From assembly GCA_947450365.1 (NCBI GenBank), contig CANFVE010000008.1, forward strand, positions 1 to 64,000: a stretch of DNA of 64,000 nt, in the 5' to 3' direction. This DNA comes from Cytophagaceae bacterium (lineage in GTDB: Bacteria > Bacteroidota > Bacteroidia > Cytophagales > Spirosomataceae). This document shows, piece after piece, positions 1 to 64,000 of the stretch. The notes under the pieces are model-generated. The model saw only the letters and a list, made by a program, of their open reading frames with translations. It was not told where the DNA came from and searched no databases. The position numbers and the translations under genes were made by a program. Numbering within the stretch: the stretch's first letter is position 1; every line of letters starts with the position of its first letter.

Positions 1-401
1 CGTAAGGAATTTAATTGGGCTATCGGACGCGCACCCATCGTAAAAATATCGCGGTTGATTCCTCCCACACCCGTGGCGGCTCCTTGATAAGGCTCTAAGG
101 CTGAGGGGTGATTATGGGATTCAATCTTAAACGCACAGCCTAAACCATCCCCTAGATCCACTAAACCTGCATTTTCTTCTCCGGCTTTCGCAAGCATGCG
201 AGGCGAATCTTTGGGCAAGGTTTTTAACCAAACAATCGAATTTTTATAGGAACAATGTTCCGACCACATGACAGAAAAAATCGACAACTCGGTGAAATTA
301 GGCTTGCGACCTAATATTTCCTGAATGCGATCGTATTCTTCGGGCAATAATCCTAATTTTTGGGCAGTGTCAAGGGTGGGTAAACTTTCGATAGATTCCA
401 C
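1..401 (-). CDS. purL: Phosphoribosylformylglycinamidine synthase, small-type PurL, N-terminal part (cut by window start)
   Basis: Catalyses the ATP- and glutamine-dependent conversion of FGAR to FGAM in cytosolic purine synthesis. The minus strand reads from a GTG at 401 and stays open to base 1, so only about 133 N-terminal residues are present. They contain the PurL motif [14 protein letters not shown], followed by [19 protein letters not shown], the AIRS-like ATP-binding region. The start of the protein ([22 protein letters not shown]) lacks the long N-terminal extension of the large single-chain enzyme, so this is the small form that works with PurQ and PurS. GTG at 401 is the only reasonable start because an AT-rich leader and a strong promoter lie just upstream. 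The family is certain; the rest of the gene is outside the window. Confidence 0.93.
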
Positions 402-449
402 AATAAAAATTTAATTTGAAAAAAAATTGCGTGCGCTTTTATTAAGCCA

Positions 450-481
450 CAAAGGTAATAATTTCCGCGGTGCGACCCAAA
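450..481 (-). promoter_or_regulatory. Bacteroidota-type promoter of purL
   Basis: On the minus strand there is TTTG (478-481), a 20-base spacer, and TACCTTTG (450-457). This fits the known Bacteroidota -33/-7 consensus (TTTG and TAnnTTTG). Transcription would start near base 444, about 43 bases before the GTG of purL. The promoter separates purL from the upstream molybdenum hydroxylase genes, so purL probably has its own transcript. Confidence 0.7.
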
Positions 482-503
482 ATCAAGGCACAAATATGTA
501 CAA

Positions 504-1109
504 CTACTCAGCAGTATTTTGCGTTTCCACCACACGCCAATAGGCCTTATCATCGGGCGTATCCAAATCTTTATATTGAACATTAAAATGACAATATAAA
601 ACGTCTTTGGCCTGTTTATGCCAAATTTCTCCTAAGCCTTTCTCCCCTTTCCAATCAAAAAATTGGGATTGAAAAGCTTGCGGAATCACCACAGGTGGGG
701 ACATTTGACCGCCAAAATCAGATACGATAAAAAGCTTGGGATGTAATTGTTTGGCATTTTGCAAGGCAGTCAAGTGGGAAGACTCGATGAACGGCAAATC
801 ACAGAGCAATACCATGATATCCTCTTGCTTATCTGCCAACATTCGCAGACCTTCTGCCAACGTCGATCCCATGCCTTCAGACCAATGTTCGCTGATGGCA
901 AAATGAACTTTGGTGTTTGTGCGTTGGAGTCGGCGTAAAATTTCGCTGGATTTTTCGGTTTCTGCACCGATTAGGACGAGGATTTCGGTACAGACGGAAA
1001 GGGCTTGTTGGCACGTACGCTCCAACAAACTCTTTCCCTGATACTGAATCAAAATCTTGGGTTCTCCTAACCTAGAGGAACGACCCGCCGCTAAAATCAA
1101 TCCGATCAT
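504..1109 (-). CDS. MobA/MocA-like nucleotidyltransferase (molybdenum cofactor cytidylyl/guanylyltransferase type)
   Basis: A 201-residue protein of the NTP-transferase-3 fold. The N-terminus carries the nucleotide-binding signature LAAGRSSRLGEPK, and VLLCDLPFI at about residue 100 is the metal-binding Asp strand seen in MobA, MocA and IspD-like enzymes. Members of this family next to molybdenum hydroxylases transfer CMP or GMP to molybdopterin. Here the ATG overlaps the TGA of the molybdopterin subunit gene (ATGA, 1106-1109), so the two are translationally coupled. Maturation of that enzyme's cofactor is therefore the likely job. Which nucleotide is used cannot be read from the sequence. Confidence 0.8.
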   Translation of the reverse strand: MIGLILAAGRSSRLGEPKILIQYQGKSLLERTCQQALSVCTEILVLIGAETEKSSEILRRLQRTNTKVHFAISEHWSEGMGSTLAEGLRMLADKQEDIMVLLCDLPFIESSHLTALQNAKQLHPKLFIVSDFGGQMSPPVVIPQAFQSQFFDWKGEKGLGEIWHKQAKDVLYCHFNVQYKDLDTPDDKAYWRVVETQNTAE

Positions 1110-3307
1110 CCGATTTGTTCAATATCAAAAGGCAAGGTACGTATGCGTTTTCCGGTCAAATTATATATCGCATTACACAAAGCCGGCGCCACGGGAGGCA
1201 ATCCCGGTTCACCCACGCCACCCGGCACCTCCGTGCTTTCCATCACATGAACAGTCATCTTTGGAATTTCCCCCTGCCGCAATACGGCATAATCATGGAA
1301 ATTCGAATTCTGTACTTGACCCTTGACGACTCGAATTTCATTTTTAATGGTAGCCGTCAAGCCAAACACAATATTACTTTGTACTTGCGCGATGATATTG
1401 GCCGGATTCACCGGCGTCCCGCAATCTATGACCGAGAATACCTCTTTAATCCGAACACCCTTTCCATTTTTTTCTACCTCAAATGCGTGCGCTGCGATAC
1501 TTGAAAATGAACGAGCAATCGCGATTCCGATCCCAAGTCCTTTGGCTCTTTTCGTCCGATAATTCGAGATTTGAGCTAATTTTTCTAATACCGCTACAAA
1601 ACGAGGCGATTTCTCCAATAAACTCAAACGCACATCCAAAGGATCTTTTTTGGCCGCATGCGCTAATTCATCCACAAAACTTTCATGCCCAAATAAATTC
1701 GTGGATGCATACACAGAACGCCACCACAACATCGGCAGATTCGGCGCGACATACTCAAACGAATTTCTCCTTGCTGGAAACGCATAGGGACTATCTTCTA
1801 AATTAATGCCTTCACCGGCCCAAGGGTCACTTTTTCCGGTCATATCGAATTTGAAGACCGAGGTCATGATCGATCCGCCCACTAATTTATGTTCAAATCC
1901 AAGTACATTTCCATGCTCATCTAAACCTCCTTTCATGGCTGAAATCATACCTGGTCGGTAGGGTCCTTGTTGCATATCTTCTTCTCGTGTCCAAATCAAT
2001 TTCACCGGCGCATTTACCTGCTTCGAAATATGTGCTGCTTCGAGCACAAAATCATAATAAGCCTTTCGACCAAAAGCACCACCTAAAAACGTCACATTAA
2101 TTTTTACGCGCTCCTTTTTAATGCCCAAATAATTCGCTAATTCCTCCACAAGTGCATCAGGACCTTGTACAGGTGCCCAAACTTCCACTTGGTCGTCCTG
2201 CACAAATACCGTGGCATTGACGGGTTCCATGGCCGCGTGCGACAAAAATGGCGTCTGATATTGTGCCTGAATGACTTTATCTGAAATCGCAAACGCCTTG
2301 CCTACCTCTCCTACTTTGGCGTCTTTGTATTCGGCACCTTCTTTTTTCGCGGCTTCATTGGCTCGCAAGAAAAACTCATCTGTGGACGTTGACTCAGCGC
2401 CTTCGCTTGACCAATTCACCTCGACCAATTTCTTTCCTTTGACCGCAGCCCAATACGATTCTGCTACAACTGCTACCGCATCTGATTTGGCTTTGGCTTT
2501 AAAAGCGTCCGTCGGGAACGGTCCATGATAAAAATTACGTTCTGTTTTAATAACAAAGCGAACGCCCTTCACGGCCATGGATTTTTCGGCCGAAAAGGAC
2601 TTCACCTTTCCATAAATGGTAGGCGAATGAACCAAACTAGCATATAACATCCCCGGAACCTGAACATCCATCCCAAAAACCGCTGTTCCATCAACTTTAG
2701 AAGGCACATCAGGCCGTGGAATGGATTTGCCGATTTGGGTAAATTCAGCATGAGATTTAAGACGAGGTTGAGTCGGAACCGGCAATTTAGCCGCTTCTTC
2801 CACCAATTCCCCATAGCCCAATTTCATCGAGCTTCCTTTTTTATACACAGCACCTTCTTTGGCATAACACTCCGTTACGGCCGCATTCCAACGTTTGGCA
2901 GCTGTTTGTATCAACATCTCCTTTACCGCAGCACCAGCCGTTCGCATCGGAATCCAACGCGTTTTTACGGAGGAAGAACCACCAGATAATTGAGATCCGA
3001 ATTTCCCAGAACCATCCGACATCTGAATATCCACTTGATCCAAGCGAACTTCTAATTCTTCGGCAATCAATAAAGGAAGGGCTTGAAAAGTACCCTGCCC
3101 CATGTCGGGACGAGCATTGAATAAAGTAACTTTTCCTAATTCGTTGATTAAGATATAAGGATTAATTTCAACGCCTAAGGCTGTCTTATTGACCAATTTA
3201 ACCAATTCATTAGAGGCCTTTCCTGAAAATCCAATGGCTAAAAAGGCCGTAGCTTGCGCAGATAATTTGATAAAATCCCGACGCGATGTTTCGTTTTTCG
3301 TTTTCAT
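1106..3307 (-). CDS. Molybdopterin-binding subunit of an isoquinoline 1-oxidoreductase-type aldehyde/xanthine dehydrogenase, Tat-exported
   Basis: A 733-residue molybdenum hydroxylase large subunit. ATG at 3307 is chosen because the next residues contain the twin-arginine motif SRRDFIK followed by a hydrophobic stretch, and because it sits just after the stop of the 2Fe-2S subunit gene; a longer reading frame upstream overlaps that gene. Visible landmarks are GQGTFQALPLLIAEEL and GGSSSVKTRW near the N-terminus, GGAFGRKAYYDF (cofactor binding) in the middle, and GGVGEPGLPPVAPAL near the C-terminus with the Glu expected to be catalytic. The order 2Fe-2S subunit, large subunit, with no FAD subunit, is that of the IorAB type, which passes electrons to a cytochrome or quinone. 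The substrate is unknown; N-heterocycles or aldehydes are the family's usual ones. Confidence 0.88.
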   Translation of the reverse strand: MKTKNETSRRDFIKLSAQATAFLAIGFSGKASNELVKLVNKTALGVEINPYILINELGKVTLFNARPDMGQGTFQALPLLIAEELEVRLDQVDIQMSDGSGKFGSQLSGGSSSVKTRWIPMRTAGAAVKEMLIQTAAKRWNAAVTECYAKEGAVYKKGSSMKLGYGELVEEAAKLPVPTQPRLKSHAEFTQIGKSIPRPDVPSKVDGTAVFGMDVQVPGMLYASLVHSPTIYGKVKSFSAEKSMAVKGVRFVIKTERNFYHGPFPTDAFKAKAKSDAVAVVAESYWAAVKGKKLVEVNWSSEGAESTSTDEFFLRANEAAKKEGAEYKDAKVGEVGKAFAISDKVIQAQYQTPFLSHAAMEPVNATVFVQDDQVEVWAPVQGPDALVEELANYLGIKKERVKINVTFLGGAFGRKAYYDFVLEAAHISKQVNAPVKLIWTREEDMQQGPYRPGMISAMKGGLDEHGNVLGFEHKLVGGSIMTSVFKFDMTGKSDPWAGEGINLEDSPYAFPARRNSFEYVAPNLPMLWWRSVYASTNLFGHESFVDELAHAAKKDPLDVRLSLLEKSPRFVAVLEKLAQISNYRTKRAKGLGIGIAIARSFSSIAAHAFEVEKNGKGVRIKEVFSVIDCGTPVNPANIIAQVQSNIVFGLTATIKNEIRVVKGQVQNSNFHDYAVLRQGEIPKMTVHVMESTEVPGGVGEPGLPPVAPALCNAIYNLTGKRIRTLPFDIEQIG

Positions 3308-3308
3308 G

Positions 3309-3785
3309 TTAGGCCTTTTTCGTAGATAAATGTTTCGCTGCGCTGTGAATGGCTTCGCGCATTTTTTGATAGGTACCGCAGCGACAAATATTTCCTGCCA
3401 ATGCCATATCGATATCCGCATCGCTTGGATTCGGGTTTGAGGCCAACAAGGCAGAAGCCGCTAACACTTGGCCGGATTGACAATACCCACATTGGGGAAC
3501 TTGGGCTTCGATCCACGCTTGTTGGACCGGATGCGTCACATCTGCCGAAAGCCCTTCGATCGTCACAATTTTATCCGTCGCTTTCAAAGTGGACACCGGC
3601 GTGGAGCACGAGCGAATGGGCTGACCGTTCAATAAAACCGTACATGCCCCACAGAGGCCCATGCCACAACCGAATTTTGTACCTTTATATCCGATTTCAT
3701 CTCGAATCACCCATAAAAGTGGGGTGTCACTATCTACATCGACCCGATGTTTTTTTGTATTGACTTGTAAGTTATAAACTGCCAT
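3309..3785 (-). CDS. 2Fe-2S subunit of the molybdenum hydroxylase (IorA type)
   Basis: A 158-residue electron-transfer subunit with two iron-sulfur clusters. The plant-ferredoxin-like N-terminal cluster uses C40, C45, C48 and C60 ([15 protein letters not shown] then SC). The C-terminal helical domain has C99-x2-C102 (CGYCQSGQ) and C134-x-C136 (CRCGTY). Length and spacing match CoxS/IorA proteins. It has no Tat signal of its own and would be carried across the membrane with the large subunit, whose gene starts two bases after this stop. The three genes down to 504 form one operon. Confidence 0.92.
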
Positions 3786-3847
3786 GTATGGATTTTTTTT
3801 ACGAAATTGAATTTACAGAAAAATTATAGTTAATCCATGTAGATCGC

Positions 3848-3855
3848 TATTTTTG
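3848..3855 (+). promoter_or_regulatory. -7 element TATTTTTG, four bases before an ATG
   Basis: The box matches TAnnTTTG exactly and ends only four bases before the ATG at 3860. Transcription would begin at or next to the start codon, giving a leaderless mRNA. No clear TTTG is seen at the -33 position. Confidence 0.5.
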
Positions 3856-3859
3856 TCAC

Positions 3860-5041
3860 ATGCTAAGTCCAGAGGAACAGGAATTCATTCAAGCTCATGC
3901 GGATCAGGATCCTCATCAAATCGCCTTGTCGGGTAAAAAATATCCCTCCTTTGACCTGAGTAAAATAGCCAGTCAGATTCAGGCTAGACAAAAATTAGCC
4001 TCCAAATTACCCCTTTGGGTTAGTTGTTCGTCCTTATTTTTTCCCCCAACTATTTCATTGGAACAAGCGTCCTCAGAAGCCAGCGCTGCCTTTAAGGCCA
4101 AGCTTGTTCATGGACATCTATTGGACGCCAGTGGAGGAATGGGCGTCGATTCTGCGGCCTTTGCTACAAAAGCAAATCACGTGGTGTATGTGGAAAGGCA
4201 AGAAGGCCTGTGCGAAATTACCACCTATAATCATGCGCAATTAGGGTTGACAAACATCCAACATGTCTGTGGCGATGGACTTTCCTTTCTCAAAAAAACT
4301 GAATCATCCTTTGATTTTATCTACCTCGATCCGGCCCGCAGAAATGCTAAAGGAGACAAGGTGCTATTATTCAAGGATTGTGAACCCAATGTGCTCGAAT
4401 TTTTGCCTTTTATTTCCGGTCAAACCCAACTCTTACTAAAAACTAGTCCTCTGTTAGATTTGGAAAGGGCTATTTTGGAATTACAAGGAGTCGATAAAAT
4501 TTGGGTGGTATGTATCAAAAACGAAGTAAAGGAATTATTATTTTTGAAATCGACAAAAGCCACGTTGAATCCTCACATCGAAGTCATCGAATTAAATCAA
4601 ACCACGAATCCCATATTTTCTGGCGACCTTCAATCCGAAAAAAATACGCCTATACAGACCGGCGAAATGCAAGAATATCTTTTTGAGGCCCATCCAGGAA
4701 TTTTAAAAGCAGGTTTCTTTAAATCGATTCAAGAATTGGGATTCCAGAAAATCTCAACCAATACACATTTATATTGTTCAGCGCATAGGATCGATCATGC
4801 ACCCGGCAAAATGTATCGGGTAATTGCTAAGGGGCCTTTTGATAGTAAATGGATTTTAGCACAAATACCAGGTAAACAAGCGAATATACACACTCGAAAT
4901 TTCCCCCTAAAGCCGGAAGAAATTCGTAAAAAGCTAAAATTGAAAGATGGGGGTTCCGTCGATCTATTTGCTTATCAAAATCATCTTCAAAAAATGGAAA
5001 TTGCGATTACGGAAAAATGTGACATTAGTCGTGATTTTTGA
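3860..5041 (+). CDS. THUMP-like-domain class I SAM-dependent methyltransferase
   Basis: A 393-residue cytosolic protein. The central part shows a Rossmann methyltransferase: LLDASGGMGVDSAAFA (SAM-binding motif I), VVYVERQEGLCEI (acidic end of strand 2), and FIYLDPARRN, the motif IV of RNA/DNA methyltransferases. The C-terminal 90 residues resemble the THUMP-like/ferredoxin-like domain that follows this fold in a widespread Bacteroidota family of about 390 residues. RNA methylation is the likely role, but neither the target nor the modified position can be read here. It is transcribed away from the molybdenum hydroxylase operon, and the next gene begins within 31 bases. Confidence 0.82.
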   Translation: MLSPEEQEFIQAHADQDPHQIALSGKKYPSFDLSKIASQIQARQKLASKLPLWVSCSSLFFPPTISLEQASSEASAAFKAKLVHGHLLDASGGMGVDSAAFATKANHVVYVERQEGLCEITTYNHAQLGLTNIQHVCGDGLSFLKKTESSFDFIYLDPARRNAKGDKVLLFKDCEPNVLEFLPFISGQTQLLLKTSPLLDLERAILELQGVDKIWVVCIKNEVKELLFLKSTKATLNPHIEVIELNQTTNPIFSGDLQSEKNTPIQTGEMQEYLFEAHPGILKAGFFKSIQELGFQKISTNTHLYCSAHRIDHAPGKMYRVIAKGPFDSKWILAQIPGKQANIHTRNFPLKPEEIRKKLKLKDGGSVDLFAYQNHLQKMEIAITEKCDISRDF

Positions 5042-5071
5042 TTAATTTTGAGGCTCATGAAATGTACGCCT

Positions 5072-5743
5072 ATGAAAAGCCTAATTTTCGGTTTGTTTTG
5101 TTTAATCACCAGCCTTAGTGCACATGCCCAAATATTCTCGGGCCTTGCGGAAATTGAAAAAGCCAAAAAAGAAGGATTTTATACGTATTTGCATAGCGAG
5201 GAAAAGTTTGCGAGTCCTGCTTGGAAGGAATATTTGAAAAAAGTGGGGAGTGTGGAAAATGGTCGAGCTGGGGCCATCATCGTATCACAAGCAAGGATTC
5301 CGTCCATTTCGAAAGACCCTGTCGCGCTTTTATCACTCATTTCAGAGGAAAAAAACAAGGTTAAACTTTTTATTTCCATCGCTACTGCGCCTGATACCTA
5401 CATTCAAACAGGCCACGAAAAATACCGGGAAGCGACGGATTGGCTTGAAATTTTTCTTCAAAGCCTCAGCCTAGAAGAAAATGTGCGAAGCGAAGAGGCG
5501 AAATTAAATGAATTAAAGAATTCGAAAATTAAATTCCAACGATTAGCCGAACGCCACATCCGGGAATTAGATTCGAACAAAAGACAAACTGATTTGTTAG
5601 TGAAGAAGTTGGAAGAAACGAAACTCGAAAAAGAGAAAATTTTAGCCAATCAAGAACAGACAAAATTAGATCAAAAAGCCACAGACGAGGCTATCATCGA
5701 GCAAATGAAAAAAGTCGAAACCGCTAAACAAAAAATCAAGTAA
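5072..5743 (+). CDS. Exported protein with long C-terminal coiled coil, function unknown
   Basis: A 223-residue protein that I do not recognise. ATG at 5072 gives a clean signal peptide (MKSLIFGLFCLITSLSAHAQ). An in-frame ATG at 5057 would add five residues in front. The mature N-terminal half is mixed alpha/beta (IFSGLAEIEKAKKEGFYTYL). From about residue 130 to the end the sequence is charged and heptad-like (EEAKLNELKNSKIKFQ and onward, ending KKVETAKQKIK), consistent with a coiled coil. Its stop overlaps the next ATG (TAATG), so it is coupled to the two small genes that follow. A role in the envelope is inferred only from the signal peptide. Confidence 0.7.
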   Translation: MKSLIFGLFCLITSLSAHAQIFSGLAEIEKAKKEGFYTYLHSEEKFASPAWKEYLKKVGSVENGRAGAIIVSQARIPSISKDPVALLSLISEEKNKVKLFISIATAPDTYIQTGHEKYREATDWLEIFLQSLSLEENVRSEEAKLNELKNSKIKFQRLAERHIRELDSNKRQTDLLVKKLEETKLEKEKILANQEQTKLDQKATDEAIIEQMKKVETAKQKIK

Positions 5744-6033
5744 TGAAATCAAAAGTCCTTGTTTTTGCGCTATTATCATTTTTGTTTTTAAGTAGCTTTG
5801 GCTTAATTGAATATTCGGTATTTAGGCCTAAATTTAGCGTTTCTCAGCAGGATTCACTCCAGCGGGTCCGCAAGCAAAACATCACGTTCTCAAACAAGCA
5901 GCTTAGTACCGAAAATACCCCTTCCGAAGAGCGCAAAGACCAAAAAGACAATTCCATCGAATGGTCAAAATACATTTTAATGGGCTTGAAAGCTATTTTT
6001 GGCGGCCTCATTAAATTAATTAGCGCCCTTTAA
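5743..6033 (+). CDS. Small membrane-anchored protein, function unknown
   Basis: A 96-residue protein that I do not recognise. It has an N-terminal hydrophobic segment (VLVFALLSFLFLSSFGLIEY), a polar middle rich in Ser, Gln and Glu, and a C-terminal hydrophobic or amphipathic segment (YILMGLKAIFGGLIKLISAL). It could be a two-pass inner-membrane protein or an exported protein with a membrane-active tail. Both ends overlap neighbours by one base (TAATG), which supports its being translated. Confidence 0.65.
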   Translation: MKSKVLVFALLSFLFLSSFGLIEYSVFRPKFSVSQQDSLQRVRKQNITFSNKQLSTENTPSEERKDQKDNSIEWSKYILMGLKAIFGGLIKLISAL

Positions 6034-6494
6034 TGGCACAATTCAAGATCCAAACCCCGATTTCGGCAAGCATGCAGGAGGTTTGGGCAAAATTTGACAA
6101 AGCTCTTCTACTTAAAATTTCACCTCCTTTTCCAAAGGTGAATATTCGTCGGTTCGATGGATGTCTGCAAGGCGATGAGGTTGAATTAGAAATCCATGTA
6201 TTTGGCTTGAAAATTCTTTGGACCTCGCACATCACGGAATCCTCAGAAACAGCTGATAAGATTTATTTCATTGATGAAGGTCGGATTGTTCCCTTTGGCA
6301 TCCATACCTGGAAACATGTGCATTCAATCATTTCCACCGGGAAGGACACGTGCATTGTGGAGGATTTTGTGACATATCAAACTAAATTTACTATTTTAGA
6401 TTACCTTTTGTTCCTGATGTTGTGGGGAATGATGCTATATCGAAAACCTTTTTATCAAAAATATTTAACACATGAAACTAAGTCTGACCAATAA
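6033..6494 (+). CDS. SRPBCC-like (START/Bet v 1 fold) small protein
   Basis: A 153-residue protein. The pattern IQTPISASMQEVWAKFDKALL, then FDGCLQGDEVELEI, then DKIYFIDEGRIVPFGIHTWKHVHSI and IVEDFVTYQT is that of the SRPBCC ligand-binding fold, as in CoxG/AHSA1-like and polyketide cyclase proteins. It ends with a hydrophobic segment near residues 125-140 (LDYLLFLMLWGMMLY), which could lie on the membrane. The ligand is unknown. The last 23 bases overlap the start of the symporter gene, so the two are probably translated together. Confidence 0.65.
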   Translation: MAQFKIQTPISASMQEVWAKFDKALLLKISPPFPKVNIRRFDGCLQGDEVELEIHVFGLKILWTSHITESSETADKIYFIDEGRIVPFGIHTWKHVHSIISTGKDTCIVEDFVTYQTKFTILDYLLFLMLWGMMLYRKPFYQKYLTHETKSDQ

Positions 6495-7704
6495 AATAAT
6501 CATCGGATTCATCCTGGGCCTCGTGTTGGGAGAGATTTTTTTCTTGAATTTCACGCCGGAGGTAAGTCATGACTTGGCTACAAAAGTTCAGGTCGTTTCG
6601 AAAATCTTTTTACGCCTAATTAAAATGATTGTGGGGCCCCTCGTATTTTGTACGTTGGTGGTAGGCATTGCCAAATTGGGGGATTTTAAAGCGGTTGGGC
6701 GCATCGGCATCAAGACGATCGGTTATTTTTATTTTGCGACGATTTTATCCTTAGTGACGGGTTTAGTGGTGGTTAATTTGACAAAACCGGGTAGTTTACA
6801 AAGTTGGCCTAAACCTGCCGCTGGCACCGAAACGGGCATTGATGCCTCCAAAACCAAATCGTTGGAAGATTTCATTTTACATATTTTTCCAGACAGTTTT
6901 TTCAAAGCGCTCGCAGAAAATGAAATCCTTCAAATTGTCATCTTCTCCCTGTTTTTCGGGGTGGCCTTGGGTTCTATTGGCGAAACAGGCAAAAAGCTAA
7001 TTCACGTCATTGAAAACCTAGCCGAGGTCGTATTCAAAATGGTGAATTACGTCATGGAAGTGGCACCCTATGCTGTTTTTGCGGCGATGACTACTGTGGT
7101 CGCGAATAAAGGCTTGAGTATTTTAATTAGTTATGGTTATTTAATGATTTGCTTCTTAGGGGGCTTATTATTCTTTACGGTCGTGGTTTTATGGGTCATT
7201 TGTATTTTCAATGGCATTCCGTATTGGAAATTATTGAGAGAATTGAAAGAGGCTTTATTGATTTCATTTTCAACGGCTAGTTCGGAAGCATCATTTCCTC
7301 AAACGATTGCGGCATTGGAGAAATTTGGATGTAGTCGGCGCATCGTCGGCTTCGTATTACCCCTCGGCTACAGCTTTAATTTAGATGGATCTATGTTGTA
7401 CATGACCTTCGCAACCGGTTTTATCGCGCAGGCCTATGGGGTCCAATTAAGCCTAGAACAACAAATCACCATGCTCCTTACGCTAATGATAACCTCCAAA
7501 GGAATCGCAGGGGTGCCACGGGCATCTCTTGTAATCATCGCTGGAACTTTGACTATGTTTAATTTGCCTGCGGAAGGAATTGCGTTATTATTAGGTGTCG
7601 ATCCCTTTTTGGATATGGGTAGAACGGTGACTTCGGTGGCTGGAAATGGCGTGGCAACTTGCGTCGTTTCGAAATGGGAGGGTGAATTTAATCCCCCGGC
7701 TTAG
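6472..7704 (+). CDS. Dicarboxylate/amino acid:cation symporter (DAACS family)
   Basis: A 410-residue inner-membrane transporter of the glutamate/dicarboxylate symporter fold. Diagnostic stretches are FLRLIKMIVGPLVFCTLVVGIA (helix 2), the serine-rich re-entrant loop SFSTASSEASFPQ (HP1), GYSFNLDGSMLYM (helix 7, with the cation-binding Asn-x-Asp) and MITSKGIAGVPRAS (HP2). Length is normal. It imports glutamate, aspartate or C4-dicarboxylates with Na+ or H+; the exact substrate is not decided by sequence. A second member of the family lies at 39443-40702. The 3' end overlaps the convergent permease gene by 17 bases. Confidence 0.92.
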   Translation: MKLSLTNKIIIGFILGLVLGEIFFLNFTPEVSHDLATKVQVVSKIFLRLIKMIVGPLVFCTLVVGIAKLGDFKAVGRIGIKTIGYFYFATILSLVTGLVVVNLTKPGSLQSWPKPAAGTETGIDASKTKSLEDFILHIFPDSFFKALAENEILQIVIFSLFFGVALGSIGETGKKLIHVIENLAEVVFKMVNYVMEVAPYAVFAAMTTVVANKGLSILISYGYLMICFLGGLLFFTVVVLWVICIFNGIPYWKLLRELKEALLISFSTASSEASFPQTIAALEKFGCSRRIVGFVLPLGYSFNLDGSMLYMTFATGFIAQAYGVQLSLEQQITMLLTLMITSKGIAGVPRASLVIIAGTLTMFNLPAEGIALLLGVDPFLDMGRTVTSVAGNGVATCVVSKWEGEFNPPA

Positions 7705-8920
7705 TTCGAAAAGTCATTTGAACCGCTTTACGTGCTGGAATAATGGAGGCCAATGTCGTAATGATCATGACAACTACGGCTGTCCAAACAAAATCCATAA
7801 CTTCCAATTTGATGGGATAGGCGTCGATTAAGGCATTTTCGATGCCAAGACCGACCCATCCAAAGGTTTGTTGGCCCCAGCCCAAGCCAAAACCTAGCAA
7901 CATGCCCAAACAAGCCCCTGAAAAACTAATGATGCATCCCACCCACATGAACAATTGAAATAATTGTTTCTCTCGTAAACCCATCGCGAACAGCGTTTTT
8001 AATTCTTTTCGTTTCTCAATTACCAAAAGCGAGAGTGCATAAAACAGGGTAAATGAAGCAATTCCCATCACGAAGGCCATGATTAAAAACACAAAAAGCT
8101 TTTCGATTTTGATGGCTTTTAACAACATCGCATGTTGTTCATCCCGCGTTTGAACCTGAAAGGAAGACCCTAAAAGAATTTTTAATTGGCTTTGCACCCT
8201 GTGCTCATCCGACTCTGGGGAAAGCATAAGCTCATAGGCCGACAATTTCCCCTCAGCCCCCACCAAATCATCCATCCAAGTCAAAGGCACCAAAATCATT
8301 TGGTTATCAAAATTCTGTTCAACTTCTAAGACACCCGAGGGAAAAAACATATTGGTCCGAATGGATTCTTCCCGAATGGAGAAATTCTTTAAGGAACGAT
8401 GATCCGGGTACCAAGCTTCAATGGGATCTAAGGTATTTTCAAAACTCATTCCCATACTTAAAAAGACCCCAATTCCGACCAAACCGAAAGATTGCCCACT
8501 CTCTTGAAGGAAATAATCCCCTTCGACGACCTGCTTTTTCAATCTACCAGCCGCTAAAAAAGTAGAATCTACGCCTTTGAATTTAACGACCAATTGTTTG
8601 TTGCCATAACGAATCAAAGCCTGATCTTCCAACACCGGATGCATGTATTGCACACCTGGAATTTGACGGATGAGCGCTAATTTTTCTGGGGATAATTGAA
8701 TCCGAGAGGCATCGGTTTGAACGATTTTAATATCAGGGTCAAAGGTCTTAAAAATACCCTTTTGGAAATCCTCTAAGCCATTAAATACCGACAAAATCAA
8801 TATCAGGGCCATCACTTCCACCCCAACGCCCACCATGGAGATACGTGAAATCAAGGTGATGAAGCTCGCCTTTTTTTTAGACCCAACATATCTTTTCGCA
8901 ATAAATAAGGGTACGTTCAA
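7688..8920 (-). CDS. LolC/LolE-type ABC transporter permease (lipoprotein-releasing family)
   Basis: A 410-residue inner-membrane protein with one N-terminal membrane helix (MALILILSVFNGLEDFQKGI), a large periplasmic MacB-like domain, and three C-terminal FtsX helices (VFLIMAFVMGIASFTLFYAL, FMWVGCIISFSGACLGMLLG, and one near the end). N-terminus (NVPLFIAKRYVGSKK) and length match LolC/LolE, which extract lipoproteins from the inner membrane for transfer to LolA. The start is a TTG at 8920; the paralogue at 36379 begins at the same point with ATG (MNFPLFVARR), which supports it. No LolD ATPase is nearby. It lies 12 bases after rbfA, so the two are cotranscribed. Confidence 0.85.
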   Translation of the reverse strand: MNVPLFIAKRYVGSKKKASFITLISRISMVGVGVEVMALILILSVFNGLEDFQKGIFKTFDPDIKIVQTDASRIQLSPEKLALIRQIPGVQYMHPVLEDQALIRYGNKQLVVKFKGVDSTFLAAGRLKKQVVEGDYFLQESGQSFGLVGIGVFLSMGMSFENTLDPIEAWYPDHRSLKNFSIREESIRTNMFFPSGVLEVEQNFDNQMILVPLTWMDDLVGAEGKLSAYELMLSPESDEHRVQSQLKILLGSSFQVQTRDEQHAMLLKAIKIEKLFVFLIMAFVMGIASFTLFYALSLLVIEKRKELKTLFAMGLREKQLFQLFMWVGCIISFSGACLGMLLGFGLGWGQQTFGWVGLGIENALIDAYPIKLEVMDFVWTAVVVMIITTLASIIPARKAVQMTFRTKPGD

Positions 8921-8932
8921 GGTCGTAAAAAT

Positions 8933-9316
8933 TTAATCTTCGTCTTCTGAATCCGTCAAGGGTGCCGGAGGAATCACCAAACCTTCAAATAATGCCTCAA
9001 TTTTAGCGGCGTATGCCGCCGTATCATCCAAAAAGAAGGACAAAGTAGGAATAATCCGCACTTGTTTCCGGATGCGGTTCGCAAGAGCATTGCGAATCAT
9101 TTTGTTTTTAAATTCGAGCTCATCCATGATGCGCTGCGGGTTGTCGACCAATAAAAAACTTAAATAACAACGCGCCGAGGAAAGATCAGGACTAATTTTG
9201 ACATCTGTAATAGTCACCATCCCCTGCCCAAAAATCTCCTTACATTCCTTTTGAAAGATATCACTTAAATCCTTTTGAATTTGTCTTCCGTATTTTTGTT
9301 GACGCTTACTTTCCAT
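8933..9316 (-). CDS. rbfA: Ribosome-binding factor A
   Basis: A 127-residue KH-like protein that binds the 30S subunit and helps the last steps of 16S rRNA maturation. Typical features are KRQQKYGRQIQKDLSDIF at the N-terminus, MVTITDVKISPDLSSARCYLSF in the middle, and RIRKQVRIIPTLSFFLDDT at the end, where KH-type RNA binding is located. The acidic tail (DSEDED) is common in Bacteroidota RbfA. The start is ATG at 9316. It precedes the LolC/E-like permease in the same transcript, a pairing seen in other Bacteroidota. Confidence 0.93.
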   Translation of the reverse strand: MESKRQQKYGRQIQKDLSDIFQKECKEIFGQGMVTITDVKISPDLSSARCYLSFLLVDNPQRIMDELEFKNKMIRNALANRIRKQVRIIPTLSFFLDDTAAYAAKIEALFEGLVIPPAPLTDSEDED

Positions 9317-9406
9317 AATTGCTCCGATTCGTTTCTAGTCAAAAATCCAACAAATTTCACAATAATAATTGGATTCACCGTAATTTAGCAAATCCAAAAA
9401 GGAAAT

Positions 9407-10777
9407 ATGTTTCAAATTTTATCTTCCAAGTCGAGTATCACCTTCATTTTTCTCCTCATCGCATGTGCCTTGGGCATTTTGGGCTATGCAGAATTGAACC
9501 TGGCCCCCTTTGCATGGGAATTTAAAAACTTCTTAATCGGACAAAACCTGAACCACGGCTTCCGATTATACCAAGATATCCGAGATAATACAGGCCCATT
9601 AACTGCGAATTTTTTCCAAGTACTTGATTTTTTCTCCATCTCCATCTTTTGGAATGCGCCTATTGCTTTTTCGATCGTCGTTTTTCAGGCCTATGTGTTC
9701 CAACAAACCATTCGCCGATTCGACCTTATGCCCCCCCTCGGTAATTTGCCATTTTTCATTTACCTCGCATTTTTTCACAGTTCTTTTGAATTATTCATCC
9801 CCAGCGGTGCGATTCTGGGGCTTAGTTTTTTATTATTGGCCTGGCGGGAGATTATGGGCCAACAAAGCACCCTACTCGTCAACGACCGCGTTTTCCTCAT
9901 CGGGGTCTACATCGGAATCGCTTGCCTTTGTTATTTAAGTTATTCCTTGTTTATTTTTTGGGCCATTTTAAGTCTTCTATTTTATTCAAGTATTAACATT
10001 CGTCAAATTCTCCTGCTCGTCATTGGATTTTTCATGATTTTAATTTCGGCTGGTTTAGTATTTTCCTACCATGGAAATTTATCCAACTTTATAGAAGTCT
10101 ATCGAAATTCCTCCTTTCGTTTTCAGATTCCGTCTTATGTAGATATTCAAACCTTGGCCCTCAGTTTTGGCCCATCGTTGATCATCGGATTGCTCGGTTT
10201 ATTCCGGGTTGTTACCCATAACAAAATACGTTCCAATGCCCAAAAAGCCCAGCAAACGAATTTAATTTGGATGTTCATAAGCACGCTCACCTTATTTACG
10301 GTCCCTTCACTTAGCGTCATCCACTTGGTATTTCTCCTGCCTTCCCTCGCTTATTTTACACTTAATATCGGGTATTTATACAAGGTATATTGGAAAAAGG
10401 AATTGCTCATATGGACCATTATGGGCAGTATTTGTTGGAGTTTACAGGCAGAATGGAAAAATCGAGAAGCCCAGCGATTAGGGAAAGCGCATCTGAGCAT
10501 TCGAAATAAAAAATTAATGGTTTTGGGACCCCAACTGCAAGAATATCAGTATAACCAAATGGTCGGTCCATTCCTTAACTGGGAACTGTCCAAATCGCTG
10601 TTTACCGAATTAGATCAATACAAAACCATCGTCATCTTAAACGATTATTTTGGCCGAGAAAATCCAAGCTATATATACGACCCTGAACATAATTTTATCA
10701 AAATAATGCCTTATCTACCGAATTGGACACGAAATTACCAATTAGTAGCACCCAATTTATATCAGCGTAAGCATTAA
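9407..10777 (+). CDS. Polytopic membrane protein, possible GT-C-like fold, function unknown
   Basis: A 456-residue protein with roughly ten hydrophobic segments, for example FIFLLIACALGILGYAEL, FFIYLAFFHSSFELFIP, VFLIGVYIGIACLCYLSY, ILLLVIGFFMILISAGLVF and IWMFISTLTLFTVPSLSVI. After the first helix comes GFRLYQDIRDNTGP, an acidic first loop that resembles the catalytic loop of membrane GT-C glycosyltransferases. The C-terminal 130 residues are soluble. I do not recognise a named family; the GT-C idea rests on topology and the D/D loop only. Its TAA interlocks with the stop of convergent rpiB (TTAA, 10774-10777). Confidence 0.75.
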   Translation: MFQILSSKSSITFIFLLIACALGILGYAELNLAPFAWEFKNFLIGQNLNHGFRLYQDIRDNTGPLTANFFQVLDFFSISIFWNAPIAFSIVVFQAYVFQQTIRRFDLMPPLGNLPFFIYLAFFHSSFELFIPSGAILGLSFLLLAWREIMGQQSTLLVNDRVFLIGVYIGIACLCYLSYSLFIFWAILSLLFYSSINIRQILLLVIGFFMILISAGLVFSYHGNLSNFIEVYRNSSFRFQIPSYVDIQTLALSFGPSLIIGLLGLFRVVTHNKIRSNAQKAQQTNLIWMFISTLTLFTVPSLSVIHLVFLLPSLAYFTLNIGYLYKVYWKKELLIWTIMGSICWSLQAEWKNREAQRLGKAHLSIRNKKLMVLGPQLQEYQYNQMVGPFLNWELSKSLFTELDQYKTIVILNDYFGRENPSYIYDPEHNFIKIMPYLPNWTRNYQLVAPNLYQRKH

Positions 10778-11214
10778 GAACAGGCTATTTTGTTCACGCG
10801 CCCTTGGTGACGCCCCCCTTCGAAATCCGTGTCAATAAATGCCTTCAAACACGCTTTGGCTTCATCTAAGGAAATGAAACGAACCGGTAGACAAAGGACA
10901 TTGGCATTGTTATGTTGGCGCACTAATTTGGCTACTTCCACATTCCATGCCAATCCAGCCCGAATGCCTTGATGTTTATTGGCGGTAATCGCCACGCCAT
11001 TCGCACTGCCACACAACAATAATCCGTAGGTAACCTCACCCGATTCCACCGCCTCTGCCACAGGATGTGCAAAATCCGGATAATCCACAGAATCTGCAGA
11101 ATAGGTACCACAATCTTTGACCTCAATGTGTAAATCCCTTAAATAGTGAATTAAGGAATCTTTGTAATCAAACCCGGCGTGATCACCGCCCACGGCAAAT
11201 TGTAAATTATTCAT
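10774..11214 (-). CDS. rpiB: Ribose-5-phosphate isomerase B
   Basis: A 146-residue RpiB/LacA/LacB-family enzyme that interconverts ribose 5-phosphate and ribulose 5-phosphate in the cytosol. Seen are GGDHAGFDYKDSL with the substrate-binding Asp-His, the catalytic C68 in LLLCGSANGVAITANK (CGSANG instead of the commoner CGTGIG), GIRAGLAWN, and RQHNNANVLCLP with the conserved His-Asn-Asn. The start is ATG at 11214 with its own TAnnTTTG promoter just upstream. Confidence 0.93.
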   Translation of the reverse strand: MNNLQFAVGGDHAGFDYKDSLIHYLRDLHIEVKDCGTYSADSVDYPDFAHPVAEAVESGEVTYGLLLCGSANGVAITANKHQGIRAGLAWNVEVAKLVRQHNNANVLCLPVRFISLDEAKACLKAFIDTDFEGGRHQGRVNKIACS

Positions 11215-11237
11215 TTATATATGTTCAAGCGAAGGTA

Positions 11238-11271
11238 CAAAGGTACATGCTTCCATCTATTTTTTTGCAAA
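11238..11271 (-). promoter_or_regulatory. Promoter of rpiB
   Basis: On the minus strand TTTG (11268-11271), a 22-base spacer and TACCTTTG (11238-11245) fit the Bacteroidota -33/-7 pattern. The predicted start near 11232 leaves a leader of about 18 bases. The -33 part lies inside the last codons of the upstream polX-like gene. Confidence 0.6.
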
Positions 11272-12921
11272 AAATGCTTTCAATTCCGTCAAGGGCAACG
11301 CGTTTAAAGTTAGCGAAGCCAACAATCCCCCTTTTCTTCCCACTCGCACGCCATATTCCATGTCCATCAAGCCTTCAATTTTATGTGCGTCCGGATTAAT
11401 CGACACAAAAACACCCTTGTCCATCGCCGCATACAGGTAGCGCCAATCCAAATCCAATCGATAAGGACTCGCATTTAACTCAATCGATACGCCATTCGCA
11501 TGACAGGCATCTAAAATCTTCAGGGTATCGATGGGATAACCCGGGCGACTCAACAAAAGTCGACCCGTCGGATGACCCAATATCGACGTATATGGATTTT
11601 CGATTGCTTTAATCAAACGTCCCATTGCCCGATCGAAATCCATGACCAATTGGGCATGAACCGAAGCCACGACATAATCAAAACTAGCCAATATCCGATC
11701 ATTGTAATCCAAAGAACCATCCGGTAAAATATCCGCTTCGATGCCCTTCAAGATGGTAAAATCATTCCATTTTTTATTTAATTCATCGATTTCAGCATGC
11801 TGACGCAACACATCCTCTTCCTTCAATCCTCCGGCATAAGCGGCATATTGCGAATGATCCGCAATGCCAAAATACGTTAGGCCCATGGCCCGACAAGCCT
11901 CTGCCATCTCCAATAAGGTATTTTTTCCATCCGAGTAGGTCGAATGGTTATGCACACAACCCTTCAAATCTGACATGTTTACCAAATCTGAAGGAGCATA
12001 TTTTTCACTCCAATCAAATTCATGAAGACCTTCCCGCATGGCAGGTATGATGAAGGGCAATTGTTGGGACATATACACATCCTCCGCTGAGTGCACATTT
12101 TTCAAGGTAAAGAAATTCACCTTCCCTAAATGTTCCGGGTGGGCCGAAAGCTGATATACCAGGAGATCAAATTGAGAAGCATCCGAAAAATGAATTTCGA
12201 TGGGGATTAAATGGCCCTCAAATGTCCCTCGCCAGGTAAAAGGTGAACTTTGTTGATAATCCGTTTGAAAGCCTTCAATCGCCTCGATGAGCGCTTGACT
12301 ACCAAACAAATCCTCCGTTTGTGCGACAAAAACCAAGGAACTAATCACCTCACAGTCACGGGCTAATTCTCCCGAAATCTGAATCTTAGAAAATGAATTT
12401 TGTAATAAATCGAGCAATAAATTACTTACATGCTCAGCCTTATTGATGCGTAATTTCTTGCGATTTTCCTGCAGGAACAAAATATAGGCTCTTACATTTT
12501 CCTGAACCGCTTTTCCGAAGCCCTTTAGTTGCTCTAACTGACCCGATTCGCATGCGGCCAATAAATCATCCAATTCCGTAATCCCCAATTCCTTCCAGAC
12601 GAGACCAACTTTCTTGGGGCCCAGGCCTTTGACTTTTAGAAGATCCAAAATGCCGGGTGGACTTTGTTCAATCATACCTTCTAAATCCGGACATGTGCCT
12701 GTTTGGGCAATATCTTGAATGACTTGGATGACCACCTTTCCCACACCGGGAATGGCATAAAGTTCGGCTTCAGAAAGGTTCGCAATTCGTCCTGGGAATT
12801 TATCCAAGGCGCGAGCTGCAAAACTTAGATTTTTACTTTTAAATTCATGGATGCCGTGAACATCCCATAATTTGACGAGCAATTCGAGTGCGTCGACGAT
12901 TTGATCATTCTCCATCGGCAA
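11257..12921 (-). CDS. PolX-family protein: helix-hairpin-helix and PHP phosphoesterase, polymerase centre degenerate
   Basis: A 554-residue relative of bacterial PolX. Residues 1-150 hold the 8-kDa-like helical region with two helix-hairpin-helix DNA-binding motifs (AIPGVGK at 57, VKGLGPKK at 97). Residues 320-550 are an intact PHP domain: HNHSTYSDG, IADHS, KGIEAD, ASVHA, GHPTGR and SINPDAH supply the expected metal ligands. Between them, residues 184-200 read GELARDCEVISSLVFVA where active PolX has a GS-x-RR and DLD pattern, and residues 239-245 (IPIEIHF) replace the third Asp strand. DNA binding and a 3'-5' exonuclease or phosphoesterase activity are plausible; nucleotide addition is not. 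The start at 12921 overlaps the upstream repair gene by 17 bases. Confidence 0.85.
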   Translation of the reverse strand: MPMENDQIVDALELLVKLWDVHGIHEFKSKNLSFAARALDKFPGRIANLSEAELYAIPGVGKVVIQVIQDIAQTGTCPDLEGMIEQSPPGILDLLKVKGLGPKKVGLVWKELGITELDDLLAACESGQLEQLKGFGKAVQENVRAYILFLQENRKKLRINKAEHVSNLLLDLLQNSFSKIQISGELARDCEVISSLVFVAQTEDLFGSQALIEAIEGFQTDYQQSSPFTWRGTFEGHLIPIEIHFSDASQFDLLVYQLSAHPEHLGKVNFFTLKNVHSAEDVYMSQQLPFIIPAMREGLHEFDWSEKYAPSDLVNMSDLKGCVHNHSTYSDGKNTLLEMAEACRAMGLTYFGIADHSQYAAYAGGLKEEDVLRQHAEIDELNKKWNDFTILKGIEADILPDGSLDYNDRILASFDYVVASVHAQLVMDFDRAMGRLIKAIENPYTSILGHPTGRLLLSRPGYPIDTLKILDACHANGVSIELNASPYRLDLDWRYLYAAMDKGVFVSINPDAHKIEGLMDMEYGVRVGRKGGLLASLTLNALPLTELKAFFAKK

Positions 12922-13411
12922 ATAGGGTCATTTGTTGGTTTACTCCTTCGAATCCCTCATGATTCAACAGCCATTCCTTTCGCCATATTTCCCCTGCATA
13001 GCCGGTCATCGAACCATCTGAACCGATGACCCGGTGACAAGGAATTCGTAAGAGAACTGGATTTTGTGCATTCGCATGTCCAACGGCTTGAGCAGCTTTG
13101 GGCTGTCCGATGGATTGTGCGATTTCTTGGTATGTACGCGCTTCACCGGCAGGAATCATTCGGAGGGCCAACCACACTTTTTCCTGAAATTCAGTCCCCA
13201 AGGGCAAAGCAATCGGACATTCCCAGCGATGTTCCGAATTTTGAAAATAGGCATTTAAATCATCCAGAATGCGTTGCTCCATCGCCAAATTTTCGCTGTG
13301 GTTTTCGCCTATGGATGGCACAAATTGCAAAGAATGCATTCCTTTGTCAGAATATTCGACACGAATGATGCCAATAGGACTTTCGTAATACAAGAAATTC
13401 AATAAAATCAT
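12905..13411 (-). CDS. ogt: Methylated-DNA--[protein]-cysteine S-methyltransferase
   Basis: A 168-residue O6-alkylguanine repair protein that transfers the alkyl group to its own cysteine. The active site PCHRVIGSDGSMTGYAGE and the helix-turn-helix region TYQEIAQSIGQPKAAQAVGHANAQNP are complete; a short N-terminal domain precedes them. ATG at 13411 is preferred over the upstream in-frame ATG at 13426, because a TAnnTTTG promoter box occupies the codons in between. The gene overlaps the PolX-like gene by 17 bases, which joins two DNA-repair functions in one transcript. Confidence 0.9.
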   Translation of the reverse strand: MILLNFLYYESPIGIIRVEYSDKGMHSLQFVPSIGENHSENLAMEQRILDDLNAYFQNSEHRWECPIALPLGTEFQEKVWLALRMIPAGEARTYQEIAQSIGQPKAAQAVGHANAQNPVLLRIPCHRVIGSDGSMTGYAGEIWRKEWLLNHEGFEGVNQQMTLFADGE

Positions 13412-13415
13412 GGCA

Positions 13416-13423
13416 CAAAAATA
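13416..13423 (-). promoter_or_regulatory. -7 element TATTTTTG, four bases before the ogt ATG
   Basis: The box is an exact TAnnTTTG and lies four bases before the ATG at 13411, the same arrangement as at 3848-3860. It implies an mRNA that begins at or beside the start codon and rules out the longer in-frame start. The -33 region offers only TTTC. Confidence 0.5.
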
Positions 13424-13568
13424 CAATCAAAATTTGGCGAAAATGGTAAATTTCCAATATAAAAAAGACCTATTTGGGAAATATTAAAAAAAAGTGAAGC
13501 TTTTAAAAATCAATTGGAAAATAAAATTTTAAATTAAAATTCTATCAAGCATTTAAAAATATACGCCT

Positions 13569-14999
13569 ATGAATTTTTCATTTAATCACTATGACACCGA
13601 AGGATTCTATGATGAAATGTTTACGCCAAGTGGCGAAATTAGACCCGGTTATCAGCATTTCAAAGACCGCGTCGAACAATTATCCCAAGAGGAATTTCAA
13701 AGACGTCAAATTTCCGCCGAACGCGCCTTAATGGCCATGGGAATTACCTTCAACGTATATTCTGAAAACGAGGGAACCGAGCGCATCATGCCCGTCGATA
13801 TCATCCCCCGCATCGTGCATGCGCAGGAATGGGAAAAGATGGAAAAAGGGCTTATCCAACGAATTACTGCCCTAAATTTATTTTTGGCTGATATCTATTC
13901 GGATCAAAAAATCATCCAAGATGGGATCATTCCCCGAGAGGTCATTTATTCATCTAAAAATTTCTTGGAGCCTTGCATGGGCATTAAACCACCCAAAAAC
14001 ATTTGGATTCACATCACGGGTACGGATTTGATTCGAGGAAAAGATGGTGAATACATGATTTTGGAGGATAATTTACGATGCCCATCCGGGGTTTCCTACA
14101 TGATGGAAAACCGGGAATTATTGAAACAAACCTTCCCAGAAGTGGTAGCCAAAACGCAAATTCGGCCGATTTCCGATTATCCACACAAACTGTTGGAAAT
14201 GTTGCGTTTCATTAGCGATCGGCCAGAGCCTACTGTGGTGGTATTGACCCCTGGAATTTATAATTCAGCGTATTTTGAGCATTCGTATTTAGCCCAACAA
14301 ATGGGGGTCGAATTAGTCGATGCCCGCGATTTAGTGGTGCATGAAGGCTATGTCAAAATGCGTACGACGAAAGGTTTCCAAATTGTGGATGTGATTTACC
14401 GTCGGATCGACGATACTTTTTTAGACCCGAATACCTTCAATCCGGATTCTTTAATTGGGATTCCGGGTATTTTCGAGGTCTACAAAAATGGGAAAGTTGC
14501 CATTGCCAACGCCCCCGGTACCGGGGTGGCTGATGACAAGGTGATTTATGCCTATGTGCCTCGGATTATCAAATATTACTTGGGCGAAGATCCGATCATC
14601 GAAAATGTAAAAACGTATATCTGCAGTGAGGAAGATGATTTGAAATATGTATTGGAAAATATTGCGGATCTTGTGGTGAAGGAGGCGAATGAGGCGGGAG
14701 GATATGGGATGCTGATCGGACCGAAATCCACGAAAGAAGAACAGGAAAAATTCAAAAAATACATCGTAGCGAATCCGCGGAATTACATCGCCCAACCGAC
14801 CATTTCACTTTCCCGTGTTCCATGCCTCATCGGCGATCATGCCGAAGGACGCCACGTGGATTTGAGACCCTATATTTTATACGGGGATGGGGTAAATGTG
14901 ATGCCAGGTGGATTAACGCGTGTGGCTTTGCGAAAAGGATCCTTGGTGGTCAACTCGTCGCAAGGTGGAGGTTCCAAAGATACCTGGGTGCTATATTAA
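13569..14999 (+). CDS. Circularly permuted ATP-grasp protein (type 2, DUF404/DUF407)
   Basis: A 476-residue cytosolic protein of the CP_ATPgrasp_2 family. Landmarks are YDEMFTPSGEIRPGYQHFKDR at the N-terminus, RIVHAQEWEKMEKGLIQR, LRCPSGVSYMMENRELLK, and the ATP-grasp part LVVKEANEAGGYGMLIGP with NYIAQPTISLSRVPCL. The last residues (NSSQGGGSKDTWVL) are the typical family ending. Related proteins are usually encoded next to an alpha-E protein and a transglutaminase-like protease and are thought to ligate amino acids or peptides; neither partner is here. A 157-base AT-rich gap separates it from ogt. Its TAA interlocks with that of lysA (TTAA, 14996-14999). Confidence 0.88.
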   Translation: MNFSFNHYDTEGFYDEMFTPSGEIRPGYQHFKDRVEQLSQEEFQRRQISAERALMAMGITFNVYSENEGTERIMPVDIIPRIVHAQEWEKMEKGLIQRITALNLFLADIYSDQKIIQDGIIPREVIYSSKNFLEPCMGIKPPKNIWIHITGTDLIRGKDGEYMILEDNLRCPSGVSYMMENRELLKQTFPEVVAKTQIRPISDYPHKLLEMLRFISDRPEPTVVVLTPGIYNSAYFEHSYLAQQMGVELVDARDLVVHEGYVKMRTTKGFQIVDVIYRRIDDTFLDPNTFNPDSLIGIPGIFEVYKNGKVAIANAPGTGVADDKVIYAYVPRIIKYYLGEDPIIENVKTYICSEEDDLKYVLENIADLVVKEANEAGGYGMLIGPKSTKEEQEKFKKYIVANPRNYIAQPTISLSRVPCLIGDHAEGRHVDLRPYILYGDGVNVMPGGLTRVALRKGSLVVNSSQGGGSKDTWVLY

Positions 15000-16231
15000 T
15001 CGCGTTGGTTCCGGATCAAATCCTCCATCGTCTCACGGACGCGGATGATCCGGGCCTTACCGCCATCGATGAGTACCTCTGCCGGCAAAAAACGTGCATT
15101 GTAATGCGAGGCCATGGTAAAACCATAGGCGCCAGCGTTAGCCATGGCGATGATGTCACCCTCCTTGACGATGGATAATGCTCGTTCATTTTGATTTCCT
15201 TCAAAATCAAAGGAAAAGGTATCTGTCTCACAAATATTTCCCACCACCCGATAAGATTCTTTTTCCACATCATTGGCATTCGACGCATTGAAAATATAAT
15301 GATAAGAACCATACATCATGGGGCGAATCAGGTGATTTAAACCTGTATTGATGCCTAAAAAAGTCTTGACTGGGTCCCTTTTCACGACGGTCGCTTGCGT
15401 TAAAAACGTACCTGCTTCGGATACCAAAAACTTGCCAGGCTCGATCCAAAGACGTAAAGGTCGGCCATAAGCCGCACAAAAATCCAGAAATGCTTGACTC
15501 ATCATCCCACCTACTTCTTGCATATTCACGCCAGGGTCTTCTGGAGAATATGGCACTTTAAATCCACCACCTAGGTCGATGATGTCTAAATCTTTAAAAT
15601 CTTTGGCAAAATCGAAGAGCGCGGTGGCAGCTTGTTGGAATGTTTTTCCGTCTTTGATGTCGGAACCGGTGTGTTGGTGTAAGCCAGCCACCTTCATCCC
15701 ATAGCGTCCGACGATGTCAAGAATTTCCTCCTTTTGATGAATGGAAATGCCAAATTTCGATTCTGGATGCGCAGTCATGATTTTCGAATTCCCACCACCA
15801 AACACATGGGGCTTAATGCGAATCAAACAAGGCACCGAAGAACCATAAGCCTGACCGAATTTCTCAAGTACCGACAAATTATCCAGGTTCACCATCGCTC
15901 CTTTCGAAACGGCAAATTCAATTTCTGTAAAATCTACGCCACTCGGGGTGAAGGTAATTTGTGATCCTTCGTACCCAGCCAATAAACCCAATTCCAATTC
16001 TTGCGGGGAAACAACATCTAAATCGACATTATTCGCGCGCATGAGGCGTAAAATCGCCAAATTCGTATTCGCTTTGCAGGCATATTTAATCGACAAGGGA
16101 AAACCTTGAAAAGAGCCTCTCAGAACTGAAATTTTTTCCCTAATTTTGTCGGCATCGTACACATATAAGGGTGTACCAAAGTCCTTAGCTAGGGATGTCA
16201 ATTGAATACCTTGAATGGAAAAATACGCCAT
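14996..16231 (-). CDS. lysA: Diaminopimelate decarboxylase
   Basis: A 411-residue PLP enzyme making L-lysine from meso-diaminopimelate. The PLP lysine is in SIKYACKANTN, the HxGS motif in GLHQHTGSDI, the phosphate-binding GGG in IDLGGGFKVPYS, EPGKFLV follows, and the active-site Cys in VGNICETDTF comes from the partner subunit. The C-terminal GAYGFTMASHYNARFLPAEV is standard. ATG at 16231 is chosen over an in-frame TTG 21 bases upstream because the -7 box at 16250-16257 overlaps that TTG. Confidence 0.94.
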   Translation of the reverse strand: MAYFSIQGIQLTSLAKDFGTPLYVYDADKIREKISVLRGSFQGFPLSIKYACKANTNLAILRLMRANNVDLDVVSPQELELGLLAGYEGSQITFTPSGVDFTEIEFAVSKGAMVNLDNLSVLEKFGQAYGSSVPCLIRIKPHVFGGGNSKIMTAHPESKFGISIHQKEEILDIVGRYGMKVAGLHQHTGSDIKDGKTFQQAATALFDFAKDFKDLDIIDLGGGFKVPYSPEDPGVNMQEVGGMMSQAFLDFCAAYGRPLRLWIEPGKFLVSEAGTFLTQATVVKRDPVKTFLGINTGLNHLIRPMMYGSYHYIFNASNANDVEKESYRVVGNICETDTFSFDFEGNQNERALSIVKEGDIIAMANAGAYGFTMASHYNARFLPAEVLIDGGKARIIRVRETMEDLIRNQRD

Positions 16232-16249
16232 GGGTTCTAAATTAAGCGA

Positions 16250-16257
16250 CAAAGATA
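16250..16257 (-). promoter_or_regulatory. -7 element TATCTTTG of lysA
   Basis: An exact TAnnTTTG on the minus strand. The predicted start lies near 16244, giving a leader of about 13 bases to the ATG at 16231. The -33 position has only a weak TTTC. Confidence 0.5.
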
Positions 16258-16276
16258 GCTTTTAAATGATCATCTT

Positions 16277-17587
16277 ATGAAATACTTAATGACATTTCTT
16301 TGTTTGCTAGGGGCTGGAAGCCTATTGGGTCAAATCAAAAGTGGCCCCATGCTCGGTTATTCGGAGATGAAGGAAGTGTTAATTTGGGTACAAACGCAAA
16401 AAGCAGCGAAAGTTGAAATCGCATATTGGGAAAAAGGCCAAAAATCCACCATTCTCAAAACTGACCCTATCCAGACCCAAAAAACACAAAGTTTTATCGC
16501 GAAAGCCATTGCGGATCAGGTTACAATGGGTAAGAAATATGAATATGAGGTCTGGGTCGATGGGAAAAAGGTGAATTTCTCCTATCCTTTGGAATTTCAA
16601 AGCCAGGCATTGTGGCAGTACCGCAATGACCCACCGGCCTTTAGTTTTGCTTTTGGATCTTGCAATTACATCAATGAAGAAGCAACTGACCGTCCCGGCA
16701 GGCCTTATGGCGGTGCAGATGAAATCTACCAAGCCATATATGCTAAAAAACCTGATTTTATGTTGTGGGGGGGTGATAATTTCTATTACCGTGAACCGGA
16801 TTGGAACACGCGCACGGGCATGATGCATCGGAATGATCATACGCGTGGTCAGGCTTCGCTTCAACCCTTATTGGCCAACACACACCATTATGCCATTTGG
16901 GATGACCATGATTATGGTCCCAATGATGCCGACCGCTCATTTGCCTTAAAACACACGTCTTTAGAGTTATTTAAATTGTATTGGGGAAATCCGAATTTTA
17001 TCTTTCCCAATGAAGCCATGACTGGGCAATTTACCTGGGCTGACGTGGAATTTTTCCTGATGGACGATCGTTGGTTTAAGGCGCCAAATGACCTTAATGA
17101 TCCGTCTAAGGATTATTTTGGACAGAAACAAATGAATTGGTTATTGGACGCGATGACGGTTAGTCGGGCAAGTTTCAAAATCGTGGTCAATGGTGGTCAA
17201 GTATTAAATCCGGCCAAAATTTTTGAAAATATGGCAAATTACGAACAGGAGCGAAATCAATTGCTGAAAGAAATCAATAACCGTAAAATCCCCGGTGTGG
17301 TTTTTCTATCCGGCGACCGCCATACCTCTAGCCTTTGGAAATTAGAACGCCCAGGAACTTATCCGCTTTACGATTTAACGGTTTCTCCGATGACCGCAGG
17401 TCCCGCGGTTCCACATAAATTAGATGCGAATGAGGTTTTGGTACCAGGTACTATGACACAAAAACGTGCGTTTTCAACCCTAAGCGTTTCAGGTCCTTTG
17501 AAGGATCGAAAGCTTCGCATCGTGTTACATGATGAAAAAGGCGACGAAATTTGGCATCATGATATTTCATCCAATTCACTCAAATAA
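16277..17587 (+). CDS. PhoD-like alkaline phosphatase D family protein, exported
   Basis: A 436-residue exported metallophosphoesterase. A signal peptide (MKYLMTFLCLLGAGSLLGQ) is followed by an Ig-like PhoD N-terminal domain. The catalytic domain starts at FSFAFGSCNYINE, with the metal ligands in FMLWGGDNFYY and AIWDDHDYGPND, and ends with GVVFLSGDRHTSSL. The family releases phosphate from phosphodiesters and monoesters outside the inner membrane with Ca2+ and Fe3+. Only 45 bases separate it from divergent lysA. It is followed at two bases by osmC. Confidence 0.88.
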   Translation: MKYLMTFLCLLGAGSLLGQIKSGPMLGYSEMKEVLIWVQTQKAAKVEIAYWEKGQKSTILKTDPIQTQKTQSFIAKAIADQVTMGKKYEYEVWVDGKKVNFSYPLEFQSQALWQYRNDPPAFSFAFGSCNYINEEATDRPGRPYGGADEIYQAIYAKKPDFMLWGGDNFYYREPDWNTRTGMMHRNDHTRGQASLQPLLANTHHYAIWDDHDYGPNDADRSFALKHTSLELFKLYWGNPNFIFPNEAMTGQFTWADVEFFLMDDRWFKAPNDLNDPSKDYFGQKQMNWLLDAMTVSRASFKIVVNGGQVLNPAKIFENMANYEQERNQLLKEINNRKIPGVVFLSGDRHTSSLWKLERPGTYPLYDLTVSPMTAGPAVPHKLDANEVLVPGTMTQKRAFSTLSVSGPLKDRKLRIVLHDEKGDEIWHHDISSNSLK

Positions 17588-17588
17588 C

Positions 17589-18026
17589 ATGGAAGTACGA
17601 TTAAAACGGGTCGATCAAGATTTTCACTTTGAGGCATCAGGTAGTTCACCGGTGCCAGTACATATCGATGCTGCGGAGGGAATCGGTGGACATAATGCGG
17701 GTGCGCGGCCGATGGAATTGCTCCTAATGGGTCTAGGAGGATGTACGGCGATCGATGTAATTTTAGTGCTGAAGAAACAAAGGCAAGTCATCGAGGATTT
17801 TCAAATTCGTATTTCGGGAACGCGCGAAAAAATCGAAGGGACCGAAAAAACACCTTTTCGAACCATTACTATCCAATTTGAATTAAAGGGGCAAATCGAT
17901 GGGGCAAAAGCACTTAGAGCCATCCAATTATCGATGGAAAAATATTGCTCAGCCACAGCCCAATTAGAACCAAGCGCCCTCATCACGCATACCTTATTGC
18001 TTAACGATACCCCATTCCTAGCCTAA
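17589..18026 (+). CDS. OsmC family peroxiredoxin-like protein
   Basis: A 145-residue OsmC/Ohr-fold protein. ATG at 17589 follows the phoD stop directly; a longer frame overlaps phoD and adds no family sequence. Seen are [26 protein letters not shown] with the first catalytic Cys on the central helix, and [11 protein letters not shown] with the second. Proteins of this YhfA-like branch reduce organic peroxides or bind thiols; the substrate is not known. It lies between phoD and thyA in one transcript. Confidence 0.87.
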
Positions 18027-18027
18027 T

Positions 18028-18822
18028 ATGCAAGCATACCTAGACCTTCTTTGCCACATTAAAAACCAAGGCACTTTTAAATCCGACCGCACAGGAACGG
18101 GCACAACGAGTGTTTTTGGCTATCAAATGCGCTTCAACTTAGCTGAGGGATTCCCCTTAGTGACCACCAAAAAAACGCATTTGAAATCCATCATATATGA
18201 GTTATTGTGGTTTTTGAAGGGAGAAACGAACATCGCCTATTTGAAGGAAAACAATGTCAGCATTTGGGACGAATGGGCAAATGAGAACGGTGACTTAGGG
18301 CCCGTCTATGGGAAACAGTGGAGAACCTGGGAAGGACCTGATGGCCAGGTCATCGACCAAATCAAAGATGTGATTCATACGCTTAAAACGAATCCAGATT
18401 CCCGACGCATCATCGTGAGTGCCTGGAACGTAGCCGACTTGCCGAAAATGGCTTTGATGCCCTGTCACGCCTTTTTCCAATTTTATGTGGCCGACGGGAA
18501 ATTATCATGCCAATTATACCAGCGCTCCGCCGATGTATTTTTAGGTGTTCCATTCAACATCGCAAGTTATGCACTCCTAACCATGATGGTCGCGCAAGTG
18601 TGTGATTTAGGGCTGGGGGACTTTGTCTGGACCGGAGGAGATACGCATTTATATAGCAATCACATGGAACAAGTCGACTTGCAATTAAGCAGAACGCCTC
18701 GGCCATTGCCTACGATGAAAATAAATCCAAACGTAAAGGACATATTTGAATTTACGTACGAAGATTTCACGCTAGAAAATTATGACCCATATCCGGGCAT
18801 TAAAGCGCCTGTGGCTATTTAA
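18028..18822 (+). CDS. thyA: Thymidylate synthase
   Basis: A 264-residue enzyme that methylates dUMP to dTMP with methylene-tetrahydrofolate. The length equals the Escherichia coli protein. Motifs are [30 protein letters not shown] for phosphate binding, the catalytic Cys in [34 protein letters not shown] and GDTHLYSNH. The gene starts one base after osmC. Its TAA interlocks with the stop of convergent moxR (TTAA, 18819-18822). Confidence 0.97.
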
Positions 18823-19781
18823 TCTTGTACCAATCGGCGTATTAAATCCGCGGCACGAAGCCCTTGTGAATCGGCTTTATAATTCGGAATAATTCGATGT
18901 TGCAATACCGCCACAGCCATTTCCCGCACATCTTCGACATTCGGAGAATAACGGCCATGCATCAATGCATGGCATTTGGCAGCTAAAATCAAATTTTGAG
19001 AAGCCCTCGGACCTGCCCCCCAGGTTATGTATTCTTTGGCGATGTCTGAAGTGTTTTCGTTTCCGAGGCGGGTTTGTTGGACCCATAGCACCGCCGTTTC
19101 AACCACTAAATCGGAAACAGGTACACGCTTCACTAAGTCTTGGTACTCCAATAAGGTTTTTGCGTTTAAGATGGGTGCTTGAACCTCTAAAAGTTGGGAT
19201 TTTTCAGTCATCCGCACCACTTGGACTTCTTCTGAAAAGCTTGGATAATCCAACTGGATCATGAACAAAAACCGATCCAACTGCGCTTCTGGCAAGGGAT
19301 AGGTTCCTTCTTGTTCAATCGGGTTTTGGGTAGCCAAGACAAAAAAAGGTTTCGGCAATTCATAACTCGTTCCCGCGACGGAAACGGTTTCCTCTTGCAT
19401 CGCCTCTAAAAGGGCAGATTGGGTTTTGGGAGGAGTCCGGTTGATCTCGTCGGCCAAAATAAGATTCGCGAAAATCGGCCCCCGACTGAATTGAAAATTC
19501 CTTTCTTGGTCCAATAATTCCGTTCCTATAATATCGGAAGGCATTAAGTCTGGTGTAAATTGAATGCGTTTGTAGTCTAAATCCACAAGACCCGCTAAGG
19601 TCTGAACGAGCCGTGTTTTGGCCAAACCAGGTACACCCACTAACAAACAATGCCCCCCGGAGAACAAAGCATTTAAAAGCAAATCAATTGTCTTTTCTTG
19701 CCCCACCACACGCGAAGCAATCGCCTGTTTAAGACTTCGAATATCGTCAAAAAATGAGGTGGCTAAGCGTACGTCTTCCAT
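18819..19781 (-). CDS. MoxR family AAA+ ATPase
   Basis: A 320-residue ATPase with Walker A GVPGLAKT, Walker [23 protein letters not shown], and the sensor/C-terminal lid region [23 protein letters not shown] at 19781 is taken because it follows the stop of the parvulin gene directly; the longer frame overlaps that gene. MoxR proteins act as chaperones that insert cofactors or activate partner proteins, often with von Willebrand-domain proteins. Here the partners in the operon are two periplasmic prolyl isomerases, an arrangement common in Bacteroidota whose purpose is unclear. Confidence 0.92.
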
Positions 19782-19783
19782 GT

Positions 19784-21166
19784 TTATTGACCCGAGGGAC
19801 TGGCTTCCGGACCCTGAGTTCCTAGGGTATTGCAACTCTTGTATTCATCATCAATGAAAATAAATACATCTTCCTTCGCTTTTAAAAACCAATTTTCAAT
19901 GGCATCATTCTTTTTACGAGAAAGGGCGATGTTTCCAATTTTTTGATAATCATCCTTTAGATTTGCAAAATGCGGCGGATGTTTGGCTTTGAAATAAAGA
20001 ATTCGAACAGCACTCCGGCCATCCTCTGTCCGATAGGGAATCGGTGTAGAAATCGTTCCCACCTTCATCGAATCGATGGAGAAATACAAACCAGGTTCCA
20101 TGGTTCCATCAAATGGAATCCGATAACTACGCGTAGCTTGATCCATCAATAATCCGCCGGCATCTTGTGTCGCCTTATCTTGGGAGAAATCACGAGCCGC
20201 ACGATCAAACTTGACAGAATCCCGTTGGATTAAAATACGGATACTATCCAAATATTTCGTAGGCTCCGTTAAATCAAGTTTTTGATAATCTGGACGTAAT
20301 AAAATGTGACGTGCATGGTATTCTTGTCCACGAATCTCTAACAATTGAATCAAGTGAAAACCAAATTCACTTTCAACCACATCTGACATCATAGAAGGCT
20401 TCAATTTCAATGCTGCGGCCTCAAATGGCGCGACCATGGCTCCCCTTTTTGAAAAACCTAAATCCCCTCCTCGTTTTCCACTGCCTAAATCTTCGGAATA
20501 TAATTTGGCCAAATCTTCGAAATTTTCGCCTTTTTCGATGCGTCGACGGTAATCCAACAAACGACCAATTAATTCATCTTTTTGATTTTTATTTGGCTGT
20601 GCCAACCGAACAATATGACCTACCTCAACCTCCGCGGGCAAATAGGGCAAGGAATCTGTCGGGATTTTCTTAAAAAACTCCGCGACCTCTTTCGGGGTGA
20701 TGGTCACCGCATCCGTAATTTTATCTTGCATTTTACGGCCGGTTAATTGCTCTTTTAAGGATGACCTTAAATCCTCCTTCAAGGTAGCAATGGGCTTACC
20801 AAAGGCCTCTACAATATTCTTTGCAGAGCCATATTGCTGCTCCATTTGGTCCATTCGGGAATTTAATTCCATCTCGATTCGCTTGTCATCCACGATCACG
20901 GAATCGATTTCGGCTTTGGCTAACATCAATTTGTTGACCACCAAGCCTTCCAAAATTTGACAACGATTCGGTGCATTGGCTTGACCGCTGGCTAGCGATT
21001 GTTGGTACTGCGCCTCAATCTCCGATTTTAGAATGTAATGATTGTCGACTTTGGCAATAATTTTATCTAACAAGGATGATTTGGCCTCTTCTTGCGAAAA
21101 ACCCGCAAACGAAATCAATAAACCCAAAACACCCAACAAAAAACTTTTTAATTTCATATTCCTCAT
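19784..21166 (-). CDS. SurA-like periplasmic peptidylprolyl isomerase
   Basis: A 460-residue exported chaperone/isomerase. A signal peptide (MKLKSFLLGVLGLLISFAGFSQ) is preceded by three residues; an ATG at 21157 is a second possible start. A SurA-like N-terminal helical domain (LLDKIIAKVDNHYILKSEIE) precedes a good parvulin domain at about residues 180-280 (VEVGHIVRLAQP, FEDLAKLYSED, GKRGGDLGFSKRGAMV, VESEFGFHLIQLLE) and a second, more divergent one (YHARHILLRPD, ATQDAGGLL). It probably escorts outer-membrane proteins. The upstream parvulin gene ends three bases before it and MoxR follows after two. Confidence 0.88.
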   Translation of the reverse strand: MRNMKLKSFLLGVLGLLISFAGFSQEEAKSSLLDKIIAKVDNHYILKSEIEAQYQQSLASGQANAPNRCQILEGLVVNKLMLAKAEIDSVIVDDKRIEMELNSRMDQMEQQYGSAKNIVEAFGKPIATLKEDLRSSLKEQLTGRKMQDKITDAVTITPKEVAEFFKKIPTDSLPYLPAEVEVGHIVRLAQPNKNQKDELIGRLLDYRRRIEKGENFEDLAKLYSEDLGSGKRGGDLGFSKRGAMVAPFEAAALKLKPSMMSDVVESEFGFHLIQLLEIRGQEYHARHILLRPDYQKLDLTEPTKYLDSIRILIQRDSVKFDRAARDFSQDKATQDAGGLLMDQATRSYRIPFDGTMEPGLYFSIDSMKVGTISTPIPYRTEDGRSAVRILYFKAKHPPHFANLKDDYQKIGNIALSRKKNDAIENWFLKAKEDVFIFIDDEYKSCNTLGTQGPEASPSGQ

Positions 21167-21169
21167 AAA

Positions 21170-23431
21170 CTATTGCATTATTTTATTCAATTCTTCCTCG
21201 TTCCGAACGACTGGAAAACGCTCTTTTAATCGAATCAACCAATTTTTTTCTAATTCAACCTGTAAATCTCGAATGATCGAACTACGTGATTCTTCAAAAC
21301 TTTTCAAACGTGCTGGCACTACTTCCCTTACGTCCACAAATACGTGTCGGCCCTGTGCTTCAAAATTCTTTTTCCCAACTTCCCAGCTAAGACTGTCCAA
21401 GATCGCATTTTCTCCTCGTTTAAACAAACCTTCCGAAGCTTCTAAGCTCAACGGCTTGACTGAATTAAATCGCTTCACCACATCTTCCATTGAATGCGAA
21501 TAAAATTTAAAGCTAATCCGAGCATTTTTTGATTTATCCGTTTTCGAAGCAGGACGTAAATTTCCCTCCACCTTTTCAATGATCCGGGAGACACCTATCC
21601 CCTTTTTCGTTAAATAGGCGACAACTTTTGAAATCCGCGCTTGGGCTAAGGTATCCATTTCACTGGCATCCTGATGACCTGAAATCTCGACAATGAAATC
21701 CTTGTTTTTGGCTAATTGAATAAACAATTCTTGTAAATTTTTTGTCGAACCCTCGGGAAGCACTGATTGTCCTAAACCAAAAGTCAAATCCGGAAACCGC
21801 TTATTCATGGGATATGGAGGATTTTTCAACAATTCCATGGCATCCGCCAAGGTTTTGGGCGTATCCGCTGAAAGAACTTTCGCTTGCAGGCGACTTGGGA
21901 GGGTGAATTTCGCGGTATTGGCAGTGAAATAGGTTTGTTGACGCAAAGAATCCAAGGACTTTTCATACACCTCACGCTCCGTGATTTTGCTAAACAAACT
22001 ACCTTCATAAAATTCCTGCATCTGTTCTTTAAATGCAGGATATTTCGTTTCCAAATGCTTTTCTTCCGCTTGAATCGTGTTTAAATCAATAAATTCTTCT
22101 AACCAAAATGCTTCGGAAATCGTAGGCAAATAACCTAAGACTTTTAATTTTTTTCGTTGTTGTGCCACAATAAAGGCATAAAATTCTTTGATCAAAAATT
22201 GTGTCGACCCGATCGAAAACAAAGGCAATTGCAAATAAGCCTCATCGCCTATTCGATCCTGTGCGTATCGCTCAATTGCAATTTTCCGATTCACCTCATC
22301 GACCTTGACATTATTTTCCATCCGTACCCGTTTCATGAAGGACTGGCGAATAATCGCACTACGCTCACCATCCGTGAGGACCTTTTGACGTAAATATTCC
22401 GCCATTTCCTCATAGCTTAACAGCGGTTTTTTATCGAGTAATTTAAAAATTTGCCAACCTAAATTCGTCCGAATCGGTTCCGTCACATCTCCCAATCGCT
22501 GAATTCCAAATAACTTATCCTGCAATTCCTCTGACAAATCAGAAGAATAATACCAGCGACGCAATTCACCACCGCGACTCCTCGAATACGGATCCTCTGA
22601 ATAGTTTTTACATATCAATTCAAAAGGCTCTTCTCCCTTAGCCAAATATTTTTGAACTAAATCAATCTTATTTTTCGCCTCCACTTGGACCGAAGTAGGC
22701 GCATTCACCGTCGCGGAAATCAAAATATGGGCCAATCGAATTTTCCCTTGATTCGGACGGATCTCCAACACCTTAATTAAGTGATAGCCCGTTTCCGTTC
22801 GAACAATGTTTGAAACTTCTCCTTTTTCTAAGGCATAAACCGCATTTTCAAAGGCGTATTGGGTCTGTAAACTTGTAATATAACCAATTTGCCCGCCTTT
22901 AATCGCCGATAATTCATCCTCCGAAAACTTCTTCGCCGTGGCGGCAAAATCCTCTCCTGCTTGTAATTTCTTTTGAATATTCGTGATTTTCTGATAGGCA
23001 ATCAGAGTATCCGAAGGACTTGGATTCGCCGGTAAGCGTACCAAAATATGCGCCACCTGTTTCTCGAATTTCAACCGCTCATACGCCTCACGCACCAAAG
23101 CCTCCACTTTGACATTATCAATCAAATAGGGACTTGCTAATTCCTTTCGAAAACTTTGGTATTCATCCTGAAATCCGGGGGAAGTCGGTATTTGATCCGC
23201 TTCAGCCGCTAAGATTTTCAATTGATAGTCGATATAGGCCGACAAAAATTTCTGCTTATTATCCGACCGAATACTATCACTTTCCAATAAGCGTCGATAA
23301 TCCTTTTCAAAGACCTCTGCAGTAATTTTCTTTGGACCAATCTGCAAAGGGACAGGGCTTTGTGCCAGCAAGCCTGAAGCTCCAAGCATCCAAAAAAGAA
23401 AAACGAAAATACAATTTTTATTCTTGCCCAT
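21170..23431 (-). CDS. Double parvulin peptidylprolyl isomerase with internal OmpA-like domain
   Basis: A 753-residue exported protein. ATG at 23431 begins a signal peptide (KNCIFVFLFWMLGASGLLAQ); an upstream TTG is not needed. Two parvulin domains are clear: about residues 124-225 (VAHILVRLP, FAATAKKFSED, IKGGQIGYI, RTETGYHLIKVLEI) and 228-333 (LAHILISA, FELICKNYSEDP, SRGGELRRW, TNLGWQIFKLLD). About residues 553-645 look like an OmpA-type peptidoglycan-binding fold (FGLGQSVLPEGSTKNLQELF, FIVEISGHQDASEMDTLAQARISKV, then KNARISFKF). A short C-terminal part with EVGKKNFEAQGRHVFVDVREVV resembles a further parvulin-associated segment. It heads the operon with the SurA-like gene and MoxR. Confidence 0.85.
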   Translation of the reverse strand: MGKNKNCIFVFLFWMLGASGLLAQSPVPLQIGPKKITAEVFEKDYRRLLESDSIRSDNKQKFLSAYIDYQLKILAAEADQIPTSPGFQDEYQSFRKELASPYLIDNVKVEALVREAYERLKFEKQVAHILVRLPANPSPSDTLIAYQKITNIQKKLQAGEDFAATAKKFSEDELSAIKGGQIGYITSLQTQYAFENAVYALEKGEVSNIVRTETGYHLIKVLEIRPNQGKIRLAHILISATVNAPTSVQVEAKNKIDLVQKYLAKGEEPFELICKNYSEDPYSRSRGGELRRWYYSSDLSEELQDKLFGIQRLGDVTEPIRTNLGWQIFKLLDKKPLLSYEEMAEYLRQKVLTDGERSAIIRQSFMKRVRMENNVKVDEVNRKIAIERYAQDRIGDEAYLQLPLFSIGSTQFLIKEFYAFIVAQQRKKLKVLGYLPTISEAFWLEEFIDLNTIQAEEKHLETKYPAFKEQMQEFYEGSLFSKITEREVYEKSLDSLRQQTYFTANTAKFTLPSRLQAKVLSADTPKTLADAMELLKNPPYPMNKRFPDLTFGLGQSVLPEGSTKNLQELFIQLAKNKDFIVEISGHQDASEMDTLAQARISKVVAYLTKKGIGVSRIIEKVEGNLRPASKTDKSKNARISFKFYSHSMEDVVKRFNSVKPLSLEASEGLFKRGENAILDSLSWEVGKKNFEAQGRHVFVDVREVVPARLKSFEESRSSIIRDLQVELEKNWLIRLKERFPVVRNEEELNKIMQ

Positions 23432-23440
23432 ATAATCCGT

Positions 23441-23448
23441 CAAAATTA
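23441..23448 (-). promoter_or_regulatory. -7 element TAATTTTG of the parvulin-moxR operon
   Basis: An exact TAnnTTTG on the minus strand lies nine bases before the ATG at 23431, so the predicted leader is only a few bases long. No convincing -33 TTTG is present. Confidence 0.4.
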
Positions 23449-23470
23449 CGAATATTCAACGAAATAAACC

Positions 23471-24172
23471 CTATTTCGATATATCCTTTACTTTAATTTG
23501 ATATGCAAAGGAATACACATATTCGTTCAAGCCTCGTTTACCTCCTTTCCAATTGCCTCGCTTAAACCTCGTGGCATTTTTACTCGGTATATCATCCCAA
23601 TTCCATCTCATTTCAGAAACGCCAATCAAATCGTTTCGATCCACCTGGGCCAACCAATCCAGCCCCCATCCGCTCACCCGACTTCCCCATAAAAACCAGG
23701 CGAGCGGATTATTAACTGAGCTCCATTCCAACATATGAATCGGAACTTGTAAAAATCCACCCACATGATTCACTTGACGCATGAATTTCTGCATTTTTTG
23801 ATAGTCATCCACCTCCCACAAGGCCACCTGAATTCCTATGGTCTGCCCAGGTTTCAGTTCCACCGATAGGTGAGCCATTGTATCCAGCGGTAACACCTGC
23901 CCCTGTTTGGCATTTCCCACATAAACAGTATTTATTTGACTATAAATCAAGGAATCCCGTTCGATGATACCGATTTGATAGGCTACGAACAACTCGTCAT
24001 GGCCGGTCAATTGTTCTTGGATATCGATGGCCCTCATGGATTGCATCGAAAGTTCGACATGCTTCTTTCGAATCTGGGTTGCTTGACTTTTCACTTGTTG
24101 AATCGGCCCAACAGGTGTTTTGCAGGCAAAAAATACCCCAACCAAACACAATACAAGAATACGAAATGGCAT
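23471..24172 (-). CDS. Putative lipoprotein, function unknown
   Basis: A 233-residue protein that I do not recognise. ATG at 24172 gives a lipoprotein signal (MPFRILVLCLVGVFFAC) with the modified Cys at 17. The rest is beta-rich (ELFVAYQIGIIERDSLIYSQ, VELKPGQTIGIQVALWEVDD), with a conserved-looking end (FKRGNWKGGKRGLNEYVYSFAYQIKVKDI). The ATG overlaps the stop of aguA by one base (TAATG), so it is the last gene of the cofactor operon. A longer reading frame upstream lies within aguA and is not used. Confidence 0.7.
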   Translation of the reverse strand: MPFRILVLCLVGVFFACKTPVGPIQQVKSQATQIRKKHVELSMQSMRAIDIQEQLTGHDELFVAYQIGIIERDSLIYSQINTVYVGNAKQGQVLPLDTMAHLSVELKPGQTIGIQVALWEVDDYQKMQKFMRQVNHVGGFLQVPIHMLEWSSVNNPLAWFLWGSRVSGWGLDWLAQVDRNDLIGVSEMRWNWDDIPSKNATRFKRGNWKGGKRGLNEYVYSFAYQIKVKDISK

Positions 24173-25218
24173 TAATTTCCCTTGGGTTCTTGTTGAGTCA
24201 AACAATGAAAACTCCCCTGTCCCCAAATGATATTGGAGGCAGAAAGACCTATAACGGGCCGATCTTGAAATAATTGTCCTAAAATTTCCAAGGCCACAGC
24301 ATCTTGAGGACAATCAAAGGTCGGCACTAAAACGCCCGCATTGCAGATGTAAAAATTAGCATACGAACCGGGTGCCCGAAATTCATCGATTACTACGGCC
24401 TGAGGCATGGAAATTTCGATGATATTCAAGGGATTCCCGTTCAAAAGCGTCATGGACTTTAATTCGGAAAGATTTTGTTGGAGCACCGCATAATTTTCAT
24501 CGGCTGGATCCGGCTCCACCATCGCGATCACGGTATCTTCATTCACAAAACGAACCGTATCATCGATATGCCCATCGGTATCATCCCCGACGATCCCATC
24601 GGATACCCACAAAACCTGCGTTACACCATAATACTCACAAAGAACTTGTTCGATTTCGGATTGACTGAGATGAGGATTTCGATTGGGATTCAATAAACAT
24701 GATTTACTCGTCAAAACCGTACCCGCTCCATTGAAATCCACCGAGCCTCCTTCCATGATTATGCCAGGAGACACCGATTTGAGACCTAAATCGTTGGCTA
24801 TTGATTTCGGAATTCGATTGTCATCGTCAAAAGGCGGGTATTTTCCCCCCCAGGCATTGTATTCCCAATCGACCAATAAACGGCTGGAATCCTCCCGATG
24901 AATTAAAAAAGCAGGACCATGATCACGACACCAAGCATCATTGGTCGGGCGAATGTGGCAAAAAATTTGCTTGGGGTCGATGTGGTACTGGGGCAATTGG
25001 GATTCAATAAAGTCTTTTAACTCGATCGAATGGCAATTAATATGTACTTGTTCTCCTTGAGAGATGGCATGCATGAATTGGAAATATTCCGGGTACATCA
25101 TGGCTAATTTATTCCCTTGCCAAGAATGCTCATTGTGGGGAAAAGTGATCCATGTGGCCACATGCGGATGCCATTCGGCCGGAAAAAAATACCCACGTTC
25201 CTTCGGCGTCATACTCAT
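24172..25218 (-). CDS. aguA: Agmatine deiminase (peptidyl-arginine deiminase family)
   Basis: A 348-residue guanidino-hydrolysing enzyme that turns agmatine into N-carbamoylputrescine and ammonia. Family marks are FFPAEWHPHVATWITFPHN at the N-terminus, DAWCRDHGPAFLIH, MEGGSVDFNGAGTVLTS, GDDTDGHIDDTVRFV with the catalytic Asp/His, and the catalytic Cys in GQGSFHCLTQQEP close to the C-terminus. The next enzyme of the route, N-carbamoylputrescine amidase, lies 23 kb away at 48145-49011. Start overlaps the coaX stop (ATGA). Confidence 0.9.
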   Translation of the reverse strand: MSMTPKERGYFFPAEWHPHVATWITFPHNEHSWQGNKLAMMYPEYFQFMHAISQGEQVHINCHSIELKDFIESQLPQYHIDPKQIFCHIRPTNDAWCRDHGPAFLIHREDSSRLLVDWEYNAWGGKYPPFDDDNRIPKSIANDLGLKSVSPGIIMEGGSVDFNGAGTVLTSKSCLLNPNRNPHLSQSEIEQVLCEYYGVTQVLWVSDGIVGDDTDGHIDDTVRFVNEDTVIAMVEPDPADENYAVLQQNLSELKSMTLLNGNPLNIIEISMPQAVVIDEFRAPGSYANFYICNAGVLVPTFDCPQDAVALEILGQLFQDRPVIGLSASNIIWGQGSFHCLTQQEPKGN

Positions 25219-25985
25219 TTCTCTAAATCCTGTAAAATAAGGCGCAAACCCTCTAATGTAATTAATTTATTGACCTCATCGAAGGAGGATTCCAAAGGAG
25301 TCAAAATCGAAGACAATCCCCCAGTGGCTAATACTTTAATCTGAGGTCCCTTTTCGGCTTTGATTTGAAAAATCATTTCTTTCACCATGCCCACATATCC
25401 CCATAAAATTCCGGATTGAATGGCAGAAACCGTATCAAATCCAAGGGCTGAATCTGGCATTTCGAGGGGTACTTCGGGCAATTGGGCTGTTTGAGAAAAA
25501 AGTGATTTTACGGCCGTTTTTAAACCTGGGGCGATGGAAACCCCTTGCATCGTTCCGTCGGCCCCAACAAGCGTAAACGTCAAGGCAGTCCCAAAGTCTA
25601 CAATCAATACATCGGAATCATAGTGGGCATTGGCATAAACCGAATTGGCCACTAAATCGGAACCGATCTCATCGGGACTTAATACGTGAATCGTCAAATT
25701 CGCATAGATTTTTGGGCCCATCACCGAAGACTTTTTGCCTGACCAAATGTCCACCCCCTTTTGAATTTGAGGTAAAATCGAAGGAACGACCGAACTAATT
25801 AAAATCGCATCAGGACGAAAATGTCCTAGGCTTTTGTCGTTCAATTCCTTCACGAGCCACATTTGTAATTTCAAAGGACTCCAGGGCTGATGCGTAGGTG
25901 TACGCAAAATCGTTTGCCAGGTATCTTCGGAATAAAACCCAAACACGATATCCGTGTTTCCAATATCTACAAGTAATAACATCAT
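25215..25985 (-). CDS. coaX: Type III pantothenate kinase
   Basis: A 256-residue ASKHA-fold kinase for the first step of CoA synthesis. Seen are the phosphate-1 loop LLLVDIGNTDIVFGFY, the pantothenate-binding stretch PDEIGSDLVANSVYAN, the catalytic Asp strand VLIVDFGTALTFTLV, APGLKTAVKSLF, and VLATGGLSSILTP. Type III enzymes need a monovalent cation and are not feedback-inhibited by CoA. ATG at 25985 overlaps the nadE stop (ATGA); a second ATG follows directly. Confidence 0.95.
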   Translation of the reverse strand: MMLLLVDIGNTDIVFGFYSEDTWQTILRTPTHQPWSPLKLQMWLVKELNDKSLGHFRPDAILISSVVPSILPQIQKGVDIWSGKKSSVMGPKIYANLTIHVLSPDEIGSDLVANSVYANAHYDSDVLIVDFGTALTFTLVGADGTMQGVSIAPGLKTAVKSLFSQTAQLPEVPLEMPDSALGFDTVSAIQSGILWGYVGMVKEMIFQIKAEKGPQIKVLATGGLSSILTPLESSFDEVNKLITLEGLRLILQDLEK

Positions 25986-27886
25986 ATAGGGGGTAAATCT
26001 TTTTCCAATCCCGCGGAAAGAATTGGGAATCGAAGCCAGGACTTAGGATCTAAACTATATTCATCCACATGAAAACCCGGGGCATAGCGTTCTCGCTTCC
26101 ATTGGTTTCTCGCCCAAAGCCTAAAAAAGCGATGAGCAAATTCTGCCAATTTTTCCTTTGAAAATTGGCTTCCATAGGTCGCAAACAAAATTTCTTGGCA
26201 ATCGGCAGGACTTTTTCGCTCAAAAAAGGCCCAACGTTCCAAGGCATTTAAAATCGGATAAGGCATTAAATCCTCCTCATCCACTTGTTTGGAAGCTAAT
26301 GGCCTTAATTCTGCGCTTGGTTCTAAGGAATTTACCTGATGCAAGGCTGGAATTTTCGTTTCGGCCCAGATTAACCAAGTGCGTAAAAAACGTTTATCAA
26401 TCCCGGCAATCGGCGAAATCGAACCTGACGTATCCCCATCCATGGTGGCATATCCAACACTGGCTTCCGAACGATTCGATGTAGCTAATAATAAAGCCTG
26501 ATTGATATTGGCTAACATCCAAGCGCTTGGGCTACGAACCCTCGCTTGCACATTTTGTAAGGTAATATCATCCTGCTCCCAGGTTAATGACCGACCTATC
26601 GCCTTTTCAATCACTTGCCGATAAGTACTCACCAAATCATCGATTTCTAATTCATAATGCGTACTACCTATCCCATCCGCTAAAACCTTGGCTGAGGACC
26701 GAGTTTGCTCCGAGGAATTCATCGTACCTTGGTACAAGGTGGTTAATAATCTTTTTTGAAGCGTTGCTAAATCTTTGATTTCCGACGACCAAGGGATATA
26801 CGCCAATCGTTTTTGTATTCCAGCAAAACCCAATTCCTTTTCCGCGGCTTTCATTGCCAAATGGCATAAACTAACGATTGCCGAGGAATCCGCTCCCCCG
26901 GAAAGCGATACCACAAAACCCCTCGAATAGGATTTTCGCATATAGTCCCAAAGACCTAAGCGAATGCATCGCTCAAATTCTTCTTCCTTGATAAAATTTG
27001 ATATTTCCCAAGCATCTACAGGTTTTGTCTGAACGGTAGGAATCTTATTTTCCGCCTGCGCCAGATTGGCCACAACCACATCCGATTCATTCGAATGAAA
27101 GGGCGCTAAATCCAAATTGGCGATAATCAATTGATGATCTTGAAAAGAAAAACGTGAATTTTGAGCAACAATTTTTCCGTCATGTGCGATGTAGGCATCC
27201 CCATCAAAAATCACACGACCTGATTCATTTCCTAATAAATTGGCAAATACGTAGGCCCCTTGACAAATGGCGGCGCCTTCCAAGGCTAATTGTTGGCGCA
27301 CCTTCGCCTTTCCAAAAGAAAAATGCGAAGCCGTGGGATTGCAAATCAGGGAAACTCCCCGCTTGGCTAAGGCATGCGCGGGACGATTAGGGCCTTCCCA
27401 GGCATCTTGGCATATTTCGATTCCTAGCAACCAGTCATTCAACTGAATCCGGTAATCTCCCAACGGAATACCTTGATACACGACCCTTTTTCCTGCTTGC
27501 CAGGCCTTAAACCAGCGAGGTTCATAATGAACCCCATCATCCGCCAGGTGCTGTTTGGGAATCAGCGCGGCAATTTCTCCCCCTGAAATACAGGCCACCA
27601 CATTATATAGCGCATCTTCATAAGGCAAGGGCAAACCCACCAAAAAGGCAATATCTTTCGAGTATTTTTTTAATTTTTGCGCATATTCCCAGGCTTTTTC
27701 AGCCGTAAAAGGAGCTAAAAATTGATCTTCGCAGCCATAGCCGGTCAAACATAATTCGGGCAGACACAAAAGGCTGACCGATGATTTTTTAGCTTCCTCG
27801 ATAACAGCTAGAATGCGAAGGAAATTCCCTTCCCAGTCTAATGGCGTTTGATTTAAAACCCCGGATCCAATGGTGAGATGCGACAT
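25982..27886 (-). CDS. nadE: Glutamine-dependent NAD+ synthase
   Basis: A 634-residue two-domain enzyme. The N-terminal nitrilase-like glutaminase has the Glu-Lys-Cys triad in LCLPELCLTGYG, LIPKQHLADDGVHYEPRWF and GIEICQDAWEG. The C-terminal synthetase domain has the ATP-pyrophosphatase loop VVSLSGGADSSAIVSL. It amidates deamido-NAD with ammonia from glutamine. Length is within the usual range for glutamine-dependent forms. It is tightly coupled to coaX, so the operon joins the last step of NAD synthesis with the first step of CoA synthesis. Confidence 0.95.
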   Translation of the reverse strand: MSHLTIGSGVLNQTPLDWEGNFLRILAVIEEAKKSSVSLLCLPELCLTGYGCEDQFLAPFTAEKAWEYAQKLKKYSKDIAFLVGLPLPYEDALYNVVACISGGEIAALIPKQHLADDGVHYEPRWFKAWQAGKRVVYQGIPLGDYRIQLNDWLLGIEICQDAWEGPNRPAHALAKRGVSLICNPTASHFSFGKAKVRQQLALEGAAICQGAYVFANLLGNESGRVIFDGDAYIAHDGKIVAQNSRFSFQDHQLIIANLDLAPFHSNESDVVVANLAQAENKIPTVQTKPVDAWEISNFIKEEEFERCIRLGLWDYMRKSYSRGFVVSLSGGADSSAIVSLCHLAMKAAEKELGFAGIQKRLAYIPWSSEIKDLATLQKRLLTTLYQGTMNSSEQTRSSAKVLADGIGSTHYELEIDDLVSTYRQVIEKAIGRSLTWEQDDITLQNVQARVRSPSAWMLANINQALLLATSNRSEASVGYATMDGDTSGSISPIAGIDKRFLRTWLIWAETKIPALHQVNSLEPSAELRPLASKQVDEEDLMPYPILNALERWAFFERKSPADCQEILFATYGSQFSKEKLAEFAHRFFRLWARNQWKRERYAPGFHVDEYSLDPKSWLRFPILSAGLEKDLPPI

Positions 27887-27889
27887 GAA

Positions 27890-28177
27890 TTAACGGGTTT
27901 TCTTTTGGGTAACAGGCGTCCCCGGTTTAAATATTCGATTCCAAATTTTGACCTTATTCTGTGCATTTAAGGGTGAATTAGGATTCCGAACATGTTTATA
28001 GCGCGGTGTCCACATCCAAGAAAAAGCTTCTCGAGGCCGATAATATAAATCTCCATGGCGATGTTCCACACGAACCCGACAAGTCGTTCGAGGACAGCGG
28101 GCGGACCAGCAACTACTTAGACCTGCTATCATCAACAGACATGAAATAACCAATAAAATCGAGCGCGAAGCTGGCAT
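27890..28177 (-). CDS. Small basic lipoprotein, function unknown
   Basis: A 95-residue protein with a lipoprotein signal ending LMIAGLSSC (Cys 23). The mature part is short and rich in Arg, Cys, Trp and Tyr (CPRTTCRVRVEHRHGDLYYRP, then SWMWTPRYKHVRNPN), with a basic tail. The pattern suggests a conserved small envelope protein of Bacteroidota; I cannot name it. It begins the operon that continues through nadE, coaX, aguA and the second lipoprotein, and ends three bases before nadE. Confidence 0.72.
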   Translation of the reverse strand: MPASRSILLVISCLLMIAGLSSCWSARCPRTTCRVRVEHRHGDLYYRPREAFSWMWTPRYKHVRNPNSPLNAQNKVKIWNRIFKPGTPVTQKKTR

Positions 28178-28263
28178 AAATATTCTTTCTTGGTAGGAAG
28201 AACGAATTCTAATTAGTTAAATTACAAATCAAGCCTTAATTTTACCTTGAATTTTAAGTCCTT

Positions 28264-28911
28264 ATGCAATCAATCGTCAAAGATATAAAATCAGTCGCAA
28301 AAAGAGATGTTTTTGAATATCCCGTGATGGAATCTTTTTATACGATCCAAGGAGAAGGAAAGTACCAAGGGCATGCCGCCTATTTTATTCGTTTAGGCGG
28401 TTGCGATGTGGGTTGTCATTGGTGCGACGTCAAGGAGAGCTGGCCCATCGATACCCACCCGAAAAAAAGCGTTCAAACCCTCGTAAATGAAGCCTCCCAG
28501 TACCCTGGTCGTTTAGTAGTCATCACCGGCGGAGAACCCTTACTGCATAATTTATTTCCCCTGACCGAAGCATTACAAGCGGCCGGCTTCCGAACACACA
28601 TCGAAACATCTGGCGTTTGCGATACCTTTACGGGGCATTGGGATTGGATTTGTTTTTCTCCCAAAAAATTCAAAGACCCGAATCCTTCAATCTATGCTGC
28701 GGTGAATGAATTAAAAGTAGTGGTTTTTCACAAATCAGATATTCCATGGGCGGAGACCTTTGTGGACAAAATTCCAGCAAACGCACATTATTATTTACAA
28801 CCTGAATGGTCTAAACAAGTGGAAATGAATGAATTAATTGTTTCATTTGTAAAGGAAAACCCGACTTGGCAAATTTCCGTTCAAACCCACAAGTTTTTAC
28901 AAATCCCTTAA
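28264..28911 (+). CDS. queE: 7-carboxy-7-deazaguanine synthase
   Basis: A 215-residue radical SAM enzyme of the queuosine/7-deazaguanine pathway, converting 6-carboxytetrahydropterin to CDG. The cluster cysteines are C47, C51 and C54 in GGCDVGCHWCDVKESWP, the standard C-x3-C-x2-C spacing. Other marks are FYTIQGEGKYQGHAAYFIRL, VVITGGEPLLH, THIETSGVCD and CFSPKKF. It precedes an OmpA-type protein by three bases. The other queuosine genes are not in the window. Confidence 0.94.
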   Translation: MQSIVKDIKSVAKRDVFEYPVMESFYTIQGEGKYQGHAAYFIRLGGCDVGCHWCDVKESWPIDTHPKKSVQTLVNEASQYPGRLVVITGGEPLLHNLFPLTEALQAAGFRTHIETSGVCDTFTGHWDWICFSPKKFKDPNPSIYAAVNELKVVVFHKSDIPWAETFVDKIPANAHYYLQPEWSKQVEMNELIVSFVKENPTWQISVQTHKFLQIP

Positions 28912-28914
28912 TCT

Positions 28915-30162
28915 ATGCTTGGATTATGGCTTTTCCCTTTCCTATCGATTTTTTCTGCTGGGGATAGCTTGACGATTTCTTCCGTTCCGATTAAGGAAGT
29001 CAATGTCTACCGAACCCAATATTTTCCGATTTATTCAGCCGCCCGCCAAGAATTATTCCTAACCGTTCGCAAAGGCACGAAATCCGATGAAGAAATTTTC
29101 GTATCCGCATGGAATGGCAAGCAATTTGAAATCCCTCGGCCCATCGAGGAATTAAATCAAGAAAACAATGAAGGTACACCTACACTTTCCAAGGATGGAC
29201 TTCATTTAATTTTCTCGGGTTGTGATTATCCAAATTCCTTCGGAGGTTGTGATTTGTACGAATGTACGTGGGTCGATGGTTCCTGGACCCGCCCAAAAAA
29301 CTTGGGCTTTCTAGTGAATTCGCATGATTGGGAGGGTCAGCCCCAACTGAACTCGGATGGAAGCAAATTATTCTTTTCCTCGGACCGACCTGGAGGCGAA
29401 GGAAAACGCGATATCTGGTTGACCGAACGAGGAACCGATGGAAAATGGGGAATTCCGAAAAATTTGGGCAAAAAAATCAACAGTTCGGAGGATGAACAAG
29501 GCCCCTATTACATGGATGAGCGGGCTATTTTAGTATTTTCAACGAATCAAAAAGGTGGAAAAGGGGGTTTAGATTTTCATCAAAGTCTTTGGGACGGAAA
29601 AATTTGGTCAGAATCAGTGGCCATTAAAGAAATCAATAGCACTTCAAATGACGCTGGATTTTCAGAAGGAATCCATGAAAACCAATATTACATTTCCAGA
29701 AAGGTGAATGATTCGATTCAGGATATTCAGATACAATCCGTTGAAATCCCAGAATTTTGTTGGCTTAAAAAACCCGTAGACCTACCCCCACCTATCCTCG
29801 TCGCTAAACCAGCCCCTATCGAATTTCAAAAGTTACATTTTGAAGATATTCAATTTGAAAATAATAAGTCAGACCTGCCTTTTGTGACACCTGCCTGTCT
29901 ACTGGATTTAGTTTCCTATTTATTTCAAAATCCAACCAAATCCATTGAGATTCATGGACATACCGATGAAGTGGGAAATGCACAGTCCAATTTATCGCTT
30001 TCGGACAGAAGGGCCAATTCGGTTAAAAAATACTTAATGGACCAAGGAATTGCGGGGGAACGAATTAAAACAATTGCTTTTGGGAATAGTAAACCAAAAA
30101 TAAAAGCAAAAACAGCCGAGGCGCGAAAAATTAATCGTCGGATCGAAATTATTTTACCCTAA
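28915..30162 (+). CDS. PD40 beta-propeller OmpA family protein
   Basis: A 415-residue exported protein. It begins with a signal peptide (LGLWLFPFLSIFSAGDS). About residues 30-280 contain repeated PD40/WD40-like blades (EGTPTLSKDGLHLIFSG, EGQPQLNSDGSKLFFSS, DEQGPYYMDERAILVFSTN). The C-terminal 105 residues form an OmpA peptidoglycan-binding domain (IEIHGHTDEVGNAQSNLSLS, DRRANSVKKYLMDQGIAGERI, ARKINRRIEIIL). Such proteins attach to peptidoglycan from the periplasm; some belong to type IX secretion or gliding machinery, but nothing here links this one to it. Its 3' end overlaps convergent rlpA by 14 bases. Confidence 0.88.
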   Translation: MLGLWLFPFLSIFSAGDSLTISSVPIKEVNVYRTQYFPIYSAARQELFLTVRKGTKSDEEIFVSAWNGKQFEIPRPIEELNQENNEGTPTLSKDGLHLIFSGCDYPNSFGGCDLYECTWVDGSWTRPKNLGFLVNSHDWEGQPQLNSDGSKLFFSSDRPGGEGKRDIWLTERGTDGKWGIPKNLGKKINSSEDEQGPYYMDERAILVFSTNQKGGKGGLDFHQSLWDGKIWSESVAIKEINSTSNDAGFSEGIHENQYYISRKVNDSIQDIQIQSVEIPEFCWLKKPVDLPPPILVAKPAPIEFQKLHFEDIQFENNKSDLPFVTPACLLDLVSYLFQNPTKSIEIHGHTDEVGNAQSNLSLSDRRANSVKKYLMDQGIAGERIKTIAFGNSKPKIKAKTAEARKINRRIEIILP

Positions 30163-30664
30163 CTCGCTTTTTCCGCTTCTTTTTCCGAGGCTTTTTCTTA
30201 GCCTTTTTCTTAAATTTTTTGAGTGGTTTTGGATGTTCAGAGACAGCCAATGAATCTCGCAACGCCCAGGCCTTGCTTAAAGAATCTGTCAGTTCAGACT
30301 CAGTCACTAAGCGAATATGCACAGAAGAAACACCATGACTCACTAAACCAATCTCTTTGGCAGCTGCAAGCGAAATATCGATCACCGCACCTCGACGAAA
30401 AGGACCACGGTCATTCACGCGGACATAGGTAGATTTTTTGGTTTTGGGCAAATAGACCTCGACCCAAGCTCCCATCGGGAAATATTTATGCGCAGCGGTG
30501 AATTTATAGGGATGATAAGGCTCTCCACTATAGGTTTTTCCTCCCCAGAAACGACTGTGATAAAAGGTCGCATTTCCCTTCTGATCCTGACAAAAAGCGG
30601 AGAAGAATAGAACAATGAACGAGAAAAGCAGGAGGCCGCGAAAGCTAATCTGTTTTTTTAGCAT
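30149..30664 (-). CDS. RlpA-like lytic transglycosylase with lysine-rich tail
   Basis: A 171-residue exported double-psi beta-barrel protein. ATG at 30664 is preferred to a GTG at 30670, which lies at the edge of the promoter box. A signal sequence (GLLLFSFIVLFFSAFC) precedes the barrel: GNATFYHSRFWGGKTYSG, FTAAHKYFPMGAWVEVYL and VRVNDRGPFRRGAVIDISLAAA carry the conserved His and Asp of RlpA, which cleaves naked glycan strands. There is no SPOR domain. The C-terminal tail of about 27 residues is almost all Lys and Arg (KKFKKKAKKKPRKKKRKKR), which may bind teichoic-like or nucleic polyanions, or simply reflect the antisense terminator. Confidence 0.88.
   Translation of the reverse strand: MLKKQISFRGLLLFSFIVLFFSAFCQDQKGNATFYHSRFWGGKTYSGEPYHPYKFTAAHKYFPMGAWVEVYLPKTKKSTYVRVNDRGPFRRGAVIDISLAAAKEIGLVSHGVSSVHIRLVTESELTDSLSKAWALRDSLAVSEHPKPLKKFKKKAKKKPRKKKRKKRVRVK
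30188..30220 (+). terminator. Possible terminator of the queE-ompA transcript, inside antisense rlpA
   Basis: AGGCT (30188-30192), a 7-base loop, AGCCT (30200-30204) and a T-rich run to 30220 would form a short intrinsic terminator on the plus strand, 26 bases after the OmpA stop. The stem is only five to six pairs, so strength is uncertain. The T runs are the antisense of the lysine codons of RlpA. Confidence 0.4.
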
Positions 30665-30669
30665 GGGCA

Positions 30670-30699
30670 CAAAGGTAGGCCTTTAGGGCCTAAAACAAA
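30670..30699 (-). promoter_or_regulatory. Promoter of rlpA with inverted repeat in the spacer
   Basis: On the minus strand TTTG (30696-30699), an 18-base spacer and TACCTTTG (30670-30677) match the Bacteroidota consensus. The -7 box ends five bases before the ATG at 30664. A perfect inverted repeat TAGGCC-N5-GGCCTA (30676-30692) fills the spacer and could be an operator. The -33 TTTG is made from the T run of the gltA terminator. Confidence 0.6.
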
Positions 30700-30727
30700 A
30701 AAAGCCCTCCGGAAGGAAGGCTTTTTT
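30697..30727 (-). terminator. Intrinsic terminator of gltA
   Basis: An eight-position stem AGCCTTCC/GGAGGGCT on the minus strand with one mismatch and a four-base loop, flanked by A on one side and a run of seven T on the other. It lies 19 bases after the gltA stop. Confidence 0.8.
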
Positions 30728-30745
30728 AAAGAATTTTAACAAAGC

Positions 30746-32017
30746 TTAGCGCTGTGAAATTTCGACAAAAGCGCGTTCAGTAGCACCTGTATATATTTGG
30801 CGCGGACGACCGATAGGTTCCTTGTTTGTACGCATTTCTTTCCATTGAGCGATCCAACCTGGTAGACGTCCGATGGCGAACATGACGGTAAACATGTTTG
30901 TTGGGATACCTAATGCCCGGTAAATAATGCCGGAATAGAAATCCACATTGGGGTATAATTTACGCGCAACGAAATAATCGTCATGAAGCGCGGCCTCTTC
31001 TAAGTGTTGGGCAATCGATAAAACCGGATCATTCACACCTAAGGCTTTCAATACGTCATCAGCGGCAACTTTAATGATTTTTGCCCGCGGATCAAAGTTT
31101 TTATACACCCGGTGTCCAAAGCCCATCAAGCGGAAGCCTGAATTTTTATCTTTGGCCATCGTCACGTATTTTTCCGTATCTCCGCCATCTGCTTTAATGG
31201 CTTCGAGCATCTCGATTACCTCTTGATTCGCTCCTCCGTGCAATGGGCCCCAAAGCGCATTGATTCCAGCCGAAATCGAAGCAAAAATATTCGCGTGCGA
31301 AGAACCGACTAATCGAACCGTAGATGTCGAGCAGTTTTGCTCATGATCTGCATGTAAAATCAATAATTTGTTCAAGGCTTTTGATACGATCGGGTCAGCG
31401 ACATAACCATCCCCTTTTTTTCCGAACATCAACGACAAGAAGCTCGAGCAATAATCCAAACTCGCATCGACTTGATTAACCGCCTCACCCAAGGATTTTT
31501 TGTAATGCCATGTAGCCATGACAGGTAAAGTAGCTAATAAACGTAAAATATTTTTTTCATCATCACCTGCCTCATCGGTCGAATGAAAGGCAGACATCGC
31601 TCCAACGATGGCAGCTAACACACACATCGGATGCGTACTGGCCGGAAATGCATTAGCTATGGCCAATAATTCCTCATTTACGACGGTATACGATTGAATT
31701 TGTTTTTCAAAATCCGCTAATTGGGCCGAAGTAGGAAGTTCTCCGTGAATCAACAAATATGCCACCTCAATAAAAGTCGCCCGATCCGCTAATTCTTCAA
31801 TGCTATACCCCCGATACCGAAGAATTCCTTCTTCCCCATCCAAATAGGTAATCGCACTTTTCGTAGCTCCTGTGTTTTTAAAGCCCGGATCAAAGGTAAC
31901 AAAACCTGATAAATCACGTAGTTTTGCAATGTCGATGGCCTTTTCGTTTTCAGTTCCTTGTAAAGTAGGTAACTCAAAAGACTTTCCATCTAAATTAATA
32001 ACCGCTGTTTGAGACAT
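30746..32017 (-). CDS. gltA: Citrate synthase
   Basis: A 423-residue type II (hexameric-type) citrate synthase, condensing oxaloacetate and acetyl-CoA in the cytosol. Catalytic residues lie in LHADHEQNCSTSTVRLVGSS, GPLHGGANQEVIEML, FGHRVYKNFDPRA and the Asp region VDFYSGIIYRALG. N-terminal beta domain starts ITYLDGEEGILRYRGYSIEELA. Length is typical. It stands alone between the rlpA promoter and the divergent pepT gene. Confidence 0.97.
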   Translation of the reverse strand: MSQTAVINLDGKSFELPTLQGTENEKAIDIAKLRDLSGFVTFDPGFKNTGATKSAITYLDGEEGILRYRGYSIEELADRATFIEVAYLLIHGELPTSAQLADFEKQIQSYTVVNEELLAIANAFPASTHPMCVLAAIVGAMSAFHSTDEAGDDEKNILRLLATLPVMATWHYKKSLGEAVNQVDASLDYCSSFLSLMFGKKGDGYVADPIVSKALNKLLILHADHEQNCSTSTVRLVGSSHANIFASISAGINALWGPLHGGANQEVIEMLEAIKADGGDTEKYVTMAKDKNSGFRLMGFGHRVYKNFDPRAKIIKVAADDVLKALGVNDPVLSIAQHLEEAALHDDYFVARKLYPNVDFYSGIIYRALGIPTNMFTVMFAIGRLPGWIAQWKEMRTNKEPIGRPRQIYTGATERAFVEISQR

Positions 32018-32110
32018 AATGTAATGATATAATGACCTTATGGTTTAAAATAGTAGCACAGGATAGAACTGATTCCACTATTCGAACTACTAATATAATA
32101 TGTTATTTTC

Positions 32111-32127
32111 AAAGGTTAATTACCTTT
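32111..32127. promoter_or_regulatory. Inverted repeat between divergent gltA and pepT
   Basis: AAAGGT (32111-32116), five bases, then ACCTTT (32122-32127). It is 94 bases from the gltA ATG and 71 bases from the pepT ATG and could bind a dimeric regulator. No exact TAnnTTTG box is present for either gene; near-matches overlap this repeat on both strands. The rest of the 180-base gap is AT-rich without other structure. Confidence 0.35.
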
Positions 32128-32197
32128 ATGAATCCAATAAAAATAAATTCATTTAACACAATTTTTTCTTAAGATATTTCAAAAAAATACGCTTTTT

Positions 32198-33469
32198 ATG
32201 GCCAACATCTCTGATTTACTCCAAACCTATTCCTTTGGTTCGAAAGATCGCTTTCTTGCTTATGTCCAAATTGACACCCAATCAGACCCAAGCGCAGAGA
32301 CAAGTCCCACGACAGAAAAACAAAAAGATCTAGGAATTGTTTTGGTCCGGGAATTAAAAGCGCTTGGAATTTCAAATGCGCATATGGATGAACATGGATA
32401 CGTGTATGCGCACATATCAAGTAATGTGGAAAATGATGTTCCTGGCCTTTGCTTCTGTGCACACATGGATACCTCGCCGGATTGCTCAGGGGCTGGGGTA
32501 AAACCCCTCGTTCATACGAATTATCAAGGAAAAGACATCTTCTTACCCGATGATCCTAGTGTAATCATTCGCCTTTCCGATCATCCCGATTTGGCCGAGC
32601 AATTCGGGCATGACATCATCACCGCCAGTGGTTTAACACTTTTAGGCGCAGATAATAAAGCCGGCGTGGCCGAAATTATGGATGCGGTGGCATTTTGGGT
32701 CCAACATCCCGACGTTCCTCATGGACCCATATCGATCGTTTTTACACCTGACGAAGAAGTGGGGCGCGGCACCGACCACATCGATATTAAAAAAATCAAT
32801 GCCCAATACGGTTATACCTTAGATGGAGAAAAAAGAGGTCATCTCGAACATGAAACCTTCTCGGCGGATGGGTTTCAGATTCTGATCGAAGGAGTATCCC
32901 AACATCCCGGTTTTGCCAAGGGTCGCATGGAAAGTGCCATCAAAATCGCCAGCGAAATCGTTCAGGCCTTGCCTAAAGACCGCATTTCCCCCGAATCCAC
33001 CGAAGGCATGCAAGGATTCATCCATCCGGTTCACATCCAGGGCGCCGTAGAATCTGCACAATTAGATTTTATTTTACGCGATTTTAAGACCGAAAAATTA
33101 GTGGAGTATGGTGAATTCTTAAAAAGGTTGACCAATAATATCTTACGAAATTACCCAAACAGTAGCGCCACCTTCAAGCAAACAGAGCAATACAGAAACA
33201 TGTTTGAAATCCTAAAAGATCATCCCCAATGCATGGATCTAGCCATAAGGGCGATGAAAATGGCAGGCTTAGAACCTGAAACGACTAGCATTCGGGGTGG
33301 TACCGACGGTTCCCGACTTACCTTTATGGGACTTCCCTGCCCGAATATCTTCGCCGGCGAACATGCCTTTCATTCTAAACAAGAATGGGTTTCGGTACAG
33401 GATATGCAAAAAGCCACGGAAACCGTGATTTATTTGGCTTATTTATTTACGGAAGAAAATCACAAATAA
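32198..33469 (+). CDS. pepT: Peptidase T (tripeptide aminopeptidase)
   Basis: A 423-residue cytosolic M20 metallopeptidase that removes N-terminal residues from tripeptides. Zinc ligands and catalytic residues are in FCAHMDTSPD, LLGADNKAGVAEIM, FTPDEEVGRGTDHID and the dimerisation/binding motif SIRGGTDGSRLTFMGLPCPNIF, with the final His ligand in GEHAFHSKQEW. Length and motif order match PepT. It ends in a strong terminator shared with guaA. Confidence 0.95.
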   Translation: MANISDLLQTYSFGSKDRFLAYVQIDTQSDPSAETSPTTEKQKDLGIVLVRELKALGISNAHMDEHGYVYAHISSNVENDVPGLCFCAHMDTSPDCSGAGVKPLVHTNYQGKDIFLPDDPSVIIRLSDHPDLAEQFGHDIITASGLTLLGADNKAGVAEIMDAVAFWVQHPDVPHGPISIVFTPDEEVGRGTDHIDIKKINAQYGYTLDGEKRGHLEHETFSADGFQILIEGVSQHPGFAKGRMESAIKIASEIVQALPKDRISPESTEGMQGFIHPVHIQGAVESAQLDFILRDFKTEKLVEYGEFLKRLTNNILRNYPNSSATFKQTEQYRNMFEILKDHPQCMDLAIRAMKMAGLEPETTSIRGGTDGSRLTFMGLPCPNIFAGEHAFHSKQEWVSVQDMQKATETVIYLAYLFTEENHK

Positions 33470-33530
33470 AGCCTTTGACAATAACCCATAAAGGGTATTA
33501 CATCTCCGATGAAACATAGCCGTTAAAACA

Positions 33531-33557
33531 AAAAAGGCGCTTCAAAAGCGCCTTTTC
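33531..33557. terminator. Bidirectional intrinsic terminator between pepT and guaA
   Basis: A perfect seven-base stem GGCGCTT/AAGCGCC (33536-33542 and 33546-33552) with a three-base loop, preceded by a run of A and followed by TTTT, so it can stop transcripts from both convergent genes. Confidence 0.85.
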
Positions 33558-33561
33558 CATT

Positions 33562-35085
33562 TTATTCCCACTCGATCGTCGCGGGTGGTTTAGACGAAAT
33601 GTCATAGACCACGCGATTTACGCCTTTAACCTTATTAATAATTTCATTGGAGATTCGACCTAAAAATTCATAAGGCAAATGACACCAATCCGCCGTCATC
33701 CCATCCAAGCTACTGACCGCCCGAAGCGCTACCACATTTTCATAGGTACGTTCATCGCCCATGACGCCCACCGATTGAACCGGCAATAACATCGCACCCG
33801 CTTGCCACACTTGGTCATATAGTCCATCCTGCTTCAAGCCTTGAATGAAAATGGCATCTACTTTTTGTAAAATATCCACCTTCTCGGCCGTCACATCCCC
33901 CAGAATCCGAATCCCTAAACCAGGTCCCGGAAACGGGTGACGTCCCAAAATATCTTTGGGAACACCTAATGTTTTCCCAACCAATCGTACCTCATCTTTG
34001 AATAAAGCATCTAAGGGTTCAACGACCTTTAATTTCATAAAATCTGGTAAACCACCTACGTTATGATGCGATTTGATCGTTGCGCTAGGGCCTTTCAACG
34101 AAACCGACTCAATTTTATCCGGATAAATCGTTCCTTGGCCTAACCAAGAAACCCCTTCAATCAAATGCGCCTCATGATCAAATACCTCAATAAACGTTTT
34201 GCCAATCGCCTTCCGCTTATCCTCTGGATCCTTTAATCCAGCTAAGGCTGAATAAAAACGATCTTTGGCATTCACCCCTTTCACATTTAAGCCTAATTCT
34301 TTGTAGGAATCCAATACTTGCTCAAATTCATCTTTGCGCAACAAACCATTGTCCACAAAAATGCAATATAAATTCGTTCCAATCGCTCGGTGCAACAACA
34401 CCGCCGCTACCGAACTATCAACTCCTCCCGACAAGCCCAGCACCACCTTATCATTTCCTAATTTCGCCTTTAAATCCGCCACGGTACGATCCACAAAGGA
34501 ATCCGATGTCCATGTCTGCGCACATCCACAAATACCTACCACGAAATTCTTAATCAATATACTTCCTTCCGTCGAATGCGTCACCTCCGGATGAAATTGA
34601 ATCCCGTAAATCGGCTTAGACACATGCGCAAATGCCGCCACACGCACAGTTTCCGTGGAACCGATCAACTCATACTGTGCAGGTAATTCCATGATGGTAT
34701 CTCCATGAGACATCCACACTTGGCCTTTTTCAGATAAATCAGCCAACAAAGGACTTGTTTTTACGGTGGTCATGTGCGCCCGTCCATATTCTCGATGACC
34801 CGAAGCCTGAACCAAACCACCCCCCTGATGAGCCAATAATTGGGCTCCATAACAAATCCCCAACACCGGCAATTCACCAAAAATCGATTCGTCCACCCGA
34901 GGTGAATCCTCATCCCGAACCGAACATGGGCTACCAGATAAGATAATTCCTTTTACCGACGCATCGATGTCCGGAATGTGATTGAATGGATGAATTTCAC
35001 AATATATGTTGAGCTCACGAACCCTTCGGGCGATTAATTGAGTTACCTGCGAACCGAAGTCAAGAATTAAGATCTTTTCCGCCAT
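33562..35085 (-). CDS. guaA: GMP synthase (glutamine-hydrolysing)
   Basis: A 507-residue enzyme that aminates XMP to GMP. ATG at 35085 starts the conserved [20 protein letters not shown]; a longer frame adds no family sequence. The class I glutaminase has its Cys in [13 protein letters not shown] and His/Glu in [11 protein letters not shown]. The synthetase domain has the ATP loop [18 protein letters not shown], and the dimerisation domain ends PPATIEWE as usual. A near-match -7 box (GACCTTTG) lies about 28 bases upstream of the ATG. Confidence 0.97.
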
Positions 35086-35148
35086 GTTTGGATTTGATTT
35101 AAAATAAACAGCAAAGGTCGCAATTTTCAATCAAATACGAAGCAACAT

Positions 35149-36306
35149 TTAGCGATAAATTAAATACTTTTTACGCAGGGCCTTGTACTGGTTGAGCGCC
35201 GGTTGCCAGGAGGCCCGAATGTCTTTTTCGGAAAGTCCGGCCAACATTTGTTTGCGCAATTGATCCGTACCGGCCAATTTATCAAAAAAACTTGGGCTCG
35301 TAAAAAAGCTTTCTTGCTTGCCCGACTTTTCGAAAAAGTAAAATAAATAACGTAGACTAAAGCCCAATTTCCGCGTATCCACTTGCCTCAAATCAAATCC
35401 TGAACACAATTTCCCTTTCAAGGGAGGATCCATCGCACCCGGCGTAGGTACCGGGGTAAATTGATATGTCCCTAATCCTGTTCCTTCTGCACCGGCCACT
35501 TGGAATTGTGTATTCGTTCCCCGGCCCACACTCACCGCCGTTCCTTCAAAAAAACAAAGCGAAGGATAGAGGCCAATGGCCTGATTCGTAGGCAAATTGG
35601 GTGATGGCGCGATGGAAATATTCACCACGTCTGCGTGTTTATAATGCGCTACGGGTATAACCTGCAGTTCACAACGCAGGTGTCCCGCTAACCAGCCTTC
35701 GCCGTTCATCATTTGCGCTAACTCCCCCATCGTACATCCATGGACCACTGGAATTGGATTCAATCCCACAAAAGAGGCAAAAGCCTTATCCAAAACGGGC
35801 CCATCCACATAATGTCCATTCGGGTTTGCACGATCAAAAATCACTAATGGCTTTTTATTTTCCGCACAGGCCTCCATGACATAATGCAAGGTAGAACTAT
35901 AGGTATAAAAGCGTGCGCCCACATCTTGAATGTCAAAAACTACCACATCCACATCCTTTAAATCTTCTATTGTTGGTTTTTTATGTGCCCCATACAAAGA
36001 AACAATGGGTAAACCTGTTTTTTGATCTACCCCGTTCGCTATATGTGCTCCTGCATCGGCATCCCCACGAAAACCATGTTCGGGGGCAAATATTTTTTGA
36101 ATCTTAATTCCAAGAGCCAATAAGGAATCCGCCACATGCGTGCGACCGATAACAGAGGTATGATTGACTACGAGGGCCACTTTTTTACCTGTTAATAAAG
36201 GTAAATAACGCTGGGTGGCATAGGCTCCGGGAATCTGGGCGAAAAGCTGGGTGTTTGAAAAAATAAGGAATAAAAAAATTAGCTTGTAGATTCGAGACAT
36301 TCCCAT
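35149..36306 (-). CDS. Exo-beta-N-acetylmuramidase NamZ-like (DUF1343), exported
   Basis: A 385-residue exported protein with a signal peptide (YKLIFLFLIFSNTQLFAQ). It matches the DUF1343 family throughout: KVALVVNHTSVIGRTHVAD, KIFAPEHGFRGDADAGAHI, VVFDIQDVGARFYTYSSTLHYVMEA, VIFDRANPNGHYVDGPVLD and SVGRGTNTQFQVAGA. Characterised members release N-acetylmuramic acid from the non-reducing end of peptidoglycan fragments. The likely role is cell-wall recycling. It is divergent from the permease gene at 36379 with only 72 bases between. Confidence 0.88.
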   Translation of the reverse strand: MGMSRIYKLIFLFLIFSNTQLFAQIPGAYATQRYLPLLTGKKVALVVNHTSVIGRTHVADSLLALGIKIQKIFAPEHGFRGDADAGAHIANGVDQKTGLPIVSLYGAHKKPTIEDLKDVDVVVFDIQDVGARFYTYSSTLHYVMEACAENKKPLVIFDRANPNGHYVDGPVLDKAFASFVGLNPIPVVHGCTMGELAQMMNGEGWLAGHLRCELQVIPVAHYKHADVVNISIAPSPNLPTNQAIGLYPSLCFFEGTAVSVGRGTNTQFQVAGAEGTGLGTYQFTPVPTPGAMDPPLKGKLCSGFDLRQVDTRKLGFSLRYLFYFFEKSGKQESFFTSPSFFDKLAGTDQLRKQMLAGLSEKDIRASWQPALNQYKALRKKYLIYR

Positions 36307-36378
36307 TTTCTTTGCGTGTTAAAATATCGATTCCAAATATCTGATATTTTTAACATTTATCAAGGTAAATCCCGAAGA

Positions 36379-37587
36379 ATGAATTTTCCATTGTTTGTTG
36401 CCCGTCGAATTCGAAATACGCAGGAATCCTCCTTTTCGAAAACGGTAACCTATGTCGGAATCGGGACGATTTCCATCGGGATCAGCATCATCCTGATTGC
36501 ATTTTCGATTCTATTTGGGTTCAAAGAGGCCATTCAATCTAAAATCATCAGCATTTCAGGGGATGTGCGGATCAGTAAAATCAGCGGCAACCATTCCTTA
36601 TCGGAAAGCCCTTTGGCCAAAAATCGCCTTTGGGAAAATCGGATGATTCAACATCCAGCGGTCGATCACCTCCAATCCCATGTGCAAAAACCGGGGATTT
36701 TGGTCGGGAAAGAAGGTTTAGCTGGTGTCATTATCAAGGGAATTGGATCGGATATGCCGGTGAACCAGTTGGCCCCCAACATGCGCCAAGGGAAATCTCA
36801 AATTCGTCAGCCGCAAGACATTATTCTAAGCGAAACGATGGCGAGGCAGTTGAAAGTTCGGCTGAATGAATCGCTGATTCTGTATTTTTTGAGCCAACCG
36901 GAACGGCCTCGAAAAGTGCATGTGACCGGCATTTATCAAACGGGCCTTGAAGAATTGGATAAAATTTACATCATGGCCGATCGGGCATGGGTGCAAAAAA
37001 TGAATGGCTGGACCGAAGATTCTCTGGGGACTTATGAACTGTATTTCAAGAAAGATGTGGATGTGGCCCAACAAACCGCTAGCCTCGTCAAAAGCCTCCC
37101 CATGGATTGGAAAGCTGAAACTGTTTTCGAATTAAATCCGGCGATATTTGATTGGATGAGCATGTTAGACCGCAACATTGTTATTTTCATTACTTTATTG
37201 TTGGTAGTCGCATGTTTTAATCTTGTGGCCACACTTTGGGTATTAATTATGGAGCGCATTCCGATGGTCGGATTATTAAAAGCCTTAGGAAGTTCGCATG
37301 CTCAGATTCGAATGCTTTTTTGGTGGAATGGTTTTTTCATTTTGATCCGAGGGATCGTGATTGGAAATCTGTTGGCCATCCTATTTTGTTGGATTCAATC
37401 AAGCTATCACCTGATCCCTTTGGATCCTGAAAATTATTACATGAATGCCGTACCAATTCATTGGGACGTTTTAACTTGGATTTTGGTCAACCTAGGCACC
37501 TGTTTACTAGTCGCCCTCATCATGACCATTCCGACCCATTTCATAAAAAAAATCGATCCACAAGAAGCCATTAACTACAAAAACTAA
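36379..37587 (+). CDS. LolC/LolE-type ABC transporter permease, second copy
   Basis: A 402-residue inner-membrane protein related to the one at 7688-8920. ATG at 36379 (MNFPLFVARRIRNTQESSFSK) is chosen because it aligns with the paralogue; a longer frame overlaps the promoter region. It has an N-terminal membrane helix (ISIGISIILIAFSILFGF), a periplasmic MacB-like domain, and C-terminal FtsX helices (IVIFITLLLVVACFNLVATL, FFILIRGIVIGNLLAILFCW, LTWILVNLGTCLLVALIMTI). The pair could form a LolCE-like heterodimer although the genes are 28 kb apart. The stop overlaps the next ATG (TAATG). Confidence 0.83.
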   Translation: MNFPLFVARRIRNTQESSFSKTVTYVGIGTISIGISIILIAFSILFGFKEAIQSKIISISGDVRISKISGNHSLSESPLAKNRLWENRMIQHPAVDHLQSHVQKPGILVGKEGLAGVIIKGIGSDMPVNQLAPNMRQGKSQIRQPQDIILSETMARQLKVRLNESLILYFLSQPERPRKVHVTGIYQTGLEELDKIYIMADRAWVQKMNGWTEDSLGTYELYFKKDVDVAQQTASLVKSLPMDWKAETVFELNPAIFDWMSMLDRNIVIFITLLLVVACFNLVATLWVLIMERIPMVGLLKALGSSHAQIRMLFWWNGFFILIRGIVIGNLLAILFCWIQSSYHLIPLDPENYYMNAVPIHWDVLTWILVNLGTCLLVALIMTIPTHFIKKIDPQEAINYKN

Positions 37588-39446
37588 TGCGTCATATTCT
37601 CCTTTACGTCCTCCTGTTGTCTGGAATGCAGGCCTTGGCGCAACAAAAAGTTTCGTATGCGATACAATTAGGCAAAATCAGCCAGGACCAATTGATCGTC
37701 GAAGTAAAACCTCCCATCCTCAAAGCCGGGGCCGTCGAATATTGCTTTCCGAAAATCGTTCCGGGAACCTATGCAAATTATGATTTTGGTCGTTATATAT
37801 CCCAATTTAAAGCCTTTGATGCTGCCGGAAAAGAACTGAAATTCACAAAAAAATCGGTCAACCAATACCTCATCAAAGAAGGTCAAAAAATAGCCAAAAT
37901 TCGGTATGCCGTGGATGACACTTGGGATAGTCCGGAAATTGAGGGTGAATACGTTTTCGAACCCGCGGGAACTTCTTTTCAAGCAGACACCTTGTTTGCC
38001 CTAAATACGCATGGCTTATTAGGCTATTTTAAGGGATATGAAAAAACGGCGATTGAATTAGAAATCAGCCATCCCAACAATTTATTCGGAGCAAGTTCCA
38101 TCAAAAGCACGCAGAAAGGAAATAAAGACCTTTTTACCGCCCATTCGTATCAAGAAATTGTGGATGCACCGATTTTGTATTCCGTACCAGATACCCTAAC
38201 GCTTCGATTAGGTAAGAGCGATGTATTGATCTCCGTTTATAGCCCAAATCAGACAATTAATGCGGAACAAATCGCTGAAAAAGTAGCCCCCCTCTTGGAG
38301 GCTCAAAAGAATTATTTGGGTGGAAATCTGCCGGTGCAACGCTATGCTTTTTTAATCGTCTTATCAGAACAACTAAAAAGTGGAAATTTTGGGGCGCTCG
38401 AACACGCCCAATCTTCCTTTTATTATTTACCAGAAGGAAATATTCAAACGCTCGGCCAAACCATTCAAGACGTGTGTGCCCATGAATTTTTTCACATCCT
38501 AACGCCTTTAAACATTCATTCCGAGGAAATTGGGAATTTCGACTTCATTGAGCCTCGCATGTCGCAGCATTTATGGCTATATGAAGGTTTGACGGAATAT
38601 GCGGCGCATCATATGCAGGTTAAATATGGCTTGACGGATATCGGTCAATTCATGTCCACGATACAGGAAAAGTGGCAAACCATGCACATGCAATTCAATA
38701 ATGACATTCCGTTCACCAACATGAGTAAAAAGGTCTTGGATACCTACAAGGATCAATATAGCAATGTCTATCAAAAAGGTGCTTTATTGGGTTTTGGGCT
38801 TGATTTAATCTTGCGAAAGGGTTCCAATGGTGCCTATGGGACGCAAGAAATGATGCGGGATTTAGCCAAAGAATATGGACCAAATAAATCCTTTAAAGAT
38901 GAAGATCTGTTTGAGAAATTGGTTCAAATCACGCATCAATCGGCAATAGCGCAATTTTTTAAACATTACGTAGCTGGAAATAAAGAATTACCACTGAATG
39001 AATGGTTGAACGACATCGGCTATGCCCTCCGGGATAAAAACGAGGCCAACGAAAACCCGACCTATGCCCTCACCCTGGGATTTGATTTTCAGGCCCTTAG
39101 TGTCAATTCCGAAACAAAACGCGTGTACATAGGGGCAGAACCGGGTATCAATGCATTCGGAAAATCTTTGGATTTGCAGGCAAAAGATGAATTAATTTCT
39201 TTGAATGGCTTGCCCTTGGACATTGCGAATTTCGTGAAGAGTACGGAAGAATTTGTTCAAAAAATACGCGTTGGAGATCTATTTGATCTAGAAATCGCAC
39301 GACCCAATGGCAAAGGAGGTTTCGATATCTACCACTTGCGAGCGCCATTTGAACGCACACGCATGGAGAATCAGAACACGATTTACGAATTGAAAAACCC
39401 GACAGAGGCCCAATTGAAACTGCGCAAGGATTGGCTTAGGTCCTAA
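37587..39446 (+). CDS. M61 family peptidase with PDZ domain, exported
   Basis: A 619-residue glycyl-aminopeptidase-like protein. It has a signal peptide (MRHILLYVLLLSGMQALAQ), an N-terminal beta domain (YCFPKIVPGTYANYDFGRY), and a catalytic domain with the zinc motif H299-EFF-H303 and the third ligand E333 in LYEGLTEYAAHH. A PDZ-like domain follows at about residues 500-600 (IGAEPGINAFGKSLDLQAKDELISLNG). The M61 family trims N-terminal Gly or Ala residues; the natural substrate is unknown. Cotranscribed with the permease upstream. Its stop interlocks with that of the convergent symporter (CTAA). Confidence 0.88.
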   Translation: MRHILLYVLLLSGMQALAQQKVSYAIQLGKISQDQLIVEVKPPILKAGAVEYCFPKIVPGTYANYDFGRYISQFKAFDAAGKELKFTKKSVNQYLIKEGQKIAKIRYAVDDTWDSPEIEGEYVFEPAGTSFQADTLFALNTHGLLGYFKGYEKTAIELEISHPNNLFGASSIKSTQKGNKDLFTAHSYQEIVDAPILYSVPDTLTLRLGKSDVLISVYSPNQTINAEQIAEKVAPLLEAQKNYLGGNLPVQRYAFLIVLSEQLKSGNFGALEHAQSSFYYLPEGNIQTLGQTIQDVCAHEFFHILTPLNIHSEEIGNFDFIEPRMSQHLWLYEGLTEYAAHHMQVKYGLTDIGQFMSTIQEKWQTMHMQFNNDIPFTNMSKKVLDTYKDQYSNVYQKGALLGFGLDLILRKGSNGAYGTQEMMRDLAKEYGPNKSFKDEDLFEKLVQITHQSAIAQFFKHYVAGNKELPLNEWLNDIGYALRDKNEANENPTYALTLGFDFQALSVNSETKRVYIGAEPGINAFGKSLDLQAKDELISLNGLPLDIANFVKSTEEFVQKIRVGDLFDLEIARPNGKGGFDIYHLRAPFERTRMENQNTIYELKNPTEAQLKLRKDWLRS

Positions 39447-40702
39447 ACCGATTCAAGTGCCTGAAATTCGCCTTCATGTTTGGCTAACCAAATAGTGGCT
39501 ACGCCATTTCCAATGAAATTCGTTATGGCACGTGCCTCCGACATAAATCGGTCTACGCCCAATAATAAGGCCAATCCTTCCAAGGGAATCACTTGCAAAG
39601 CTGTCAAGGTAGATGCCAACACCACAAATCCACTTCCTGTCACACCTGCGGCTCCTTTGGACGTCACCATAAGAACACCAATGATGGTCAATAATTGTTC
39701 CCAGGACAACTGAATTCCATATACCTGCGCTAAAAACAAGGTAGCCATGGACAAATAAATACTTGTCCCATCCAAGTTAAACGAATAACCCGCCGGCACG
39801 ACAAGGCCCACGACGGATTTGGAACAGCCCATTTTTTCTAATTTAAGCATGAGAGAGGGCAAAGCCGCTTCCGATGAAGAGGTTCCTAACACGATTAACA
39901 ATTCTGCTTTGATGTAATTTAAAAAGGTGGTGATTTTCTCGCCACAGCTACGCATCACCAAACCTAAAACCAAAAACACGAAAATTCCCATCGTCACATA
40001 CACCGAAACCATCAATTTTGCGAGGGGCAATAAGGAATGTATCCCAAATTTCCCAATCGTAAACGCCATCCCACCCAAGGCCCCTAGAGGAGCTAAATAC
40101 ATAACTGCATGCAATCCCTTAAATACCCAATCCGAGGCCTGATGCATCCCGGCTACCATTTTCGCTTTTCCCCGCACGAAAGTCAAAAACACGCCAAAGG
40201 CAAGAGAGAAGAAAAGAATTTGAATCGTAAGATTTTCCTTAAAGAATAGAAGCCAACTAAATTCAGCCGCCTTTTGGGTGTATTTCGAAATATCGCCTCC
40301 AGCCACATCGTCCCGGATTACCCCCACGCCGGGTTCTAACAAATTCGAAACCCCTAAACCGATAATCAAGGCCAAGGTGGTAATGATTTCAAAATACAAC
40401 AAGGCCTTTCCGCCTACGCGACCCACCTTCTTCAAATTACCCATATTGACGATCCCCAAACTGATCGTCAAAATGATAATCGGATGAATGAATAATTTCA
40501 CTAAACTGATAAACACACCACTCAATAGCTCACTAAGACTAGGTCCGAAACTTAATTCAGTCCCTAATAAATTATAGGTGATTTTTTTGTCAAAAACTTG
40601 ATGCAATGCAATTTGAGGGCTAAAATGCCCAATTAATACACCAATTAAAATTGAAAGTAGGACCCAAAAAGTCAGATTGGAAGTAATATTTCGAAGCTTC
40701 AT
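39443..40702 (-). CDS. Dicarboxylate/amino acid:cation symporter (DAACS family), second copy
   Basis: A 419-residue inner-membrane transporter. Diagnostic stretches are FISLVKLFIHPIIILTISLGIVNMG, the HP1 loop LGTSSSEAALPSLMLKLEKMGC, GYSFNLDGTSIYLSMATLFLAQ, and MVTSKGAAGVTGSGFVVLASTL (HP2). The last motif, TSKGAAGVTGSGF, is closer to DctA/GltP proteins than in the copy at 6472-7704, which has TSKGIAGVPRASL, so the two probably differ in substrate. C4-dicarboxylates are likely for this copy. It is transcribed alone. Confidence 0.92.
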   Translation of the reverse strand: MKLRNITSNLTFWVLLSILIGVLIGHFSPQIALHQVFDKKITYNLLGTELSFGPSLSELLSGVFISLVKLFIHPIIILTISLGIVNMGNLKKVGRVGGKALLYFEIITTLALIIGLGVSNLLEPGVGVIRDDVAGGDISKYTQKAAEFSWLLFFKENLTIQILFFSLAFGVFLTFVRGKAKMVAGMHQASDWVFKGLHAVMYLAPLGALGGMAFTIGKFGIHSLLPLAKLMVSVYVTMGIFVFLVLGLVMRSCGEKITTFLNYIKAELLIVLGTSSSEAALPSLMLKLEKMGCSKSVVGLVVPAGYSFNLDGTSIYLSMATLFLAQVYGIQLSWEQLLTIIGVLMVTSKGAAGVTGSGFVVLASTLTALQVIPLEGLALLLGVDRFMSEARAITNFIGNGVATIWLAKHEGEFQALESV

Positions 40703-40757
40703 TCGTTAAAGGTAGGTTTAAAAACAAATGTAATAATTATTGATTATAAAATCATCG

Positions 40758-40809
40758 TTTGGGAATCTGCTGAGATTTGACGAATTTTACGGGCTATTTA
40801 ATTCCCAAA
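40758..40809. repeat. Nine-base inverted repeat in the trxB upstream region
   Basis: TTTGGGAAT (40758-40766) and ATTCCCAAA (40801-40809) are perfect complements separated by 34 bases, and the second arm is followed by a T run just before the trxB ATG. It could be a regulator site pair or a 5' leader hairpin. Confidence 0.4.
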
Positions 40810-40821
40810 AATTATTTTTTT

Positions 40822-41760
40822 ATGTCTGAAAAAATCAAATGTTTGATTATTGGATCCGGTCCTGCTGGCTATACAGCGGCTATATATGCATCTCGCGCGG
40901 GTTTGAAACCTGTGATGTATATGGGTGGCCAACCGGGTGGCCAATTAACCACCACCACCGAAGTAGATAATTTTCCTGGATACCCACAAGGCGTCGATGG
41001 GCCTACCATGATGGTGGATTTAGAAAATCAAGCAAAACGATTTGGAACAGATGTACGGTTTGGATTGGCGGAGAAAGTTGATTTTTCGTCCCAACCTAAA
41101 AAAGTATGGATCGATAATGGCACTGAAATCGAAGCGGATTCTGTGATTATCGCCACAGGCGCTTCAGCGAAATGGTTAGGCCTGGAAGGGGAAACAACCT
41201 ACAATGGCTTGGGCGTTTCTGCCTGTGCGGTATGTGATGGATTTTTCTACCGGAATCAAACGGTTGCCGTTGTAGGTGCGGGCGACACCGCTGCGGAAGA
41301 GGCGAGTTATTTGGCGAATTTATGTACGAAGGTGCACATGATTGTTCGTCGGGACGAAATGCGCGCTTCCCTGATCATGCAGGAACGCGTAAAAAACAAT
41401 CCGAAAATTGAGATTCATTGGAATTCAGAAACGGAGGAAATTTTGGGCGATGCGACGGGCGTGACGGGGATTCTGTTGAAAAATCGGGTGACGGGTAGCT
41501 CGGAGGAAATCGCATTAACTGGATTTTTTGTGGCCATCGGTCATCAGCCGAATACCTCGATTTTCAAAGGCCAATTAGACATGGATCCACAAGAGTATTT
41601 AATTACCGAGAAAGGAAGTTCTCGGACCAATATCCCAGGTGTTTTTGCCTGTGGAGATGTGCAGGATTCAACCTACCGACAAGCCGTTACTGCCGCAGGA
41701 AGTGGTTGTATGGCGGCCTTGGATGCAGAAAGATGGTTGGCCGCCAATGCCTTACACTAA
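40822..41760 (+). CDS. trxB: Thioredoxin-disulfide reductase
   Basis: A 312-residue FAD enzyme reducing thioredoxin with NADPH. ATG at 40822 begins MSEKIKCLIIGSGPAGYTAA, the FAD-binding motif; a longer frame runs into the leader repeat. The redox pair is C135-x2-C138 in SACAVCDGFFY, NADPH binding is at VAVVGAGDTAAEEA, and the second FAD motif is IPGVFACGDVQD. The normal GGN/S of the NADPH loop reads GAGDTA here, as in other members. It is followed at nine bases by an M23 peptidase gene. Confidence 0.95.
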   Translation: MSEKIKCLIIGSGPAGYTAAIYASRAGLKPVMYMGGQPGGQLTTTTEVDNFPGYPQGVDGPTMMVDLENQAKRFGTDVRFGLAEKVDFSSQPKKVWIDNGTEIEADSVIIATGASAKWLGLEGETTYNGLGVSACAVCDGFFYRNQTVAVVGAGDTAAEEASYLANLCTKVHMIVRRDEMRASLIMQERVKNNPKIEIHWNSETEEILGDATGVTGILLKNRVTGSSEEIALTGFFVAIGHQPNTSIFKGQLDMDPQEYLITEKGSSRTNIPGVFACGDVQDSTYRQAVTAAGSGCMAALDAERWLAANALH

Positions 41761-41769
41761 TACACATGT

Positions 41770-42879
41770 ATGAAATTTAAATTTCTTCTTTTGAGTATGT
41801 TCGCTTGCCTAGCTACCTTTTCGGGACAGGCACAGGAGCGTAAATTATTCAAGAAAAATACCAAAATCGATTATAAATCGCAGGCACAATTGTACCAAGA
41901 GCAGAACAAAAAAAGCGACTTGGATGAATTACCTCCCTTACAATTTAGGACAGAATCCGAATCAACCGCCACGGCAATTCAGGGCTCTGAAATGCAGGAA
42001 CGCAAATATGAGCCATTAAAAGTCATTAATCCGACGATCAGTAATTTTGATACGACGTCCATCGATGAAGGTGAGGCATTAGTCGTGGAAATCGAGGAAG
42101 AAAATGCACCCGAGGGAAGTGAGGATTTCGTATCGGTAGCTTCTTATTATTCGATTTGGGATACAAAAAGTATTGATCCATATGACATTAATGCGAAGGA
42201 TTTTGATGAACCGGTGGATTTGGAATTGTACAATTTGGAGGCGGGCCGAAATTGGTCAGCGCCATTGGCCTTGGTCAAACAAACGAGTCCCTTTGGTCCG
42301 CGCTGGGGACGTCTTCATGCGGGAGTTGATTTAGATTTAGAGACAGGTTATCCGGTCCTTGCGGCCTTTGATGGCATTGTGCGGGTGGCTTCGGTCGACT
42401 GGGGTGGCTATGGGAAATTCATGGTGGTTCGGCATTACAATGGCCTCGAAACCCTCTACGGCCATTTATCCAAACAAAATTTAGAAGCGGGAAGCTTTGT
42501 TAAAGCGGGAGATGAAATCGGTTTAGGCGGAAATACGGGTAGAAGTACCGGGTCGCATTTGCATTTTGAGACTCGTTTTGAAGGAAACCCCTTTAATCCC
42601 AATCAGGTATATAATTTCGGAACGGGAGAACCCCTTTCGGACCATTTATTAATCACCGCACAAACATTTAATTCTCGGGCATTATCCCTTCGAAATGAAT
42701 ACGGAAGTGCTGGGGAAAAAATCAGAACACGAAGAAAAGCGTGGACACGCGTGCGTCCGGGCGATAGTTTATATACAATTGCGCAGCGCGCGGGAATGTC
42801 AGTCAGTAAATTAGCGCGCCTAAATGGCCTTCGCTTATCATCGACCATTCGTGCCGGACGGCGCTTACGAATTCATTAA
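41770..42879 (+). CDS. M23 family metallopeptidase with C-terminal LysM, exported
   Basis: A 369-residue exported protein. After a signal peptide (FKFLLLSMFACLATFSGQAQ) and a low-complexity acidic middle, the LytM/M23 domain spans about residues 170-280: SPFGPRWGRLHAGVDLDLE and TGSHLHFETRFEG contain the His and Asp zinc ligands. A LysM domain closes the protein (VRPGDSLYTIAQRAGMSVSK, LARLNGLRLSSTIRAGRRL). All zinc ligands appear present, so it may be an active peptidoglycan endopeptidase. It lies between trxB and bshB1. Confidence 0.9.
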   Translation: MKFKFLLLSMFACLATFSGQAQERKLFKKNTKIDYKSQAQLYQEQNKKSDLDELPPLQFRTESESTATAIQGSEMQERKYEPLKVINPTISNFDTTSIDEGEALVVEIEEENAPEGSEDFVSVASYYSIWDTKSIDPYDINAKDFDEPVDLELYNLEAGRNWSAPLALVKQTSPFGPRWGRLHAGVDLDLETGYPVLAAFDGIVRVASVDWGGYGKFMVVRHYNGLETLYGHLSKQNLEAGSFVKAGDEIGLGGNTGRSTGSHLHFETRFEGNPFNPNQVYNFGTGEPLSDHLLITAQTFNSRALSLRNEYGSAGEKIRTRRKAWTRVRPGDSLYTIAQRAGMSVSKLARLNGLRLSSTIRAGRRLRIH

Positions 42880-42880
42880 T

Positions 42881-43603
42881 ATGGGGATAAAACTCGACAT
42901 ATTGGTCATGGCCGCGCATCCCGATGATGCGGAACTTTCCTGTTCAGGCACGATTTTGGCGGCCATTGCACAAGGAAAGAAAGTAGGCATCGTGGATTTT
43001 ACGCGTGGAGAATTAGGTACGCGCGGTACGCCTGAAATTCGTTTACAAGAGTCGGCCGATGCGAGCCAAATCATGGGCTTACATGCCCGAGAAAATTTAG
43101 AATTAGCCGATGGTTTTTTTCAAAATGACCAAGAAAGTCAATTGAAATTAATTCAGGTGATTCGTCGGTACCAACCGGACATTGTCCTCGCCAATGCCCT
43201 CGAAGATCGACATCCTGATCACGGAAAAGGGGCTAAATTAGCCATTGACGCCTGTTTTTTAGCAGGTTTACGACAAATAAAAACAAAGGATTCTCTGGAG
43301 GAACAAGTAGCTTGGAGACCTAAACACCTTTTTCATTACATCCAAGACCGTTATTTAGAGCCTGATTTTGTCTTGGACATCAGCGCGCATTGGGATACAA
43401 AGGAAAAGGCGATTCGCGCGTTTAAAAGTCAGTTTTTTGATCCGAGTTCCGCTGAGCCCATGTCCTATATTTCAAGCCCTGAATTCTTAAAATTCATCGA
43501 GGCTAGGTCACGTGAAATGGGGCATAAAATCGGGGTAACCTATGGCGAAGGTTTTCAAAGCCAGCGCATGATAGGTCTGTCCAATCTCAGCGCGCTAATT
43601 TAA
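42881..43603 (+). CDS. bshB1: N-acetylglucosaminyl-malate deacetylase (bacillithiol synthesis, BshB1)
   Basis: A 240-residue zinc-dependent LmbE/PIG-L-family enzyme. ATG at 42881 follows the previous stop by one base and starts MGIKLDILVMAAHPDDAELSCSGT, which carries the zinc motif AHPDDAE; EDRHPDHGKGAKLA supplies the second part. The length and the segment VDFTRGELGTRGTPEIRLQE match BshB1, which deacetylates GlcNAc-malate in the second step of bacillithiol synthesis. bshA and bshC are not in the window. Its neighbour trxB fits a thiol-redox theme. Confidence 0.9.
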   Translation: MGIKLDILVMAAHPDDAELSCSGTILAAIAQGKKVGIVDFTRGELGTRGTPEIRLQESADASQIMGLHARENLELADGFFQNDQESQLKLIQVIRRYQPDIVLANALEDRHPDHGKGAKLAIDACFLAGLRQIKTKDSLEEQVAWRPKHLFHYIQDRYLEPDFVLDISAHWDTKEKAIRAFKSQFFDPSSAEPMSYISSPEFLKFIEARSREMGHKIGVTYGEGFQSQRMIGLSNLSALI

Positions 43604-43606
43604 GGG

Positions 43607-44239
43607 TTAGGGAGCGATGCGAAAGCGTTCCCAATGCTGGTCTTGTTTTTCATAGACAACACGGTCGTGCAGACGAGAAGGTCTTCCCTGCCAAAATTCC
43701 ATATAATCCGGAATTAATTCATAGCCACCCCAATGCGCGGGTTTGGGAATATCTTTGCCTTCGTATTGATGGGCTAATTCCGCGTACCGATTTTCTAAAT
43801 ATGCACGGGATTCGACGCGCTGACTTTGGTCGGAGACCCAGGCGCCTATTTGAGATTCACGGGGGCGTTGGTGAAAATATTCGGTCGATAACACGTCGGA
43901 CATTTTGTAGACCTTCCCCTCGATTCGTACTTGGCGTTCTAATTCGCCCCAAAAAAAGGTCAACGAAGCCTGCGCATGATGGGCCAGTTCGGCTCCCTTG
44001 CGTGAGTGGTAATTCGTAAAAAATGTGAAGCCTTCACCGATATGTTTGAGCAAAACGACACGTGCGGAGGGTTTAAAATCATGCCCCACGGTACTTAAAA
44101 TCATGGCATTAGGCTCGGGAAGCTTGGCATTGCTGGCTTCTTGGAACCAAATTTTAAATTGGTCGATGGGATTCGGCGCGACTGTGGATTCCAACAATTC
44201 ACCTTTTTGATAATTCTCTCGAAGCGCAGCTAAATTCAT
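43607..44239 (-). CDS. pdxH: Pyridoxamine 5'-phosphate oxidase
   Basis: A 210-residue FMN enzyme that oxidises PNP or PMP to PLP. Family stretches are LRENYQKGELLES, ARVVLLKHIGEGFTFFTNYHSRKGAEL with FMN contacts, FFWGELERQVRIEGKVYK, QRPRESQIGAWVSDQSQ and WGGYELIPDYMEFWQGRPSRLHDR. Length is normal. It reads toward bshB1, from which it is separated by three bases. Confidence 0.96.
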   Translation of the reverse strand: MNLAALRENYQKGELLESTVAPNPIDQFKIWFQEASNAKLPEPNAMILSTVGHDFKPSARVVLLKHIGEGFTFFTNYHSRKGAELAHHAQASLTFFWGELERQVRIEGKVYKMSDVLSTEYFHQRPRESQIGAWVSDQSQRVESRAYLENRYAELAHQYEGKDIPKPAHWGGYELIPDYMEFWQGRPSRLHDRVVYEKQDQHWERFRIAP

Positions 44240-44285
44240 AATTCGACAATTTATTTCTTATCTTTACCTAGGCTTTTTAGCCTAT

Positions 44286-44293
44286 CAAATTTA
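44286..44293 (-). promoter_or_regulatory. -7 element TAAATTTG of pdxH
   Basis: An exact TAnnTTTG on the minus strand, predicting a start near 44280 and a leader of about 40 bases. The leader would contain the hairpin TAGGC/GCCTA at 44269-44284. For divergent polA only a near-match (TATCTTTA, 44259-44266) is seen. Confidence 0.4.
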
Positions 44294-44303
44294 GTCAAAA
44301 TTT

Positions 44304-47141
44304 ATGAAAAAATTATTCCTTTTTGATGCGATGGCATTAATCTATCGCGCCCATTTTGCCTTTGCCAAAACCCCTCGCATTTCATCAAAAGGAATCAATA
44401 CCAGCGCCGTTTTTGGCTTTGCAAATACGATTTTAGAAGTCATTCAAAAGGAAAAACCGGATTATTTAGGTGTGGCTTTTGATACCTCCGCCCCTACCTT
44501 TCGGCATGTCGAATATACTCCCTACAAAGCCCAACGCGAAAAGCAACCCGAAGATATTACCATCGCCATTCCCTATGTGAAACAATTCGTGGAAGCCATG
44601 GATATTCCTATCCTCATTTTAGATGGCTACGAGGCAGATGACATTATCGGCACGATTGCCAAAAAAGCAGTTCGGGCTAATCCCGAAATAGAGGTGTATA
44701 TGATGACACCGGATAAGGATTATGGCCAATTGGTTGAAGAGCGTATCAAAATGTATAAACCTGCCTTCATGGGCAAGGGAGTCGAAGTTCTAGGCCCAAA
44801 AGAAGTTTGTGCGCGCTGGAATATCCAACATGTAGATCAAGTCATCGATATGCTAGGCCTCATGGGCGATGCGGTCGATAATATCCCTGGGATTCCAGGA
44901 GTGGGTGAAAAAACGGCACAAAAACTCATCGAAGAGTTTGGATCGCTCGAGAATTTACTGGAAAACACGGATAAGCTCAAAGGAAAACTTCAGGAAAATG
45001 TGGTTAATTTCCGCGAGCAGGGGCTATTATCGAAACATTTAGCCCGGATTCTTTGCGAAGTACCGCTGGAATATGAAGAAGAAAAATTAATTTCCACGGC
45101 TCCGAAACGTGATTTATTGGATCCATTATTGGATGAATTGGAATTCAGAACGCTGCGTCGTCGAATTTTAGGCGAAGAAGCTCCTATTCCTTCCGCAGCT
45201 CCAAAAACAGCAGCCAAGAAGGATGTCAACCAAATGGATATGTTTGCGGCATCGGGGCCTTCCGCCGGAACAAGCCAAGCAATCGAAACGCCTGAAGCAA
45301 CAGAGGAAATCCAACCCAGTCATTTTAAAAATCTTCAAAATACCGCTCATCAATACCATGTGGTTCAGGGAGAGGCAGCGATTAAGTCATTGATCGGCTT
45401 TTTGGGCCGACAAAGCACCTTTTGTTTTGATACTGAAACGACAAGCCTGACCGCCGTGGAAGCGGAATTAGTGGGAATGTCTTTTGCCTACCGTACCGCA
45501 GAAGCTTTTTATGTGCCTTTTTCAGCCGATCGGGTGGAATGTCAAGCGCAGGTGGATTTATTTAAAGACCTTTTTGCCAATGAGGCCATCGAAAAAGTAG
45601 CCCAAAACATTAAATATGACATGAGTGTGTTGGCTAATTATGGGCTTGAAATCAAAGGAAAAGTCTATGACACGATGCTGGCACATTATTTAATTGAGCC
45701 AGAAAAACGCCACAACATGGATGCTCTGTCGATGGCCTATTTGGGCTATGAACCTTTATCGATTGAAACATTGATCGGCAAAAAGGGTGCTAAACAAGGC
45801 AATATGCGGGATATAGCTTTAGAGGATATCAAGGAATATGCGGCAGAAGATGCGGATATTACCTTACAATTGAAGCCCTTTTTGGATAAACAAATGAGTC
45901 AAAACCCGAAGGCAATTACGTTGCTTGAGGAAGTTGAAATGCCTCTTTCACGTGTTTTATCGGCCATCGAACGCGAGGGGGTGAATTTGGATATTCCGTT
46001 TTTACAGGAAATGTCATTGACCTTGGACGCGGATTCGAAGGCGGTCCAGCAAAAAATATTTGAAGCCGCCGGACAAGAATTTAACATCGCATCACCGAAA
46101 CAATTAGGTGAAATTTTATTTGAAAAAATGCGCTTAGACCCAAAAGCCAAAAAGACCAAAACGGGTCAATACATGACGGGAGAAGAGATTTTATCCAAAT
46201 TGGAGGCCGAACATGAAATTGCGTCCTTGATCTTGGACTTTAGAGAATTACAGAAGTTGAAATCTACCTATGTGGATGCTTTGCCCCAACTAATCTCCCC
46301 CGTCACCGGCCGTATTCATACCTCATTCATGCAAGCCGTAACGGCTACCGGACGTTTATCCTCGAAAGATCCAAACCTCCAAAACATTCCAATTCGGACC
46401 GTTCGCGGACGCGAAATCCGCAAAGCCTTCATTCCTAGAAATGAAGAATTTCAAATATTATCGGCGGATTATTCACAAATCGAATTACGCATCATGGCTG
46501 CATTTTCGAAAGATGAATCGATGCTAGAAGCCTTTAATCAAGGGTTAGATGTCCATAAGGCCACGGCGGCGAAGGTATTTCATGTAGCCTTAGCGGATGT
46601 GGATTCGGATATGCGTCGGAAGGCAAAAACAGTGAATTTCGGGATTATTTATGGGGTGTCGGCTTTTGGATTGGCGGGTCAATTGAACATTTCCAGAACG
46701 GAAGCCAAAGAAATCATTGAACAATATTTCTTGGAATTCCCGAAGGTAAAAACCTATATGGATGATTGCATTAAATCTGCGCAGGATGTAGGCTATGTGG
46801 AAACGGTATTGGGTCGCAGAAGGTATTTACGGGATATTTTATCGGCGAATATGAATGAGCGGGGTTTTGCGGAGCGGAATGCAATTAATGCACCGATTCA
46901 AGGTTCAGCCGCGGATATGATCAAGGTGGCGATGATTCAGATTCAGGATTTTTTGACCAAAGAAAACCTGAAATCGAAGATGATTTTGACGGTACATGAT
47001 GAATTAGTCTTTGATGCACATATATCCGAAATTACTTACCTTCGTGAAAAAATAAATGACATTATGTGTCATGCGTTGGATTTGGGTGTAGCGATGGAAA
47101 CGGGAATTGGCGTCGGGGCAAATTGGTTAGAAGCCCATTAA
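44304..47141 (+). CDS. polA: DNA polymerase I
   Basis: A 945-residue polymerase with all three domains. The 5'-3' exonuclease covers about residues 1-290 (GYEADDIIGTIAKKA, DNIPGIPGVGEKTAQKLIEEFGS). The 3'-5' proofreading domain is intact (CFDTETTSL, NIKYDMSVLANYG, YAAEDADITLQL). The polymerase domain has ADYSQIELRIMAAF (motif A), RRKAKTVNFGIIYGVSAFGL (motif B) and TVHDELVFD (motif C). A linker rich in Ala and Pro near residues 295-345 separates the first two. It works in Okazaki fragment processing and repair. Confidence 0.97.
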   Translation: MKKLFLFDAMALIYRAHFAFAKTPRISSKGINTSAVFGFANTILEVIQKEKPDYLGVAFDTSAPTFRHVEYTPYKAQREKQPEDITIAIPYVKQFVEAMDIPILILDGYEADDIIGTIAKKAVRANPEIEVYMMTPDKDYGQLVEERIKMYKPAFMGKGVEVLGPKEVCARWNIQHVDQVIDMLGLMGDAVDNIPGIPGVGEKTAQKLIEEFGSLENLLENTDKLKGKLQENVVNFREQGLLSKHLARILCEVPLEYEEEKLISTAPKRDLLDPLLDELEFRTLRRRILGEEAPIPSAAPKTAAKKDVNQMDMFAASGPSAGTSQAIETPEATEEIQPSHFKNLQNTAHQYHVVQGEAAIKSLIGFLGRQSTFCFDTETTSLTAVEAELVGMSFAYRTAEAFYVPFSADRVECQAQVDLFKDLFANEAIEKVAQNIKYDMSVLANYGLEIKGKVYDTMLAHYLIEPEKRHNMDALSMAYLGYEPLSIETLIGKKGAKQGNMRDIALEDIKEYAAEDADITLQLKPFLDKQMSQNPKAITLLEEVEMPLSRVLSAIEREGVNLDIPFLQEMSLTLDADSKAVQQKIFEAAGQEFNIASPKQLGEILFEKMRLDPKAKKTKTGQYMTGEEILSKLEAEHEIASLILDFRELQKLKSTYVDALPQLISPVTGRIHTSFMQAVTATGRLSSKDPNLQNIPIRTVRGREIRKAFIPRNEEFQILSADYSQIELRIMAAFSKDESMLEAFNQGLDVHKATAAKVFHVALADVDSDMRRKAKTVNFGIIYGVSAFGLAGQLNISRTEAKEIIEQYFLEFPKVKTYMDDCIKSAQDVGYVETVLGRRRYLRDILSANMNERGFAERNAINAPIQGSAADMIKVAMIQIQDFLTKENLKSKMILTVHDELVFDAHISEITYLREKINDIMCHALDLGVAMETGIGVGANWLEAH

Positions 47142-47151
47142 TACAAGTATT

Positions 47152-48144
47152 TTGAAGATTTCGGTAGCGCTTTGTACCCTGAATGGGGAAAAATTTTTGA
47201 GAACACAGTTGGCCAGCCTGGTCGACCAAACCATGCCCATCGACGAGGTAATCGTGTGCGATGAAGGTTCGACCGATAAAACCCTCGAAATTCTAGCCCA
47301 ATTCCAATCCAAATTACCTTTAATCATTCACCAAAACCCCGAACGATTGGGTACCTATCGAAATTTCGAAAAGGCCATATCGCTTTGCTCGGGAGATTAT
47401 ATATTTCCAGCGGATCAAGATGATTTTTGGGATATCCAGAAAATTGAGCGGATTTCGACGTATTTCAACCAACATCCAGAATTCGACGTCGTTTTTACCG
47501 ATGCGGTACTTGTGGATGAATTTGGACAAGCGTCTCATGACAAATTATGGTCAACCTTCCGATTTCGTGAGCAGCAGCAAAAGGAGTGGAAAGCCGGAAA
47601 AGCGTTGGAAATCCTATTGGATGGGAATCGAGTGACCGGTTGCACCATGGGCTTACGCAAAAGCTTTTTCAAAAAAATAGCCCCTTTCCCCTCTAATTTA
47701 CCCGCTTTTTTCTTGCATGATGCCTGGATGGGCATCGCAGCCGCTTTGGAAAATCGAATAGGATTCATACCGGCTACGTATGTACAATACCGTCAACATT
47801 CCGAACAGCAAGTCGGGGTTCGCGGAGAACAAGGAAAAGCACCTACTTTGTGGGATCGCATTAAGCGCCCGCATGAGGAAAAAACAGGGCCCTATTTAAA
47901 GAAATACACCTTTTTAGTAGCGTTGCGCGCGGAAATCGAACAGAAATTTCCAGGTCAATCCTTCGAGGCATTAGATGCAAAAATCGAATATTGGTATCGC
48001 CGTTCTCATTTACCTACTGCTCGGTTTTTACGCATCAAAAAAGTCATGCAGAATTTACTAAGCGGTTATTATCACCGCTTTGCCGATATAGACGCCGGTC
48101 CCGAAGGCCCATTTCTGATGTTCTTGGGGGATTTAATCGAATGA
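47152..48144 (+). CDS. Glycosyltransferase family 2 (rhamnosyltransferase-like)
   Basis: A 330-residue cytosolic GT-A enzyme. It starts at TTG 47152; there is no ATG in frame after the polA stop, and the first residues (KISVALCTLNGEKFLRTQL) are the conserved first strand. The nucleotide-sugar site is in VDEGSTDKTLE-like CDEGSTDKTLEIL and FPADQDDFWD (D-x-D). FFLHDAWMGIAAAL holds the catalytic-base region. It would add a sugar to lipopolysaccharide or another surface glycan. It lies 10 bases after polA and ends directly against convergent aguB. Confidence 0.87.
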   Translation: MKISVALCTLNGEKFLRTQLASLVDQTMPIDEVIVCDEGSTDKTLEILAQFQSKLPLIIHQNPERLGTYRNFEKAISLCSGDYIFPADQDDFWDIQKIERISTYFNQHPEFDVVFTDAVLVDEFGQASHDKLWSTFRFREQQQKEWKAGKALEILLDGNRVTGCTMGLRKSFFKKIAPFPSNLPAFFLHDAWMGIAAALENRIGFIPATYVQYRQHSEQQVGVRGEQGKAPTLWDRIKRPHEEKTGPYLKKYTFLVALRAEIEQKFPGQSFEALDAKIEYWYRRSHLPTARFLRIKKVMQNLLSGYYHRFADIDAGPEGPFLMFLGDLIE

Positions 48145-49011
48145 TTAATCAATAAACCGTTTAGTTATATCGCCATACGAGTCAATCCGGCGATCGCGGA
48201 AAAATGGCCAAGTACGACGGTAATATTCACTGGAATCGACGTTAACTTCTACGACAGCTACTTCCTCCTGATCGTGACTGGCTTGAAAAATCACCCGACC
48301 GAAGGCATTGGCGACAAAACTTCCACCCCAAAATTGTTGGCCATTCTCCAGCCCTACTCGATTCACGGACACCACAGGAATGCCATTCGCCACCGCATGC
48401 GACCGCTGAATGGTTTGCCACGCTTGATATTGCTCGCGATTAATTTCTCCATCCGTTTCGGCGAGATCCCAGCCGATGGCCGTGGGATACACCAATACCT
48501 CTGCCCCTTGCAAAGCCGTTAAACGAGCGGCTTCCGGATACCATTGATCCCAGCAAATGAGTACGCCTATTTTGGCATATTTCGTATCAAAAACGAGATA
48601 GCCCAAATCGCCGGGCGTAAAATAATATTTTTCGTAATAGCCCGGATCGTCGGGTATGTGCATTTTTCTGTATTTTCCCAGGTAGGTCCCATCGGCATCC
48701 AGCACCGCAGTCGTGTTATGAAAAAGCCCTGCGGCACGTTTTTCGAACATGGAGGCGATAATCACGACCCCTAATTCGGCCGCTAATGAACCTAATGAAT
48801 CCGTCGTTTTTCCGGGAATCGCTTCGGCCAATTTGAAAAAATCTTGATTTTCCTCGAAACAGAAATAAGTTGACTGGAATAATTCCTGCAAACAAACGAC
48901 CTGAGCGCCTTGCGAGGCTGCCTGCCGGATGGCCTTTTCCGTTTGTTGGAAATTTTGAGCCGGATCAGTTGAACAGGCTAATTGAATCAACGCAAATTGT
49001 ACATTTTTCAT
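48145..49011 (-). CDS. aguB: N-carbamoylputrescine amidase
   Basis: A 288-residue nitrilase-superfamily enzyme that hydrolyses N-carbamoylputrescine to putrescine. The triad is Glu in VVCLQELFQSTYFC, Lys in GKYRKMHIPDDPGYYEK and Cys in IGVLICWDQWYPEAARL. The segments HIPDDPGYYEKYYFTPGD and YRRTWPFFRDRRIDSYGDI are typical of AguB rather than of other amidases. It completes the agmatine route begun by aguA at 24172-25218. Start overlaps the stop of the GT9 gene (ATGA). Confidence 0.92.
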   Translation of the reverse strand: MKNVQFALIQLACSTDPAQNFQQTEKAIRQAASQGAQVVCLQELFQSTYFCFEENQDFFKLAEAIPGKTTDSLGSLAAELGVVIIASMFEKRAAGLFHNTTAVLDADGTYLGKYRKMHIPDDPGYYEKYYFTPGDLGYLVFDTKYAKIGVLICWDQWYPEAARLTALQGAEVLVYPTAIGWDLAETDGEINREQYQAWQTIQRSHAVANGIPVVSVNRVGLENGQQFWGGSFVANAFGRVIFQASHDQEEVAVVEVNVDSSEYYRRTWPFFRDRRIDSYGDITKRFID

Positions 49012-49970
49012 ACGCTTACCGCATCAATAAGTGGATCTAAGGAAATTTTATGCATGCAATCAAAATGGCCCAGTGGACAAATATCCGTCCCTTGGGTCGT
49101 GCAGGGCCGACAAGCCAGATCTGCCATTTCAAGCGAAACAAATTCTGTTTGATAGGGATACATCCCAAAACCGGCATGGGTACTGCCCCAAATCACAAAA
49201 ATCTTTTTCTTGAGCGCAGCGGCAATATGCATCATCGAGGAGTCATGGCTAATGACATATTCGGCTTGCTTAACCAAACTGGCCGATTGTCCAATGCTCG
49301 TCTGATGGCACAAATTAATCACCTTTTCAGGATATGCATGCGCTAAACGTGCTCCAATAAGCGCATCTTTCGCATCACCAATCAACACAATCTTGGCCGA
49401 AAGCCGTTCGCATAATTCGACCATTTTGGGATACGCTAAAACTTTGGTCACATGCTGACCACCAATCGCATAAACCACATAAGGTCCGTGAATTCCGACA
49501 TCTTCGGGATTCATTTCTTGATCTTTGGGAATAAAATAATCGAGCCCCAGCTTGTCATTTTTGATGTCTAGGTCGGTAAGCGCCTCAAAATAACGTTCGA
49601 CTAAATGCTTTTGAGGTAGGTTATTGATTTTGGTTTTAACCCAGTGTTTTCGTTCGGAGGTAAATTTGTTGATCTGATACGGAATTTTCAATAAAAGTGC
49701 GCTCAACAAAAAGGATCGAACATTTTTATGTAAATCGACCACGGCATCAAAGCCAATTTGTCTTAATTGCTTCGCCAATGACCACAAATTTCCCTGATAG
49801 GCATGCACTTCATGGACATAGGGGTTTGCGGACCAAAGGTGGGCATTTTGAGATTTCGTGACGATGTGAATTTCTGCCTCGGGATAACGTTTTTTCAAGG
49901 CCCGAATGATGGGGCTTGTCAGGATGATATCGCCGATCGATGAAAATCGAATGCAGAGAATTTTATTCAT
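49008..49970 (-). CDS. Glycosyltransferase family 9 (heptosyltransferase-like)
   Basis: A 320-residue GT-B enzyme. The N-terminus ILCIRFSSIGDIILTSPIIRALKKRYP, the segment VVDLHKNVRSFLLSALL, and the donor-binding half YVISHDSSMMHIAAALKKKIFVIWG are diagnostic for WaaF/WaaC-like proteins. The family adds heptose to the inner core of lipopolysaccharide. In Bacteroidota the donor may differ. A Cys-rich end (CRPCTTQGTDICPLGHFDCM) is typical of GT9 and may be structural. It is cotranscribed with aguB. Confidence 0.9.
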   Translation of the reverse strand: MNKILCIRFSSIGDIILTSPIIRALKKRYPEAEIHIVTKSQNAHLWSANPYVHEVHAYQGNLWSLAKQLRQIGFDAVVDLHKNVRSFLLSALLLKIPYQINKFTSERKHWVKTKINNLPQKHLVERYFEALTDLDIKNDKLGLDYFIPKDQEMNPEDVGIHGPYVVYAIGGQHVTKVLAYPKMVELCERLSAKIVLIGDAKDALIGARLAHAYPEKVINLCHQTSIGQSASLVKQAEYVISHDSSMMHIAAALKKKIFVIWGSTHAGFGMYPYQTEFVSLEMADLACRPCTTQGTDICPLGHFDCMHKISLDPLIDAVSV

Positions 49971-50056
49971 TCGGAGAATTTGAACCGTAAAATTAAGAAA
50001 AATCAGTTTCTAAGCCTCATACTTTCATTCTTTTCGGTAAATTGCACGGCAATTGA

Positions 50057-51547
50057 ATGGATTACATGGAAAATAAAAAACAAGACACCGCCTCAGCTTT
50101 AAAAGATATTATTTCGCATGCCAAAGAATATGGCTTCGTATTTCCTTCCTCGGATATTTACGATGGCTTACAGGCTGTTTATGATTATGGGCAGAATGGG
50201 GTAGAATTAAAGAATAATTTAAAGACGGTTTGGTATAAGGCGATGACGATGTTAAACGATAATGTCGTAGGCATCGATGCCGCTATTTTCATGCATCCTT
50301 TAACTTGGAAAGCATCTGGTCATGTGGATTCGTTCAATGACCCGATGATTGATAATAAAGATTCGAAAAAGCGTTACCGGGCGGATACCTTGTTGGAAGA
50401 ACGGGCAGCAGCGCTCGAAGATGAAGGCAAGGCGGATGAGGCGAGGGCCATAATGCAGGCGATGGCGAAGGGATTAGATGCGGGAGATTTGGAGGCGGTA
50501 CGTCAATTGATCATCGATCAGCAAATCAAATGTCCTGTTTCGGGAACGGCAAATTGGACCGAAGTACGTCAATTTAATTTGATGTTTTCGACGCAAGTCG
50601 GCGCGGTTTCTGAAGATGCGAGTTTGATATATTTACGTCCAGAGACGGCACAGGGCATTTTTGTTAATTTCTTGAATGTGCAAAAATCCGGACGGATGAA
50701 GATACCATTTGGCATTGCGCAGATTGGGAAAGCGTTCCGAAATGAAATCGTTGCCCGCAATTTTATTTTCCGCATGCGGGAATTTGAGCAAATGGAGATG
50801 CAATTTTTTGTTCGCCCGGGCACGGAGATGGAATGGTATGAGACCTGGAAGCAGACGCGCATGAAGTTTCATCAGGCGATTGGTTTGCCGGCGGATTCCT
50901 TGAAATTTCACGACCATGATAAATTGGCCCATTATGCGAACGCGGCTGTTGATATTGAATATAAATTTCCGTTTGGATTTAAGGAAATGGAGGGAATTCA
51001 TTCGCGAACGGATTTTGATCTCAGAAGCCATCAGGAATTATCTCGTAAGAAACAGCAATATTTTGATCCGGAGATCAATGAAAATTACATTCCCTATGTG
51101 GTGGAGACCTCAGTGGGCGCAGATCGTTTATTTTTAGCGATTTTATGTAATGCCTATACGGAAGAGACAGTGGGCGAAGGGGACCAGGAGAAGCAACGCA
51201 TCTATTTGAACTTCCATCCGGCCTTGGCGCCTGTGAAAGTGGCGGTATTGCCCTTAGTGAAAAAAGATGGATTGGCGGAAAAAGCACAAGAACTCGTAAA
51301 TAAGATTAAATTTGCCTTTCATACAACCTACGATGAGGGCGGCGCCATAGGCAAGCGCTATACTCGTCAAGATTTAATTGGAACCCCTTATTGTGTGGTG
51401 GTCGACTATCAAACGATGGAAGATGAAACGGTGACGATTCGTGACCGAAACACGATGCAACAGGAGCGCATTTCTATCGCAGATTTGAAAGAGAAAATCG
51501 GGTATGCGGTATCGATGGAGCGTATTTTTGAAAAACTTTTACAGTAA
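50057..51547 (+). CDS. glyS: Glycine--tRNA ligase, single-chain class II type
   Basis: A 496-residue alpha2-type glycyl-tRNA synthetase, not the alpha/beta type of E. coli. Class II motifs are visible: YLRPETAQGIFVNFLN (motif 1 region), FRNEIVARNFIFRMREFEQMEMQFF (motif 2) and GADRLFLAILCNAY (motif 3). The C-terminal anticodon-binding domain runs VAVLPLVKKDGLAEKA to the end. ATG at 50057 is used; another lies nine bases further on. DUF349 gene follows at 20 bases. Confidence 0.96.
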   Translation: MDYMENKKQDTASALKDIISHAKEYGFVFPSSDIYDGLQAVYDYGQNGVELKNNLKTVWYKAMTMLNDNVVGIDAAIFMHPLTWKASGHVDSFNDPMIDNKDSKKRYRADTLLEERAAALEDEGKADEARAIMQAMAKGLDAGDLEAVRQLIIDQQIKCPVSGTANWTEVRQFNLMFSTQVGAVSEDASLIYLRPETAQGIFVNFLNVQKSGRMKIPFGIAQIGKAFRNEIVARNFIFRMREFEQMEMQFFVRPGTEMEWYETWKQTRMKFHQAIGLPADSLKFHDHDKLAHYANAAVDIEYKFPFGFKEMEGIHSRTDFDLRSHQELSRKKQQYFDPEINENYIPYVVETSVGADRLFLAILCNAYTEETVGEGDQEKQRIYLNFHPALAPVKVAVLPLVKKDGLAEKAQELVNKIKFAFHTTYDEGGAIGKRYTRQDLIGTPYCVVVDYQTMEDETVTIRDRNTMQQERISIADLKEKIGYAVSMERIFEKLLQ

Positions 51548-51567
51548 AAACGCAAACAACGAAGATT

Positions 51568-53430
51568 ATGATGACGGAAGAAGAAAGCAATGCTTTGGAA
51601 TCAGTACCCGAAAATGAGGTCATTGCGGTGGCAGAAACCATATTCCCGACGGAAGTGGCAGACGAAAAATCCATCCAATATCCCACGCTGGTGATCGAAG
51701 AAGCCACCAAGGAAAGTTTAGCTACTTTCTTTCAATCCTTAAAGGACATCATTCAAGCGCATCCGGGGACGGGTACCTATAAAAAAGTAGATGAAATCTC
51801 CAAGGAGGCCAAGGCCTTTTGGGATAAGCAAAAATATGCCGAAAAAATGGAGGCTTTAACAAGCTTCAAGGCAGCCAATGAAGATTCGGAAGAAGGGTTT
51901 TCGTTTAAAGTAGATGAAATCGGCCAACAAATCGATGCCAGTATTCAATTTATTCGGGCTGAGCGCCAGCAATTTTTCGGCCAATTAGAAAAATTACGCG
52001 AAAAGGCATTAGAAGGGAAAACTCGTTTAATAAATGAATTAAGAACCTTAGTGGATGCGGATGATCATTCAGATCCGGCCCACGTCAACGCTAGTTTCAA
52101 GGCATTCAAAAAAATCCAGGAGGAATGGAAAGGCTTAGGAAGTGTTCAGGGTCCGATGAACCAAACGCTTTGGCAATCCTACCATGCGTTGGTGGATCGT
52201 TTTTACAGCAATCGGAGTATTTTCTTTGAGTTATTGGAATTAGATCGCAAGAAAAATTTACAGGCGAAGGAATTGATTGCCAAGAAATTGGAAAAACTAG
52301 CCGAAGACGTTCAAAAAGGCGGTGTGCTTCAAAAATTATTGAAAGAGGCAGAAGAATTATTTGAGGAATATAAGCACATCGGTCCGGCCCAACGGGAAGA
52401 TAATGAGGCACTTTGGGGTCGAGTAAAAAAGGCCTTAGATGTGTTGTTCGAGCAAAAGAGACAGATTAATGAGGCTCAAAAAGGGGTTTATGAAGAAAAT
52501 CTAAAGGTTAAGAAGGAACTGGCGGATTTAATGCATCATCATGCGACCTTTATTTCAGCGAGCATCACGGAATGGAACCAGGCTTCGAAGGCAGTATTGG
52601 CTTTGCAGGAGCAATGGGGGAAATTAAAAGGGGGTTTGCCGCGTGAAGGGGGAAAAGAAGTGAGTCAACAATTTTGGGCAGACTTAAAAACTTTTTTCAA
52701 GCACAAAAGTGAGTTTTTCAGTAAGATCGATGCGGAGCGGAAGGCTAATTTAGCGGCGAAGCAACAATTAGTCGACCAAGTCAATGGCATCGTGGAAACC
52801 GGAACAGAAACGCCAGAGATTACCCATATGGTGATTGGCCTACAAAAGCGGTGGAAAGAAATCGGCCATGTTCCTGAGAAGCAAAAAGATCAAATTTATG
52901 CCAAGTTTAAGGCGGCCTGTGATGCCTATTTTAATTTAAAGCGGGAGAAGGGTAAGTCGGGACAAGATGCGGAATTTGATGCGAATTTAACGGCAAAACT
53001 TTCGATTATAGCGAAGATGGAGGGGATGTTGACCGATCCAGAGTCCCTAGCGGGCTTAGGTCAGGTGAAGGCGGATTGGGATGCGATTGGATTTGTGCCC
53101 CGGAAGGAAGTCAAAATGATTCAGGAAAAATTCCGGACGCTTTGGAATTCGTTGATCGATTTAGCGCGGACCCAACCGGCAGAAAAGTTAGCCGCCTGGG
53201 GATTTGAATTAAAATCCTTGGCTTCCGAAGCAAGTTCGGGTGGAGAGGAAAGAAAATCAGCATCACCCGATTTGAGAAAGAAGATTCAGGCGCTGGAAAA
53301 TGATATTGCGGTGTTAACCAACAACTTAGAGTTTTTTGCTAAGTCGAAGAATTCAGAAAAGTTGCGCGCAGATGTTGAAAAGAAGATTGCGCAAGCGGAA
53401 AAGGAATTGGAGAAATTGAAAAAAGATTAA
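51568..53430 (+). CDS. DUF349 domain repeat protein
   Basis: A 620-residue cytosolic, highly charged helical protein with several DUF349 repeats of about 70 residues. Repeat cores of the form W-K-x-[IL]-G end-pieces are seen: EEWKGLGSVQGPMNQTLWQ, YKHIGPAQREDNEALWGRVK, QEQWGKLKGGLPREGGKEVS, LQKRWKEIGHVPEKQKDQIYAKF and DWDAIGFVPRKEVKMIQEKF. A C-terminal coiled coil closes it (LEKLKKD). DUF349 proteins occur widely in Bacteroidota; the function is unknown. Cotranscription with glyS is likely. Confidence 0.85.
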   Translation: MMTEEESNALESVPENEVIAVAETIFPTEVADEKSIQYPTLVIEEATKESLATFFQSLKDIIQAHPGTGTYKKVDEISKEAKAFWDKQKYAEKMEALTSFKAANEDSEEGFSFKVDEIGQQIDASIQFIRAERQQFFGQLEKLREKALEGKTRLINELRTLVDADDHSDPAHVNASFKAFKKIQEEWKGLGSVQGPMNQTLWQSYHALVDRFYSNRSIFFELLELDRKKNLQAKELIAKKLEKLAEDVQKGGVLQKLLKEAEELFEEYKHIGPAQREDNEALWGRVKKALDVLFEQKRQINEAQKGVYEENLKVKKELADLMHHHATFISASITEWNQASKAVLALQEQWGKLKGGLPREGGKEVSQQFWADLKTFFKHKSEFFSKIDAERKANLAAKQQLVDQVNGIVETGTETPEITHMVIGLQKRWKEIGHVPEKQKDQIYAKFKAACDAYFNLKREKGKSGQDAEFDANLTAKLSIIAKMEGMLTDPESLAGLGQVKADWDAIGFVPRKEVKMIQEKFRTLWNSLIDLARTQPAEKLAAWGFELKSLASEASSGGEERKSASPDLRKKIQALENDIAVLTNNLEFFAKSKNSEKLRADVEKKIAQAEKELEKLKKD

Positions 53431-53447
53431 TTTTTTTAGGGCAAGAT

Positions 53448-53478
53448 TTTGCGTTTTAACCGAATTGAGTTAATTTTG
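53448..53478 (+). promoter_or_regulatory. Promoter of tRNA-Thr
   Basis: TTTG (53448-53451), a 19-base spacer and TAATTTTG (53471-53478) match the Bacteroidota -33/-7 consensus. Transcription would start near 53484, eight bases before the mature tRNA. Confidence 0.72.
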
Positions 53479-53491
53479 CAGACCTAATTAA

Positions 53492-53564
<73 letters not shown>

Positions 53565-53570
53565 CTGAGA

Positions 53571-53598
53571 AGCTCGACAGACATGTCGGGCTTTTTTG
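53571..53598 (+). terminator. Intrinsic terminator of tRNA-Thr
   Basis: A nine-base stem AGCTCGACA/TGTCGGGCT (one G-T pair) with a four-base loop is followed by a T run, six bases after the tRNA end. Confidence 0.88.
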
Positions 53599-53823
53599 TT
53601 TTAATGAGTATTTTGAATTTCCAGAAATTTTAAATTAATATTTAAATTTAACCAAAATATATTTTGCCAAATCAAGTATTACCAAAAGAAATTAAAATTC
53701 AAAAAGAGACCCCCATGTATAAATTAAAGAAATTTTTAAAAACCTTTAATTTAAATTATACCAAATTTGGTTATTAGAATTAATGTTAAAATTAATCTTT
53801 GAATCAGAAATATTTTTTTATGG
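53599..53823. other. AT-rich gap after tRNA-Thr
   Basis: About 225 bases, very AT-rich, with no open frame, no repeat of the tRNA 3' end, and no promoter box that I can support. It marks the left edge of a low-GC stretch that continues to about 56066. Confidence 0.6.
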
Positions 53824-54840
53824 CTACAATTTTTTAATTTTTGTTTTATTCAAAAACAATTTAAAAAAGTGTTTAAATCCAAAATTTGAAACAATAAACA
53901 CAAAATCTGTAATAAGCCTTAAGAAACCAGGATAATAAATATGTTTATTAATTACAGTAAGGAATTTAAATGTTCGAATTAAATGGGGATCATACCCATT
54001 ATATGTCATTTTTTCGACTTTACCAGTTCTCATATTTTTCAGATGATATCGAATTGCTAATTCACCACTAATCGTATTTGAACCCATTGGAGAGTAATAG
54101 ATACAATCTTTAAAAAAATAATGAGTCACTTGTGAATATCGAGTCTCACCATCCTGTAAAACTGGACATCCTCCATGAATTATATTTGAAGACCAAATTA
54201 AAGCATCTCCCTTTTTAGCTAAAAATTTTTTCTTTTCTAAGTTGGCTACCTGCAGATATTCCTCGATAAAATCTTCATATTGATTATAATTATCATAAGA
54301 ATTGTCTATTAAATCTTTTCTGAAATGATTGAAATTAAATTCAATTGACTTCTGAGAACCGGGATAATAAAAAAGAGGCCCATTTTCTTCCGTAATATCC
54401 TCCAATGCAACCCATACACCACACATGAACCTAGCAGGTAAGGAACTAAAATGAATTGTATCTGAATGAGCCCTTTGTTGTGAGCCATACCTGAAGTTTA
54501 ATGTTTGAAAAGGTACTGTTTCTCTATCATATAAAAATTCTAAAACATCCAATACTTCTTTTTTACAAGCCATTTTACGCACCGGTTCAGAATATTCCCA
54601 TAAATCTTGACTTCTTCTTTCATCACGTTGATGTTTATATTTAAAAGTAGGATTAAATGCTTTTTCATTCATTTCGAGAATAATTTCATCAATTTCCTCT
54701 TTAGAAAAAACATTTTTTAAAACAACATAACCTTCCCGATTATAATCAATTGCAATTTTTTCAAAATCAGAATTAAGATTCTTTGATTTTAAAATTTTTA
54801 AAAAAAATGGGGATTCTACCCAAGGTAAATTCATTTCCAT
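53824..54840 (-). CDS. Phytanoyl-CoA dioxygenase (PhyH) family protein
   Basis: A 338-residue Fe(II)/2-oxoglutarate oxygenase. The N-terminal part DYNREGYVVLKNVFSKEEIDEII is typical of PhyH. The iron ligands are expected in RAHSDTIHFS (H-x-D) and WSSNIIHGGCPVLQD (distal His), with an Arg in ETRYSQVTHYFF for 2-oxoglutarate. GPLFYYPGSQKSIEF is the conserved turn between them. Members hydroxylate lipids, amino acids or antibiotic and glycan precursors; the substrate is unknown. The gene is AT-rich (18 G/C of 60 at 54241-54300), unlike the backbone, and pairs with the GT14 gene upstream, which suggests joint transfer. Confidence 0.85.
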   Translation of the reverse strand: MEMNLPWVESPFFLKILKSKNLNSDFEKIAIDYNREGYVVLKNVFSKEEIDEIILEMNEKAFNPTFKYKHQRDERRSQDLWEYSEPVRKMACKKEVLDVLEFLYDRETVPFQTLNFRYGSQQRAHSDTIHFSSLPARFMCGVWVALEDITEENGPLFYYPGSQKSIEFNFNHFRKDLIDNSYDNYNQYEDFIEEYLQVANLEKKKFLAKKGDALIWSSNIIHGGCPVLQDGETRYSQVTHYFFKDCIYYSPMGSNTISGELAIRYHLKNMRTGKVEKMTYNGYDPHLIRTFKFLTVINKHIYYPGFLRLITDFVFIVSNFGFKHFFKLFLNKTKIKKL

Positions 54841-54863
54841 ACGCTAAAAATTTGACTTAAATT

Positions 54864-55763
54864 TTATTTCAAAAACCATTTATCTATTTCTTCAAGTAAC
54901 ATTTCACTACTTGATGAATTAAATTTTCTTGCAAAAAATAAAATACGTTTCGAATTTGAAATTCTTTGAAAATCTGCAAATTCTAAGGGTATTGAATATA
55001 AATGATCTGGCCTATCCCAATGAGAGAATAATAGACTTTCATTCACAATTATTCCACGATCCGCTTCAGATGCATTCAATAATATTGTTTGAAAAAATTG
55101 CTCATCACAATTAATCACGTATTTAAAAAATTGAATCTTCTCATTGTTTGATTTAAAATATTCGTAAAGAAATTGAGTTGCTTTATAGGAAGTTTTGACC
55201 CAATTTGAACCAAAATACACTTTTTCAAATGGTATTTTTCTAGGAATAGGAAATAATGAAATTAACCTTAAAAATCTATTTAAAATCTTCAAGAATATTC
55301 GTTTTCCCTCATATGGATATTCAAACTTAAATTTAAAAGGTAAAAAGAAATGATACTTATTAACTCGAAAAGATAAATGAGAATGCTCTTTGTATAATTC
55401 TGAATTTTGCAAAAAACTATTTCCAATATTTTTTTGAAGAAAATCAAATAATTGTTGATTACTAATCAATGGATAATCTTGGCCACTGATAATAAAAAGG
55501 TGGGTAAACTCAATTTTACATTCGATTAGTTGTTTTATGAAATTTATTTTTGCTTGAATTATTGAGAAATCTCCCCAGTTTATTTTTACTCGTTTTTCAA
55601 CAAAGTTCACCTCATAACCCTTTAAATGATCTCTAATTAAACTAAATGAAATTTTAGCATCAACATGAATATAAATTAAAACTCTTGGATCCTTAATTCT
55701 TCCAATTAAACGTTTTAAATGATTTAAATCTGTATGAAAAATGATTAAATAGATTAAAGTCAA
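54864..55763 (-). CDS. Glycosyltransferase family 14-like (core-2/I-branching beta-1,6-GlcNAc transferase domain)
   Basis: A 299-residue protein. Visible marks are LIYLIIFHTDLNHLKRLIG at the start, VLIYIHVDAKI, WGDFSIIQAKINFIKQLI, and LFIISGQDYPLISNQQLFDFL, the core of bacterial GT14/branch proteins; YFGSNWVKTSYKATQFLY and CDEQFFQTILLN follow. The start is a TTG at 55763; no ATG is in frame near it, and the first strand begins at once. Very AT-rich (15 G/C of 60 at 55681-55740). It lies 23 bases upstream of the dioxygenase and is probably cotranscribed. A role in surface-glycan branching is inferred. Confidence 0.8.
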   Translation of the reverse strand: MTLIYLIIFHTDLNHLKRLIGRIKDPRVLIYIHVDAKISFSLIRDHLKGYEVNFVEKRVKINWGDFSIIQAKINFIKQLIECKIEFTHLFIISGQDYPLISNQQLFDFLQKNIGNSFLQNSELYKEHSHLSFRVNKYHFFLPFKFKFEYPYEGKRIFLKILNRFLRLISLFPIPRKIPFEKVYFGSNWVKTSYKATQFLYEYFKSNNEKIQFFKYVINCDEQFFQTILLNASEADRGIIVNESLLFSHWDRPDHLYSIPLEFADFQRISNSKRILFFARKFNSSSSEMLLEEIDKWFLK

Positions 55764-56066
55764 ATCCGTATCTTGATAATATTTAAATTATCAAATTACC
55801 ATTTTTGGGAAAATTGAAATTACTTTAATTTATCTAACGGTAAGAAATTTATTAAACGGATAAAAATTTATTTAATGGTACTTTTATTTTTTTACCATTA
55901 GATAATTTCCAACCTAACTGTTTTACTTAAAATATAATTATCAAAATAAAACATTTAAATGTTTATCAGATTATCATACTTCACCTAAATACTATAGAAT
56001 ACTTGTAACCGACAATTATTCACAAAATAATTATTTTAAAGCTTAACAAACTTTAATTCTTTGCTT
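55764..56066. other. AT-rich intergenic region with inverted and direct repeats
   Basis: About 300 bases without an open frame, very AT-rich. It holds the repeat cluster at 55830-55905 and otherwise nothing I can name. It is the right edge of the low-GC stretch and contains the upstream region of the GT14 gene. Confidence 0.6.
55830..55905. repeat. Cluster of related 13-14-base repeats around TTATCTAAyGGTAA
   Basis: TTATCTAACGGTAA at 55830-55843 is matched in inverse by TTATCTAATGGTAA (minus strand, 55892-55905), with one base different. A third copy, TTATTTAATGGTA, lies between on the plus strand at 55868-55880, and a looser TTATTAAACGGATAA follows the first. The pattern resembles a multi-site operator or a remnant of an element end. 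Confidence 0.45.
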
Positions 56067-56588
56067 TCATTTGTAGACATTATAAATCACCACCAACACC
56101 TGAATCGCCCAGGTCCGCCCCACATATTCTTCTGTGTCATCTTCGATCCGATAGGTCATGCCCGACTGCTTCTTCACCAATTCCTGTATCCATGGGTAAC
56201 TCGGTGAAAAGGTCATTACCAGCCCCTGCCCTTCACGGGCAATCATCCGAAAATGACTCGTTTTCTTCGACGAACTGATCAAATATTCCATGGCTATTCC
56301 CCTTTCCGAAGAACGATAACCCAAGTCCAACAAAGTTTTTGCAAATAAACTGTCCGACATGGACATCAACAAGCGCGCATTATCCGACGTAGGACTCACA
56401 AAACGCGTGAAATCATCTGAAATTAACGCAAGACCTTGATTTTCTAATTTGGAAATCGAGGATCCCGAACCCGTGGACAAGCCTTTAGTGGCAGGTGCAT
56501 GAGAAGCTAATGATGGCTTCTGAGCCTCCAAATCCTCGGAAAGAAGACCAGCGATGAGTAACCCGACGAATAACTTAGACCAATTCAA
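56067..56588 (-). CDS. Small exported protein, function unknown
   Basis: A 173-residue protein that I do not recognise. It starts at TTG 56588, overlapping the end of the dioxygenase gene by 14 bases in another frame; the residues after it form a signal peptide (WSKLFVGLLIAGLLSEDLEAQ). The mature part begins with a Ser/Gly-rich linker and continues as a compact alpha/beta domain (ALISDDFTRFVSPTSDNARLL, RMIAREGQGLVMTFSPSYPWIQEL). The gene shows ordinary backbone composition. No ATG alternative is available. Confidence 0.6.
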   Translation of the reverse strand: MNWSKLFVGLLIAGLLSEDLEAQKPSLASHAPATKGLSTGSGSSISKLENQGLALISDDFTRFVSPTSDNARLLMSMSDSLFAKTLLDLGYRSSERGIAMEYLISSSKKTSHFRMIAREGQGLVMTFSPSYPWIQELVKKQSGMTYRIEDDTEEYVGRTWAIQVLVVIYNVYK

Positions 56589-57357
56589 ATGTCGGATCCA
56601 AAATGATTTTTCCTTTGATCAAACAACGCTCGCCTTTGCTTGTCGCAAAATAGGCATTCCGACCATGCAAAATTCGGTCATCATGAAAGAACACCGCATC
56701 TCCTTTTTCCAATTGAACCGGCGTAATCAAGCCCGAAGGCACAATCCGCGTCTCCAAAAAGTGATGAAAATCTTCACATAATTGTAAGGCTTCCGGGGTA
56801 TTTTGGGTATCAATGCAGTAATAATTCCAGTTGGCCAACCACCCCTTTTCATCCTCATCCAATATCTTTCGTACCTTTTTATTCCCCGCCTTATCGAAAT
56901 TAACAATCGTGCTCATCAAGCGATCCAACAATTCCTGCTGGCCATCCAATTTCATACAAGCAACCAATTCCGGCAAATCGAAAAAGGTTGTCGCACCCCC
57001 AAATGCCGCCCGAGACTCACAAAAGAAAAATTGCAAAGACTTTTCATTGCCTAATTCCACATACGAATCATCCGTATGCAATGGCTGGCGGGTATTTGAA
57101 CTACGATAGCGATCCTGAACATCTGGGTCATATGAAATATCGATCCAACGGTTATCCTTCCGCTCCCCCGTCAATAAATCCTCGTCCTCATTAAAAATCT
57201 CACCAATCGAATCCGATAAGTCAGTGTAAAACTGCTGAATGGGAATCGGCAATTGATAACCCGATAAATGAATGACTTTATACCGCGAGATGGCCTGCTT
57301 TAAATTCGCAATAGTTTCCTCAGCGGTGGTGAATTCGATTTTCTTAATAAATTCCAT
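56575..57357 (-). CDS. TauD/TfdA-family Fe(II)/2-oxoglutarate dioxygenase
   Basis: A 260-residue non-heme iron oxygenase. The facial triad is expected from QPLHTDDSYVEL (H-x-D) and FFHDDRILHGRNAYF (distal His). The end KGERCLIKGKIIL contains a conserved Arg/Lys region for 2-oxoglutarate. The substrate is unknown; relatives act on taurine, amino-acid derivatives or natural-product intermediates. Length is normal. It is transcribed with the small exported protein that overlaps its 3' end. Confidence 0.85.
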   Translation of the reverse strand: MEFIKKIEFTTAEETIANLKQAISRYKVIHLSGYQLPIPIQQFYTDLSDSIGEIFNEDEDLLTGERKDNRWIDISYDPDVQDRYRSSNTRQPLHTDDSYVELGNEKSLQFFFCESRAAFGGATTFFDLPELVACMKLDGQQELLDRLMSTIVNFDKAGNKKVRKILDEDEKGWLANWNYYCIDTQNTPEALQLCEDFHHFLETRIVPSGLITPVQLEKGDAVFFHDDRILHGRNAYFATSKGERCLIKGKIILDPTFELV

Positions 57358-57463
57358 ATGCCTAAATTATCCTCGAATTTAAGAAAATAAAACGAAACAA
57401 ATTAACCTGCCTGACAACAATCATCTTTTCAAATTAGTATCTTGCATGACCTATTTGACACCT

Positions 57464-58714
57464 ATGAAAAAAATATTCTCCTTGCTAGGCATGCTCGTTT
57501 GCATGCAAACCATGGCCCAACAAGCCTTTGTGGCCAATTATGACGAAGCCAAAATCGCTCCATTCACCCTCCCAAATCCCCTCCAAAAACCTGATGGAAG
57601 CCTTATTCAATCGGCGAAAGCATGGGGAAACCAGCGGAATTATTGGCTTGGCTTATACGAACAATACATGTTCGGAAAAATGCCAACGAAAAAAATCTCA
57701 CAGTCCTACCAATTAATCTCCAGAACCGACATCCTACAAGGAAAAGCCACCCAATATGTGTGGAAATTAACACTTGCCGGAAAATATGACGTGACGGTAC
57801 TGGGGGTTTTACCCAACGTAAAAACGAAAGTACCCGTGTTCATCGGACTAAATTTTTGTGGCAACCAAACCACATCTAATGACCCCAACATTCCTTTATT
57901 TGATAAATACACGGTGTGCAACAATAAACCCGCCTATATTAACAATAAAGGCCAAGAAGAATCAAGAGGGACCTGGGCCTCTCGTTGGCAATTCGAAAAA
58001 CTCATCGCCGCCGGCTATGGCAGCATCACCATCGCTTGTGGAGATTTTGAAGAAGATAAACCGGATGGCTACTTGACCGGCGTTCGTACCCTATTGGCGA
58101 AGGAATTAGGCTTACAGGCAGATGAATGGTCGGCAAATGGCGCATGGGCCTGGGGATTAAATCGGACCGTTGATTTTCTCGAAAAAATCGCACAAATCGA
58201 CTCAAAACGCATCCTTTTGCACGGACATTCCCGCCTCGGAAAAGCAGCGCTTTGGGCCGGTGCCACGGATACCCGCTATGCCGCAGTCATTTCCAATGAA
58301 TCCGGAGAAGGCGGCGCGGCCATCGCCCGACGGAATTTCGGAGAAAACCTATGGCGGATCACCAATAGTTTCCCCCATTGGTTTTACAAAGACTATAAAA
58401 ACTATGCCTACAAGGAAAATGAATTGCCCTTTGATAGCCACATCTTGCTGAGCCTTGTCGCACCCCGACCGCTCTATATCGCAAGCGCCGTAGGTGACCA
58501 ATGGTCCGATCCCAAAGGGGAATTTATGGGTGGCCAACAGGCCGAAGCTGTCTATCAATTATTCGGAAAATCAGGACTCGGAAAAAATGAATTTCCTGCC
58601 CTCAATACACCCGTGGGACAGCAAGTACGCTACCACATCCGCGAAGGAAATCATGACATTAATGCCTACGATTGGGATCAATACATCGATTTTGCCAATA
58701 AACTGGTCAAATAG
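57464..58714 (+). CDS. Glucuronoyl esterase-like protein (carbohydrate esterase family 15), exported
   Basis: A 416-residue alpha/beta hydrolase. ATG at 57464 begins a signal peptide (MKKIFSLLGMLVCMQTMAQ); an upstream ATG at 57446 overlaps a promoter-like TATCTTGC and is not used. The nucleophile is S256 in LLHGHSRLGKAALWAGATD, the family form of the GCS-R-x-GK motif; NESGEGGAA follows, and the catalytic His is expected in EGNHDINAYDW near the end. CE15 enzymes split the ester between lignin and glucuronic acid of xylan. Plant-cell-wall or algal glycan use is the likely setting. It is convergent with the sugar ABC operon. Confidence 0.87.
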   Translation: MKKIFSLLGMLVCMQTMAQQAFVANYDEAKIAPFTLPNPLQKPDGSLIQSAKAWGNQRNYWLGLYEQYMFGKMPTKKISQSYQLISRTDILQGKATQYVWKLTLAGKYDVTVLGVLPNVKTKVPVFIGLNFCGNQTTSNDPNIPLFDKYTVCNNKPAYINNKGQEESRGTWASRWQFEKLIAAGYGSITIACGDFEEDKPDGYLTGVRTLLAKELGLQADEWSANGAWAWGLNRTVDFLEKIAQIDSKRILLHGHSRLGKAALWAGATDTRYAAVISNESGEGGAAIARRNFGENLWRITNSFPHWFYKDYKNYAYKENELPFDSHILLSLVAPRPLYIASAVGDQWSDPKGEFMGGQQAEAVYQLFGKSGLGKNEFPALNTPVGQQVRYHIREGNHDINAYDWDQYIDFANKLVK

Positions 58715-58717
58715 AAC

Positions 58718-59614
58718 CTATTTTTTCTGGAATATTTCAAAAGGAATCATAATACTTGATTCCTTTATTTTTTTCTTTTGAGCTAATTCAATGGCCATGC
58801 GCAAAGATTCAGAGCCTTGTTTCTCGGCATTTTGAATGAGCGTAGCATCTAAATTCCCCTGTTCCACCGACTTCCGTGCGTCCTGAATCCCATCCACACT
58901 CACCACATAGACATTCGCCTTTTTCTTGGCATCCAACAGCGCCTGAACGGCACCTAAGCCCATTTCATCATTTTGCGCAAAAACCGCTTGTATTTGATCC
59001 CCAAACGACTGAATCCAGTTTTCCATCAAGGACATCGATTTGGCACGATCCCATTCACCCGTTTGAGAAGCTAAGAGTTTTATTCCAGGATATTTGGCCA
59101 ATACGGCTTTTGCGCCACGCTCACGATCCAACTGCGCCGCCTGCCCCATATAGCCCTGAATCATTAATACATTTCCTTTGCCGTTTAAGTGCTTTGCGAT
59201 TAGTTCCATCGCCATATTGGCAGATTCCGCATCATCCGAACCCACAAAGGCATCCGGTTTCGATTTCGTCGATGAATTCACGTTCACAATAGGAATACCG
59301 GCTTTTTGCGCCTTTTCTACGGCAGGAGAACTCGCTTCAAATTCACAGGGATTGAGGATAATGGCGTCCACTTGCTGGCTAATAAAACTTTCCACCTGCT
59401 CCACTTGCTTCAAGGACGAACGCTCCGCATCCACTACGATCAATTCCACATTCGCCGTTTTTGCCGATTTCTCAAGCGCATCCGCCACTTGCTGGATAAA
59501 CTCATTTTGCATACTTAACATCGACACCCCGATGATCAAACTATCTTTCTTTTTCTCCGAACAGGCGCTCGCCATCAAACAAGCCAACAGAACACATAAT
59601 ACCCGTATTTTCAT
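58718..59614 (-). CDS. Sugar ABC transporter substrate-binding lipoprotein (RbsB-like)
   Basis: A 298-residue periplasmic-binding-protein type 1 protein, membrane-anchored through Cys 18 (VLLACLMASAC). Typical stretches are IIGVSMLSMQNEFIQQVADAL, QVDAIILNPCEFEASSPAVEKA, GIPIVNVNSS, VLMIQGYMGQAAQLDRERGAK, AVFAQNDEMGLGAVQAL and VVSVDGIQDARKSV. It binds a sugar for the adjacent permease and ATPase. The ligand cannot be read; ribose, xylose or inositol are known for close families. It is the last gene of the operon. Confidence 0.9.
   Translation of the reverse strand: MKIRVLCVLLACLMASACSEKKKDSLIIGVSMLSMQNEFIQQVADALEKSAKTANVELIVVDAERSSLKQVEQVESFISQQVDAIILNPCEFEASSPAVEKAQKAGIPIVNVNSSTKSKPDAFVGSDDAESANMAMELIAKHLNGKGNVLMIQGYMGQAAQLDRERGAKAVLAKYPGIKLLASQTGEWDRAKSMSLMENWIQSFGDQIQAVFAQNDEMGLGAVQALLDAKKKANVYVVSVDGIQDARKSVEQGNLDATLIQNAEKQGSESLRMAIELAQKKKIKESSIMIPFEIFQKK
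58740..58775 (+). terminator. Intrinsic terminator of the CE15 gene, inside the opposite-strand rbsB-like gene
   Basis: A perfect ten-base stem AAAGGAATCA/TGATTCCTTT (58740-58749 and 58757-58766) with a seven-base loop is followed by a run of seven T. It lies 26 bases after the CE15 stop and within the last codons of the substrate-binding protein on the minus strand. Confidence 0.78.
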
Positions 59615-59615
59615 C

Positions 59616-60557
59616 TTATTTTTTCATTTTTTGGTAAAGCCCATCCAATACCACTGCCAAAATAATAATTCCCCCCATAATAACCTGCTGCCAATAGGCA
59701 GAAACATTAATTAAATCTAAGCCATTATTAATCACGCCAATAAACAAGACGCCCAACAAAGTCCCCGTAATCGTACCCTTTCCTCCACGCGTGCTCGTTC
59801 CGCCGATAATCACGGCTGCAATCGCATCCAATTCAAAACCTAAGCCCGCATTCGGTTGGCCCGTTTGAATCCGAGCCGTCAACAAGATTCCCGCCAAGGC
59901 CGCAAATAAACCAGAAATCACATACACCCATAATTTGATCCGATTCACTCGCACACCCGCCACAAAGGCCGCCATTTCATTGCCACCAATCGCTTTGACA
60001 TAGCGACCAAAAACGGTTTTGGTCAAAAGGATTTGGCAACACACAAATGAAATCACCAAAAAGATAATCGGCACCGGAATGCCCACAATATCCCCACTAC
60101 CTAAAAAATTCAAGGATTCGTTTAAATCGGAAATCGGCCGCCCCTTACTTAATAAAAGCGCCGCACCCCGACCAATCGTCATCGTACCCAAAGTCACAAT
60201 AAACGGCGGTACCTTCGTCAGTACGACCAGCACCCCATTCAAAGCCCCCATGGCCATACCGGCGATCAAGGTAAGTAAAAGACCCATCCAAAGCGCATAG
60301 CTCCCGTCCTGTGAAAGCAAGGCGACAATCACCCCGCTAACGGCCAATAGCGATCCGAGTGACAAATCAATTCCCCCTGCGATTATCACAAAAGTTACAC
60401 CAAAGGCCAAAATGGCATTGACCGAGACTTGGTTGAGAATCACCGACATATTCATCGGGGTAAAAAATCGCGACGTCAAGCTACCAAACAAGAGGCAAAC
60501 CAACACCAATGCGATAAATATTCCTCCCGTAGGACTCTTTAAAAATAAATTCTTCAT
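59616..60557 (-). CDS. Sugar ABC transporter permease (RbsC-like)
   Basis: A 313-residue inner-membrane permease with eight or more helices. Family marks are VIIAGGIDLSLGSLLAVSG, LGTMTIGRGAALLLSKGRP and ELDAIAAVIIGGTSTRGGKG, the latter being the permease EAA-like loop that contacts the ATPase. Length is normal. It starts one base after the ATPase stop. Confidence 0.93.
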   Translation of the reverse strand: MKNLFLKSPTGGIFIALVLVCLLFGSLTSRFFTPMNMSVILNQVSVNAILAFGVTFVIIAGGIDLSLGSLLAVSGVIVALLSQDGSYALWMGLLLTLIAGMAMGALNGVLVVLTKVPPFIVTLGTMTIGRGAALLLSKGRPISDLNESLNFLGSGDIVGIPVPIIFLVISFVCCQILLTKTVFGRYVKAIGGNEMAAFVAGVRVNRIKLWVYVISGLFAALAGILLTARIQTGQPNAGLGFELDAIAAVIIGGTSTRGGKGTITGTLLGVLFIGVINNGLDLINVSAYWQQVIMGGIIILAVVLDGLYQKMKK

Positions 60558-62048
60558 TTATGCATGCAAAGCTAATTGTAAAACTCGTTCAGGACTGACA
60601 TCCTGCTTGCTTAATTCTCCTCGTTGGGCCCCCTTCGATATCACCACCACCCGATCACTCATTTCCAACAATTCGGTCATATCCGAGGAAATCAACAAAA
60701 TCCCCTTTCCCGCTTGTTTCAAGTCTAACATCAATCGATAAATATCAAATTTAGACACCACATCAATCCCGCGCGTAGGTTCATCTAATATCAAGACATT
60801 CGGCATATTTAAAAGCATTCGTCCGAACAAAACCTTTTGTTGGTTCCCGCCACTCAATTCCTGGATTTTTTGCCCCGCATGTGACATTCTTATGCGCAGG
60901 GCTTCCGATTTTTCGGACGTCGCCTTGTGTTCCTTTTGAAATAAAATACGCTGCATGGTTTGAAACAAACGCATCAAACCCAAGGTCATATTTTCCGTAA
61001 TATTCATTTCAGGTATAATTCCCAATTCCTTCCGATCTTCCCCTAAATAGGCCAGGCCAGCTTCCAAGGCCTCCGAAGGATGTTTGGGAGCAAATTCCTT
61101 ACCCATGTAGCGAAGCTCACCAGACGTATAGGGTTTAATGCCAAAAATACTTTGACCGATGTCCGTTCGACCTGCGCCCACCAATCCAGCTAATCCGACC
61201 ACCTCACCCGCCCGAACCTGGAAATTAATTCCATCAAAAACACCTGATAGGCCTAGATTTTCAACTTCTAACAACAAGTCACCGGTATTCACATCAGCCT
61301 TCGGATAAAAATCCTTGAGTTCCCGACCCACCATTTTTTGAACCAATGCCTGTGCATCGATTGCATTGGAACGATAAGTCCCGACCATCTCTCCATCGCG
61401 TAAGACCGTCATTACATCCGCAAAACCGAAGATTTCCTCCATTTTATGCGAGGTAAATAAAATCCCGACGCCTGAATCTTTTAAGTCACGAATGAGTCGG
61501 GTAAAAAACTGAATTTCAACATCCGTCAAGGATGACGTGGGCTCGTCCATTAAAATCAATTTCGCTTGTTGGGAGACGGAACGCATGATTTCAACGATTT
61601 GTTGGCGCGCGATCGATAAATCCTTCACCCGCACATCGACCGGAATATCCAAACCAAAGCGATCAAATAATTCCTGAACCGCGAACTGAATCGCCGACAA
61701 AGACATCCTTTTTCCTCCTGAATGCTCGCGGCCTAAATAGATGTTTTCAGCCACGCTTAATTCGGGGATCAACATCAATTCCTGATGTATCATCGAAATA
61801 CCTTTGCCCAACACCTCCCGCACCGAAAGCCCTTGTATGTTTTCACCCAAAAAAATAATCTCCCCATCCGATGGAGAGATTATTCCCATAATACACTTAA
61901 ATAAGGACGATTTGCCCGCTCCGTTCTCGCCTACCAGCGCATGAATCTCGGCTTTGTTCAAGCGTAAATCCACTGAACGCAAAATAGGCGCACCCGAATA
62001 AGAAAAGGATACATCCTTTAAATCAAGCAGGCAATCGCTTAGGACCAT
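60558..62048 (-). CDS. Sugar ABC transporter ATP-binding protein (RbsA-like, two ABC domains)
   Basis: A 496-residue double ATPase. The first domain has Walker [13 protein letters not shown], signature [14 protein letters not shown] and Walker [14 protein letters not shown]. The second has the degenerate Walker [14 protein letters not shown] usual for RbsA and XylG, signature [15 protein letters not shown] and Walker [14 protein letters not shown]. It powers the RbsC-like permease. It overlaps the upstream dehydrogenase gene by 10 bases. Confidence 0.95.
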
Positions 62049-63193
62049 TCAACATTCGTATCTTTCCAAGCCTTGGCATTTGCAGATTCGATCACAGATT
62101 CACAAACTTTTTGGGTTTGTAAGGCATCTCTGAACGTTGGCGCACATGGCGTTCCATCTCCTAATGCTTTGAAGAAATCAGCTGCTTGGTGTACAAAACT
62201 ATGTTCATATCCGATAATCAAACCAGGTACCCACCATTTGTCCATATAAGGTTGATCTCCATCAGTTACTAAAATTGACTTCCAGCCACGTGTAATGGAG
62301 GCATCAGCATGGTCATACATTTCCAAGCGATTCAAATCATGTAGATCCCAGCGCAAGGAAGCATGTTCCCCATTGATTTCAAACGTATAAAGCGCCTTGT
62401 GACCCCTCGCATAGCGAGTAGATTCAAATAATCCCAAAGAACCATTCGCAAAGTGGCAGTGGAAAATACAAGCATCATCAATGCCCACTTTTTTCACTTG
62501 GCCCGTTCCTGTATGAACACGCTCTTTAATAAATGTCTCAGTCATCGCAGATACATCTGTAATACCACCGTTTAACCACATCGCGGTATCAATGCAATGC
62601 GCTAATAAATCACCCGTAACGCCAGAACCAGCAGCTTCCACGTCCAAGCGCCAAGTGCCCGCACCGCCTTGAGGCAAATCCGGTGAAATGGTCCAGTCTT
62701 GTAAGAAATTCGCACGATAATGGAAAATACGGCCTAATTTACCCGAATCGATGATTTGTTTTGCCAAGGTTACCGCCGGCAAGCGACGGTAATTATACCA
62801 AACCGTATTCGCCACACCGGCTTTTTCGATTTCGGCCACCATTTGTTCGCCCTCTGCCAATGTCCGAGACAATGGCTTCTCGCATAAAATCATTTTTCCT
62901 GCTTTTGCAGCAGCGATGGCAATCTCAGCATGCGTGTCATTAGGCGTACAAATATCCACCGCATCGATGTCATCGCGGGCGATTAATTGGCGCCAATCTG
63001 TTTCATATGAAGTATAGCCCCATTGTTCCGCGAATTTTTTTACGCTGGCTTCGTTCCGAGAGCAAACTGCTTGTAAAACAGGTTTGCAGGTTAAGTCAGG
63101 GAAAAAGTTTTGGATGCGGTTATATCCGTTGGAATGAGTTCTTCCCATAAACCCCGTTCCGATCAATCCGATTCTAATTTGTTTCATATCCAT
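62039..63193 (-). CDS. Gfo/Idh/MocA family oxidoreductase
   Basis: A 384-residue NAD(P)-dependent dehydrogenase. The nucleotide-binding start [20 protein letters not shown] is followed by [34 protein letters not shown] with the catalytic Lys of EKP. In the C-terminal part, [19 protein letters not shown] shows the Asp/His pattern of the active site. Members oxidise inositols and sugars at C2, C3 or C4. With a sugar-phosphate isomerase-like gene upstream and the ABC transporter downstream it suggests sugar or inositol catabolism. ATG at 63193 is used; a second ATG lies six bases on. Confidence 0.92.
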
Positions 63194-63199
63194 TAAAAT

Positions 63200-64000
63200 T
63201 TAAGACCAACCATGCGCATTACGCACTTGAATCATGGTTGCTAAAATATCATTCCAGGTTTTTTGTTGTTCCATCACCGCATTGGAGAACATGCAGCCAT
63301 CCCAACAAATATGCTTGAATGCCTTCGTTAATTCCCCTTTTTCGTCCCGAAGCCAAAATCCAGCATCTTCGGCCACAACCAATTTACCATTCGGATCCGT
63401 CGCTTGGCAGTGACGACCCGTTTTATCATGACTTCCTGTTCCGTGAACCGTACCGTCATTTTGCGCGACGTGGAAATCAATCGTCCATGGACGTAATGCG
63501 GATGTCAATTCCTTCAAGGCACCGCGCAAAACTTCACGATCTACCCAGTTGTAATCCGCTGGCAAAATCCGGTCTTCTGGGCAATTATAACCCATCGTAT
63601 ACAACAAGGTATGTGACATATCTGCTTGGAAGCCGATATTAGGACGATCCACCGCCTCAAGCGTCTGAATCATATTTCGCCAGGAATGCATCCCACCCCA
63701 GCAAATTTCTCCTTCGGCGGCTAAGCGCTCACCGAAATCGGCAGCTACGTCACAAGCCCGTTGGAATGTATCTACAATCAATTTCGAATTTCCCACAGGA
63801 TCTTTTGCCCAATCCGCCACACCCGCAGCAGAATCGATGCGGATGATGCCATTCGGACGGATGCCCATTTTACGTAATTCGGCTCCGATTTCACATGAAC
63901 GACGCACCATGTCCACGAAGGTATCACGAGCATCCTTGTCGCCCATGGCATTTCCTGCCCAGATCGGGGCCACTAAACTACCAATTTCTAAGCCATACGC
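63200..64000 (-). CDS. Sugar phosphate isomerase/epimerase-like TIM barrel protein (5' end outside window)
   Basis: The minus strand is open from 64000 to the stop at 63200, 266 residues without a start, so the gene begins beyond the window. A GTG at 63973 is only an internal codon. Sequence fits the xylose-isomerase-like TIM barrel family (IolE/IolI, hydroxypyruvate isomerase type): [64 protein letters not shown] with likely metal ligands. Position ahead of the Gfo/Idh/MocA gene by six bases points to joint action on an oxidised sugar. Confidence 0.85.

Follow-up and report, generated by a model that had tools for sequence, protein, structure and literature searches.

Parvulin chaperones of the SurA type escort unfolded proteins bound for the outer membrane. 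In Bacteroidota, three isomerases or chaperones, BamJ, BamK, and SurA Bt3848, are reported to co-purify with the machinery that assembles outer-membrane proteins, and the protein studied here may be compared with them in general type. BamJ and BamK differ from it in being described as surface lipoproteins, with BamJ of the FKBP type. Peptidoglycan-binding OmpA domains are described as carrying the motif TD(x)7NxxLSxxRA (PMC5104382), and in PorE diaminopimelate, DAP, is bound through the side chains of three residues, Asp576, Asn584, and Arg591 (PMC7192894). The Tp0624 protein of Treponema pallidum has a divergent OmpA domain in which the Arg is kept and the Asp lost, and for which DAP binding could not be demonstrated (PMC5104382).

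This analysis focused on a long isomerase gene of a freshwater Cytophagales bacterium of the genus Aquirufa, located in the window, by which is meant the whole stretch of 64,000 nucleotides that was analysed. Its product resembles SurA, PpiC, and PrsA in being secreted, in having two clear parvulin domains, recognised by fold and sequence, and in adjoining another SurA-like gene, but differs from them in having no SurA_N match (none at E ≤ 1 in a Pfam search of the long isomerase), in a third, degenerate parvulin with an OmpA insertion, and in the replacement of the second histidine of parvulin 2 by Gln in the Aquirufa clade. Among the titles and abstract openings listed in literature searches, papers on DAP binding included, none dealt with a parvulin-OmpA fusion; the components are known singly, and the nested combination, its spread, and its remodelled site figured in none of these titles and openings.

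The long isomerase and its parvulin domains

The gene lies on the minus strand, as do all of its features given below, at positions 21170-23443, and was delimited by its open reading frame, Pfam matches, and full-length relatives. It specifies a secreted PpiC/SurA-type isomerase/chaperone of 757 residues from the TTG at 23443, or of 753 from the ATG at 23431. Residues are numbered here in the 757-residue frame, where the ATG is codon 5; the original prediction counted from the ATG. The gene is also carried by genome G018, of the same genus, and by Aquirufa aurantiipilula. The signal peptide (about residues 5-27, 23363-23431) has a probable cleavage point at ...GLLA/QSP and carries no lipobox. 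The lipobox pattern was matched neither by the window protein nor by any of the 33 members of the Aquirufa clade, defined as those of the 131 insert-bearing proteins described below that are each more than 52% identical to the window protein, so that a soluble periplasmic protein is to be expected; many relatives do match the pattern.

The Rotamase profile of Pfam exceeded its cut-off in two stretches, with 146.6 bits for the whole protein. Parvulin domain 1 (about residues 126-229, 22757-23068) contains the best Rotamase stretch, 132-225, and gave fold matches such as 3gpk over 122-234. Parvulin domain 2 (about residues 234-339, 22427-22744) corresponds to the second stretch, and is supported by a SurA model over 125-340, a match to PrsA 6vj6 over 264-360, and the AlphaFold2 model. 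By analogy with Pin1, each parvulin domain would have two active-site histidines. Both are present in parvulin 1 (H132 and H221), while parvulin 2 has H239 and a Gln at position 331 (22451-22453). This Gln was found in exactly the 33 members of the Aquirufa clade, in which parvulin 2 is the best-conserved domain (0.820), and His132 of parvulin 1 is replaced by Gln in 27 of the 131 family members, the window protein not being among them. Catalysis may be fading while chaperone function stays.

The inserted domain and its host region

An OmpA-like domain within the isomerase had been predicted from the sequence, and both the domain and its setting were borne out, with the open reading frame, the parvulins, and the OmpA stretch all at the expected places. 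The PF00691 profile matched residues 555-639 of the window protein with 30.7 bits (cut-off 27.2, E 4.2e-7), a fragment comprising residues 512-712 scored 33.6 bits, and all 55 of the 55 homologous fragments of alignment A4 matched the profile at E ≤ 1. A full AlphaFold2 model, built from 56 aligned sequences, had a mean pLDDT of 89.0 and a pTM of 0.62. In structural comparisons with this model, residues 547-649 (21497-21805) matched Acinetobacter baumannii Pal (4g4w, Z 16.0, rmsd 1.6 over 100 residues), OmpA with a stem peptide (3td5, Z 15.0, rmsd 2.0 over 106), and the C-domain of PorE (6top, Z 14.5, rmsd 2.1 over 105), so that the likeness in predicted fold extends over 100-106 residues. A separate model of 512-712 (pLDDT 92.3, pTM 0.79) agreed (4g4w, Z 16.4, rmsd 1.6 over 100), and a Foldseek search with it placed the PorE C-domain, 6top, on top (E 1e-7). 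By both models, then, residues 547-649 adopt a predicted OmpA/Pal fold, as had been anticipated. The span first proposed, residues 553-645 (557-649 in the present numbering) at 21490-21780 (residues 555-652), had the place right, but the fold starts earlier, at about residue 547 (21805).

Alignment with relatives that lack it showed the domain to be inserted at a single site, where it adds about 105 residues. In the AlphaFold2 model, the pieces on either side succeed one another as in a parvulin fold, with a first half formed by a strand (518-526) and a helix (529-539) at 21827-21892, and a second half formed by a helix (652-662) and strands (667-675, 690-696, and 699-709) at 21317-21490. The OmpA domain is thus nested in a third parvulin of degenerate sequence, where the model places it between the first helix and the second. 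The original description of a double parvulin understated the protein, which has this further parvulin, the one that holds the insert, as its C-terminal region.

The placement within a third parvulin follows from the model together with outgroup evidence. Of nine relatives belonging to other classes of the phylum, seven have their best PF13145 stretch in the matching region (L236 573-687, L240 564-679, L239 543-708, L241 511-684, L238 633-748, L235 948-1062, and L237 665-755; it was not in that region in L234 and L242). This outgroup region aligns with the C-terminal part of the window protein, and profile comparison linked it both to the C-terminal domain of the class (98.4-98.5% probability) and to parvulins 1 and 2 (88.4% and 91.9%). 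None of the nine outgroup proteins had an OmpA match at E ≤ 0.001. The third parvulin is convincing only by way of these outgroup proteins; within the class it is too degenerate for recognition from sequence. When built from sequences of its own family, its profile was not significantly similar to those of parvulins 1 and 2 and reached an E of 0.15 at best against PrsA; no Pfam parvulin match was found in this region among the Pfam families listed (25 of 27) for 23 members, and parvulins were not among the matches listed in the fold search with 512-712, which are filled by the OmpA domain.

Distribution of the insert and residues of the pocket

Homologues were gathered as best matches, not as a random draw. 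Restricting the 213 extracted proteins to non-identical ones with a minimum length of 600 residues left 177, comprising 131 with the insert, 45 without, and one (L076, with 41 residues at the insertion site) that was set aside; L229, L232, and L233 were added later and stand outside the counts of 131 and 45. Inspection of loci found the insert in 14 of 18 Cytophagales families (f1, f2, f4, f5, f7, f9, f10, f12, f14, f15, f80, f81, f82, and f84). It was absent from the other four, namely f16 (all seven loci inspected: L110, L115, L117, L123, L125, L232, and L233), f3 (L040), f11 (L043), and f79 (L119 and L122). The window protein was matched at E ≤ 1e-30 in 354 of 390 genomes of the order, and the best-scoring matches listed span the insert. 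A search for the same architecture in other genomes had been suggested, and the parvulin-OmpA layout proved common to many families of the order and no oddity of one genome. The architecture had been called unusual for PpiC/SurA proteins, which is true at large, in that G063 is the sole genome outside the order with a match spanning the domain among the matches listed, but it is not special to this genome.

Among class members outside the order that could be classified at the site, 36 of 37 lacked the insert, the exception being G063, and no other genome from outside the order matched across the insert among the matches listed, in overlapping sets of 197, 296, and 395 genomes that were each partly of the order. 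The protein of G063, which belongs to another order (L229:14-1600), has the same insertion, with the exact canonical peptidoglycan motif and an OmpA score of 72.2 bits. A strict restriction to Cytophagales is overturned by this protein, and its canonical motif suggests a wall-binding start. The gene may be a mis-binned Cytophagales contig, as it lies at a contig end in a genome with a listed contamination of 2%, is nearest by path to Cytophagales rows, and comes from the sole genome of its order in the sample; against this, the tree groups G063 with rows outside Cytophagales (88% support, not starred). The insertion in G063 may also be of independent origin, though at an identical site. Trees were reconstructed from the protein without the insert, using sets thinned to 86 and 77 rows (four long branches, L111, L123, L125, and L130, were left out of the second). 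The presence/absence label required six changes on the 86-row tree, two of them forced by well-supported branches, and five on the 77-row tree that included G063. This pattern fits, but does not prove, a single gain with several losses, and the insertion probably dates to the base of Cytophagales or before.

Like OmpA_C/Pal domains, the window protein has Phe555, Asp592, Arg603, and an Asn640/Arg642 end; it is unlike them in that its domain is inserted in another domain, the stretch from Asp to Arg is four residues shorter, the pocket Asn is gone, and a family-specific Glu is present. Asp592 (21668-21670) and Arg603 (21635-21637) are the equivalents by alignment of the canonical DAP-binding Asp and Arg, and Glu595 (21659-21661) is the family-specific residue. 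Arg603 was found in 131 of the 131 non-identical proteins with the insert, Glu595 in 128, and Asp592 in 100; after thinning at 70% identity the corresponding values were 64, 61, and 38 of 64. No columns of the region 541-652 are better conserved than those of Arg603 and Glu595, with Leu611 next, even though the insert has the lowest conservation of the eight regions compared (mean identity 0.264, 81 representatives). Within the Aquirufa clade, F555, G589, E595, D597, L599, R603, N640, and R642 are present in 33/33 members, and Asp592 in 31/33. Elsewhere Asp592 is variable, at least nine changes being required across the 47 insert-bearing tips sampled on a tree; it is lost in the sampled f12 members, and its position is occupied by Lys or Arg in L044, L048, and L112, where the Arg and Glu are still kept. 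A correlation between lipid anchoring and retention of the Asp was set aside because the lipobox pattern misses clear cases and the rows share kinship, a limit that applies to the crude counts obtained (without a lipobox match, 60 with Asp and 10 without; with a match, 40 and 21).

The motif of peptidoglycan-binding domains does not fit the window protein, in which the Asp and Arg are present at a spacing of 12 instead of 16 and the Asn is gone. The 12-residue stretch was found in 111 of the 131 members, the window protein included, and a deficit of four residues between Asp and Arg means that the Asn-bearing loop has been deleted. Of the two DAP-binding residues whose conservation had been put forward as a check, D592 and R603 are indeed present in the window protein, but across the family the Asp varies, and the spacing is short. 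A loosened pattern, D(x)7Nxx[LIVM][SAG]xxR, was matched by one of the 131 (L211, from Adhaeribacter) and by G063; several Hymenobacteraceae have longer loops, and three Pontibacter proteins with longer loops keep GHTD and the NRR end. The genome's six other OmpA domains above the Pfam cut-off served as a control; in every one the Asp, an Asn, and the Arg are retained, five with canonical spacing and one (L003) with a longer loop, so the divergence is peculiar to the long isomerase. An eighth PF00691 match of the genome, below the cut-off, kept none of the pattern. The near-invariance of Arg603 and Glu595, with the loss of the Asn loop, indicates a site that is constrained but remodelled. In its OmpA fold, retained Arg, and otherwise altered DAP site, the window protein resembles Tp0624 as described; in that description, however, the Tp0624 domain is C-terminal and un-nested, with no isomerase domain mentioned, and the Asp is retained in 100 of the 131 members of the present family.

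A second OmpA protein in the window, of 415 residues (28915-30162), carries one of these six domains; it has repeats that by eye appear propeller-like, followed by a canonical OmpA domain, an arrangement reminiscent of PorE.

Possible roles and neighbouring genes

The reading that we tentatively favour, with a little less than even confidence, is that of a large PpiC/SurA-type periplasmic chaperone-isomerase, widespread in Bacteroidia, that gained an OmpA/Pal domain in its degenerate third parvulin and docks on the wall through a remodelled pocket. By homology to SurA, its parvulin and helical parts would bind unfolded outer-membrane or secreted proteins, and the OmpA module would serve as a cell-wall docking point for a soluble chaperone, near the assembly machinery. 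Arg603, Asp592, and the family-specific Glu595 would replace the usual Asp-Asn-Arg trio, the part given to Glu595 being conjectural. Wall binding by the module is plausible from its residues: the canonical relative in G063, the invariant Arg, and the constrained Asp and Glu all favour it. The loss of the Asn loop, the variable Asp, and the precedent of Tp0624 count against it, and the peptidoglycan holding that was originally proposed is not supported in that form.

Almost as likely as wall docking is that the OmpA-fold domain works off the wall, as a structural or protein-docking module for a client, BamA, or the SurA-like partner, with Arg603 and Glu595 paired in an internal salt bridge or engaged in contact with a protein. 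Besides the Tp0624 precedent, which speaks for it, this would account for a family in which the Asn loop has been shortened away in 111 of 131 members and the Asp is absent in 31, while Arg and Glu persist even where the Asp has become Lys or Arg. It sits poorly with the fully canonical G063, with the three longer-looped Pontibacter proteins that keep GHTD and the NRR end, and with an Aquirufa clade in which the Asp (31/33), N640, and R642 (both 33/33) are kept beyond the needs of a pure scaffold. An old, tolerated, and decaying insert, carried as a neutral passenger with no function of its own, is improbable: it would agree with the lowest conservation of the eight regions and with the absence from four inspected Cytophagales families, in which the insert is evidently dispensable, but not with the retention of Arg603 in 131/131 and Glu595 in 128/131, the high-confidence predicted fold, and the presence in 14 of 18 families. 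That the OmpA-like stretch is a chance similarity or an artefact of the gene model, including a frameshift, can be practically dismissed. The Pfam score of the window protein exceeds the cut-off by only 3.5 bits, yet it does exceed it, open frames of the same layout occur in many genomes, the fold matches reach a Z of about 16, the fragments of A4 match the profile, and the copy in G063 is canonical at 72.2 bits.

If wall docking is true, one bacterial order has fixed a SurA-like chaperone to peptidoglycan, which would bear on the passage of unfolded outer-membrane proteins through the wall. In a bolder form of this reading, and a distinctly speculative one, a parvulin took up an ancient wall-binding domain at or before the base of Cytophagales, and the DAP pocket of that domain was then rebuilt around the nearly invariant Glu-Arg pair; the result would be a new recognition of the wall, or of a wall precursor, by a soluble SurA-like chaperone that rides on the wall, below the outer membrane, with no lipid anchor. 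If there is no docking, the family offers a natural series of changes at an OmpA site, from the canonical G063 through the longer-looped Pontibacter and the remodelled Aquirufa proteins to the Asp-less f12. In either case, the automatic step from OmpA family to peptidoglycan binding is untrustworthy for these proteins.

The next gene downstream (19784-21166, minus strand) was identified by Pfam as a second, shorter SurA-like isomerase of 460 residues, its SurA_N score of 29.8 bits being slightly below the cut-off of 30.8. A long isomerase followed by a SurA-like gene was found in 57 of the 65 loci with room, and the gap between the two exceeded 500 bases in just 6 of the 57. In some other families the long and the short isomerase are separated by a gene of about 300 codons (L042:3778-4665 and L043:3863-4783), which is absent from the window. 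Directly after the SurA-like gene lies a gene for a MoxR-type AAA ATPase (18819-19835), and a MoxR gene occupies this place in 21 of the same 65 loci.
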